A DNA stretch of 33,996 bases from Chthoniobacterales bacterium. Lineage in GTDB: Bacteria; Verrucomicrobiota; Verrucomicrobiia; Chthoniobacterales; UBA10450. Positions 1 to 33,996 of this stretch are shown piece by piece. The notes below the pieces were generated by a model. It did no database searches. It was given only the letters and a program-made list of their open reading frames with translations, and was not told the origin of the DNA. How positions within the stretch are numbered: the stretch's first letter is position 1; each line of letters begins with the position of its first letter. The position numbers and the translations under genes are program-made. The stretch covers positions 1 to 33,996 of the forward strand of contig JAICMR010000019.1 in NCBI GenBank assembly GCA_025929155.1, in the 5' to 3' direction.

Positions 1-1
1 C

Positions 2-688
2 AAGATTGCGCACGATTACGCGAACCTTGGTCTCCCGCTCCTCGACCTCGTGTCGGAAGGCAACATCGGGTTGATGAAAGCCGTCGAGCGTTTCGACCCT
101 GCGAAGGGCGGCAAGCTCAGCACCTACGCCGCTTGGTGGATCAAGCAATCGATCAAGCGCGCGCTCGCTAATCAATCGAAGACGATTCGCCTGCCTGTTC
201 ATCTCGTTGATAAAATCTCAAAGATGCGCCGCGTCTCGCTCCAGATGAGCGAGGAGCTCGGCCGCGAACCGACCGACGACGAACTCGGCGAAGAGATCGG
301 AATTGCTGCGGGCAAAGTCTCGCAGCTCAAGACCGTCTCGATCCGTCCGGCTTCACTCGACGCGCCGATCAGCGACGATGATTCAACGGAGTTCGGTGAA
401 ATTGTCGGCGATGAAGAAGCGCAGACGCCGTTCGAATTATTGCGCGACAAAAACTTGCGGAACGAAGTCGGCGGTCTGCTTGATGTGCTCGACGATCGCG
501 AACGCAAAATCATCTTCTCGCGCTTCGGGCTCGACGGCGGCAAGCCGAAGACGCTCGAGGAAGTCGGCAAGAAGTTCGGCGTCACGCGCGAGCGCATCCG
601 GCAGTTGCAGAACATCGCACTCTCCAAACTCCGCCGCGCGCTGAGCAAGAAAGAGCGCCCGGTTGATGTCGAGCTGACGGAAGCATAG
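2..688 (+). CDS. RNA polymerase sigma-70 factor (RpoD/SigA-like), 5'-truncated by window edge
   Basis: Sigma subunit that directs core RNA polymerase to promoters. The frame is open from base 2 and reads KIAHDYANLGLPLLDL into the window, so the true start lies upstream; the GTG at 50 is internal. Region 2 is seen as GLMKAVERFDP followed by STYAAWWIKQSIKRAL (2.3-2.4). Region 3 follows (LPVHLVDKI, then EELGREPTDDELGEEIGI), and region 4 is near the C-terminus, with the helix-turn-helix LEEVGKKFGVTRERIRQ. The LPLLDLVSEGNIGL and RFGLDGG stretches are typical of primary or closely related group 2 sigma factors. Without the N-terminal region 1, RpoD cannot be separated from an RpoS-like paralogue. 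The gene ends in TAG just before an intrinsic terminator, so it is the last gene of its transcript. Confidence 0.93.
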   Translation, partial: KIAHDYANLGLPLLDLVSEGNIGLMKAVERFDPAKGGKLSTYAAWWIKQSIKRALANQSKTIRLPVHLVDKISKMRRVSLQMSEELGREPTDDELGEEIGIAAGKVSQLKTVSIRPASLDAPISDDDSTEFGEIVGDEEAQTPFELLRDKNLRNEVGGLLDVLDDRERKIIFSRFGLDGGKPKTLEEVGKKFGVTRERIRQLQNIALSKLRRALSKKERPVDVELTEA

Positions 689-732
689 ATGCAAGGTGCC
701 GGAGCAATCTCCGCCTAACGAATCTAAAATAG

Positions 733-766
733 GCGCGCGGACAGAGACGTCCGCGCGCTTCGTTTT
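733..766 (+). terminator. Intrinsic terminator after the sigma factor gene
   Basis: A perfect 10-bp GC-rich stem (733-742 pairing with 749-758, arm GCGCGCGGAC) with a 6-nt loop is followed by a T-rich stretch (TTCGTTTTGTCTTCTT). It begins 45 bases after the sigma stop codon. One copy of the window-wide 9-mer (713-721) lies between the stop codon and the hairpin but is not part of the stem. Confidence 0.85.
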
Positions 767-970
767 GTCTTCTTCGGTAGTATTGGGGCTGATCTTACTC
801 TTGGGATTCGCCCCAATCCTTCCGGCGTATTCATGCATGCCTGTTGGGTTCCAACTGCCGTATTGGGATGAATGGCACAGCAGTTGACCCCGCTGCGTCA
901 GGGGGCGCTGAGCCTGGTTGACCTTTTTAGCCAGCATAACGAGAGCCGGCCATTTTTTACGAGGCTCCTC
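756..970 (+). pseudogene. Remnant of a polytopic membrane protein, N-terminal part, frameshifted
   Basis: No intact gene lies between the sigma factor and pyk, but two adjoining frames together look like the start of a multi-membrane-span protein. One frame encodes a hydrophobic segment (LGLILLLGFAPILPAYS, about 783-833) and then PYWDEWH at 858-878, before hitting a stop. The next frame continues with ALSLVDLF and HNESRPFFTRLL (935-970). The order hydrophobic helix, P-Y/F-W-DEW, ladLfaqHNEHR-ff-RL is remembered as the N-terminus of large membrane proteins resembling PMT-type glycosyltransferases. One frameshift near 878-890 would join the pieces. There is no start with a ribosome binding site, and after 970 the homology-like signal stops on this strand and resumes on the other. 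The function is lost; the family assignment comes from memory of motifs. Confidence 0.5.
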
Positions 971-979
971 ATGAGAGTC

Positions 980-1160
980 GAAGAGCCACAGGAGTATCCC
1001 GTTCGGCATCGAATAACCCGCAACGAACGAAAAGGATGGCTTTGGCGCACGCTTTCGCCGCGAAGGCTTCACGACTGAGGTTGATCACGAGCGCGAAGAG
1101 CAACAGGACGGAGGGAACAAAATTCCTGAAGTGCGGCGCGTTGACAAAGATTTTCGTGAC
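980..1160 (-). pseudogene. Inverted internal fragment of the same decayed membrane-protein gene
   Basis: On the minus strand, immediately past the plus-strand remnant, bases 1027-980 encode FVAGYSMPNGILLWLF. This hydrophobic stretch resembles the ySmanGLllW segment found further along in the same membrane family. Upstream on the same strand, 1160-1074 encodes another hydrophobic stretch (FRNFVPSVLLLFALVINLS) in a different frame. The two pieces need a frameshift to join, and no start codon context is visible. The layout suggests that the middle of the gene was inverted after the plus-strand break near 970-980. From 1161 to 1377, up to the pyk stop, I see nothing recognisable on either strand. 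Confidence 0.35.
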
Positions 1161-1377
1161 CACACGGCGCGAAGAGTGGGAACGATGTGACTCTCCAGGG
1201 CAGGAAGCGGTAGTTGCGTGACAGGCCGGAGCAACCAGATAAACTGCTCCCGCTCCGCGCAAGCCGTTGCAAGGTCAACACCATTTCCTGCCGCACATCC
1301 CAGCCAGTTGGCGCCGCCAGCAGAAGCGCGCCTGCCCGCTTTGAGGCGCAATTCCGTTCTGAATTTTGGTTAGGGAG

Positions 1378-2793
1378 TCAACCTTTTGCGCACTCCTGCA
1401 CCTCACGTAACTGCACACAATCGACCAGCGTCGAAGCCGCGCGGACGTCGCTAATGATTACCAGACCATCGTTAGGCGCAGTCAGCTTGTGCTCCCGCAG
1501 ATATTTCTCCGCCGCTTCGATCGTCGCATTCGGCTCTTCCATGAACTCGATCAGGACCGGATAAGTGCCCCAGCAAAGCGCGAGCTGATGATATACACGC
1601 TCGTTAGGCGTGAAGGCAAAGATCGGCGCGTGTTGCGGGCGGAGGTTTGAAACATTCCGCGCCATGGTGCCGTGCTGGGTGAAAACGATCAGTTTCGAGC
1701 GCGCGAGCGAGTCGGCGAGCGCAACCGCGGAGGCGACGATTTTCTGCCGCGCGTTATCGAGGATGGCGTCCTTCGCGTAACCAGCGCCGCCACTCTGCTC
1801 GATTCGCCGCGCCACGCGGTCCAGCACCTTGACGCATTCGACCGGATAGCGGCCGGCAGTCGTTTCGCCGGTTAGCATCAGGGCGTCGGCTTGTTCGAAA
1901 ACTGCGTTCGCCACGTCGGTCACTTCTGCGCGAGTCGGCACCGGATTCTCCACCATCGACTCGAGCAAATGCGTCGCGACGATAACCGGTTTGCCGACGC
2001 GGAGGCACCGTTTAACGATCCGCCGCTGGATGATCGGCAGCTCTTCCATCGGACACTCGATCCCGAGGTCGCCGCGCGCGATCATGACCGCGTCAGAACC
2101 GGCGATCATCTCGCCGATCTGCCGCACGGCTTCCGCGCTTTCGATCTTGGCCACGACCAGGGCGCTGCTCCCGCGCTGTTGCAAAACTTGTCGCAGCTGG
2201 TCGAGGTCGCGCCGCTGCCGGGCAAAACTGAGCGCAACGAAATCAACCCCCACCTCCACGCCGACGGCGATATCGGCGAGATCTTTCTCAGTCAAGGCTG
2301 GCAGGTTCACGTGCACGCCCGGCAGGTTGACGTGGCGATGGGAACCGAGAGTGCCGGCTGTAAGCACCTTGCAACGAATCCGGCCGTCGCCCTTCTCGAG
2401 CACGCGCAACTGCATGACGCCGTTGTCGAGCAGGACGGTGTCGCCTAACGATACGTCGTCGATCAGGTCATAGTTGACCGTAATCGAATTTTTCTCGCGA
2501 CTGATAGTGCCGGGCAGACGGATTTCAAGAATGTCATCGACGGCGAGCTGGAGTTGCTTTTCCACCGGCCCGGTGCGGATTGCGGGACCCTGCGTGTCGA
2601 GCAGAATACCCACGTCGCGCTGCACTTCGCGCGCGAGCTCCCGCGTGCGCGGCACGATTTCGCGCACCCACTCCTGGTTCGCATGGCTCATGTTCAGCCG
2701 AAAAAGATCGGTCCCTGCCATGATCATCTGCCGAATCGTCTCTGAAGTTTCGCAGGCCGGTCCGAGCGTGCAGATGATCCGGGTCTTGCGCAT
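1378..2793 (-). CDS. pyk: Pyruvate kinase
   Basis: Converts phosphoenolpyruvate and ADP to pyruvate and ATP, the last step of glycolysis, in the cytoplasm. At 471 residues it has normal bacterial length. The N-terminus TRIICTLGPA and RLNMSHA begin the (beta/alpha)8 barrel; the B domain carries LDTQGPAIRTG (commonly LDTKGPEIRTG, so Lys is Gln and Glu is Ala here). The active-site region has VVAKIES with the catalytic lysine, MIARGDLGIE for metal and substrate binding, and ATHLLESM (usually ATQMLESM). The C-terminal domain follows, with LTGETTAGRYP. Start: ATG at 2793; a GTG directly upstream at 2796 is possible. It is transcribed alone and divergently from the methyltransferase at 2888. It carries three copies of the window-wide 9-mer (1469, 1601, 2443). 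Confidence 0.97.
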   Translation of the reverse strand: MRKTRIICTLGPACETSETIRQMIMAGTDLFRLNMSHANQEWVREIVPRTRELAREVQRDVGILLDTQGPAIRTGPVEKQLQLAVDDILEIRLPGTISREKNSITVNYDLIDDVSLGDTVLLDNGVMQLRVLEKGDGRIRCKVLTAGTLGSHRHVNLPGVHVNLPALTEKDLADIAVGVEVGVDFVALSFARQRRDLDQLRQVLQQRGSSALVVAKIESAEAVRQIGEMIAGSDAVMIARGDLGIECPMEELPIIQRRIVKRCLRVGKPVIVATHLLESMVENPVPTRAEVTDVANAVFEQADALMLTGETTAGRYPVECVKVLDRVARRIEQSGGAGYAKDAILDNARQKIVASAVALADSLARSKLIVFTQHGTMARNVSNLRPQHAPIFAFTPNERVYHQLALCWGTYPVLIEFMEEPNATIEAAEKYLREHKLTAPNDGLVIISDVRAASTLVDCVQLREVQECAKG

Positions 2794-2887
2794 CACGCCG
2801 AGGCTTCAACCGCGCGGCGGTCGATTGCAAGACGATTTGGCCGCCGACGATTGCGCCGCAGGCTTGCGAATTGTTCAATACCCCCGA

Positions 2888-3487
2888 ATGCATCCGAGCT
2901 CGTATGACAAGATGACCGCGTTCGCCGAAAAGTATCTGCACGATCGGCGCGATCAGCCACTCCTTATTCTTGATCTCGGGAGCCAGGATTTTAATGGATC
3001 TTATCGTCCGCTCTTCGATCGACAGCCGTGGCGCTATCTCGGGCTGGACATGGCGGCCGGCCCGAACGTGGATGTTGTACTTCGCGACCCTTACTGCTGG
3101 CGCGAGATCAAAGCGCAGAGCGCCGATGTCATTGTTTCCGGCCAGACTTTTGAGCACACGGAGTTTTTCTGGCTGACCATCAGACAGATGGCACGCGCGT
3201 TAAAAGCAGGCGGCCTCTGCTGCATCATCGCGCCGTCTGCGGGCGATGAGCACCGTTATCCGGTGGATTGTTGGAGAGTTTACCCCGATGGGCTGCGAGC
3301 GCTTGCTCGCTACGCCGGTCTCGAAACGCTCGAGGCGTGGACGCAATGGGAAGATCTCCCGCAATACGACACTGAGAGCAACAAGTGGCACGACTCTGTC
3401 CTCGTCGCGCGCCGGCCTAACGAAAAGCAGAAACGCTATTGGCGCCGCCGGCTGAACGACTGGCTTGAGCACGAAACGGCCCGATAG
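2888..3487 (+). CDS. Class I SAM-dependent methyltransferase (type 11-like)
   Basis: Small (199 residues) Rossmann-fold methyltransferase. The SAM-binding motif I is LILDLGSQDFNGSYRPLF. GLDMAAGPNVDVVLRDPY supplies the acidic residue after strand 2. A motif IV-like segment is SADVIVSGQTFEHTEFFW, and KAGGLCCIIAPSAG is the post-motif strand. The open frame extends upstream across the pyk start, but the first plausible initiator is ATG 2888; no clear Shine-Dalgarno sequence precedes it. It is the first gene of the plus-strand glycan cluster, 18 bases before the next start. An enzyme that methylates a sugar or glycan terminus is the natural inference from context; the substrate cannot be read from the sequence. 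Confidence 0.8.
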   Translation: MHPSSYDKMTAFAEKYLHDRRDQPLLILDLGSQDFNGSYRPLFDRQPWRYLGLDMAAGPNVDVVLRDPYCWREIKAQSADVIVSGQTFEHTEFFWLTIRQMARALKAGGLCCIIAPSAGDEHRYPVDCWRVYPDGLRALARYAGLETLEAWTQWEDLPQYDTESNKWHDSVLVARRPNEKQKRYWRRRLNDWLEHETAR

Positions 3488-3505
3488 CGGGATCGGATCG
3501 CCAGC

Positions 3506-6034
3506 ATGGCTGTGAAACTTCGTTGGCGAAAAGATCCTGCGCAGGTGGAGGCTGCGCGGAAGAAACAGATCAAGCAGACAAAAAAGGAATTCGTCTGGTG
3601 GTTCAATCATCCGACGGATTGGCATCAACCGGTGCGAACGCTTTACCTCGTTGGGTTTTGTCTGCCGCGCGGCCATCGCAAGGTGCGCGCACTCCGCGGC
3701 CGGATTGGCTGGCGAAAGTTTCCCGGCAACTACGGCATCAGCCGCCCGGACGTCGCCGCGGCGCACGGCGCGGATTCGATGCGGAGCGGGTTCGCGCTCG
3801 CCGTCCCTCTGCCGGCCGGAAAATCTCGCCTAACGATCGAAATAGAGGACGAAACCGGCGCGTGGCGACCGGTCGCGAGCCACGAGGTGCTTGGTTCGCC
3901 TAACGACGATCCCGGCCCACCGCAGGACGCGAAATACTTCATTCCGAATCCAGGGGCGAATCCGCAGATCGAGTTTTGGCTCGATCGGCCCTCGGTCTGG
4001 TCGAAAAAAATTCGCTACCTCCGCATCATCGGGTGGTGCGTCGCGATCGCTGGCGCCGAAGTGACGGCCGTTCGTGCTCTCGTCCGGCGGAAAGAATTTC
4101 GCGCGCGTTTCGGCACCGTGCGCCCGGATATCGCTTTGCTTTTCGAAAATCGGCCCGGCGCGCTCCGCAGCGGATTTTCCCTCGACCTTTACGTTCCGCC
4201 GGGCCGCTCGCAGCTGACGCTGCAGGCACAGCGGAGCGGCGGCGAGTGGGAAACCTTCTTCGTGCATCCGTTGCGCGGCCCTTTTTTGCGCGAGGAATTC
4301 GATGAGGGCCGCGAAGCGGTCGGCGACTACCATTTCTGGATTCGCCGCTACGATCGACTGCGGCGAGAAGATCGTCGCCTGATCGGCCAACAAATCGCGC
4401 GTTTCCAGAATCCGCCGCTCCTTTCCGTGCTGCTGCCGGTTTATAATTCGAACCTCAAGTGGCTTCGCCGCGCGATCCAGTCGGTGCAAGAGCAGCTCTA
4501 TCCGCACTGGGAACTGTGCGTGGCGGACGACGCCTCGACGGACGCAAAGGTTTGGCCGCTCCTGGAAAAGTTTGCGCACCGAGATGCGCGGATCCGCCTC
4601 ATGCGCCGCACGCGAAATGGCCACATCTCGGCCGCGTCCAACGACGCGCTCGCGCTGGCGCGCGGCGAGTTTGTTGCGCTCCTCGATCACGACGACGAGC
4701 TTGCCCCGGCTGCGCTCTACTTCGTCGCGCTGGCGTTACAGAAAGATCCCAACCTTCAGGTGATCTACAGCGACGAAGACAAGCTCGACCGGCAAAGCCG
4801 CCGCTCCGATCCCTACTTCAAGTCTGACTGGAATCCGCAGCTTTTTCTCGGGCAGAATTACATTTCGCATCTCGGGATTTACCGCACGGAACTCGTTAGG
4901 CGAGTGGGCGGCTTTCGCGTTGGCTTTGAAGGCTCACAGGATTACGACCTCACGCTTCGCTGCCTCGAACAGATCGCGCCGGAGGAAATCCATCACATCC
5001 CGCGGGTGCTTTATCATTGGCGGACGACGGACGAGAGCACGGCGACGTTTGCCGCCGCGAAACCGTACGCGCAGGAAGCGGCCCAGCGCGCAGTGCAGGA
5101 GCATCTTGATCGGGTGGGAGTCGCGGGCGAAGTGGTGCCGCATTATGGCGCTTATCAGCGGGTGAAATATGCGCTGCCGGCCGAGCGGCCATTGGTTTCC
5201 ATCCTGATTCCGACGCGGGATCGCGCGCCGCTCTTGCGCAAATGTATCGAGAGCATCTTCGCCCGCACAGATTACTGGCCGTACGAAGTGATCGTGCTGG
5301 ATAATGAAAGCCACGAGGGGGAGACTCACGCCTTTTTCGATTCGTTAGGCGAGCGCGCCCGCGTTGTAAGGATCGAAGGGCCGTTCAACTACAGCCGGCT
5401 GAACAATCGCGGAGTCGCGCTGGCTCGCGGTGCGTTGGTCCTGCTGCTGAACAACGACGTCGAAGTGATAAACGAATTGTGGCTCAGCGAGATGGTAAGT
5501 CACGCCGCGCGGCCGGAAGTCGGCATGGTCGGCGCGCGCCTTTGGTATCCCGAAGGCACGATGCAACATGGCGGGGTCATCCTCGGCGCGGGCGGAATCG
5601 CGGGCCACGCGCATGCAGGGATTCGGCACGAGCACGGATATTTTGCGCGCGCGCACCTCACCCAGAATTTCTCGGCTGTAACCGGCGCCTGCGCGCTCGT
5701 CAGGCGGGAGATCTACGAACGTCTCGGCGGTCTCGATGAGAAAAATCTCGCGGTGGCTTTCAACGACATCGACTTCTGCCTGCGCGTGCGCGAGGCCGGC
5801 TTCCAGATCATCTGGACGCCGCACGCCGAGCTGCATCACGAGGAGTCGGCCAGTCGCGGCTTCGCCAATTCGAACCCCGAACAGGTCCGTTTCCTCGCTG
5901 AGATTGACCACATGAATGCGACCTGGGGCGAAGCGCTTCAGCGCGATCCATTTTACAATCCCAATCTGTCGTTAGGCGAAGATCTTTTCACTCTAGCATT
6001 TCCGCCTCGCTTGCGGGATCCGTGGAAATCATGA
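3506..6034 (+). CDS. Glycosyltransferase with two N-terminal repeat domains and two GT2 modules
   Basis: 842-residue protein predicted to add two sugars to a surface polysaccharide. Residues about 42-130 and 165-258 are two copies of a small domain, each with a hydrophobic strand ending GF/GW, then RPDxA, then RSGF, and a basic, beta-rich end. The first GT-A module (about 305-510) starts LLSVLLPVYN and has the nucleotide-binding DDASTD and the metal-binding DHDDE at 394-398, followed by YSDEDKLD. The second (about 563-800) starts LVSILIPTRDR and has VLDNES, LLLNNDVEV and GMVGARLWYP with MQHGGV, the pattern of WbbL/rhamnosyltransferase-like GT2 enzymes. No membrane span or signal is seen, so it is probably cytoplasmic. 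It is the second gene of the cluster, and its TGA overlaps the next ATG by 4 nt (ATGA), implying coupled translation. It holds five copies of the window-wide 9-mer. Confidence 0.9.
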   Translation: MAVKLRWRKDPAQVEAARKKQIKQTKKEFVWWFNHPTDWHQPVRTLYLVGFCLPRGHRKVRALRGRIGWRKFPGNYGISRPDVAAAHGADSMRSGFALAVPLPAGKSRLTIEIEDETGAWRPVASHEVLGSPNDDPGPPQDAKYFIPNPGANPQIEFWLDRPSVWSKKIRYLRIIGWCVAIAGAEVTAVRALVRRKEFRARFGTVRPDIALLFENRPGALRSGFSLDLYVPPGRSQLTLQAQRSGGEWETFFVHPLRGPFLREEFDEGREAVGDYHFWIRRYDRLRREDRRLIGQQIARFQNPPLLSVLLPVYNSNLKWLRRAIQSVQEQLYPHWELCVADDASTDAKVWPLLEKFAHRDARIRLMRRTRNGHISAASNDALALARGEFVALLDHDDELAPAALYFVALALQKDPNLQVIYSDEDKLDRQSRRSDPYFKSDWNPQLFLGQNYISHLGIYRTELVRRVGGFRVGFEGSQDYDLTLRCLEQIAPEEIHHIPRVLYHWRTTDESTATFAAAKPYAQEAAQRAVQEHLDRVGVAGEVVPHYGAYQRVKYALPAERPLVSILIPTRDRAPLLRKCIESIFARTDYWPYEVIVLDNESHEGETHAFFDSLGERARVVRIEGPFNYSRLNNRGVALARGALVLLLNNDVEVINELWLSEMVSHAARPEVGMVGARLWYPEGTMQHGGVILGAGGIAGHAHAGIRHEHGYFARAHLTQNFSAVTGACALVRREIYERLGGLDEKNLAVAFNDIDFCLRVREAGFQIIWTPHAELHHEESASRGFANSNPEQVRFLAEIDHMNATWGEALQRDPFYNPNLSLGEDLFTLAFPPRLRDPWKS

Positions 6035-9000
6035 GCCGCTCGGCCTCGAAGCCCGCCGGCGCAGCGTTCGCCTTCCGCCTGGACACGCCAATTCCCGGTC
6101 GCGTTTTCGCCGGCGAAGTGCAGGTCACGGGCTGGCTTCTGCATCGCACCGGCGAACCGATCCACGGGATTCGTGCCGTGGTGGAAAAACGCTTCCGGCG
6201 CCGGCGCATCTGCAGAGCGCGCCGCAAACGCAGTCGGCTCGACGCCGCGGCGGCTTTCCCGGAACTGCCCGGCGCGAAATCGAGCGGTTTTCTTCTCCAA
6301 ATCCCGTTGTCGTTAGGCAAACAGAGAGTGCGGCTCGAAGTGCAGGACGCGGCGCGTGTTTGGCGCTTATTTCACCTCGCGCAGGTGCGCGCTCTGCCTT
6401 TACAAAGTCTGGCGCGCCTCGGTTTCCCGCGCGTCCGACGACTGCTGCTCGGGTCCCTCACTCGTTCCTATGGCGCGCAGAATATTTTGCGTGCGCCGGC
6501 TACGCCGGATTCCGTGACGACGTCCCGGCCGCGCGCGTCGACCATCCGACGAGTCGAACTTTTCGCGACCAGCAAATCCAACCTTTTCATCCGCGAGATC
6601 GGCGAACTCTTGGCAGCTGGATTCGCGGAAGTCGGCATCCCCGCGCAGCTTCATCTCGACCAGCCGCCGGTGGAAAATCCGCCGGATGAGCTCCTCCAGA
6701 TCGTGGTCACGCCTCACGAATTTTTTAATCTTTATCTGACGCAAAGTTTTTCTCGTGAAGACGCGCGTCGGCTGGCCCGCGGCGCGATCCTGCTCGGGAC
6801 GGAGCAACCGGAGACGCGCTGGTTTCAGAGCAACCTGCAATGGGCGCCCTCCGCGCGCGGGATGGCCGACATCCATCCGCTGGGCGTGCTAGCTTACTGC
6901 ACGCGGGACATGCCTTGTCATCATCTCGCGCTCGGATACCATCCGCGGCTGCGAAGCCGTATGCAGAAGCCGTCGGTAGCGCGGAGCGTCGACATCACCT
7001 TTCTCGGCTCGCTCACAGATCGTCGGGAGGAATTCTTTGCGCGGCACGCGGAGTTCTTCTCGCAGCGGCCTTGCCATCTGCGCTTCGTGCCGCTGGACTT
7101 TGCGAAGACGAAGACGACGCGGAGTTATCTCGACGCAGAGAAGCGCAACGCCCTCCTCGCGAACAGCAAAATCCTGCTAAACGTTCATTATTCGGAGCAG
7201 CGCTATTTTGAATGGCACCGCCTGCTCGTCGGGCTGGCAAACGGTTGCTGCATCATCACCGAAACCTGCGAAGGCCATGGTCCGCTAGTCCCGGGCGAGC
7301 ATTTCATCATGGTCGAGCCGGAGAATCTGATCCCGGCATGTGAGTATTACCTGGCGCAGCCTAACGAGTGCGCCCGGATCGCCGAGCAGGGATTCGCCTT
7401 TGTCGAGAAACATCTGCGACAGGCGCAGCTCTGCGAGAACTTCCTGCGCGACCTGCCGGGAGCGGGCTGTGCCGTTCCGCGAGACGCTGCGGCGGTGCCG
7501 TTGCCACGCGCTTTGCGACGAAACTTCGCCCGGCTGCGACGGCGCGATTTTAGTCAGGCGGTTGCGGCAGACCTGCACGAATTCATGCGGGCGCCAGCTT
7601 TGCCCGCGGAGCCGAAGCCGGCCCCTAGCAACGAGATGGTGGCGACCCAACGCGCCCAGGCAATCGAACGCCGATCCGCTTATCACGTGCGCCTGGAGGA
7701 ACAGGAGTCGCGGCGCGCCACTGGTGAAAACGTTTGGACGTTGCACGACAACGACTCTTACGCAGCCGGGGCGGCGCCGGTCATCTCCGTCGTGATCACG
7801 CTTTATAACTACGCGCGTTTCATCCGCGACTGTGTCGCGAGTATCGAAAGCTCGGCCAGTCAGCTCGGCGAAGTGATCGAGGTGATCGTCGTGGAAGACG
7901 CGTCTACGGACGACTCGTTGGCTCAGGCGCTCGTTTGTCAAAAGGACACCGGCCTGCCCATGAGGATTGTGGCAAAACATTTCAACACCGGGTTGGCAGA
8001 CGCGCGAAATGTCGGGATTAGGCTCGCGCGGGCGGCGTTCGTTTTCATGATGGACGCGGATAACCTGATTTATCCGCCGGCTCTGCGTGAACTCTTCGCC
8101 GCCATCTCGGTGGGTGAACGGGCTGCGGCTTACAGCTTGTTGGCGCGCTTTCGGGAGACGCCGCGGGAATGTTTCGGCTTACTCTCTCCTTTCCCGTGGG
8201 ACCCGCAGATCCTCGTGCAACAACCTTACGTTGACGCGATGGCGCTTTTCCGCAGGGACGTTTTGCTCGAGTTAGAAGGCTACGACAGCCAGCTCAGCCA
8301 AATCGGCTGGTTTGGCTGGGAAGACTACGACCTCTGGCTGCGCCTGGCCGCCCGCGATTTGCCGGTGGGTTTCGTGCCAAACATTCTTTGTCTTTACCGC
8401 CAGCACGATATCTCAATGCTTAGCCTAACAAATCTGTTTGAGCTCGATCTGGTTAGCCACTTCTACGAACGCTTCAGTGAACTGAGCGACCGCTTTGAGC
8501 CTCAGGCGACTCTTTTCGGCGTTGATCGGCGAAAGATCCGAAAAGGGAAGTGTTCCTTCTTCATCGCGAGTGGCTGCCCGATAGCGACAACCACGCTTTA
8601 TCGCTGCGTCCATCTCCAGGAACAGCTCGCGCGGCTAAGTCATGAGGCGAACGTGGCAGAATGGTTTAACGAGGAGGCGATCGATCTCGAAGAAGCATTA
8701 AGCTACGATGTCATCGTCCTCTACCGCCTGCCGATGAGCGCAAGAGTCAGGGAGCTTCTCGGTCGTGCGCAAAAAACCGGCAAGCGGGTCATTTTCGATA
8801 CCGATGACCTTGTGTTTGAGCCCGATTTGATCAGCTGGCATCGCGCCGTCGCACAGTTATCAGAGAAGAATCAGGAACAGCATCGGATGGGCGTGCAGCG
8901 TTATCTCGAGACGCTCCTCGCGGCGAATGTCGTCCTGACTTCTACGCCGCTTTTGGCCGAATACGCCGCCGCACGAGGCAAGCAGACTTACGTCCACCGC

Positions 9001-10671
9001 AATGCGCTCGGCCAAGCGATGAGCAGATGGGCTGACGAGCTTTATGAAAAAAGAAAGCGAAGGCAACCCTCAGGCAAAGTCATTCTTGGTTACGGAAGTG
9101 GAACCGCGACTCACGATGTGGACTTCGAAGAAGCTGCCACCGCCCTATCTGAGATCCTTGATAACTGTCCGCAGACTGAACTCTGGATCGCGGGGCCGCT
9201 CACCTTGCCGGACGCGCTCAGTCGCTTCGGGGACCGGGTTCGCCTGTTTCCTCTAACAAACTGGCGTGGCTGGTTTGAACTCATGAGTGAGATGGACATC
9301 GCGCTTGCGCCGCTGGAGGCGAACAACCTTTTCTGCCGGGCCAAGAGTGAAATTAAGTTTGTGGAAGCGGGAGCCATGGGTCTGCCAGTGGTTGCTTCCC
9401 GAATCGATCCTTTTGCGCAAGCCATCTCTGAAGGAGAAAACGGAATTCTAGCTGGGACGAGCACGGAGTGGAAACGGGCGTTGCAACTGTTGATCGAGCA
9501 GCCGGAGAAACGACTGGCAATGGGTGAAGCGGCTCGCCTGACAGTTGCCCAACGCTATAGCCCGGAAGCGCGGACCTCGGACCTCGCGAAGATCCTAAAG
9601 CAGATCGGCTGTGGGGAAAGAATCACGGGTTCTGCCGCGGCGCTCTTGAAACTCAACTGGCTTATCCCTGAGCCTTTCCCTGGCGCGGGCGGCGACATGG
9701 GTATTTTCCGGATTATTCGTTATCTCGCCGAGTTCGGCCATGACTGTCGAGTCTATGTCGTGGCGTATGACTTGATGAATGACTTTGATAGTGAGCGAGT
9801 GCGCAAATATATCCATGAGCATTTCGGACCTACACGTGCGCATTATGAACGCTGGGATGGAGTGGTGCGAGACGCCGATGCGACCTTTGCCACTTTTTGG
9901 CCAACCGCGGAGAACCTGCTCGCGCTTCCCAACGGCGGCCGTCGCTACTATCTCGTGCAGGATTTCGAACCGTCGTTCTATCCGGACGATCCGCGCCATT
10001 ACGAACGTGCGGAAAAGACTTATCAATCAGGTCTCCGCTGCATTACTCTCGGTCCGTGGCTGGCGAAGCTTTTGCGTGTCAAATATGGTGCGAAAGCGAG
10101 TTACTTCGATTTTGCGGTCGATACACACACTTACTTCCCGCGACCTGGACAACATTCGGGGATCAGGAGAGTGTGCTTCTACGCTCGTCCCGCTACGCCG
10201 CGACGTGCTTATGAACTGGGACTAAAGGCCTTTGAGCTCCTCCATCAGCAACTTCCGGAAGTGGAAATTGTTTTCTTCGGCGCAGATGCTCTTATCCCCA
10301 CTCCTTCGTTTCCACATCGCAATTGGGGCAAGGTGAGTCAGGGCGAGCTGGCGAAACTCTACTCAAGCTGTGATGTAGGAGTGGTTTTCTCGCTTTCCAA
10401 TCCTTCTTTCGTGCCGCTCGAGATGATGGCTTGCGCTTGCGCGGTCGTCGAACTGGCGAGCGAACGATGGGAAGGAATCCTGACCCATGGAAAAGACGCC
10501 TGGCTCGTCGATTCGAGCCCCGAAGCAGTTGCCAACGGCGTCAAAGAGCTATTCACGAACGATTCCTTGCGGGAGCGATTGGTCGAGGCCGGCTTGCAAC
10601 GGACTCGCACCATGAGTTGGCGCAATTCTGCCCGTCAGGTCGAAACCATCCTGCTGAGTGATGACTCCTGA
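6031..10671 (+). CDS. Very large multi-domain glycosyltransferase (CgeB-like, GT2, GT4, WsaF-like)
   Basis: About 1,546 residues with at least four transferase modules. Residues 1-120: the small GW/SGF domain also seen in the upstream protein. About 170-475: a GT-B domain resembling CgeB/spore-coat glycosyltransferases (RRVELFATSKSN, ITFLGSLTDRREEFF, NSKILLNVHYSEQRYFEWH, NGCCIITE). About 582-800: GT2 (VISVVITLYNYARF, VVEDASTDDS, MMDADNLIYP, FGWEDYDLWLR). About 838-1193: GT4-like (FDTDDLVFEPD, VILGYGSGTATHD, KFVEAGAMGLPVVAS). About 1206-1546: WsaF/rhamnosyltransferase-like GT4 (LNWLIPEPFPGAGGD, YYLVQDFEPSFYPDD, PSFVPLEMMACACAVV). Start: ATG 6031, overlapping the previous stop as ATGA; an in-frame GTG at 6022 is the alternative. 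The protein could assemble a multi-sugar repeat. From about 7.4 kb onward it lacks exact copies of the window-wide motif and by eye seems less GC-rich, so the 3' part may have a different origin. Confidence 0.87.
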   Translation: MSRSASKPAGAAFAFRLDTPIPGRVFAGEVQVTGWLLHRTGEPIHGIRAVVEKRFRRRRICRARRKRSRLDAAAAFPELPGAKSSGFLLQIPLSLGKQRVRLEVQDAARVWRLFHLAQVRALPLQSLARLGFPRVRRLLLGSLTRSYGAQNILRAPATPDSVTTSRPRASTIRRVELFATSKSNLFIREIGELLAAGFAEVGIPAQLHLDQPPVENPPDELLQIVVTPHEFFNLYLTQSFSREDARRLARGAILLGTEQPETRWFQSNLQWAPSARGMADIHPLGVLAYCTRDMPCHHLALGYHPRLRSRMQKPSVARSVDITFLGSLTDRREEFFARHAEFFSQRPCHLRFVPLDFAKTKTTRSYLDAEKRNALLANSKILLNVHYSEQRYFEWHRLLVGLANGCCIITETCEGHGPLVPGEHFIMVEPENLIPACEYYLAQPNECARIAEQGFAFVEKHLRQAQLCENFLRDLPGAGCAVPRDAAAVPLPRALRRNFARLRRRDFSQAVAADLHEFMRAPALPAEPKPAPSNEMVATQRAQAIERRSAYHVRLEEQESRRATGENVWTLHDNDSYAAGAAPVISVVITLYNYARFIRDCVASIESSASQLGEVIEVIVVEDASTDDSLAQALVCQKDTGLPMRIVAKHFNTGLADARNVGIRLARAAFVFMMDADNLIYPPALRELFAAISVGERAAAYSLLARFRETPRECFGLLSPFPWDPQILVQQPYVDAMALFRRDVLLELEGYDSQLSQIGWFGWEDYDLWLRLAARDLPVGFVPNILCLYRQHDISMLSLTNLFELDLVSHFYERFSELSDRFEPQATLFGVDRRKIRKGKCSFFIASGCPIATTTLYRCVHLQEQLARLSHEANVAEWFNEEAIDLEEALSYDVIVLYRLPMSARVRELLGRAQKTGKRVIFDTDDLVFEPDLISWHRAVAQLSEKNQEQHRMGVQRYLETLLAANVVLTSTPLLAEYAAARGKQTYVHRNALGQAMSRWADELYEKRKRRQPSGKVILGYGSGTATHDVDFEEAATALSEILDNCPQTELWIAGPLTLPDALSRFGDRVRLFPLTNWRGWFELMSEMDIALAPLEANNLFCRAKSEIKFVEAGAMGLPVVASRIDPFAQAISEGENGILAGTSTEWKRALQLLIEQPEKRLAMGEAARLTVAQRYSPEARTSDLAKILKQIGCGERITGSAAALLKLNWLIPEPFPGAGGDMGIFRIIRYLAEFGHDCRVYVVAYDLMNDFDSERVRKYIHEHFGPTRAHYERWDGVVRDADATFATFWPTAENLLALPNGGRRYYLVQDFEPSFYPDDPRHYERAEKTYQSGLRCITLGPWLAKLLRVKYGAKASYFDFAVDTHTYFPRPGQHSGIRRVCFYARPATPRRAYELGLKAFELLHQQLPEVEIVFFGADALIPTPSFPHRNWGKVSQGELAKLYSSCDVGVVFSLSNPSFVPLEMMACACAVVELASERWEGILTHGKDAWLVDSSPEAVANGVKELFTNDSLRERLVEAGLQRTRTMSWRNSARQVETILLSDDS

Positions 10672-11896
10672 AGAGCTTCCATCGCATCATTTCCAACCTC
10701 TGCGCTACGGTTTGGGGGCGTGGACCGAACATATTTTCTTTGCCTATGACGTGGTGGCGCAGCTGCGGCCCGCTGTCTTAGTCGAATTAGGAATGGATCG
10801 CGGTGAGAGTTACTTCGCCTTTTGTCAGGCTGCGCTCGAGACTGATACGAAAACTCGCTGCTTTGCAGTGGATCATTGGCGGGGCGACCCGCACGCCGGA
10901 AGTTACGATGAAGCCACCTTCATGGAAGTAGCGAGTTATAACCAGGAGCATTACGCCACCTTCTCGACTTTGCTGCGATCATCCTTTGATGACGCCCTAC
11001 ATAACTTTGCGCCTGAAAGTATTGATCTTTTGCACCTGGACGGCCACCACTCCGAGGAAGCGGTCCGGCATGATCTGGACTTGTGGCTGCCCAAACTGCG
11101 GCCCGGTGGAATCTTGCTGATGCACGATGTGGCGATGCGCGGGCGCGGGTTTGGCGTTTGGAAAGTGTGGGCAGAACTGATCGCGCGGGGGCGTTGGTTC
11201 ACGTTCGACACGCCGCCGGGTCTGGGAGTCTGGGAAAAGTTACCAGTGCAGATGCAGCCCCTGCTGCTCGAGACACTGCTCCGTCATGCCGAGCGAAGCG
11301 GAGCGGAGTCGAGTGATCGCGATGAGTTGCTGAGCGGCTTCGAAGCAGGCCATCCGGGCGCCAAGGTTGCGTCGCGGGATCCTTTGGCTCCGCAATGCTC
11401 CGCCGAGGATGAACGGGATGGTTTGCGACGGTATTACCGAGAGCACAATTCCCGGTTGCAGGAAAAGATAGCCGAGCAATGGCGTGACGGAAGCGTTCGG
11501 AGCGCGCCGATGGCAGGCGAAACAGTTATCCAGGTTTTCTGGTCGAGTGATGGCGACTTTTCCGAAGAACAGTCGGTAGACGCGCGGATCGGGCACGGGA
11601 GTTGGAAAGACGTCGTGATCCCGCTGCCTAACGAGGCGCCTGTGAGTCAGCTGCGAATCGATTTCTTTAGCGCGCTCACGATCATTGAAATCAGCGAGAT
11701 CAGCGCTGACACCCGGCCACTCGACCTCGCTGCGATCTCGTTAGGCGGCGACTGTGTACGGCTGAGTCTCGAGCCGTTTCGAATCCAGATCACAGGAATA
11801 GATCCGCAACTTTACCCAGCTGTTTTTTCCCCTGCTTTCTCCGTGCCAAACCTGGCTATTCGACTGCGATTACGCGTCAGCCAAACGCGGCTTTAA
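10661..11896 (+). CDS. Class I methyltransferase with C-terminal beta-rich domain and repeat-derived linker
   Basis: 411 residues. The N-terminal domain (to about 205) is a Methyltransf_24-type SAM enzyme: AVLVELGMDRGESYFAF is motif I, CFAVDHWRGD follows strand 2, IDLLHLDGHHSEEAV is the active-site strand, and PGGILLMHDV is the next strand. The C-terminal domain (about 285-411) looks like a beta-sandwich (IQVFWSSDGDFSEEQSVD, GSWKDVVIPLP, QLRIDFFS), of the sort attached to glycan-modifying enzymes. The linker between them, about residues 208-252, is encoded by a dispersed inverted-repeat element (11283-11413). Start: ATG 10661 (a GTG lies at 10658); it overlaps the preceding gene by 11 nt, so translation is probably coupled. 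It is the last gene of the glycan cluster, convergent with nusB. Substrate unknown. Confidence 0.8.
   Translation: MTPEELPSHHFQPLRYGLGAWTEHIFFAYDVVAQLRPAVLVELGMDRGESYFAFCQAALETDTKTRCFAVDHWRGDPHAGSYDEATFMEVASYNQEHYATFSTLLRSSFDDALHNFAPESIDLLHLDGHHSEEAVRHDLDLWLPKLRPGGILLMHDVAMRGRGFGVWKVWAELIARGRWFTFDTPPGLGVWEKLPVQMQPLLLETLLRHAERSGAESSDRDELLSGFEAGHPGAKVASRDPLAPQCSAEDERDGLRRYYREHNSRLQEKIAEQWRDGSVRSAPMAGETVIQVFWSSDGDFSEEQSVDARIGHGSWKDVVIPLPNEAPVSQLRIDFFSALTIIEISEISADTRPLDLAAISLGGDCVRLSLEPFRIQITGIDPQLYPAVFSPAFSVPNLAIRLRLRVSQTRL
11283..11413. repeat. Dispersed inverted-repeat element (family A, copy 1) inside a coding sequence
   Basis: The left arm, 11283-11318, begins GTCATGCCGAGCGAAGCGG and ends GGAGTCGAGTGATC. 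The right arm, 11371-11413, begins GTCGCGGGATCCT and ends GAGGATGAAC and is a diverged reverse complement of the left. It matches the element at 15498-15613 and, more loosely, the one at 25655-25794. Here it is open in the methyltransferase frame and encodes a hydrophilic linker (RHAERSGAESSD, later SRDPLAPQCSAEDERDG). Confidence 0.7.
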
Positions 11897-11975
11897 TCCT
11901 ACACGTCCACCCCGCACTTACACTTACGTCCATGGGTAAGAGTGCAGGCGGAAGTGTAACGATAAGCTCGCGAAC

Positions 11976-12413
11976 TCAGGTCTGGTTAGGGCTGGCGTCG
12001 CGGAGCGGCCGCGAAAGATCGTCTTTTACCCGATCCAGGATGCCATTCACGAAACGCCCGGAGTCGGGCCCGCCAAATTCCTTCGCGAGTTCGATCGCTT
12101 CATTGATCGAAACAACCGGAGGAATGTCATCCCGATAGAACATCTCGTAGATCCCGAGCCGAAGCACGTTCCGATCGACCGCCGAGATGCGGCGGAATTC
12201 GTAGTTCTCGCAGTAGCGCGCGATGCGTTCGTCGATCTCCGGCAGGTGCAGGAGCATCCCTTCGATGAGCGGTTGAGCAAATTGTTGAACGCTGCTTTTC
12301 GCCGGGCACAGTTCCCAAAACTCGGAAATCGTCTCCGGGCTGTCGCCGCCATGGAGGTCGCGCCAGAAATGATATTGCAAGGCCGCGCGCCGGGCTGAGT
12401 GCCGCTTGCCCAT
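11976..12413 (-). CDS. nusB: Transcription antitermination factor NusB
   Basis: 145-residue all-helical RNA-binding protein which, with NusE (ribosomal protein S10), binds boxA in rRNA leader transcripts for antitermination. Family hallmarks are the N-terminal RRAALQYHFW (usual form R-A-Q-LY) and the C-terminal half with IDERIARYCENYEFRRISAVDRNVLRLGIYEMFY followed by PPVVSINEAIELAKEFG and FVNGILDRV. It is the third gene of a ribBA-ribH-nusB operon: its ATG (12413) lies one base after the ribH stop, suggesting coupled translation. This ribH-nusB linkage is common in bacteria. It is convergent with the glycan cluster, with 79 bases between. Confidence 0.95.
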   Translation of the reverse strand: MGKRHSARRAALQYHFWRDLHGGDSPETISEFWELCPAKSSVQQFAQPLIEGMLLHLPEIDERIARYCENYEFRRISAVDRNVLRLGIYEMFYRDDIPPVVSINEAIELAKEFGGPDSGRFVNGILDRVKDDLSRPLRDASPNQT

Positions 12414-12414
12414 G

Positions 12415-12888
12415 TTAGCTGCGAATCTCGGCCAGGAGATTCGTCATTTCGAGCGCCGCGCGCGCGGCTTCTGTTCCGCGGTTGATCTTGTCACCAAGAC
12501 AGCGCTCGCGCGCCTGCTCTTTGTTTTTTAAACTCTGAACGGCGTGAATCACCGGCACGCCGTATTCGAGCGCGATCTGCTGCAGCGATTGCGTGACGAC
12601 TTCGCCGAGAAGACGCGCGTGATCGGTCTCTCCTTCAATAATGACGCCGAGGGCGATGATGGCTTCCGCCTTTTTTTTCCGCGCGATCTCGCGAACCACG
12701 ATTGGAATTTCAAAGGCACCAGGGACTTGATGGACTGTGACGTTCGACTGCGGCGAAAGCGCGCGCAGCTCTTGGGTGCAGTGGGTCACGAGTCCGTCCA
12801 CATAGTTGGCGTTAAATTGGCTGGCAACGACCGTGAACCCGCGCTTCACACTCACGAGACGCGGCCGTGGCGGAACGAACTGCGACAT
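12415..12888 (-). CDS. ribH: 6,7-dimethyl-8-ribityllumazine synthase
   Basis: Condenses 5-amino-6-ribitylaminouracil with 3,4-dihydroxy-2-butanone 4-phosphate, the penultimate step of riboflavin synthesis. 157 residues, the usual length. Visible family motifs: ASQFNANYVDGL, VPGAFEIPIVV, ALGVIIEGETDHARLL (the catalytic histidine sits in GETDH, at the place of the usual GxTxH) and VIHAVQSLKNKEQARERCL (commonly GVLT-xxx-QA-ER). The RGxT arginine is Glu here. The ATG at 12888 was chosen because the protein then begins MSQFVPPRPRL; the upstream frame belongs to ribBA shadow sequence. A copy of the window motif in the form CCTAACGA ends on the A of this ATG, so the usual ribosome binding site position is occupied by it. 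The 49-base gap to ribBA contains no other feature. Confidence 0.95.
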   Translation of the reverse strand: MSQFVPPRPRLVSVKRGFTVVASQFNANYVDGLVTHCTQELRALSPQSNVTVHQVPGAFEIPIVVREIARKKKAEAIIALGVIIEGETDHARLLGEVVTQSLQQIALEYGVPVIHAVQSLKNKEQARERCLGDKINRGTEAARAALEMTNLLAEIRS

Positions 12889-12937
12889 CGTTAGGGAAAA
12901 ATCCGCAACTTGAAATTCGGAACTCGAAACGCCGGCC

Positions 12938-14152
12938 TCACAACAGATGCCCCATCTTGAGCTTTTTCGTCTCAAGATATCTGGCGTTATGTTCGTTAGG
13001 CATGCTCCGGATCGGAAGCTGTTCGACCATTTGCATTCCGTATCCTTCGAGCCCCACGACCTTTTTCGGATTGTTCGTGAGGAAACGGAACTTCCGCACG
13101 CCGAGATCGTGGAGAATCTGCGCACCGATGCCGTAATCGCGCAGGTCGCTGGCGAAACCGAGGCGCGCATTCGCTTCCACCGTGTCGAGGCCTTCTTCCT
13201 GCAGTTTGTAGGCGTGAATCTTCGCGGCGAGCCCGATGCCGCGCCCTTCCTGGCGCATGTAAACGAGGACGCCGCCGGCTTCACTGATTTGCTGCAGCGC
13301 GGCGTGGAGCTGGTTTCCGCAGTCGCAGCGGCGCGAACCGAACACATCGCCGGTGAGACACTCGCTGTGGACGCGCACGAGTGTCGGTTTGGTCTTCGAG
13401 ATTTTCCCTTTCACAAGTGCGAGATGGTGCGCGCCGTCGAGTGTCGAGCGATACATGTGCAGGTCGAAATCGCCGTAATCAGTCGGCATTTTCACGACCT
13501 GCTCGCGCACGATCAGCTTCTCGCGCACCCGACGGTAGGCGATCAAATTCTGGATCGTGCAGATCCGGAGCCGGTGCTTTTTCTTGAACACCATCAGCTC
13601 GGGCAGACGCGCCATCGTGCCGTCGTCATGCAGAATTTCACAAAGCACCCCGGCTGGTTGCAGACCGGCAAGCCGGGCGAGATCGACTGCCGCTTCCGTA
13701 TGACCCGCGCGGCGCAATACGCCGCCTTCCTGCGCGCGGAGTGGGAAAATGTGACCAGGCTGCACGAGATCGGCGGGCGTGGATTTCGGATTCGCGATCG
13801 TGCGGATCGTCTCCGCCCGATCGTGCGCGCTGATGCCGGTGGTGACATGGCGCGCGGCGTCGACCGAGACGGTGAAATCGGTCCGGTACATCTCGCGGTT
13901 TTGCGCGACCATCCGCTGCAGACCGAGTTGCTCAGCGCGCTCGGCAACGATCGGCACGCAGATCAATCCGCGTCCGTGCATGGTCATGAAATTAATCGCC
14001 TGCGGCGTTGCCTTTTCCGCGGCCATAATGAGGTCGCCTTCGTTCTCGCGATCGGCGTCATCGGTCACGATCACCATTTTGCCGGCGGACAGATCGTGCA
14101 GGACCTCATCGATCGCATCGAATTGGAAGGCTTCCGGCGCTTGGATGATCAT
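12938..14152 (-). CDS. ribBA: Bifunctional 3,4-dihydroxy-2-butanone 4-phosphate synthase / GTP cyclohydrolase II
   Basis: Provides both precursors of lumazine: the butanone phosphate from ribulose 5-phosphate and the pyrimidine from GTP. 404 residues. The N-terminal RibB domain (to about 200) has [28 protein letters not shown] and [17 protein letters not shown]. The C-terminal RibA domain has [20 protein letters not shown], whose three cysteines are the zinc ligands, and [19 protein letters not shown] with the catalytic arginine region, then [16 protein letters not shown]. Both active sites look intact, so the fusion should be bifunctional. ATG 14152 is the only good start (MIIQAPEAF). No FMN riboswitch is recognisable upstream; the region instead holds a palindromic repeat. 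First gene of the ribBA-ribH-nusB operon. Confidence 0.97.
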
Positions 14153-14222
14153 CGGATCGGTAACATCGCTTTCCGGGGCTAGGTCGCAACGGATTTAACC
14201 GCAGGGAACGCGCAGAACGTGG

Positions 14223-14309
14223 CCTGGTGGGGGCGAGACTCCGTCGAGCCGGCGTCAAGAATTCTGAAGAGACTGTGCTTTGCCCTCGACGGAGTCTCGC
14301 GCTACCAGG
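14223..14309. repeat. Palindromic repeat (family B, copy 1) upstream of ribBA
   Basis: A 16-bp perfect stem (14233-14248, GCGAGACTCCGTCGAG, pairing with 14285-14300) encloses a 36-base loop, and an outer CCTGGT/ACCAGG pair (from 14223 and up to 14309) extends it. The same sequence, slightly mutated, recurs at 28136-28220, so this is a dispersed REP-like element and not a gene-specific leader. It lies between the ACT-domain gene and ribBA, both on the minus strand, and could act as a transcript terminator or processing site. There is no poly-T tract. Confidence 0.7.
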
Positions 14310-14312
14310 GCC

Positions 14313-14783
14313 CTAACGAGAGATATCCGCCTGACTCAGCAGCTTGAAGCCTTCACCCTGAAGCACGGAGGTGGCGCACTCCGTGTCGTCCACGTGCATC
14401 GCCAGGGCCGCGAGGCCATGCGGCCGGGTCAGGAGCGGATAGCTGAAATGCATATTCACCTCCGCCATGAGGAGTGCGGCGAGCAGCTCGGAAAGCTCGG
14501 TCGCGACCTCCGACATCTCCACCACCACCATTTCGCAGACGCTGAACGCGACATCGTGTTCGTGGAAGATATTCTCCACCGTCTCGGGATCGCTCACCAC
14601 GACGCGGGCGATCGCCGAATCGGTCTGCTCTGCGATACTGAGTGCCACAACGTGCGTGTTCCGCGTGCTGAGCAGCTTCACGATATCAAGCATCGCTCCG
14701 ACCTTGTTGGGGAGGAAGATGGAGAACTGTTTCACCAGCGGACCGGCGATGTGCGAGGTGGTTTCAGGATTCTTCGTAGCCAT
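14313..14783 (-). CDS. Tandem ACT-domain protein
   Basis: 156-residue soluble protein made of two ACT-like ligand-binding modules: residues about 18-82 (KQFSIFLPNKVGAMLDIVKL, then VVALSIAEQTDSAIARVVV) and about 85-150 (MVVVEMSEVATELSELLAAL, then MAEVNMHFSYPLL). The first begins with the typical PNKVGAL-like turn where amino acids bind in ACT domains. There is no catalytic domain, so an amino-acid-sensing or regulatory subunit role is likely; similar stand-alone proteins are often labelled acetolactate-synthase-like, but no partner is seen nearby. Start: ATG 14783 (MATKNPETT); an in-frame ATG at 14795 is possible. The TAG stop lies within a copy of the window motif (14312-14319). Confidence 0.8.
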   Translation of the reverse strand: MATKNPETTSHIAGPLVKQFSIFLPNKVGAMLDIVKLLSTRNTHVVALSIAEQTDSAIARVVVSDPETVENIFHEHDVAFSVCEMVVVEMSEVATELSELLAALLMAEVNMHFSYPLLTRPHGLAALAMHVDDTECATSVLQGEGFKLLSQADISR

Positions 14784-14907
14784 AAAATCCCGCATCACGC
14801 GGGTCGACAATATGCGAGTGGCGCGCCGAGGGTGGCAACTGAATAGTTGGCGTCTGGCGGCGCAGCAGAGACTTGCCGTTCGCGTGTCGCTGCAGGAGTG
14901 AAATCGC

Positions 14908-15507
14908 ATGCCCCATCGCAGTTCCGGTCCATCGTCGCCAAATCGCTACGTCGCTTTTCTCCGCGGTATCAATCTGGGTAAGCGGAGGCCACCGATGAGC
15001 GAGTTGCGGGCGCTCTTCGTTGAACTCGGTTTCGCCGAGGTCGAGACCTTCATCGCCAGCGGGAATGTTCTCTTTTCAACCACGAGCAACGAGGCAAAGA
15101 AGCTCGAGGAAAAGATCGCGCAGCATCTCGAGAAGTCGCTCGGTTACCGAGTCGATACTTTTCTGCGCACGGCTGAGGAAGTCGTCGCGCTCGGAGAAGG
15201 CAAAGTCTTTCCGGAGGAAGGCCAGGAAGGAATCACCGTGCACGTCGGATTCCTGCACGACAGGTTACCGGCGGACGCAGCGAAGAAACTGACTGCCATG
15301 AAAACAGCCGAGGACGAGTTTCGCGTCGGCGAGCGGGAGTATTACTGGCTTTGCCGGGTTCGCACCTCCGACTCCAAAGTCTGGAGCCATCCGGAGGTGC
15401 GCGCCCTGAAATTGCCTGCTTCGTCGATGCGTAATATGACCACTGTTCGGAAGTTGATCGCAAAACATCTCGTATCAGCAAGGTCCCGAACAGCCGAGTC
15501 ATCCTGA
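14908..15507 (+). CDS. DUF1697 family protein
   Basis: 199 residues. The family signature is clear: RYVAFLRGINLGKRRPPMSE, then LRALFVELGFAEVETFIASGNVLF, and later a conserved C-terminal region (LPASSMRNMTTVRKLIAKHL, normally R-N-W-nTv-kL). Function is unknown for the family. Start: ATG 14908, preceded by CAGGAG ten bases upstream. The last residues (after about SARSRTAESS) and the TGA stop come from the left end of a dispersed repeat element (15498-15613), which seems to have replaced or extended the natural C-terminus. It is divergent from the ACT-domain gene. Confidence 0.88.
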   Translation: MPHRSSGPSSPNRYVAFLRGINLGKRRPPMSELRALFVELGFAEVETFIASGNVLFSTTSNEAKKLEEKIAQHLEKSLGYRVDTFLRTAEEVVALGEGKVFPEEGQEGITVHVGFLHDRLPADAAKKLTAMKTAEDEFRVGEREYYWLCRVRTSDSKVWSHPEVRALKLPASSMRNMTTVRKLIAKHLVSARSRTAESS

Positions 15508-15613
15508 GCGAAGCGGAAACGGAGTCGAAGGATCCCGTGGAGTTTCCGTAGCACGAGCGTGCACGAACAATCGCGGGATCCTGGGCTCCGTCTTTTGGCC
15601 CGCTCAGCCTGAC
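15498..15613. repeat. Dispersed inverted-repeat element (family A, copy 2)
   Basis: The left arm, 15498-15534, begins GTCATCCTGAGCGAAGCGG and ends GGAGTCGAAGGATC. The right arm, 15571-15613, begins TCGCGGGATCCTGGGCTCCG and ends CTCAGCCTGAC, its imperfect reverse complement. The arms read GTCAT-CTGAGCG...GGATCCCG and CGGGATCC...CAGCCTGAC. The element overlaps the 3' end of the DUF1697 gene and supplies its stop codon. Confidence 0.75.
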
Positions 15614-15670
15614 CCGCTTCCCAATGGTTTTGTTTGGACAGCCCGAGAGTGAGCCGATACGATCAGTGCG

Positions 15671-15690
15671 GGAGGAGAGGGCTTCCTGTG
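15671..15690 (+). promoter_or_regulatory. Strong Shine-Dalgarno sequence fixing a GTG start
   Basis: GGAGGAGAGG at 15671-15680 lies seven bases before GTG 15688. It is the best ribosome binding site in the window, where most starts lack one. It argues that the cyclase protein starts at this GTG and not at the TTG at 15634 in the same frame. Confidence 0.75.
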
Positions 15691-18033
15691 TCTGCCGAGA
15701 TCAAATCTGATCTGCAATTTCGGGTCGGCCACGTGTTGTTCATCGACATCGTCGGCTACTCCGATCTCTTCATCACGGAGCAGCACGATTATGTCGAGCT
15801 CCTGAACGAGCTCGTGCGATCGCGGGATGGGTTTCGCCTGGCAGAGCAAAATCGTGAGCTGCTCTGCCTGCCCGCGGGGGACGGAATGGCGATGGTCTTT
15901 TCCGGCACAGTCGAAGCGGCGGTAGAATGCGCGCTGGAGATCGCGGCGGAACTAAAAGAACACCCGGAGCTGCGCGTGCGGATGGGCGTTCACAGCGGAC
16001 CGATCAGCCTCATCACCGATGTGAACGATCATTCCAACGTGGCCGGCGCTGGCATCAATCTCGCCCAGCGCGTCATGAGCCGCGGCGATGCCGGTCACAT
16101 CCTTCTCTCCCGGCATGTGGCGGAAGACCTGGAGCAATACCCGCGTTGGCGGCCCTGTCTCCATGACCTCGGCGAATCCGAGATCAAGCACGGTCACAAG
16201 CTCGGGATTGTGAATTGTTACACCGCTGAGGTTGGCAACCCTCAGCTCCCTTTGGCGATGCAGCCGCCTTCTCGGGTGGCAACACTCCGTCGTCATGCAA
16301 AAATGATCGCACTCGCTGGCGGCGCACTCATGGCAGCGGCGGCCGCGCTCTTTTTTCTCCGCGACTTCGGCTCTTCTAATCTCGACAAGTCGATCGCCGT
16401 TCTTCCTTTCGAGAATCTGAGCGACGATAAACAGAACAGTTATTTCGCCGACGGCATTCAAGGTGACGTGCTGACCAATCTGGCGAAGATCGGCGATCTG
16501 AAAGTCATCTCGCGCACTTCGGTGATGCAGTACGAAGGGCATCCCGGCAGTGTGCGCGAAATCGGGCAGGCACTCGGCGTCGGCGCAATCCTCGAGGGAA
16601 GCGTGCGCCGCGAAGGGAATCGCGTCCGCGTTAACGTCGAGTTAATCAACGCCCGAACGGATCGGAACGTGTGGGCGGAAAATTACGATCGCGAACTCAC
16701 CGATGTGTTTGCGATCCAGAGCGACCTCGCTTTGCAGATCGCTTCCTCTCTCCGGAGCAAGCTCTCGCCGACTGAGAAAGCGCGGCTGCGGCGCGCGCCG
16801 ACCAGCAACAGCGAGGCTTATCTCATTTACCTGAAAGGGCGGGATCGGGTTCAGCATTCTCATTTGCAGGAAGGAGTCGATCTTTTCCAGCAAGCGACGC
16901 AGCTCGACCCGACGTTCGCTCTCGCCTTCGCCCATTTGTCCTACGCCGAAAACACGCTTTACCAGGCCAGCGGGAATGCGGCCCTTTCCGAAAAAGCGGG
17001 CGCGGCAGCGAGAGAAGCGCTGCGACTTCAACCCAACCTGCCGGAAGGCCACTTCGCATTGGGCTACCATTATTATCGAGGTGGCGGGGATTACGACGGC
17101 GCTTTGCGCGAACTGGCCATCGCCCAAGCCGGTTTACCTAACGATGCCGATGTTTTTCTCGTCACCGGCTCGATCAAGCGTCGGCAAGGCAAGTGGTCGG
17201 AGTCGATCATCGATCTGAAACGGGCCGCGGAACTTAATCCGAAAGACCCAAACATGTGGGCGAATCTCGGCACTGCTTATCAAGCCGTGCATGACTACAC
17301 CCGTGCCGAGCAATCCTTCGAGCGCGGCATCACAGCTGACCCGGATTTCTTTATGAACTATTGGCTGAGGGCGCAGTCGGAATTTGAACGCACCGGCAAC
17401 CTGCAGCCGCTCCAAGAAGCGATCCAACGGACTGCAGCTATGACTGATCCCTATGGGCAAATTGTGACTTATCGCGTCCAACTAAAGTTACTGGAGCGGA
17501 AACACCAAGAAGCGCTCGACCTCCTGAACCGGGTCAGGATCGACTGGCTCTTGCCCTGGAGTCCACCGGTACCGGTACCGCGGGCGCTTCTCCTCGGCTT
17601 CATCTACCGGTTCATGAATCAGCCAGCCCGCGCGGAAACCTGTTTCCAACAGGCCAGCCAACTTTTGGAGCGAGCGCTGCGAGAGAATCCGAACGATGCG
17701 TCCCGCCATGCCCTTCTCGGCCAGGCTTATGCCGGCCTCGGTCGGAAAGAGGAGGCATTGCGCGAAGGTCAGCGCGCGGTCGAGTTATTGCCGGAATCGA
17801 AAGACGCCTCGGACGGCCCAGCCATGACTCTGGCTCTGGCTAAAACCGAAATCCTGCTAGGCGATACCGATGCCGCGCTGGTGTTGCTCAAGCGCTCTCT
17901 GGCCACTCCTGGCGGAGTGAACATCCATCATCTCGAGCTCGATCCCACCTGGGACTCGCTCCGCGCAAATTCGCGCTTCCAAGAAATCCTCACTTCCCTC
18001 ATAACTCCCTTAACAACCAACCAGAAAGAATAA
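15688..18033 (+). CDS. Membrane protein with class III cyclase, TolB-like and TPR domains
   Basis: 781 residues. An N-terminal class III nucleotidyl cyclase homology domain (about 10-185) has metal-binding aspartates D20 (FIDIVGYS) and D65 (AGDGMAMVF) and the transition-state Asn/Arg pair in GINLAQR. The usual substrate-specifying lysine is not in its normal context, so activity or base preference is uncertain. One transmembrane helix (about 205-228, IALAGGALMAAAAALFFL) follows. Then comes a TolB/FlgO-like domain (about 233-375: SIAVLPFENLSDDKQNSYFA, VISRTSVMQY, LGVGAILEGSVRR, VELINA) and a long TPR array (about 380-770). It most likely signals from the membrane, with the cyclase domain inside and the rest outside or as a scaffold. 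It starts after a repeat element; the cupin gene begins one base after its stop. Confidence 0.85.
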   Translation: MSAEIKSDLQFRVGHVLFIDIVGYSDLFITEQHDYVELLNELVRSRDGFRLAEQNRELLCLPAGDGMAMVFSGTVEAAVECALEIAAELKEHPELRVRMGVHSGPISLITDVNDHSNVAGAGINLAQRVMSRGDAGHILLSRHVAEDLEQYPRWRPCLHDLGESEIKHGHKLGIVNCYTAEVGNPQLPLAMQPPSRVATLRRHAKMIALAGGALMAAAAALFFLRDFGSSNLDKSIAVLPFENLSDDKQNSYFADGIQGDVLTNLAKIGDLKVISRTSVMQYEGHPGSVREIGQALGVGAILEGSVRREGNRVRVNVELINARTDRNVWAENYDRELTDVFAIQSDLALQIASSLRSKLSPTEKARLRRAPTSNSEAYLIYLKGRDRVQHSHLQEGVDLFQQATQLDPTFALAFAHLSYAENTLYQASGNAALSEKAGAAAREALRLQPNLPEGHFALGYHYYRGGGDYDGALRELAIAQAGLPNDADVFLVTGSIKRRQGKWSESIIDLKRAAELNPKDPNMWANLGTAYQAVHDYTRAEQSFERGITADPDFFMNYWLRAQSEFERTGNLQPLQEAIQRTAAMTDPYGQIVTYRVQLKLLERKHQEALDLLNRVRIDWLLPWSPPVPVPRALLLGFIYRFMNQPARAETCFQQASQLLERALRENPNDASRHALLGQAYAGLGRKEEALREGQRAVELLPESKDASDGPAMTLALAKTEILLGDTDAALVLLKRSLATPGGVNIHHLELDPTWDSLRANSRFQEILTSLITPLTTNQKE

Positions 18034-18034
18034 T

Positions 18035-18526
18035 ATGGCCGACGAACAAAACACCAACGAAAACAACCCCGAAGAAGATAGCCCCAAGAAAACTCTCCCC
18101 CATTTTCATGATACGCTTTCGAAATATATCCGGCGGATCGAACTCGCGGAAGAGAACGCAGACTTAAGTGCTTCGATTATCACTTCCGACGATCTCTATA
18201 TTCCGGCCCTCACCGATGGACCGATCAAGCGTCATCAGATTGCCTGGCGTCTTTACGAACTTTCAATGTTTTACATTGTGAAGGCGGATCCCGGAACCAC
18301 CGTTGAGGAGCATTTCCACGACGAAGATGTCTTTCGTCTTCTTATCCACGGCTCACTTAAAGTGACGGCGGGTGTGGAGAAGGGAAGGATGCAAAAGCAG
18401 ATGACTGAGTGGCAGTGGTTCGTCGTTCGCGCCGGAACGCCGTACGAAATAGAGGCGGACTGCCAGCACGGCTACGTCGCTCTGGGAGGCTACAGAATGC
18501 GGTGCCGGCCAGAGCAAATCACGTGA
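18035..18526 (+). CDS. Cupin-domain protein
   Basis: 163-residue small soluble protein. The cupin motif is visible as GTTVEEHFHDED, where HxH and a nearby acidic residue are the expected metal ligands, followed by the turn IHGSLKVT and a second beta strand pair (QWFVVRAGTPYEIEADCQHG) with another histidine. The N-terminal 25 residues are acidic, Asn/Glu-rich and probably disordered. Such single-domain cupins bind metals or sugars; no substrate can be named. It starts one base after the cyclase stop, preceded by AGAAAGAA, and its TGA overlaps the next GTG start (GTGA), so the genes from 15688 to 18957 probably form one operon. Confidence 0.75.
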   Translation: MADEQNTNENNPEEDSPKKTLPHFHDTLSKYIRRIELAEENADLSASIITSDDLYIPALTDGPIKRHQIAWRLYELSMFYIVKADPGTTVEEHFHDEDVFRLLIHGSLKVTAGVEKGRMQKQMTEWQWFVVRAGTPYEIEADCQHGYVALGGYRMRCRPEQIT

Positions 18527-18957
18527 ACATCAGGTTTCTTTGCGGTGGGGCGGCGCTCCTGCTCCTCGCAGGTTGTGCCAGCAACTCCTCACGACTGATT
18601 GGTTCGGTCCGACCGCCGATCAATCCAGAGCAGGTGCGGGTCTATAAGAGTCCGCCGCCCCATTATGAAGAAATCGCGACGCTCGACGCCAGCAGCGCCG
18701 TCCGCTTCTTTCATGGTTCGTCCCAGACAAATGAGGAAGCGATTCAGCGGCTCAAGGAAGAAGCCGCGAGGGTCGGAGCGAACGGTGTTCTCCTGACTCT
18801 CGTAGGGGATGAACCGAGCGGCTCGATCGGCATCGGGGTCGGCGGCGGAGGATATGCCTCCTCTCGTAGTGCTGTGAGCGGCGGCGCGAGCGGCGCGGCG
18901 CCCTTGGTCAAAACTGGCGCGCACGGCCTTGCCATCTACGTCCCAGGTCAGCCCTAA
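18523..18957 (+). CDS. Small lipoprotein, DUF4156-like
   Basis: 144 residues starting at a GTG that overlaps the cupin stop by 4 nt. An N-terminal signal ends in a lipobox (LLLLAGC, Cys at about 17), so it should be a lipid-anchored envelope protein. The mature part has HYEEIATLDASS and EEAIQRLKEEAARVGANGVLL, close to the pattern of DUF4156/YbjQ-like small lipoproteins (k-l-k-e-k-A-a-k-l-G-A-N-g-V). A glycine-rich stretch (IGIGVGGGG) and GASGAAP follow. The overlapping start and tight spacing tie it to the cupin and cyclase genes. Role unknown. Confidence 0.75.
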   Translation: MNIRFLCGGAALLLLAGCASNSSRLIGSVRPPINPEQVRVYKSPPPHYEEIATLDASSAVRFFHGSSQTNEEAIQRLKEEAARVGANGVLLTLVGDEPSGSIGIGVGGGGYASSRSAVSGGASGAAPLVKTGAHGLAIYVPGQP

Positions 18958-18964
18958 GACTTCG

Positions 18965-19750
18965 ATGTTTGGCTTCGGACGTGAGCGACGACGACGAGAG
19001 CTACGCAACCAGCCGATCTCGGAGGCGTGGCGCGCGATCATCTCGCGAAATCTCCCCTTCTTTGAACGGCTAACTGCGGACGACCAGAAGGAGTTACTCG
19101 GCCATCTGCAGGTCTTTCTCAGCGAGAAGCGCTTTGAAGGTTGCGCCGGATTGCAGCTCACCGACGAGATCAGAGTCACCATCGCCACCACCGCCTGCCT
19201 GCTGCTCTTGCATCGTAAGACGAATTACTTTCCGCAGCTCCTCACCATCCTCGTGTATCCATCCGGCTATCTGGTCGAAGAAAAACAACCTTTCGATGGA
19301 TCAGTCTGGACGGAAGGCAAATCAGGCCGCCTGGGAGAGACCGAGGGAAGAATGGGCTCCCTTGTCCTCGCCTGGGACGCTGCGAAAGAAGGCGGCCACG
19401 ATCCGGCCGATGGAAAGAATCTGATCATTCACGAATTTGCGCATCAGCTCGACTACGAAGACTTCGCAGCCGACGGAGTCCCGGCGCTTGCGACCCGGGA
19501 AGACCTGCGGGAATGGACGGCCGTGATGCGGACGGAGTTCGCGCTCCTCCGCGCCTCCGATGAAACAGGGATTCCTACTCTGCTCGACACTTATGGGGCG
19601 ACGAATCCGGCCGAGTTCTTCGCCGTCGCGACGGAGGCGTTCTTTGAACAACCGCGCGCACTCCGCCGTTTGCATCCCAAGTTATACAACGAGATGCAGC
19701 GCTTCTTCCAACAGGACCCAGCCGCTTACTCCAGCGAAGAACCGGCCTGA
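18965..19750 (+). CDS. mtfA: MtfA-type zinc peptidase (M90)
   Basis: 261-residue soluble metallopeptidase. The zinc-binding HExxH motif is HEFAHQLDYED, with a downstream glutamate-containing helix (NPAEFFAVATEAFFEQP) that matches the third-ligand region of the family. Upstream, LTADDQKELLGHLQVFLSEKRFEGC and TILVYPSGYLVEE are typical of MtfA. In E. coli, MtfA interacts with the repressor Mlc; no mlc or PTS genes are seen here. Start: ATG 18965 (MFGFGRERRRREL), seven bases after the lipoprotein stop; an in-frame upstream start at 18929 would overlap that gene more deeply. Its TGA shares one base with the ATG of the next gene, so translation is probably coupled. Confidence 0.92.
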   Translation: MFGFGRERRRRELRNQPISEAWRAIISRNLPFFERLTADDQKELLGHLQVFLSEKRFEGCAGLQLTDEIRVTIATTACLLLLHRKTNYFPQLLTILVYPSGYLVEEKQPFDGSVWTEGKSGRLGETEGRMGSLVLAWDAAKEGGHDPADGKNLIIHEFAHQLDYEDFAADGVPALATREDLREWTAVMRTEFALLRASDETGIPTLLDTYGATNPAEFFAVATEAFFEQPRALRRLHPKLYNEMQRFFQQDPAAYSSEEPA

Positions 19751-20808
19751 TGGATCAAATCCCAATCTTGATTCGCGCCCGCGCGCACCTCGATAGCTTT
19801 GATCGACTGGAGGAAGGAAAAGCCCGGCTGAGAGGCTGGATTTTTCGGCCGGATATTCAAATCAACCGCTTGGATATCCATCTCAATGGCAAACGCTGGG
19901 TTGCCTCGTTGCCATTGCAGGAAAGGCCGGATGTGTGTGCAGCTTATCATCAGACGACGATCGCTAAGACTGTCGATCTCGGTAGGAGCGGCTTCGATGT
20001 TACGGCTCCGCAGCCGGAGAAGTTTTCCGTGAATACTGGGCCGATCATCTCTCTCAGTCCTCTCGGAGCTGACGGATGTCCCCTTGAGTCGTTCCACACT
20101 TACTTTCACGATCTCCAAAAGGACTCGGAATCTCTTCCCCAGCCTCCAAAGGAACTGCAGGATCGCATCGGTGGAAGCGATGTTTTCCTATCCGTCGCTG
20201 GTCAGCTAACGAGTCTTATCTTGAGTGCCATCGGAAGATACAGGTCCTTCTGCGAGCCAGGCACCATTCTCGACTGGGGTTGCGGCTGCGGAAGAGTGAT
20301 GGGTCAGATGATGAAACTCGTTGCGCCGGACAGGTTGCATGGTTGTGACATCGACGCTGAGGCTGTCTCCTGGGACCAGCAAAACCTTCCTGGTCCGCAC
20401 TTCCCCCGAATCGAACCCTACCCTCCGACCACTTATCCCGATGATTTCTTCGATATCATCTACGGGATTTCCGTTATGACTCATCTCGACGAAGAAACTC
20501 AGCTGGCCTGGCTGCGGGAGCTACAACGCATTTCGCGTCCGGGAGCGATTCTCGCGCTCTCAGTGATTGGTGAGAATCTGCGGCAAACCAAAATGCCGGC
20601 AGAGTTATTGACCATGTATGGCGAGCGAGGATTCGCCAGCTATGTGCCGGATTATTCTGACTCTTTGGCGGAGTATTCGCATCGAGGCTATTACAAGGAG
20701 TCATATCATCGTCGCGATTATCTCGCGGCGACCTGGGGCGAGTTTTTCGAGATTTTGGAATGCGTCGAGACGAAGCATCAGGATCTCCTTGTTCTTCGGG
20801 CGCACTAA
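19750..20808 (+). CDS. Class I methyltransferase with glycan-cluster-type N-terminal domain
   Basis: 352 residues. The N-terminal 110 residues (LRGWIFRPD, LPLQERPDVCAAYH, RSGFDVTAP) match the small GW/RPD/SGF domain found in the glycosyltransferases at 3.5 and 6.0 kb. The rest is a class I SAM methyltransferase: TILDWGCGCGRVMGQMMKL is motif I, HGCDIDAEAVSWDQQNLP follows strand 2, YPDDFFDIIYGISVMTHLD is the motif IV region, and ISRPGAILALSVIG follows. It resembles Methyltransf_11/25 enzymes. The start ATG overlaps the mtfA stop by one base. Together with the N-terminal domain this suggests a glycan substrate although the gene lies 8 kb from the cluster. Confidence 0.82.
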   Translation: MDQIPILIRARAHLDSFDRLEEGKARLRGWIFRPDIQINRLDIHLNGKRWVASLPLQERPDVCAAYHQTTIAKTVDLGRSGFDVTAPQPEKFSVNTGPIISLSPLGADGCPLESFHTYFHDLQKDSESLPQPPKELQDRIGGSDVFLSVAGQLTSLILSAIGRYRSFCEPGTILDWGCGCGRVMGQMMKLVAPDRLHGCDIDAEAVSWDQQNLPGPHFPRIEPYPPTTYPDDFFDIIYGISVMTHLDEETQLAWLRELQRISRPGAILALSVIGENLRQTKMPAELLTMYGERGFASYVPDYSDSLAEYSHRGYYKESYHRRDYLAATWGEFFEILECVETKHQDLLVLRAH

Positions 20809-20855
20809 CGAGACCTGTTCAACCCGCTGTTTCCAGTTAAGTTCGAGCTCCGAAA

Positions 20856-22310
20856 ATGGACGAGGATAACGAACTCATCGCCACCCGGCGGCACAAGTTA
20901 GAAACGATGCAGGCGCGGGGCGTTGCGCCCTTCGGCCGCAGCTACGAGACGAGCGGCAGCATCGGCGAGGTGCGTGAGCAGTTTGCCGAAGGCGCCAGCT
21001 TCCGCATCGCCGGGCGCATCACCGCGCACCGTGACATGGGGAAGAGTCATTTCCTCGACCTGCGCGACGCGACCGGGCGGCTTCAGATTTACGTGCAGGC
21101 GAAAGAGCTTGGGCCGGAACAAATGGAAATCTTCGGCCTGCTCGACCTCGGAGATTTCATTGGCGTGGAAGGAAGTTGCTTTCTCACGAAAACCGGAGAG
21201 CTGACTCTCAAGGTTCACCGCTTCGAAGTCCTGGCGAAGACGCTCCGGCCACTTCCGGAAAAGTGGCACGGCCTCACTGACGTCGAGGCGCGCTACCGCC
21301 AGCGCTATCTCGATCTCATCACGAACGAACGCTCTCGCGAAGTCTTTGTTCAACGCATCACGGTTCTGCGCGAGCTGCGTCGCTTCCTGGAAGATCGCGG
21401 TTTTCTTGAAGTGGAAACCCCGATGCTGCAAGCCGTGCCGGGCGGTGCCGCGGCGGAGCCGTTCCGAACCCATCACAATGCGCTCGGGCTGGATCTTTAC
21501 CTGCGGATCGCGCCCGAGCTTTACCTAAAGCGGTTGCTCGTCGGCGGCTTCAACAAAGTCTTTGAAGTAAATCGCAACTTCCGCAACGAAGGCATCTCTC
21601 GTCGGCATAACCCGGAGTTCACGATGCTGGAAGCTTACTGGGCCTACGCGGATTTCGAGAAGATGGCGGAGCTGGTCGAGGAGATGATCTGCCATCTCGC
21701 AACGAAAGTTTCCGGAGGTCTGCAGGTGGAACACCGCGACGCCGAGGATCAGGTCATTCGCACCCTGAATCTGGCGCGGCCCTGGCGCCGCGCGCCTTAT
21801 CGTGAGCTCGTGCGCGAGGTGGCGGGCGCCGATTGGTTTGACCTAACGAGTGAAGGACGGCGCGAAAAGGCGAAGTCGCTCGGCGTGGAGATCAGCCCGC
21901 AGATGGCTGACTATGAGGTGACGCAGCAGGTCTTTGAGAAGCTTGTCGAGGAGAAGAGTTTCGATCCTTGCTTTGTGACTCATTGCCCAAAGGAACTCGT
22001 GCCGCTGGCGAAGCAAAACCTGGAGGATGATTCCCTTGTCGATGTCTTCGAGCTGATCATCAACGGTCAGGAGATCGCGCCTGGTTATTCCGAATTGAAC
22101 GACCCGATCGTGCAGCGCCGCCGTCTCCTCGAACAAGTTGGCGAAGAGACGCAGAAAGTGGACGGAGATTTCCTCATCGCGCTTGAACACGGGATGCCGC
22201 CAGCCGGCGGTTTCGGTCTCGGAATCGATCGACTGGTGATGCTCCTGACCGGCGCGGAATCGATCCGCGACGTGATTCTTTTCCCGCTCCTGAAACCGAA
22301 GCGCGATTAG
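20856..22310 (+). CDS. lysS: Lysyl-tRNA synthetase, class II
   Basis: 484 residues, normal length. Charges tRNA-Lys. The N-terminal OB-fold anticodon-binding domain spans about 45-150 (SFRIAGRITAHRDMGKSHFL, then LDLGDFIGVEG). The catalytic domain has the motif 1 region FLEDRGFLEVETPMLQ, LysRS-specific VPGGAAAEPFRTHHNALGLD, motif 2 NRNFRNEGISRRHNPEFT, and motif 3 GFGLGIDRLVMLLT with SIRDVILFPLLKP. The NPEFTMLEAYWAY segment is typical of bacterial LysRS. Start: ATG 20856 with no clear Shine-Dalgarno; 47 bases separate it from the methyltransferase. The TAG stop abuts the ATG of the following gene. Confidence 0.97.
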   Translation: MDEDNELIATRRHKLETMQARGVAPFGRSYETSGSIGEVREQFAEGASFRIAGRITAHRDMGKSHFLDLRDATGRLQIYVQAKELGPEQMEIFGLLDLGDFIGVEGSCFLTKTGELTLKVHRFEVLAKTLRPLPEKWHGLTDVEARYRQRYLDLITNERSREVFVQRITVLRELRRFLEDRGFLEVETPMLQAVPGGAAAEPFRTHHNALGLDLYLRIAPELYLKRLLVGGFNKVFEVNRNFRNEGISRRHNPEFTMLEAYWAYADFEKMAELVEEMICHLATKVSGGLQVEHRDAEDQVIRTLNLARPWRRAPYRELVREVAGADWFDLTSEGRREKAKSLGVEISPQMADYEVTQQVFEKLVEEKSFDPCFVTHCPKELVPLAKQNLEDDSLVDVFELIINGQEIAPGYSELNDPIVQRRRLLEQVGEETQKVDGDFLIALEHGMPPAGGFGLGIDRLVMLLTGAESIRDVILFPLLKPKRD

Positions 22311-23144
22311 ATGCTAAGCGTCGAGATCGCGCATATCGGGCAGTACCTCACGGAGTATTCGCGGCTCGCGACCGCTTTGGATAAAGCGGGCGCGGCGCCG
22401 GCGCCGGGCGAGGTGGAATTTCTCACGGAAACCACCGCCCGCGACTGGCGAGGGATCGGGATGCTCCCGCCTGCCGAGGTGCTTTTCGCCGCGGCAGTCA
22501 CGAGCATTCTCGCGCCTCCTTCGGCGATCGAGTTGGGGACAGCGTCCGGCTTTTCCACCGCGATCATCGCCAAGATAATGGCGCTGCGTGAGGCGGAGCG
22601 TGGCGCGCCGGGAAAGTCGCCGCTCCTGCACACGATTGATAAGTGCGCCGACTTTCCGCCCGACCCGACGAAGCCGATCGGTTTCGCAATCGATCTGGTC
22701 GCGCCGGAGCTGCGTGAACGCATCGTGCTGCATCCGTTGCACGATTCCTCATTTTGCCAGGAGCTGCCGTCCAATGGCGAATTGCGCTTCGCTTTCATCG
22801 ACGGCAATCACCGGCATCCCTGGCCATTGGTCGACGTGCTGCGCATCCAGGCGCGGATGGCTGGTGGCTGGATTTTGCTCCACGACATCGATTTACCGGC
22901 GACGATCGCCCGCGCGCAGGCTGAAGGACGAGCGGGTGACCTGCAACCGGCGAGTGGCGCAAAGCACGTTTTCGATTTTTGGCCGGACGCAAAGATTTCC
23001 GCGGGTAACATCGGCCTTGTTCGAGTTCCATCCGATCGTCGTTCGTTAGGCACACTGATCACGCCACTACGCGATTTCCCGGCCGAGGTCAGTGCGGGAA
23101 GTGCGACGAAACGTTGGCGCGAGATTGACCGCTTGCGGCTCTAG
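22311..23144 (+). CDS. Class I SAM-dependent methyltransferase (Methyltransf_24-like)
   Basis: 277 residues. SAIELGTASGFSTAIIAKI is a motif I resembling O-methyltransferases of the Methyltransf_24 group, LHTIDKCADFPP supplies the acidic residue, LRFAFIDGNHRHPWPLVDV is the active-site strand with the DGNH signature, and AGGWILLHDIDLP is the next strand. The family often methylates sugars or small phenolic groups; the substrate is unknown. The ATG directly follows the lysS stop (no gap), so it is probably co-transcribed. It carries one window motif copy (23043) near its 3' end. It converges on the TPR gene, with 23 bases between. Confidence 0.8.
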   Translation: MLSVEIAHIGQYLTEYSRLATALDKAGAAPAPGEVEFLTETTARDWRGIGMLPPAEVLFAAAVTSILAPPSAIELGTASGFSTAIIAKIMALREAERGAPGKSPLLHTIDKCADFPPDPTKPIGFAIDLVAPELRERIVLHPLHDSSFCQELPSNGELRFAFIDGNHRHPWPLVDVLRIQARMAGGWILLHDIDLPATIARAQAEGRAGDLQPASGAKHVFDFWPDAKISAGNIGLVRVPSDRRSLGTLITPLRDFPAEVSAGSATKRWREIDRLRL

Positions 23145-23167
23145 ACGAGAGAAATGTCGATCCTCGA

Positions 23168-24292
23168 CTAGCTGTGTTGCGGCTTCTTCTTTCCCCTATG
23201 TTCGTTAGGTACGCTGGTTTGAAGCGCAGCGGCGCGAGCCTCGGCTTTTTGCGCATCCGCTGGCTGTTCGGCGGCGCGGTATTCCTGGGCCAAATGCTCC
23301 CAAGCCAACTTGTATTTTGGATTGACCTCCGTGGCGCGCCGGAAAGATTTCAAGGCGTCCCGATGTTTGCCCTGCTTTTCATAAGTCAGGCCGAGATGCT
23401 CCCACGCCGGCGAATAAGTCGGCGCTAGTTTGGTAGCGCGTCGCAAGTGATCGAGTGCCGGTCCGGTCTGACCGGTTTCCTCGAGGCAATAACCGAGCTG
23501 CGCGTGCACGAGATAGCTATTTGGCGCAAAGTGCGCCGCGTGTTCCAAGGGTGCGATGGCGTCCGCAATGCGGCCGGCGTTGATGTAGGAAAATCCCAGA
23601 TTAGCCAGAATCGAAGCGTTATCGGGCGCTAGTTGTGCGGCGCGAACGACGGCGCGCAGACTTTCGGAAGAATTGCCGTTAGCGGTTTGCGCGCGCGCGA
23701 GTTCAACCCAGGCTCCGGCGGAAGCGGGCGCAAGTTCGGTTGCCCTCTTCGCATCGACCAGCGCTTCCGCTTTATGGCCGGCGTTCCCCTCAGCTTCCGC
23801 GAGAAAAATCCACCCATCGGCGCTTTTCGGATTCAGGGCGAGAAACTTCTCAAGATGAGAAATGGCCAGCTTGTGGTGATGCGCGCCCGAGTGCAGCATG
23901 CCGAGCAGCAGATAGGGCGGCGCAAACTTCGGATCGAGCGCAATCGCCTTTTCCAGTTCGCGCTGCGCGATGCTGAACTGATAAGTGGCAATGCCGAGAA
24001 AGCCGTCAACGTAGCGCACCTGCGCGCTGCGCGGGAAGGCTTTGACGAGGCGATCGGAGGCGAAGACGGCCGGCAGTAACTTGTGCTCGCGAAACGCAGC
24101 CTCGAGCTTTTTGCCATCTGGCGTCGCGAAGGCCGGATCGACCTGCGCGGAAATTTTCGGCGCCGGCTTCTGCACCAGCTTTTCCGGCGGCGGCAGCTTT
24201 TTGAGCAAGTCGTCCACGGAGGTTTCTTGGGCAGTTAGCCTTGTTAGGCAGGCAGCGCTGAGCAGGAGGATGGCAGGAACTTTGAGACGCAT
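23168..24292 (-). CDS. Secreted TPR-repeat protein
   Basis: 374 residues. An N-terminal signal peptide (MRLKVPAILLLSAACLTRLTAQ) indicates export; the cysteine in ACLT is not in a convincing lipobox. A Pro/Lys-rich spacer (LLKKLPPPEKLVQKPAPK) leads to about eight TPR units from residue 70 onward (ELEKAIALDPKFAPPYLLLG, HLEKFLALNPKSADGWIFLA, LRRATKLAPTYSPAWEHLG and similar). It ends with a basic tail (GKKKPQHS). TPR arrays mediate protein binding; the partner is unknown. ATG 24292 was chosen because a longer frame to 24364 would put non-hydrophobic residues before the signal. Divergent from the TraB/GumN gene, with 87 bases between. Confidence 0.8.
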   Translation of the reverse strand: MRLKVPAILLLSAACLTRLTAQETSVDDLLKKLPPPEKLVQKPAPKISAQVDPAFATPDGKKLEAAFREHKLLPAVFASDRLVKAFPRSAQVRYVDGFLGIATYQFSIAQRELEKAIALDPKFAPPYLLLGMLHSGAHHHKLAISHLEKFLALNPKSADGWIFLAEAEGNAGHKAEALVDAKRATELAPASAGAWVELARAQTANGNSSESLRAVVRAAQLAPDNASILANLGFSYINAGRIADAIAPLEHAAHFAPNSYLVHAQLGYCLEETGQTGPALDHLRRATKLAPTYSPAWEHLGLTYEKQGKHRDALKSFRRATEVNPKYKLAWEHLAQEYRAAEQPADAQKAEARAAALQTSVPNEHRGKKKPQHS

Positions 24293-24379
24293 GGCCGGGG
24301 ATATAGATGAGCGGGCGCGATTTTCCAGCGAGAAAAGCCGTACGTTGTCAGCCCGTCGGTTCACGGCTAGAAGCGAACG

Positions 24380-25234
24380 ATGTTGTCGCGCGCCGCTTCT
24401 CTCCTGGTCTTTCTCGTCATCGGCGTCGAGCCGTTACCGGCAGCTTCCGCCCCGCAAGGATGCGTCTGGAAAGTCACCAATCCACAGGGGCATTCTCTTT
24501 ATCTTGGTGGCTCGATGCATTCTTTGCTCGCCACCGACTATCCGCTGCCGCCGACCTATAACCGCGCGTTCGATGATTCTTCCGCGCTGGTGCTCGAAGA
24601 AGGCATCGACGTTTCGATCAAGACGGCACAGAAGTTTTACCGGAGCGGCTTTTACGACAAGGGAGATACCCTTAGGAATCATCTCGATCCGCGGACCTAC
24701 GATTATCTGCGCCGCTTTTTTGCGTTGGTGCACGTTCCGGAGGCGCAATGGTCGAAATGCAAGCCGTGGATGTTGCTCGACTTTCTCGTTAGTCAGAGCA
24801 CGAATCAGCTCGGCGTGGAGTTCTATCTCGTCGGCCGCGCCCGGGCGAACCAGAAGCCGGTGCTCGGTCTCGAGTCCTTCCGCGAACACGCGGAAATCAT
24901 CTCCGGTCTGAGCGACAAACAGGCGGAGCTGGCGATCCTCCTTAATTTCATCCCTCAAGGCAACGGCGCGGAACTCCGGACGCGCATGACTTCCGAATGG
25001 CGGCGAGGCGACGTCGAAGCGCTTGCGCGTGACGAGGTCCGCCAGATGCACGATCTGCCGTTTTTTGGAAAGCGGCTGATCGACGAGCGCAATCGCAACT
25101 GGATTCCGAAGATCGAAGGCTACCTCGCGCGCGGTGAGAATTACTTTGTGGTCGTGGGCGCCGGACATCTCGGCGGCCCGAACGGCCTGCTCGCCCTGTT
25201 GCGCGCGCAGGGCAATCGCGTCGAGCAGCTTTAA
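24380..25234 (+). CDS. TraB/GumN family protein, exported
   Basis: 284 residues with a signal peptide (AASLLVFLVIGVEPLPAASA). The family core is visible: CVWKVTNPQGHSLYLGGSMH with the first GxxH motif (GSMH), ALVLEEGID in the place of the usual v-vE-D, and the C-terminal second GxxH, YFVVVGAGHLGGPNGLLALL, followed by RAQGNRVEQL. These two GxxH motifs and acidic residues define the TraB/GumN (TIKI-like) fold, related to metalloproteases; some members are predicted peptidases, and GumN lies in xanthan clusters. It probably acts in the periplasm. No Shine-Dalgarno is evident. The glutaredoxin gene lies 54 bases downstream on the same strand. Confidence 0.85.
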   Translation: MLSRAASLLVFLVIGVEPLPAASAPQGCVWKVTNPQGHSLYLGGSMHSLLATDYPLPPTYNRAFDDSSALVLEEGIDVSIKTAQKFYRSGFYDKGDTLRNHLDPRTYDYLRRFFALVHVPEAQWSKCKPWMLLDFLVSQSTNQLGVEFYLVGRARANQKPVLGLESFREHAEIISGLSDKQAELAILLNFIPQGNGAELRTRMTSEWRRGDVEALARDEVRQMHDLPFFGKRLIDERNRNWIPKIEGYLARGENYFVVVGAGHLGGPNGLLALLRAQGNRVEQL

Positions 25235-25288
25235 CGCTGCGGCCGGAAAATCGGTGGCTGAAATTGCCGCGGGTGCTAACTTCCGCCC

Positions 25289-25624
25289 ATGGACAAGCCA
25301 CAAATCACCGCCTACCTGAAAACGCATTGCGGTTGGAGCGGCGGCGTGCGCGCCGTGCTCGCGAAATACAATCTTCCTTACGAAGAAAAAGACATCATCC
25401 AGAACCCGGCTTTCCGTTGGGAAATGGAAGCGAAGAGCGGTCAGCCCCTCTCCCCCTGTGTGGAAGTGAACGGCGAGATGCTGGCTGACGTGAGTGGCGA
25501 AGAAGTCGAGCGTTACCTCGTCGAGCACAACCTTGTGGAATCGAGCAACGCCGAAGCCGGCGTGCCGATTAATGCGCCCTGCGCAAATGAGATGCACGGC
25601 GAGCCGGTAAAGCTGAAATTCTGA
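25289..25624 (+). CDS. Glutaredoxin-like protein with CGWS active site
   Basis: 111 residues with a thioredoxin fold of glutaredoxin type. The active-site motif is CGWS (HCGWSGGVRAVLAKY), i.e. a single-cysteine form close to the CGFS of monothiol glutaredoxins. The cis-proline loop, usually TVPxxFI, is SPCVEVNG here, with a cysteine directly after the proline. DVSGEEVERYL ends the core. The C-terminal tail (INAPCANEMHG) adds a cysteine and a histidine. Monothiol relatives bind Fe-S clusters; the extra cysteines could give a second thiol or metal ligand, which is inference. ATG 25289 is the only good start; a repeat element follows the stop. Confidence 0.8.
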   Translation: MDKPQITAYLKTHCGWSGGVRAVLAKYNLPYEEKDIIQNPAFRWEMEAKSGQPLSPCVEVNGEMLADVSGEEVERYLVEHNLVESSNAEAGVPINAPCANEMHGEPVKLKF

Positions 25625-25654
25625 CGAACGCGTGTAGGCGCATCGCCCCATTGG

Positions 25655-25794
25655 GTCATTCGGAGCGGAGCAGCGGAGCCGAGGGGCCTGTTCAGCTTCC
25701 GTTGGCTTCGATTGCGGCTTTTTGAGAGGTCAGCTTCGCACCTCCCGTCGATTCACCGAATCCCTCGACTCGTTTCAACTTCTCTCGAAATGAC
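25655..25794. repeat. Dispersed inverted-repeat element (family A, copy 3)
   Basis: The left arm, 25655-25690, begins GTCATTCGGAGCGGAGCAGC. The right arm, 25758-25794, begins GAATCCCTCGACTCG and ends CTCTCGAAATGAC, and its reverse complement starts GTCATTTCGAGAGAAG, matching the left arms of copies 1 and 2. The 67-base centre shares no clear sequence with the other copies. It lies between the glutaredoxin and penicillin-binding protein genes; the remaining 100 bases before 25895 show no promoter or other feature. Confidence 0.65.
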
Positions 25795-25894
25795 TCGGGG
25801 GAAGGCGGAACGGAAACCGCGTCTTTCCTCGCCGCGGAGCTGTGATTAGTTTCTCGCGCGCCTTCGTCTCATCCCGCGCAGCGCCCATTTTCCG

Positions 25895-28093
25895 ATGAAA
25901 CTTTTTGCCCGCACGGGCGCCGCAAAAAAATCCAGCACGCCGAAAAGCAAAATCGCCAGGAAAGGCAGCCGTCGCTGGCGCTGGGTCGTCGCGATTTTCC
26001 TTGTTGTCATCCCGTCGATCGTGCTCGCCGCGGTTCTGGCGACCTACGCGATTTGGGCCCAGACGTTCGACCTGAAACGGCTCGGCACGATGCCGGAGCG
26101 AAACACCGTTTTCGACGTGGACGGCAAAATCTACAGCCGGCTCGCCGGCGCCAACCGGCTCAAGATTCCGCTCAAACAGGTCTCGCCCTGGTTCATCAAG
26201 GCATTGATCGCGCGTGAGGACACACGCTTCTACGAGCACGGCGGAATTGATTGGCGTGGCGTGGCGCGCGCGCTTTTTCGCGATGTAACGAGTGGCTCGG
26301 CCAAGGAAGGCGCGAGCAGCATTACGCAGCAACTTGCGCGCAACAGCCTTCCGTTAGGCGGCCGCACGATCAGCCGAAAGCTGCTCGAGGCGATGGTGGC
26401 ACTCCGCATCGAACGCAACCTGACGAAAGACCAGATCCTCGAGTTGTATGTGAACCGGATCTATTTCGGCTCCGGCTGTTACGGGATCGAGACGGCGTCG
26501 CAGGCTTACTTCGGCAAAGACGCTTCGAAGCTCGATCTTTCTGAAGCGGCGGTGCTCGCCGGATTAATCCGGAGTCCAAACCGTTTTTCGCCCTTGAAGA
26601 ATCCGAAGGGTGCGATCGCGCAGCGCAACACCGTGCTCCACCGAATGCGGGAGCTGGAGAAAATCAGCGCCACGCAAGAATCCCAGGCCGAACACGAGAA
26701 GCTGAATTCGCATCCGCGGCGCCTCACGTTGATCCAGGAAAACTACGCGATGGACGCCGTCCAGCGGGATCTCAATCTTCTTCTCACCCAGGATCAGATC
26801 GATAACGGCGGTCTCTTCATTTACACCACACTCGATCCGGTTGTGCAGAAAGCCGCGACCGACGCAGTCGAGAAACAGCTCGCGAAAATCGAGCGCGAGC
26901 CGGGATTTCATCATCCGCTGAAGTCGCAATATCGCCCGCCTGCGGAAGGCGAGGATAACGCGATGCCATACCTCGAAGGCGCGCTCGTCGCGATCGATAA
27001 CGCGAGCGGCGGCATCCGCGCCCTCGTCGGCGGGCGCGATTATGCGCAGAGCAAATTCAACCGCGCGCTCCCGCCGGCGAATCGCCAGATCGGTTCCTCT
27101 TTCAAGCCGTTCGTTTATACGCTCGCTTTCATGCACGGCTTATTGCCTGGCGCGGCGGTCAGTGACGGACCGATTCGTCCGGGAGAAATTCAGGGCGCGG
27201 GCAATTGGTCGCCGGGAAATTCCGACGGGCGCTATGGCGGTATCCAGCCCGTCTCGTATGGGCTGATTCATTCGCGGAACACGATGAGTGTGCGCGTCGG
27301 TGAATTCGCCGGACTCGATGACACGCAGAAGCTGGGGACTACGCTTGGTCTCGGCTCAGAGATCCCGCACGGCGCAGCCATTTACATCGGCTCGTTCGAG
27401 AGTGACCTGAAAGATCTCACCGCGGCCTACACCGTGTTTCCGAATGCCGGAGTGCGGAAGCAGGCTTACATCATCGAGCGGATCGACGATCAAAATCACC
27501 ATCCGATTTATCGCGCCGCCCATCTCAGTGCGCCGGTCTTGGATCCGGGCGCGACCTGGATGACGACGCAATTGATGGAGCAAGTGATGACGCGCGGGAC
27601 CGCAGCCAGTTCGCGGTCGTTAGGCTTCAAATTGCCGGCGGCGGGAAAAACGGGCACGACCAACGACTTCAAGGATGCGTGGTTTCTCGGCTTCACCAGC
27701 TCGATAACCTGCGGCGTCTGGGTGGGTTTCGACCAGCCGACCACGATCATGTCGCACGGTTATGGGGCGGCGCTCGCCTTGCCGATCTGGACGCAAGTGA
27801 TGAACAAAGCGGCCGCGAAATATCCGGCGGAACCGCTCGAGCCGACGGTCACTCTTCAGCACGTCACGGTCTGCTCGATTTCCAACGCGATCGCGACCAG
27901 CGGTTGCGTTGCCGCCGGGACGGCTTACGACATCAACCTCCCTGTCACCGAAGTGCCGCGCGGCATCTGCCAGGTGCATGGCGGCGCGCCGACGCAACTG
28001 GGCCAGCGGATCGAGCAGCTCGGCCGCAAAGTGCAGCAGGCGCCGCGGAGTATCATCGAGTCCTTCAAACACTTCTTCGGCGGCGGGCGGTGA
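25895..28093 (+). CDS. Class A penicillin-binding protein (PBP1a-like transglycosylase/transpeptidase)
   Basis: 732 residues. A basic cytoplasmic tail, one transmembrane helix (about 30-55), then a GT51 glycosyltransferase domain with the catalytic glutamate at 108 (AREDTRFYEHGGIDW) and the second motif GASSITQQLARN. It polymerises lipid II. The C-terminal transpeptidase has all three motifs: S401-S-F-K404, S460-R-N and K585-T-G. The tail adds three cysteines (VCSISN, SGCVAAG, GICQVHGG) and a basic amphipathic end. Both activities look intact. Symbols such as mrcA or ponA cannot be assigned safely. No Shine-Dalgarno sequence is evident. It is preceded by repeat family A and followed by repeat family B. 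Confidence 0.95.
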   Translation: MKLFARTGAAKKSSTPKSKIARKGSRRWRWVVAIFLVVIPSIVLAAVLATYAIWAQTFDLKRLGTMPERNTVFDVDGKIYSRLAGANRLKIPLKQVSPWFIKALIAREDTRFYEHGGIDWRGVARALFRDVTSGSAKEGASSITQQLARNSLPLGGRTISRKLLEAMVALRIERNLTKDQILELYVNRIYFGSGCYGIETASQAYFGKDASKLDLSEAAVLAGLIRSPNRFSPLKNPKGAIAQRNTVLHRMRELEKISATQESQAEHEKLNSHPRRLTLIQENYAMDAVQRDLNLLLTQDQIDNGGLFIYTTLDPVVQKAATDAVEKQLAKIEREPGFHHPLKSQYRPPAEGEDNAMPYLEGALVAIDNASGGIRALVGGRDYAQSKFNRALPPANRQIGSSFKPFVYTLAFMHGLLPGAAVSDGPIRPGEIQGAGNWSPGNSDGRYGGIQPVSYGLIHSRNTMSVRVGEFAGLDDTQKLGTTLGLGSEIPHGAAIYIGSFESDLKDLTAAYTVFPNAGVRKQAYIIERIDDQNHHPIYRAAHLSAPVLDPGATWMTTQLMEQVMTRGTAASSRSLGFKLPAAGKTGTTNDFKDAWFLGFTSSITCGVWVGFDQPTTIMSHGYGAALALPIWTQVMNKAAAKYPAEPLEPTVTLQHVTVCSISNAIATSGCVAAGTAYDINLPVTEVPRGICQVHGGAPTQLGQRIEQLGRKVQQAPRSIIESFKHFFGGGR

Positions 28094-28135
28094 GGCTGTA
28101 ACTCAGGCTGGAAGCGTCGGCGGGCAGTTTTTGGC

Positions 28136-28220
28136 AAGGCGAGACTCCTGTCGAGCCGGAAGCGACTGTCGTATTTCGCGCGCATGTCACCCGCTCGGCC
28201 CCGACAGAGTCTCGCCCTAC
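28136..28220. repeat. Palindromic repeat (family B, copy 2)
   Basis: GGCGAGACTC at 28138-28147 pairs with GAGTCTCGCC at 28207-28216, with an inner imperfect CTGTCGAG/CCGACAG extension. The left side continues TGTCGAGCCGGAAG and the right side CCCTACCACGG, like the copy at 14223-14309 apart from a single-base insertion and substitutions. It lies between the convergent penicillin-binding protein and lipoprotein genes, so a terminator-like role is possible. The rest of the gap (28094-28271) shows nothing. Confidence 0.65.
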
Positions 28221-28271
28221 CACGGTCGTTTCGCGCGGGCGCGCACGATCATCACTCGTAGGTCGACTATG

Positions 28272-28796
28272 CTAGCTCCCGGACCCGACGTATTCAGCCG
28301 AGTAAGTGTCGAACTTCGCAGTCGAGCCGACGGCGGGCGGGCTCTTCACGTCGTAAACATTGTTCCCGACCACTTCCTGCGATTGCGTGTCCCAGATCAT
28401 CACGCTCTTCTTTGCGCCCGCTGCGGTGTTCTGATTTTTCTCGGTATCGACCGCGATATAACGCGTCTTACGCGCCTTCATTTCGCTTTTCCGTTTCGCC
28501 GACATCTGGGCGTAAGCGCGCTGCGCCCGCTCCTCTGCAATGCGGTGCTGACGTTCGGTCGCTTCATGCGTGGCGATGATGTAGGTAGCAACCGCGATGA
28601 CCGCTCCGGTGGCGGCCCCGATTGCGACCGATTCACCAGTGCTGGCGCCGGCCGCGCTCGCGATGCCACCGGCCGTGGCGCCGCCGGCTGCGCCGAAAAC
28701 ACCGGCGTTTTGCAGCGGCGTCATGTCGGCACAACCTGCGCCGAGGACTGAGACTGCCGCGAGGAGAGCGGAAGACTTGAGCAAGGAAGTTTTCAT
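28272..28796 (-). CDS. Glycine-zipper lipoprotein
   Basis: 174 residues. The lipobox VLGAGC follows a short signal (MKTSLLKSSALLAAVSVLGAGC), so the mature protein is lipid-anchored. The next segment, about residues 33-74, is a glycine-zipper-like stretch (GAAGGATAGGIASAAGAST, then AIGAATGAVIAVATYIIA) typical of membrane-inserting or oligomerising envelope lipoproteins of the SlyB/OsmB type. A charged helix (HRIAEERAQRAYAQMSAKRK) and a beta-rich end (VMIWDTQSQEVVGNNVYDV) follow. ATG 28796 was chosen because the upstream codons in the same frame would place 37 non-signal residues before the lipobox. Function is unknown; 156 bases without clear features separate it from the kinase gene on the same strand. 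Confidence 0.8.
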   Translation of the reverse strand: MKTSLLKSSALLAAVSVLGAGCADMTPLQNAGVFGAAGGATAGGIASAAGASTGESVAIGAATGAVIAVATYIIATHEATERQHRIAEERAQRAYAQMSAKRKSEMKARKTRYIAVDTEKNQNTAAGAKKSVMIWDTQSQEVVGNNVYDVKSPPAVGSTAKFDTYSAEYVGSGS

Positions 28797-28952
28797 ACGG
28801 CGCAGACTTTGAGCTGGTCGCGAGCAAGCTGACAAGACTTTTGTTGCAAAGCTGCTGCGCCCGGTCGCAAAAGCGCGGAGCGAGAGGTCCGGCGGTCCCG
28901 CAGGCAAGCTGACTGTGCTACTGCTTGCCGTCCGCGCGGCCGAAAAACTGGG

Positions 28953-31094
<2,142 letters not shown>

Positions 31095-31207
31095 CGCAAG
31101 GAGCGCACTATATCGCCCAATGAACGCGACGCGCCATCGCCAATCGTTCGGCGCAGAACCCGATCTTGTCGCACGCGACCTGCTGCCAGATAATGCAACC
31201 ACTCGTT

Positions 31208-32125
31208 ATGCCCGCCAAACTTCGCGTCACGCCGCTCACCGGCAATCCCTTCGACCTAACGATCGGCAACACCGCTACGATTGGGCGGACGCGCGACAAC
31301 ATCGTCTGCCTGAGCGGCAGTCCGCTCGTCTCTCGCCAGCACGCGCTCGTTCGTTGTCACGATGGTTATCAGTATCAGATCATCGACCTCGGGAGCCGCA
31401 ACGGCACTTATGTGAATGATCAGCGCGTCATCATGCCCACGACCTTGAGCGACGGCGCGCGGATTTTGATCGCGAAAAACGAGCTCCTCTTCGAACAGGT
31501 AGAAGACGACTATGCAACCGCGGCGCTCGAAGTCACGCTTGCCGGTTCGATGGCGGGAGCGAATTCGGCTGTCCAGCCGGTGGCATTGTTAGTCTGCGAC
31601 ATTCGCGGTTTCAGCACGATGGCGGAGAAAATTCCCAGCTCCGACCTGGCGCAACATCTTGGTGTCTGGTTTCGCGAAGCAGGCAATCTCGTGACAAAGA
31701 ACGGCGGCACGATCGACAAATTTATCGGCGACGCCGTCCTGGCTTATTGGAGCGGCTGCGGCGATCAGCCGGTCAATTGCGCTGGGACGCTTGAGATCGC
31801 GCGCCAGTTATTGGCGCTGGCCGGCACGACGAAATGGCCGGATGGGCAGCCGTTTCGCGTCGGCGTGGCGCTGCATTATGGGTCGGTCACCTGCGGCAAT
31901 GTCGGTGTCGATGCGCAGCGCGACGCGACGATCATCGGCGATGCCGTGAACACAGTTTTTCGGCTCGAGTCGGTCATGAAAGAACTCAATCAGGCGGTCG
32001 TGCTCTCGGCAGATTTCCGAGAAAACTTGCCCGCTTCGGAAAACCTGGTCGATCTCGGCGAAAGAAAGCTAAAAGGAAAGCAACAGGCGGTCGGCGTTTA
32101 CGGACTCGCCTGGAGCGCGCGATAA
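31208..32125 (+). CDS. FHA domain-class III adenylate cyclase fusion
   Basis: 305 residues. An N-terminal FHA domain binds phosphothreonine: TIGRTRDN, SRQHA and SRNGTYVN are the expected phosphopeptide-contact positions. The C-terminal class III cyclase domain has CDIRGFS (first metal Asp), GGTIDKFIGDAVLAYW (substrate lysine and second metal Asp), and IIGDAVNTVFRLES (transition-state Asn and Arg). All catalytic residues seem present, so it should make cAMP. Start: ATG 31208 chosen; in-frame ATG 31193 and TTG 31166 are alternatives, and no Shine-Dalgarno helps. It is divergent from the Ser/Thr kinase and likely reads its phosphorylation. Its 3' end overlaps the mocA gene by 28 bases, tail to tail. 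Confidence 0.9.
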   Translation: MPAKLRVTPLTGNPFDLTIGNTATIGRTRDNIVCLSGSPLVSRQHALVRCHDGYQYQIIDLGSRNGTYVNDQRVIMPTTLSDGARILIAKNELLFEQVEDDYATAALEVTLAGSMAGANSAVQPVALLVCDIRGFSTMAEKIPSSDLAQHLGVWFREAGNLVTKNGGTIDKFIGDAVLAYWSGCGDQPVNCAGTLEIARQLLALAGTTKWPDGQPFRVGVALHYGSVTCGNVGVDAQRDATIIGDAVNTVFRLESVMKELNQAVVLSADFRENLPASENLVDLGERKLKGKQQAVGVYGLAWSAR

Positions 32126-32676
32126 TCAGCTGGGGTATCGATGTCGATCGCTCCCTCTGGGAAATCGATCGGCGCGACATTAGCCGGGTGGCGATCGATG
32201 ATCACTTTTGCCCCCTCTTCGTTAGGCAAAACCAGCAGCTCCGCGCGGTAATGCTGCGCGAAAACCGCCGGGACACCGCGCGTGCCGGAGTAAGCGGAGG
32301 CGACGATTGGTTGCTGCGTTTCCTCATGCCTGCGGATCAGCTGGCGAATTACTTCCGCGTTCACGTGCGGCTGATCACAGGCAGCGAGCACGACTGCGTC
32401 CCAATCGGGCAACGCGGCGACGCCGGCTCGAATCGAGCTGCCGATGCCTTCGTTCCAATTTTCGTTAGACACGAGCTGCACGTTGAGATGTTGGAGCGCG
32501 ACCTCGATTGCTTCTCTGTCTCGCCCCACAACAACCGCGACTGGTGCGCAGCCAGCAGCGAGCGCCGCTTCTGTGACCCGCGAGACGAGTGGTTTCCCTT
32601 GGAACTCGAGCAACTGTTTTGGTTGTCCCAGCCTGGCCGAGCCCCCGGCCGCAAGCACGATCGCCGCGACCTTCAT
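32098..32676 (-). CDS. mocA: Molybdenum cofactor cytidylyltransferase (MocA-like)
   Basis: 192-residue nucleotidyltransferase of the MobA/MocA fold. The signature IVLAAGGSARLGQPKQLLEF binds the nucleotide triphosphate, VVLAACDQPHV carries the metal-binding aspartate, and GTRGVPAVF is the usual second substrate loop. MocA adds CMP to molybdopterin to make the dinucleotide cofactor needed by xanthine dehydrogenase-family enzymes. Its ATG overlaps the XdhC stop by 4 nt (ATGA). That neighbourhood supports MocA over MobA; a different sugar nucleotidyltransferase is less likely. One window motif copy is at 32219. Confidence 0.87.
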   Translation of the reverse strand: MKVAAIVLAAGGSARLGQPKQLLEFQGKPLVSRVTEAALAAGCAPVAVVVGRDREAIEVALQHLNVQLVSNENWNEGIGSSIRAGVAALPDWDAVVLAACDQPHVNAEVIRQLIRRHEETQQPIVASAYSGTRGVPAVFAQHYRAELLVLPNEEGAKVIIDRHPANVAPIDFPEGAIDIDTPADYRALQASP

Positions 32677-33557
32677 GCCACAGCCAGATCCGGCACCACG
32701 TGAATCGGCCTTCGCCGGTCACGAAGCGATTGCGCATTGGCGTCGGCAAAGACCGATTGAATTTCCGCGACCATCGCGAGTGCGATCTGCTCCGGCGATT
32801 CCGCGCCGATGTCGAGCCCGGCCGGCGCGAAAAGTTCGGAGCGCGCTTCGACCCCCGCGTCAGCGAGCGCGTGCAACAACTGGTCGCGGCGGCGGCGCGG
32901 ACCTAGGAGCGCGACGTAGCGCAGCCTGAGCGGCAGCAACTTGCAGAGCGCGGCAAAATCGCGGCCGTAGTTGTGCGTTTTCACGATCGCGGCCGTCCAC
33001 TCGTCGAGCTCGTTAGGCAACGCCGCCGCCTCGTCGGCCTCGAGCAGTTGCCAGCCGAGTGCTCGCGCAAAAGTGCGCAGGGCGGGGCTGTCCGGCCCGT
33101 CGCCGATCAAAATCAATCGCACAGGCGGCTCGATTTCCTGCACGAAGGCATCCGCCGGAGCGGGTTCGCCACTCGCGAGCAGCCGGCTGCCTAACGATTC
33201 TGTGACCACGACGCAAGTTTGCCGCGCGCGAAATGCTGCGGCGATGCCTTCGAGAAAACCGGGCGGAAGCTTCTCCACGAAAACATCAATCGCGCCGTTG
33301 CAGCCGTAGCGCCGCCGGGTGTCGAAATGGAGTGACACCGACTCGCCCGTCGCGATCACCTCCTGCGCGCGCGCCGCGACTTCTTCTTCCAGACAACCAC
33401 CGCTGAGCGTGCCGATGAAGCTGCCATCCGCGGAGATGAGCATGCGCGCGCCTGGTCGCCGATAGCTGGAGCCATTCGCCCTAACGAGAGTGGCGAGCGC
33501 GAATGGCTTCCCTGGTTGCAGCTCGTCTGCGCGGAGTATGTCCAACATTTCTTTCAT
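32673..33557 (-). CDS. XdhC-family molybdenum cofactor maturation protein
   Basis: 294-residue protein that binds molybdenum cofactor and is needed to insert it into xanthine dehydrogenase-type enzymes. The N-terminal XdhC/CoxI domain has GSSYRRPGARMLI, GTLSGGCLEEEV and RRRYGCNGAIDVF, with the conserved cysteines of the family. A C-terminal Rossmann-like domain follows (RLILIGDGPDSPALRTFARALGW, VALLGPRRRRDQLL). The segment between carries LVRANG and three copies of the window motif. ATG 33557 (MKEMLDILRADELQP) was chosen; a frame to 33581 adds nothing recognisable and 33548 is possible. It lies 45 bases after the catalytic subunit and overlaps mocA, so these three form one operon. Confidence 0.9.
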   Translation of the reverse strand: MKEMLDILRADELQPGKPFALATLVRANGSSYRRPGARMLISADGSFIGTLSGGCLEEEVAARAQEVIATGESVSLHFDTRRRYGCNGAIDVFVEKLPPGFLEGIAAAFRARQTCVVVTESLGSRLLASGEPAPADAFVQEIEPPVRLILIGDGPDSPALRTFARALGWQLLEADEAAALPNELDEWTAAIVKTHNYGRDFAALCKLLPLRLRYVALLGPRRRRDQLLHALADAGVEARSELFAPAGLDIGAESPEQIALAMVAEIQSVFADANAQSLRDRRRPIHVVPDLAVA

Positions 33558-33602
33558 ATCTGCCGCTGTTCTTCCCGGCAAGGTTCGCTGCCGCGCGTCA
33601 CC

Positions 33603-33995
33603 TTAAATTAGCTTATCCGGCGTGATCGGCAGGTCGCGCACGCGCCGACCAGTGGCGTGATAGACCGCGTTCGCGACCGCCGCCGCGATCCCGGTGATCC
33701 CGATCTCGCCAATGCCGCGCGCGCCGATCGGATTGAATGCAAAGTCGGGTTCGCCCACAAATTCGACCTCGATGTGCGGAATATCGGCATTTGTTGGAAC
33801 ATGATAATCCGCAAGATTCGCGATCACGGGAAGGCCAGTCTTGGGGTCGTATTCGGTCTCCTCCGTCAGCGCCATGCCGATGCCCATGACGACGCCGCCG
33901 ATGATCTGGCTGCGCGCCGGTTTATAGGTCACGACGCGGCCGCAATCAATCACGCTGACGACGCGCGTTACCTGCACGCGCGGCATCCCGGCGGC
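33603..33995 (-). CDS. Xanthine dehydrogenase/aldehyde oxidase-type molybdoenzyme, large subunit, C-terminal fragment
   Basis: The last roughly 130 residues of the molybdopterin-binding subunit; the start lies beyond the window and the frame is open to base 33995. Motifs: RVVSVIDCGRVV, SQIIGGVVMGIGMALTEET, NADIPHIEVEFV and, above all, NPIGARGIGEIGITG, where the glutamate is the catalytic base of this family. NAVYHATGRRVRDLPITPDKL is the normal C-terminus. Such enzymes hydroxylate purines or oxidise aldehydes with the molybdopterin dinucleotide cofactor. The downstream XdhC and MocA genes would mature it; the specific substrate cannot be told from this part. Confidence 0.9.
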   Translation of the reverse strand, partial: AAGMPRVQVTRVVSVIDCGRVVTYKPARSQIIGGVVMGIGMALTEETEYDPKTGLPVIANLADYHVPTNADIPHIEVEFVGEPDFAFNPIGARGIGEIGITGIAAAVANAVYHATGRRVRDLPITPDKLI

Positions 33996-33996
33996 G

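Follow-up and report, generated by a model that had tools for sequence, protein, structure and literature searches.

Positions 11283-11413 of the window, the 33,996-nucleotide stretch of DNA analysed here, hold a diverged copy of a dispersed palindromic element of ~110-190 bp that is translated as part of a methyltransferase. It corresponds to contig 43 in a draft genome of 3.4 Mb (G000), and the named relatives are Chthoniobacterales MAGs. An earlier note had proposed that this segment is a dispersed inverted-repeat element, and our analysis confirmed that identity. We consider it highly probable that the two domains of the methyltransferase were already fused when their linker received this palindrome, a non-autonomous mobile element of ~130 bp.

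The host gene is a 412-aa ORF on the forward strand (10658-11896), with an architecture assigned from two-domain homologues. The protein begins with a Methyltransf_24 domain (residues 42-158; 10781-11131, + strand; E = 4e-26) and ends with a domain predicted to be beta-rich (residues ~253-409; 11414-11884, + strand), which was recognized from homologues and is strand-rich in a low-confidence model. The element lies on the translated (+) strand and is open in the methyltransferase frame, adding 44 hydrophilic residues (~209-252) between the two domains, in agreement with the linker described in the earlier note. An AlphaFold model built from three sequences had a mean pLDDT of 48 and was used solely to record that residues 214-248 carry no predicted helix or strand.

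Arm matches and codon shuffles support the assignment of this segment to the family. We used an arm model (R1) that was built from other copies with the window copy left out, and calculated E values over 97 kb. The left arm (11283-11321, + strand) scored 31.4 bits (E = 2e-8). The inverted right arm (11374-11412, – strand) scored 29.4 bits (E = 8.6e-8) for the match at 11373-11412, with the alignment at 11375-11412. Against the 39-nt family consensus, the left and right arms scored 25 and 24, respectively, compared to a best score of 14 for the reversed window. In 2000 codon-shuffled versions of the methyltransferase gene, the 99th percentile of the arm score was 15.0 and the maximum was 17.5, and thus both arms match far above the level of shuffled sequence. 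The arms of the window copy are nevertheless decayed with respect to the consensus. A scan of the window against Rfam gave no match at gathering thresholds.

The methyltransferase segment had also been likened to two other elements in the window. This likeness holds for the copy at 15498-15613 (+ strand), which belongs to the same family and has a left arm with E = 2.8e-12. It holds only in part for 25655-25794, where the left arm alone is recognizable (25655-25685, + strand; R1 18.2 bits) and the copy is a remnant. The 15498 element provides the stop codon of ORF 14908-15507 (TGA, 15505-15507), and the last codons of that gene are derived from the element. In the G002 orthologue of this ORF, an element is found shortly downstream of the gene's own stop codon.

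Element-free homologues of the methyltransferase

We collected methyltransferase homologues by searching 147 genomes. Twelve homologues from several genera contain the two domains with a short linker between them, and their alignment shows that residues ~209-252 are an insertion absent from all of them. Two of the twelve, the orthologues in G003 and G004 from the same genus as G000, are syntenic and lack the element. In G004, the conserved neighbours are a glycosyltransferase gene upstream and nusB, ribH and ribBA downstream; in G003, the upstream gene is conserved. Because element-free homologues and syntenic empty orthologues carry both domains, the two-domain architecture is older than the element. 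These data rule out the suggestion that the element created or fused the protein. Conversely, the linker could be ancestral and lost elsewhere, as loss is always formally possible. This scenario is hardly credible, because each of the other 12 homologues would have to have lost the linker, and the match of both arms to dispersed repeats would have no explanation.

The methyltransferase gene of the sister genome G002 also carries an element, inserted at the identical base and in the identical phase as in G000. We considered the possibility that both descend from a single ancestral insertion rather than from two independent captures. Besides the shared position, the tree pairs the two genes, albeit with weak support (0.69), and in uvrA the elements of G000 and G002 are clearly akin to each other (score 89.5). 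The methyltransferase elements themselves score 33.5 against each other, which is no closer than unrelated copies, and the G002 element is near-consensus and closest to other copies from G002 (68.0). Thus, unlike in uvrA, similarity gave no signal of common ancestry for the methyltransferase inserts of G000 and G002. Moreover, a single uvrA loop can hold different palindrome families. We give even odds to a single ancestral insertion with later replacement, as against two independent insertions.

The dispersed family and its in-frame captures

Members of the family are inverted pairs of ~44-nt arms with the consensus GTCATCCTGAGCGGAGCGCAGCGGAGTCGAAGGATCCCGTGGAG and ends of the form [C/T]GTCATCC...GGATGAC[A/G]. 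BLAST with the 15498 copy gave 44 scored matches in G000, and 25 arm pairs were delimited in this genome. R1 detected at least 150 arms in each of G000 and G002, 111 in G004 and 26 in G003. In a phylum-wide sample of 115 genomes, only two had matches at a strict threshold, namely G000 and G016 from the same bacterial family, indicating that the high copy number reflects local expansion. Among 43 complete copies, a pyrimidine is favoured before the element and a purine after it, and we found no target-site duplication (no flank matches of four or more bases). With neither a target-site duplication nor a single-base filled/empty pair between near-identical genomes, we infer mobility from dispersal.

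Other in-frame captures, which the earlier note had suggested looking for, were sought by scanning the surroundings of 77 fetched elements for coding frames that span them. Three further clear captures emerged, two of them in G000. One lies in the apparently tandem uvrA gene of G000, where the insert reads SERSGAQRNGFEGSGGAAVKPARRSFSEAPRDHSTALRSAQDD; one occupies the same uvrA loop in G002; and one forms a linker in a G000 glycosyltransferase, where the insert reads PETPRDPSTPLRWAQDG and is absent from homologues. In an alignment of uvrA from 30 genomes, seven have an insert at this one loop, and the close relatives of most are empty. Five of the seven inserts have arms of this general type, and the other two are from G003, with another arm family (L204), and G019, with an unrelated perfect palindrome (GGGGAGCGCACGCGACTCGCGTGC..., L207).

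The captures of this family share one charged phase, read as HPERS or RDPST..RSAQDD. The arms could also be read in another open phase, which is more hydrophobic (VILSGAQRSRRIP and GILRLRCAPLRM). Use of the charged phase fits with selection for polar inserts, judged on few independent cases. The length and phase of the methyltransferase insert keep the reading frame open, and its phase is the stop-free charged one of the other captures found here. We propose that it survived because ~44 polar, probably disordered residues can be accommodated in the linker between the domains. Such an insert would be near neutral. Most other elements that entered genes were presumably purged, and this would account for the repeated captures at the same loops in sister species.

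Near-perfect hairpins persist in the G002 methyltransferase copy and in several uvrA copies, which could mean that the hairpin is retained for an mRNA or DNA function in the host gene and is not merely tolerated as protein sequence. However, such hairpins are equally compatible with recent insertion, the arms of the window copy have decayed, and occupancy is patchy, with sites empty in close relatives. We consider a retained hairpin function quite improbable, and favour tolerated insertion.

Several features of uvrA were recorded alongside the captures. In most of the genomes aligned, the gene sits in an open frame of ~1800-2200 codons (L201-L230), and a partial reading of the G000 gene suggests a tandem double UvrA. 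The alignment has a second length-variable site near query residue 195. Further downstream, the segments GPVFGASPKTSS...GTRGACAPQ (G002, L197) and GSARASRAGFGPSPKTSV (G000, L198) form hairpins, and a further repeat family may be represented here by in-frame copies.

In-frame capture of a palindrome is a known kind of event. The RPEs of Rickettsia are ~150 bp palindromic repeats that are dispersed, lie in frame in unrelated genes and encode a short peptide (reviewed in PMC10969869). The present family resembles them in dispersal, in-frame position within genes and the short encoded peptide, as a many-copy dispersed palindrome with copies open in frame in genes whose homologues are without the element. 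It differs in phylum, presumably in sequence, and in having ends in common with GIY-YIG elements. Intragenic REPs have likewise been reported in frame in genes, including uvrA of the verrucomicrobium Opitutus terrae (PMC3733652), and share with our captures the occurrence of in-frame palindromes in genes, uvrA among them. GTAG/CGTC REPs are stem-loops of 20-40 bp, one end of which bears a GTAG or CGTC tag (PMC3733652), in contrast to the two ~44-nt arms, ~110-190 bp length and GTCAT/ATGAC ends found here. Size and tag led us to reject assignment to this REP class. Palindromes of this sort are a known but seldom documented route by which selfish DNA extends proteins, and recurrence at the same loops across one bacterial family means that genome comparison can reveal where proteins tolerate insertions.

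GIY-YIG genes between inverted arms

The sole stand-alone GIY-YIG gene of G000 (G000:C53:7855-8079) sits between a + arm and a – arm of the family. The arms of this element (G000:C53:7727-8149) score 50.5 and 52.2 bits, and a 106-aa GIY-YIG ORF fits just inside them; the short palindromes thus share their ends with an element of this genome that carries a gene, as a non-autonomous GIY-YIG class would. R1 arms also flank both sides of GIY-YIG genes in G004, G010 and G016, giving four genomes from three genera together with G000. G016 contains two strong R1 matches only, the better of which is 28 bp from a GIY-YIG gene. Counting against the link, R1 arms are missing from most of the remaining GIY-YIG genes in the genus, and G003 has GIY-YIG genes yet just 26 R1 arms.

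Inverted repeats around such genes are not confined to the R1 arms. Of 27 small GIY-YIG genes that scored highly and had complete flanks, 22 are spanned by an inverted repeat above the 99% shuffle level, compared to one of 20 uvrC controls. A second, lower-scoring set speaks against the link, with inverted repeats for only five of 18 genes, and the two sets together (27/45) differ from uvrC (1/20; Fisher p = 2e-5). A 16-nt repeat that differs from the R1 arms, TTCACCCCGTGAGATA, has 12 sites in the ten genomes searched: eight form four inverted pairs, each around a small GIY-YIG gene, and one further site adjoins such a gene. A third arm family surrounds a GIY-YIG gene in G001 and an apparent frame-broken one in G003. 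In G001, G002 and G003, this family is also present in the form of short palindromes whose arms are separated by ~86 bp. Because arm families bracket GIY-YIG genes and the third family also forms short palindromes, we infer from these sequence relationships that the palindromes are probably gene-less, non-autonomous derivatives of GIY-YIG elements.

We regard the GIY-YIG connection as probable and as the part worth following. Full-length relatives with the same ends, such as G000:C53:7727-8149, would encode the endonuclease, and the short palindromes would be gene-less copies mobilized in trans. We put the chance that the family moves, or once moved, in this way at slightly below even. More tentatively still, small GIY-YIG endonucleases that stand alone in Verrucomicrobia, and possibly in further phyla, may be the mobility enzymes of an undescribed inverted-repeat class, whose gene-less derivatives would be abundant palindromes that repeatedly turn into in-frame protein linkers.

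The main rival to GIY-YIG mobilization is a RAYT, or Y1 tyrosine transposase, that acts in trans as for REPs and REPINs, with GIY-YIG genes colonizing some palindromes later. RAYTs are the proposed mobilizers of GTAG REPs (PMC3733652) and are able to act in trans, and G000 contains one Y1_Tnp gene. However, the 3-kb contig that carries this only Y1_Tnp gene has no family arms, in an assembly that is incomplete. The elements are also ~110-190 bp inverted pairs of ~44-nt arms that lack a GTAG tag, and several different end families enclose GIY-YIG genes, always as inverted pairs. On balance, we think mobilization by a RAYT unlikely. A RAYT as linked mobilizer was rejected on the absence of arms near the sole Y1 gene, and so was membership in the REPIN/RAYT class, in which the RAYT gene is flanked by the repeat, with the same reservation about the incomplete assembly.

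The family shares with bacterial MITEs its short, non-coding form, terminal inverted repeats, many copies and ends that match those of a presumed parent carrying a gene. It differs from them in lacking target-site duplication and in having a candidate parent that encodes a GIY-YIG nuclease rather than a DDE or Y1 transposase. We rejected the classical DDE-transposon MITE because, despite the terminal inverted repeats, the 43 complete copies lack target-site duplications. The gene-bearing elements resemble GIY-YIG homing endonuclease genes (PMC1564403) in that presumably mobile sequence carries a small nuclease gene of this type. Unlike in homing endonuclease genes, this nuclease gene is associated with no intron or intein, has inverted-repeat borders and occurs in diverse flanks instead of one homing site.

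In the openly licensed literature, our searches turned up no previous description of bacterial chromosomes with inverted-repeat GIY-YIG elements. In the literature of this kind that we searched, we likewise saw no report of the element family, of repeated captures at the same loops across a bacterial family or of ends in common with GIY-YIG elements. If GIY-YIG mobilization is true, palindromes without a known transposase would have a dedicated nuclease. Such a link would bear on how palindromic repeats with no transposase of their own are mobilized, as raised for CGTC REPs (PMC3733652), and on whether further GIY-YIG proteins are molecular parasites, a question posed in PMC1564403.

Two further observations concern the surroundings of GIY-YIG genes. 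The apparent frame-broken gene in G003 (L267; G003:C113:25300-26200) lies between sister-family arms and resembles a decaying full-length element. In addition, copies of a REP-like palindrome, CCGCGTAAAAGGCTTCGCCTCACGCGG, flank small GIY-YIG genes at six loci (L091, L097, L098, L105, L233 and L239).
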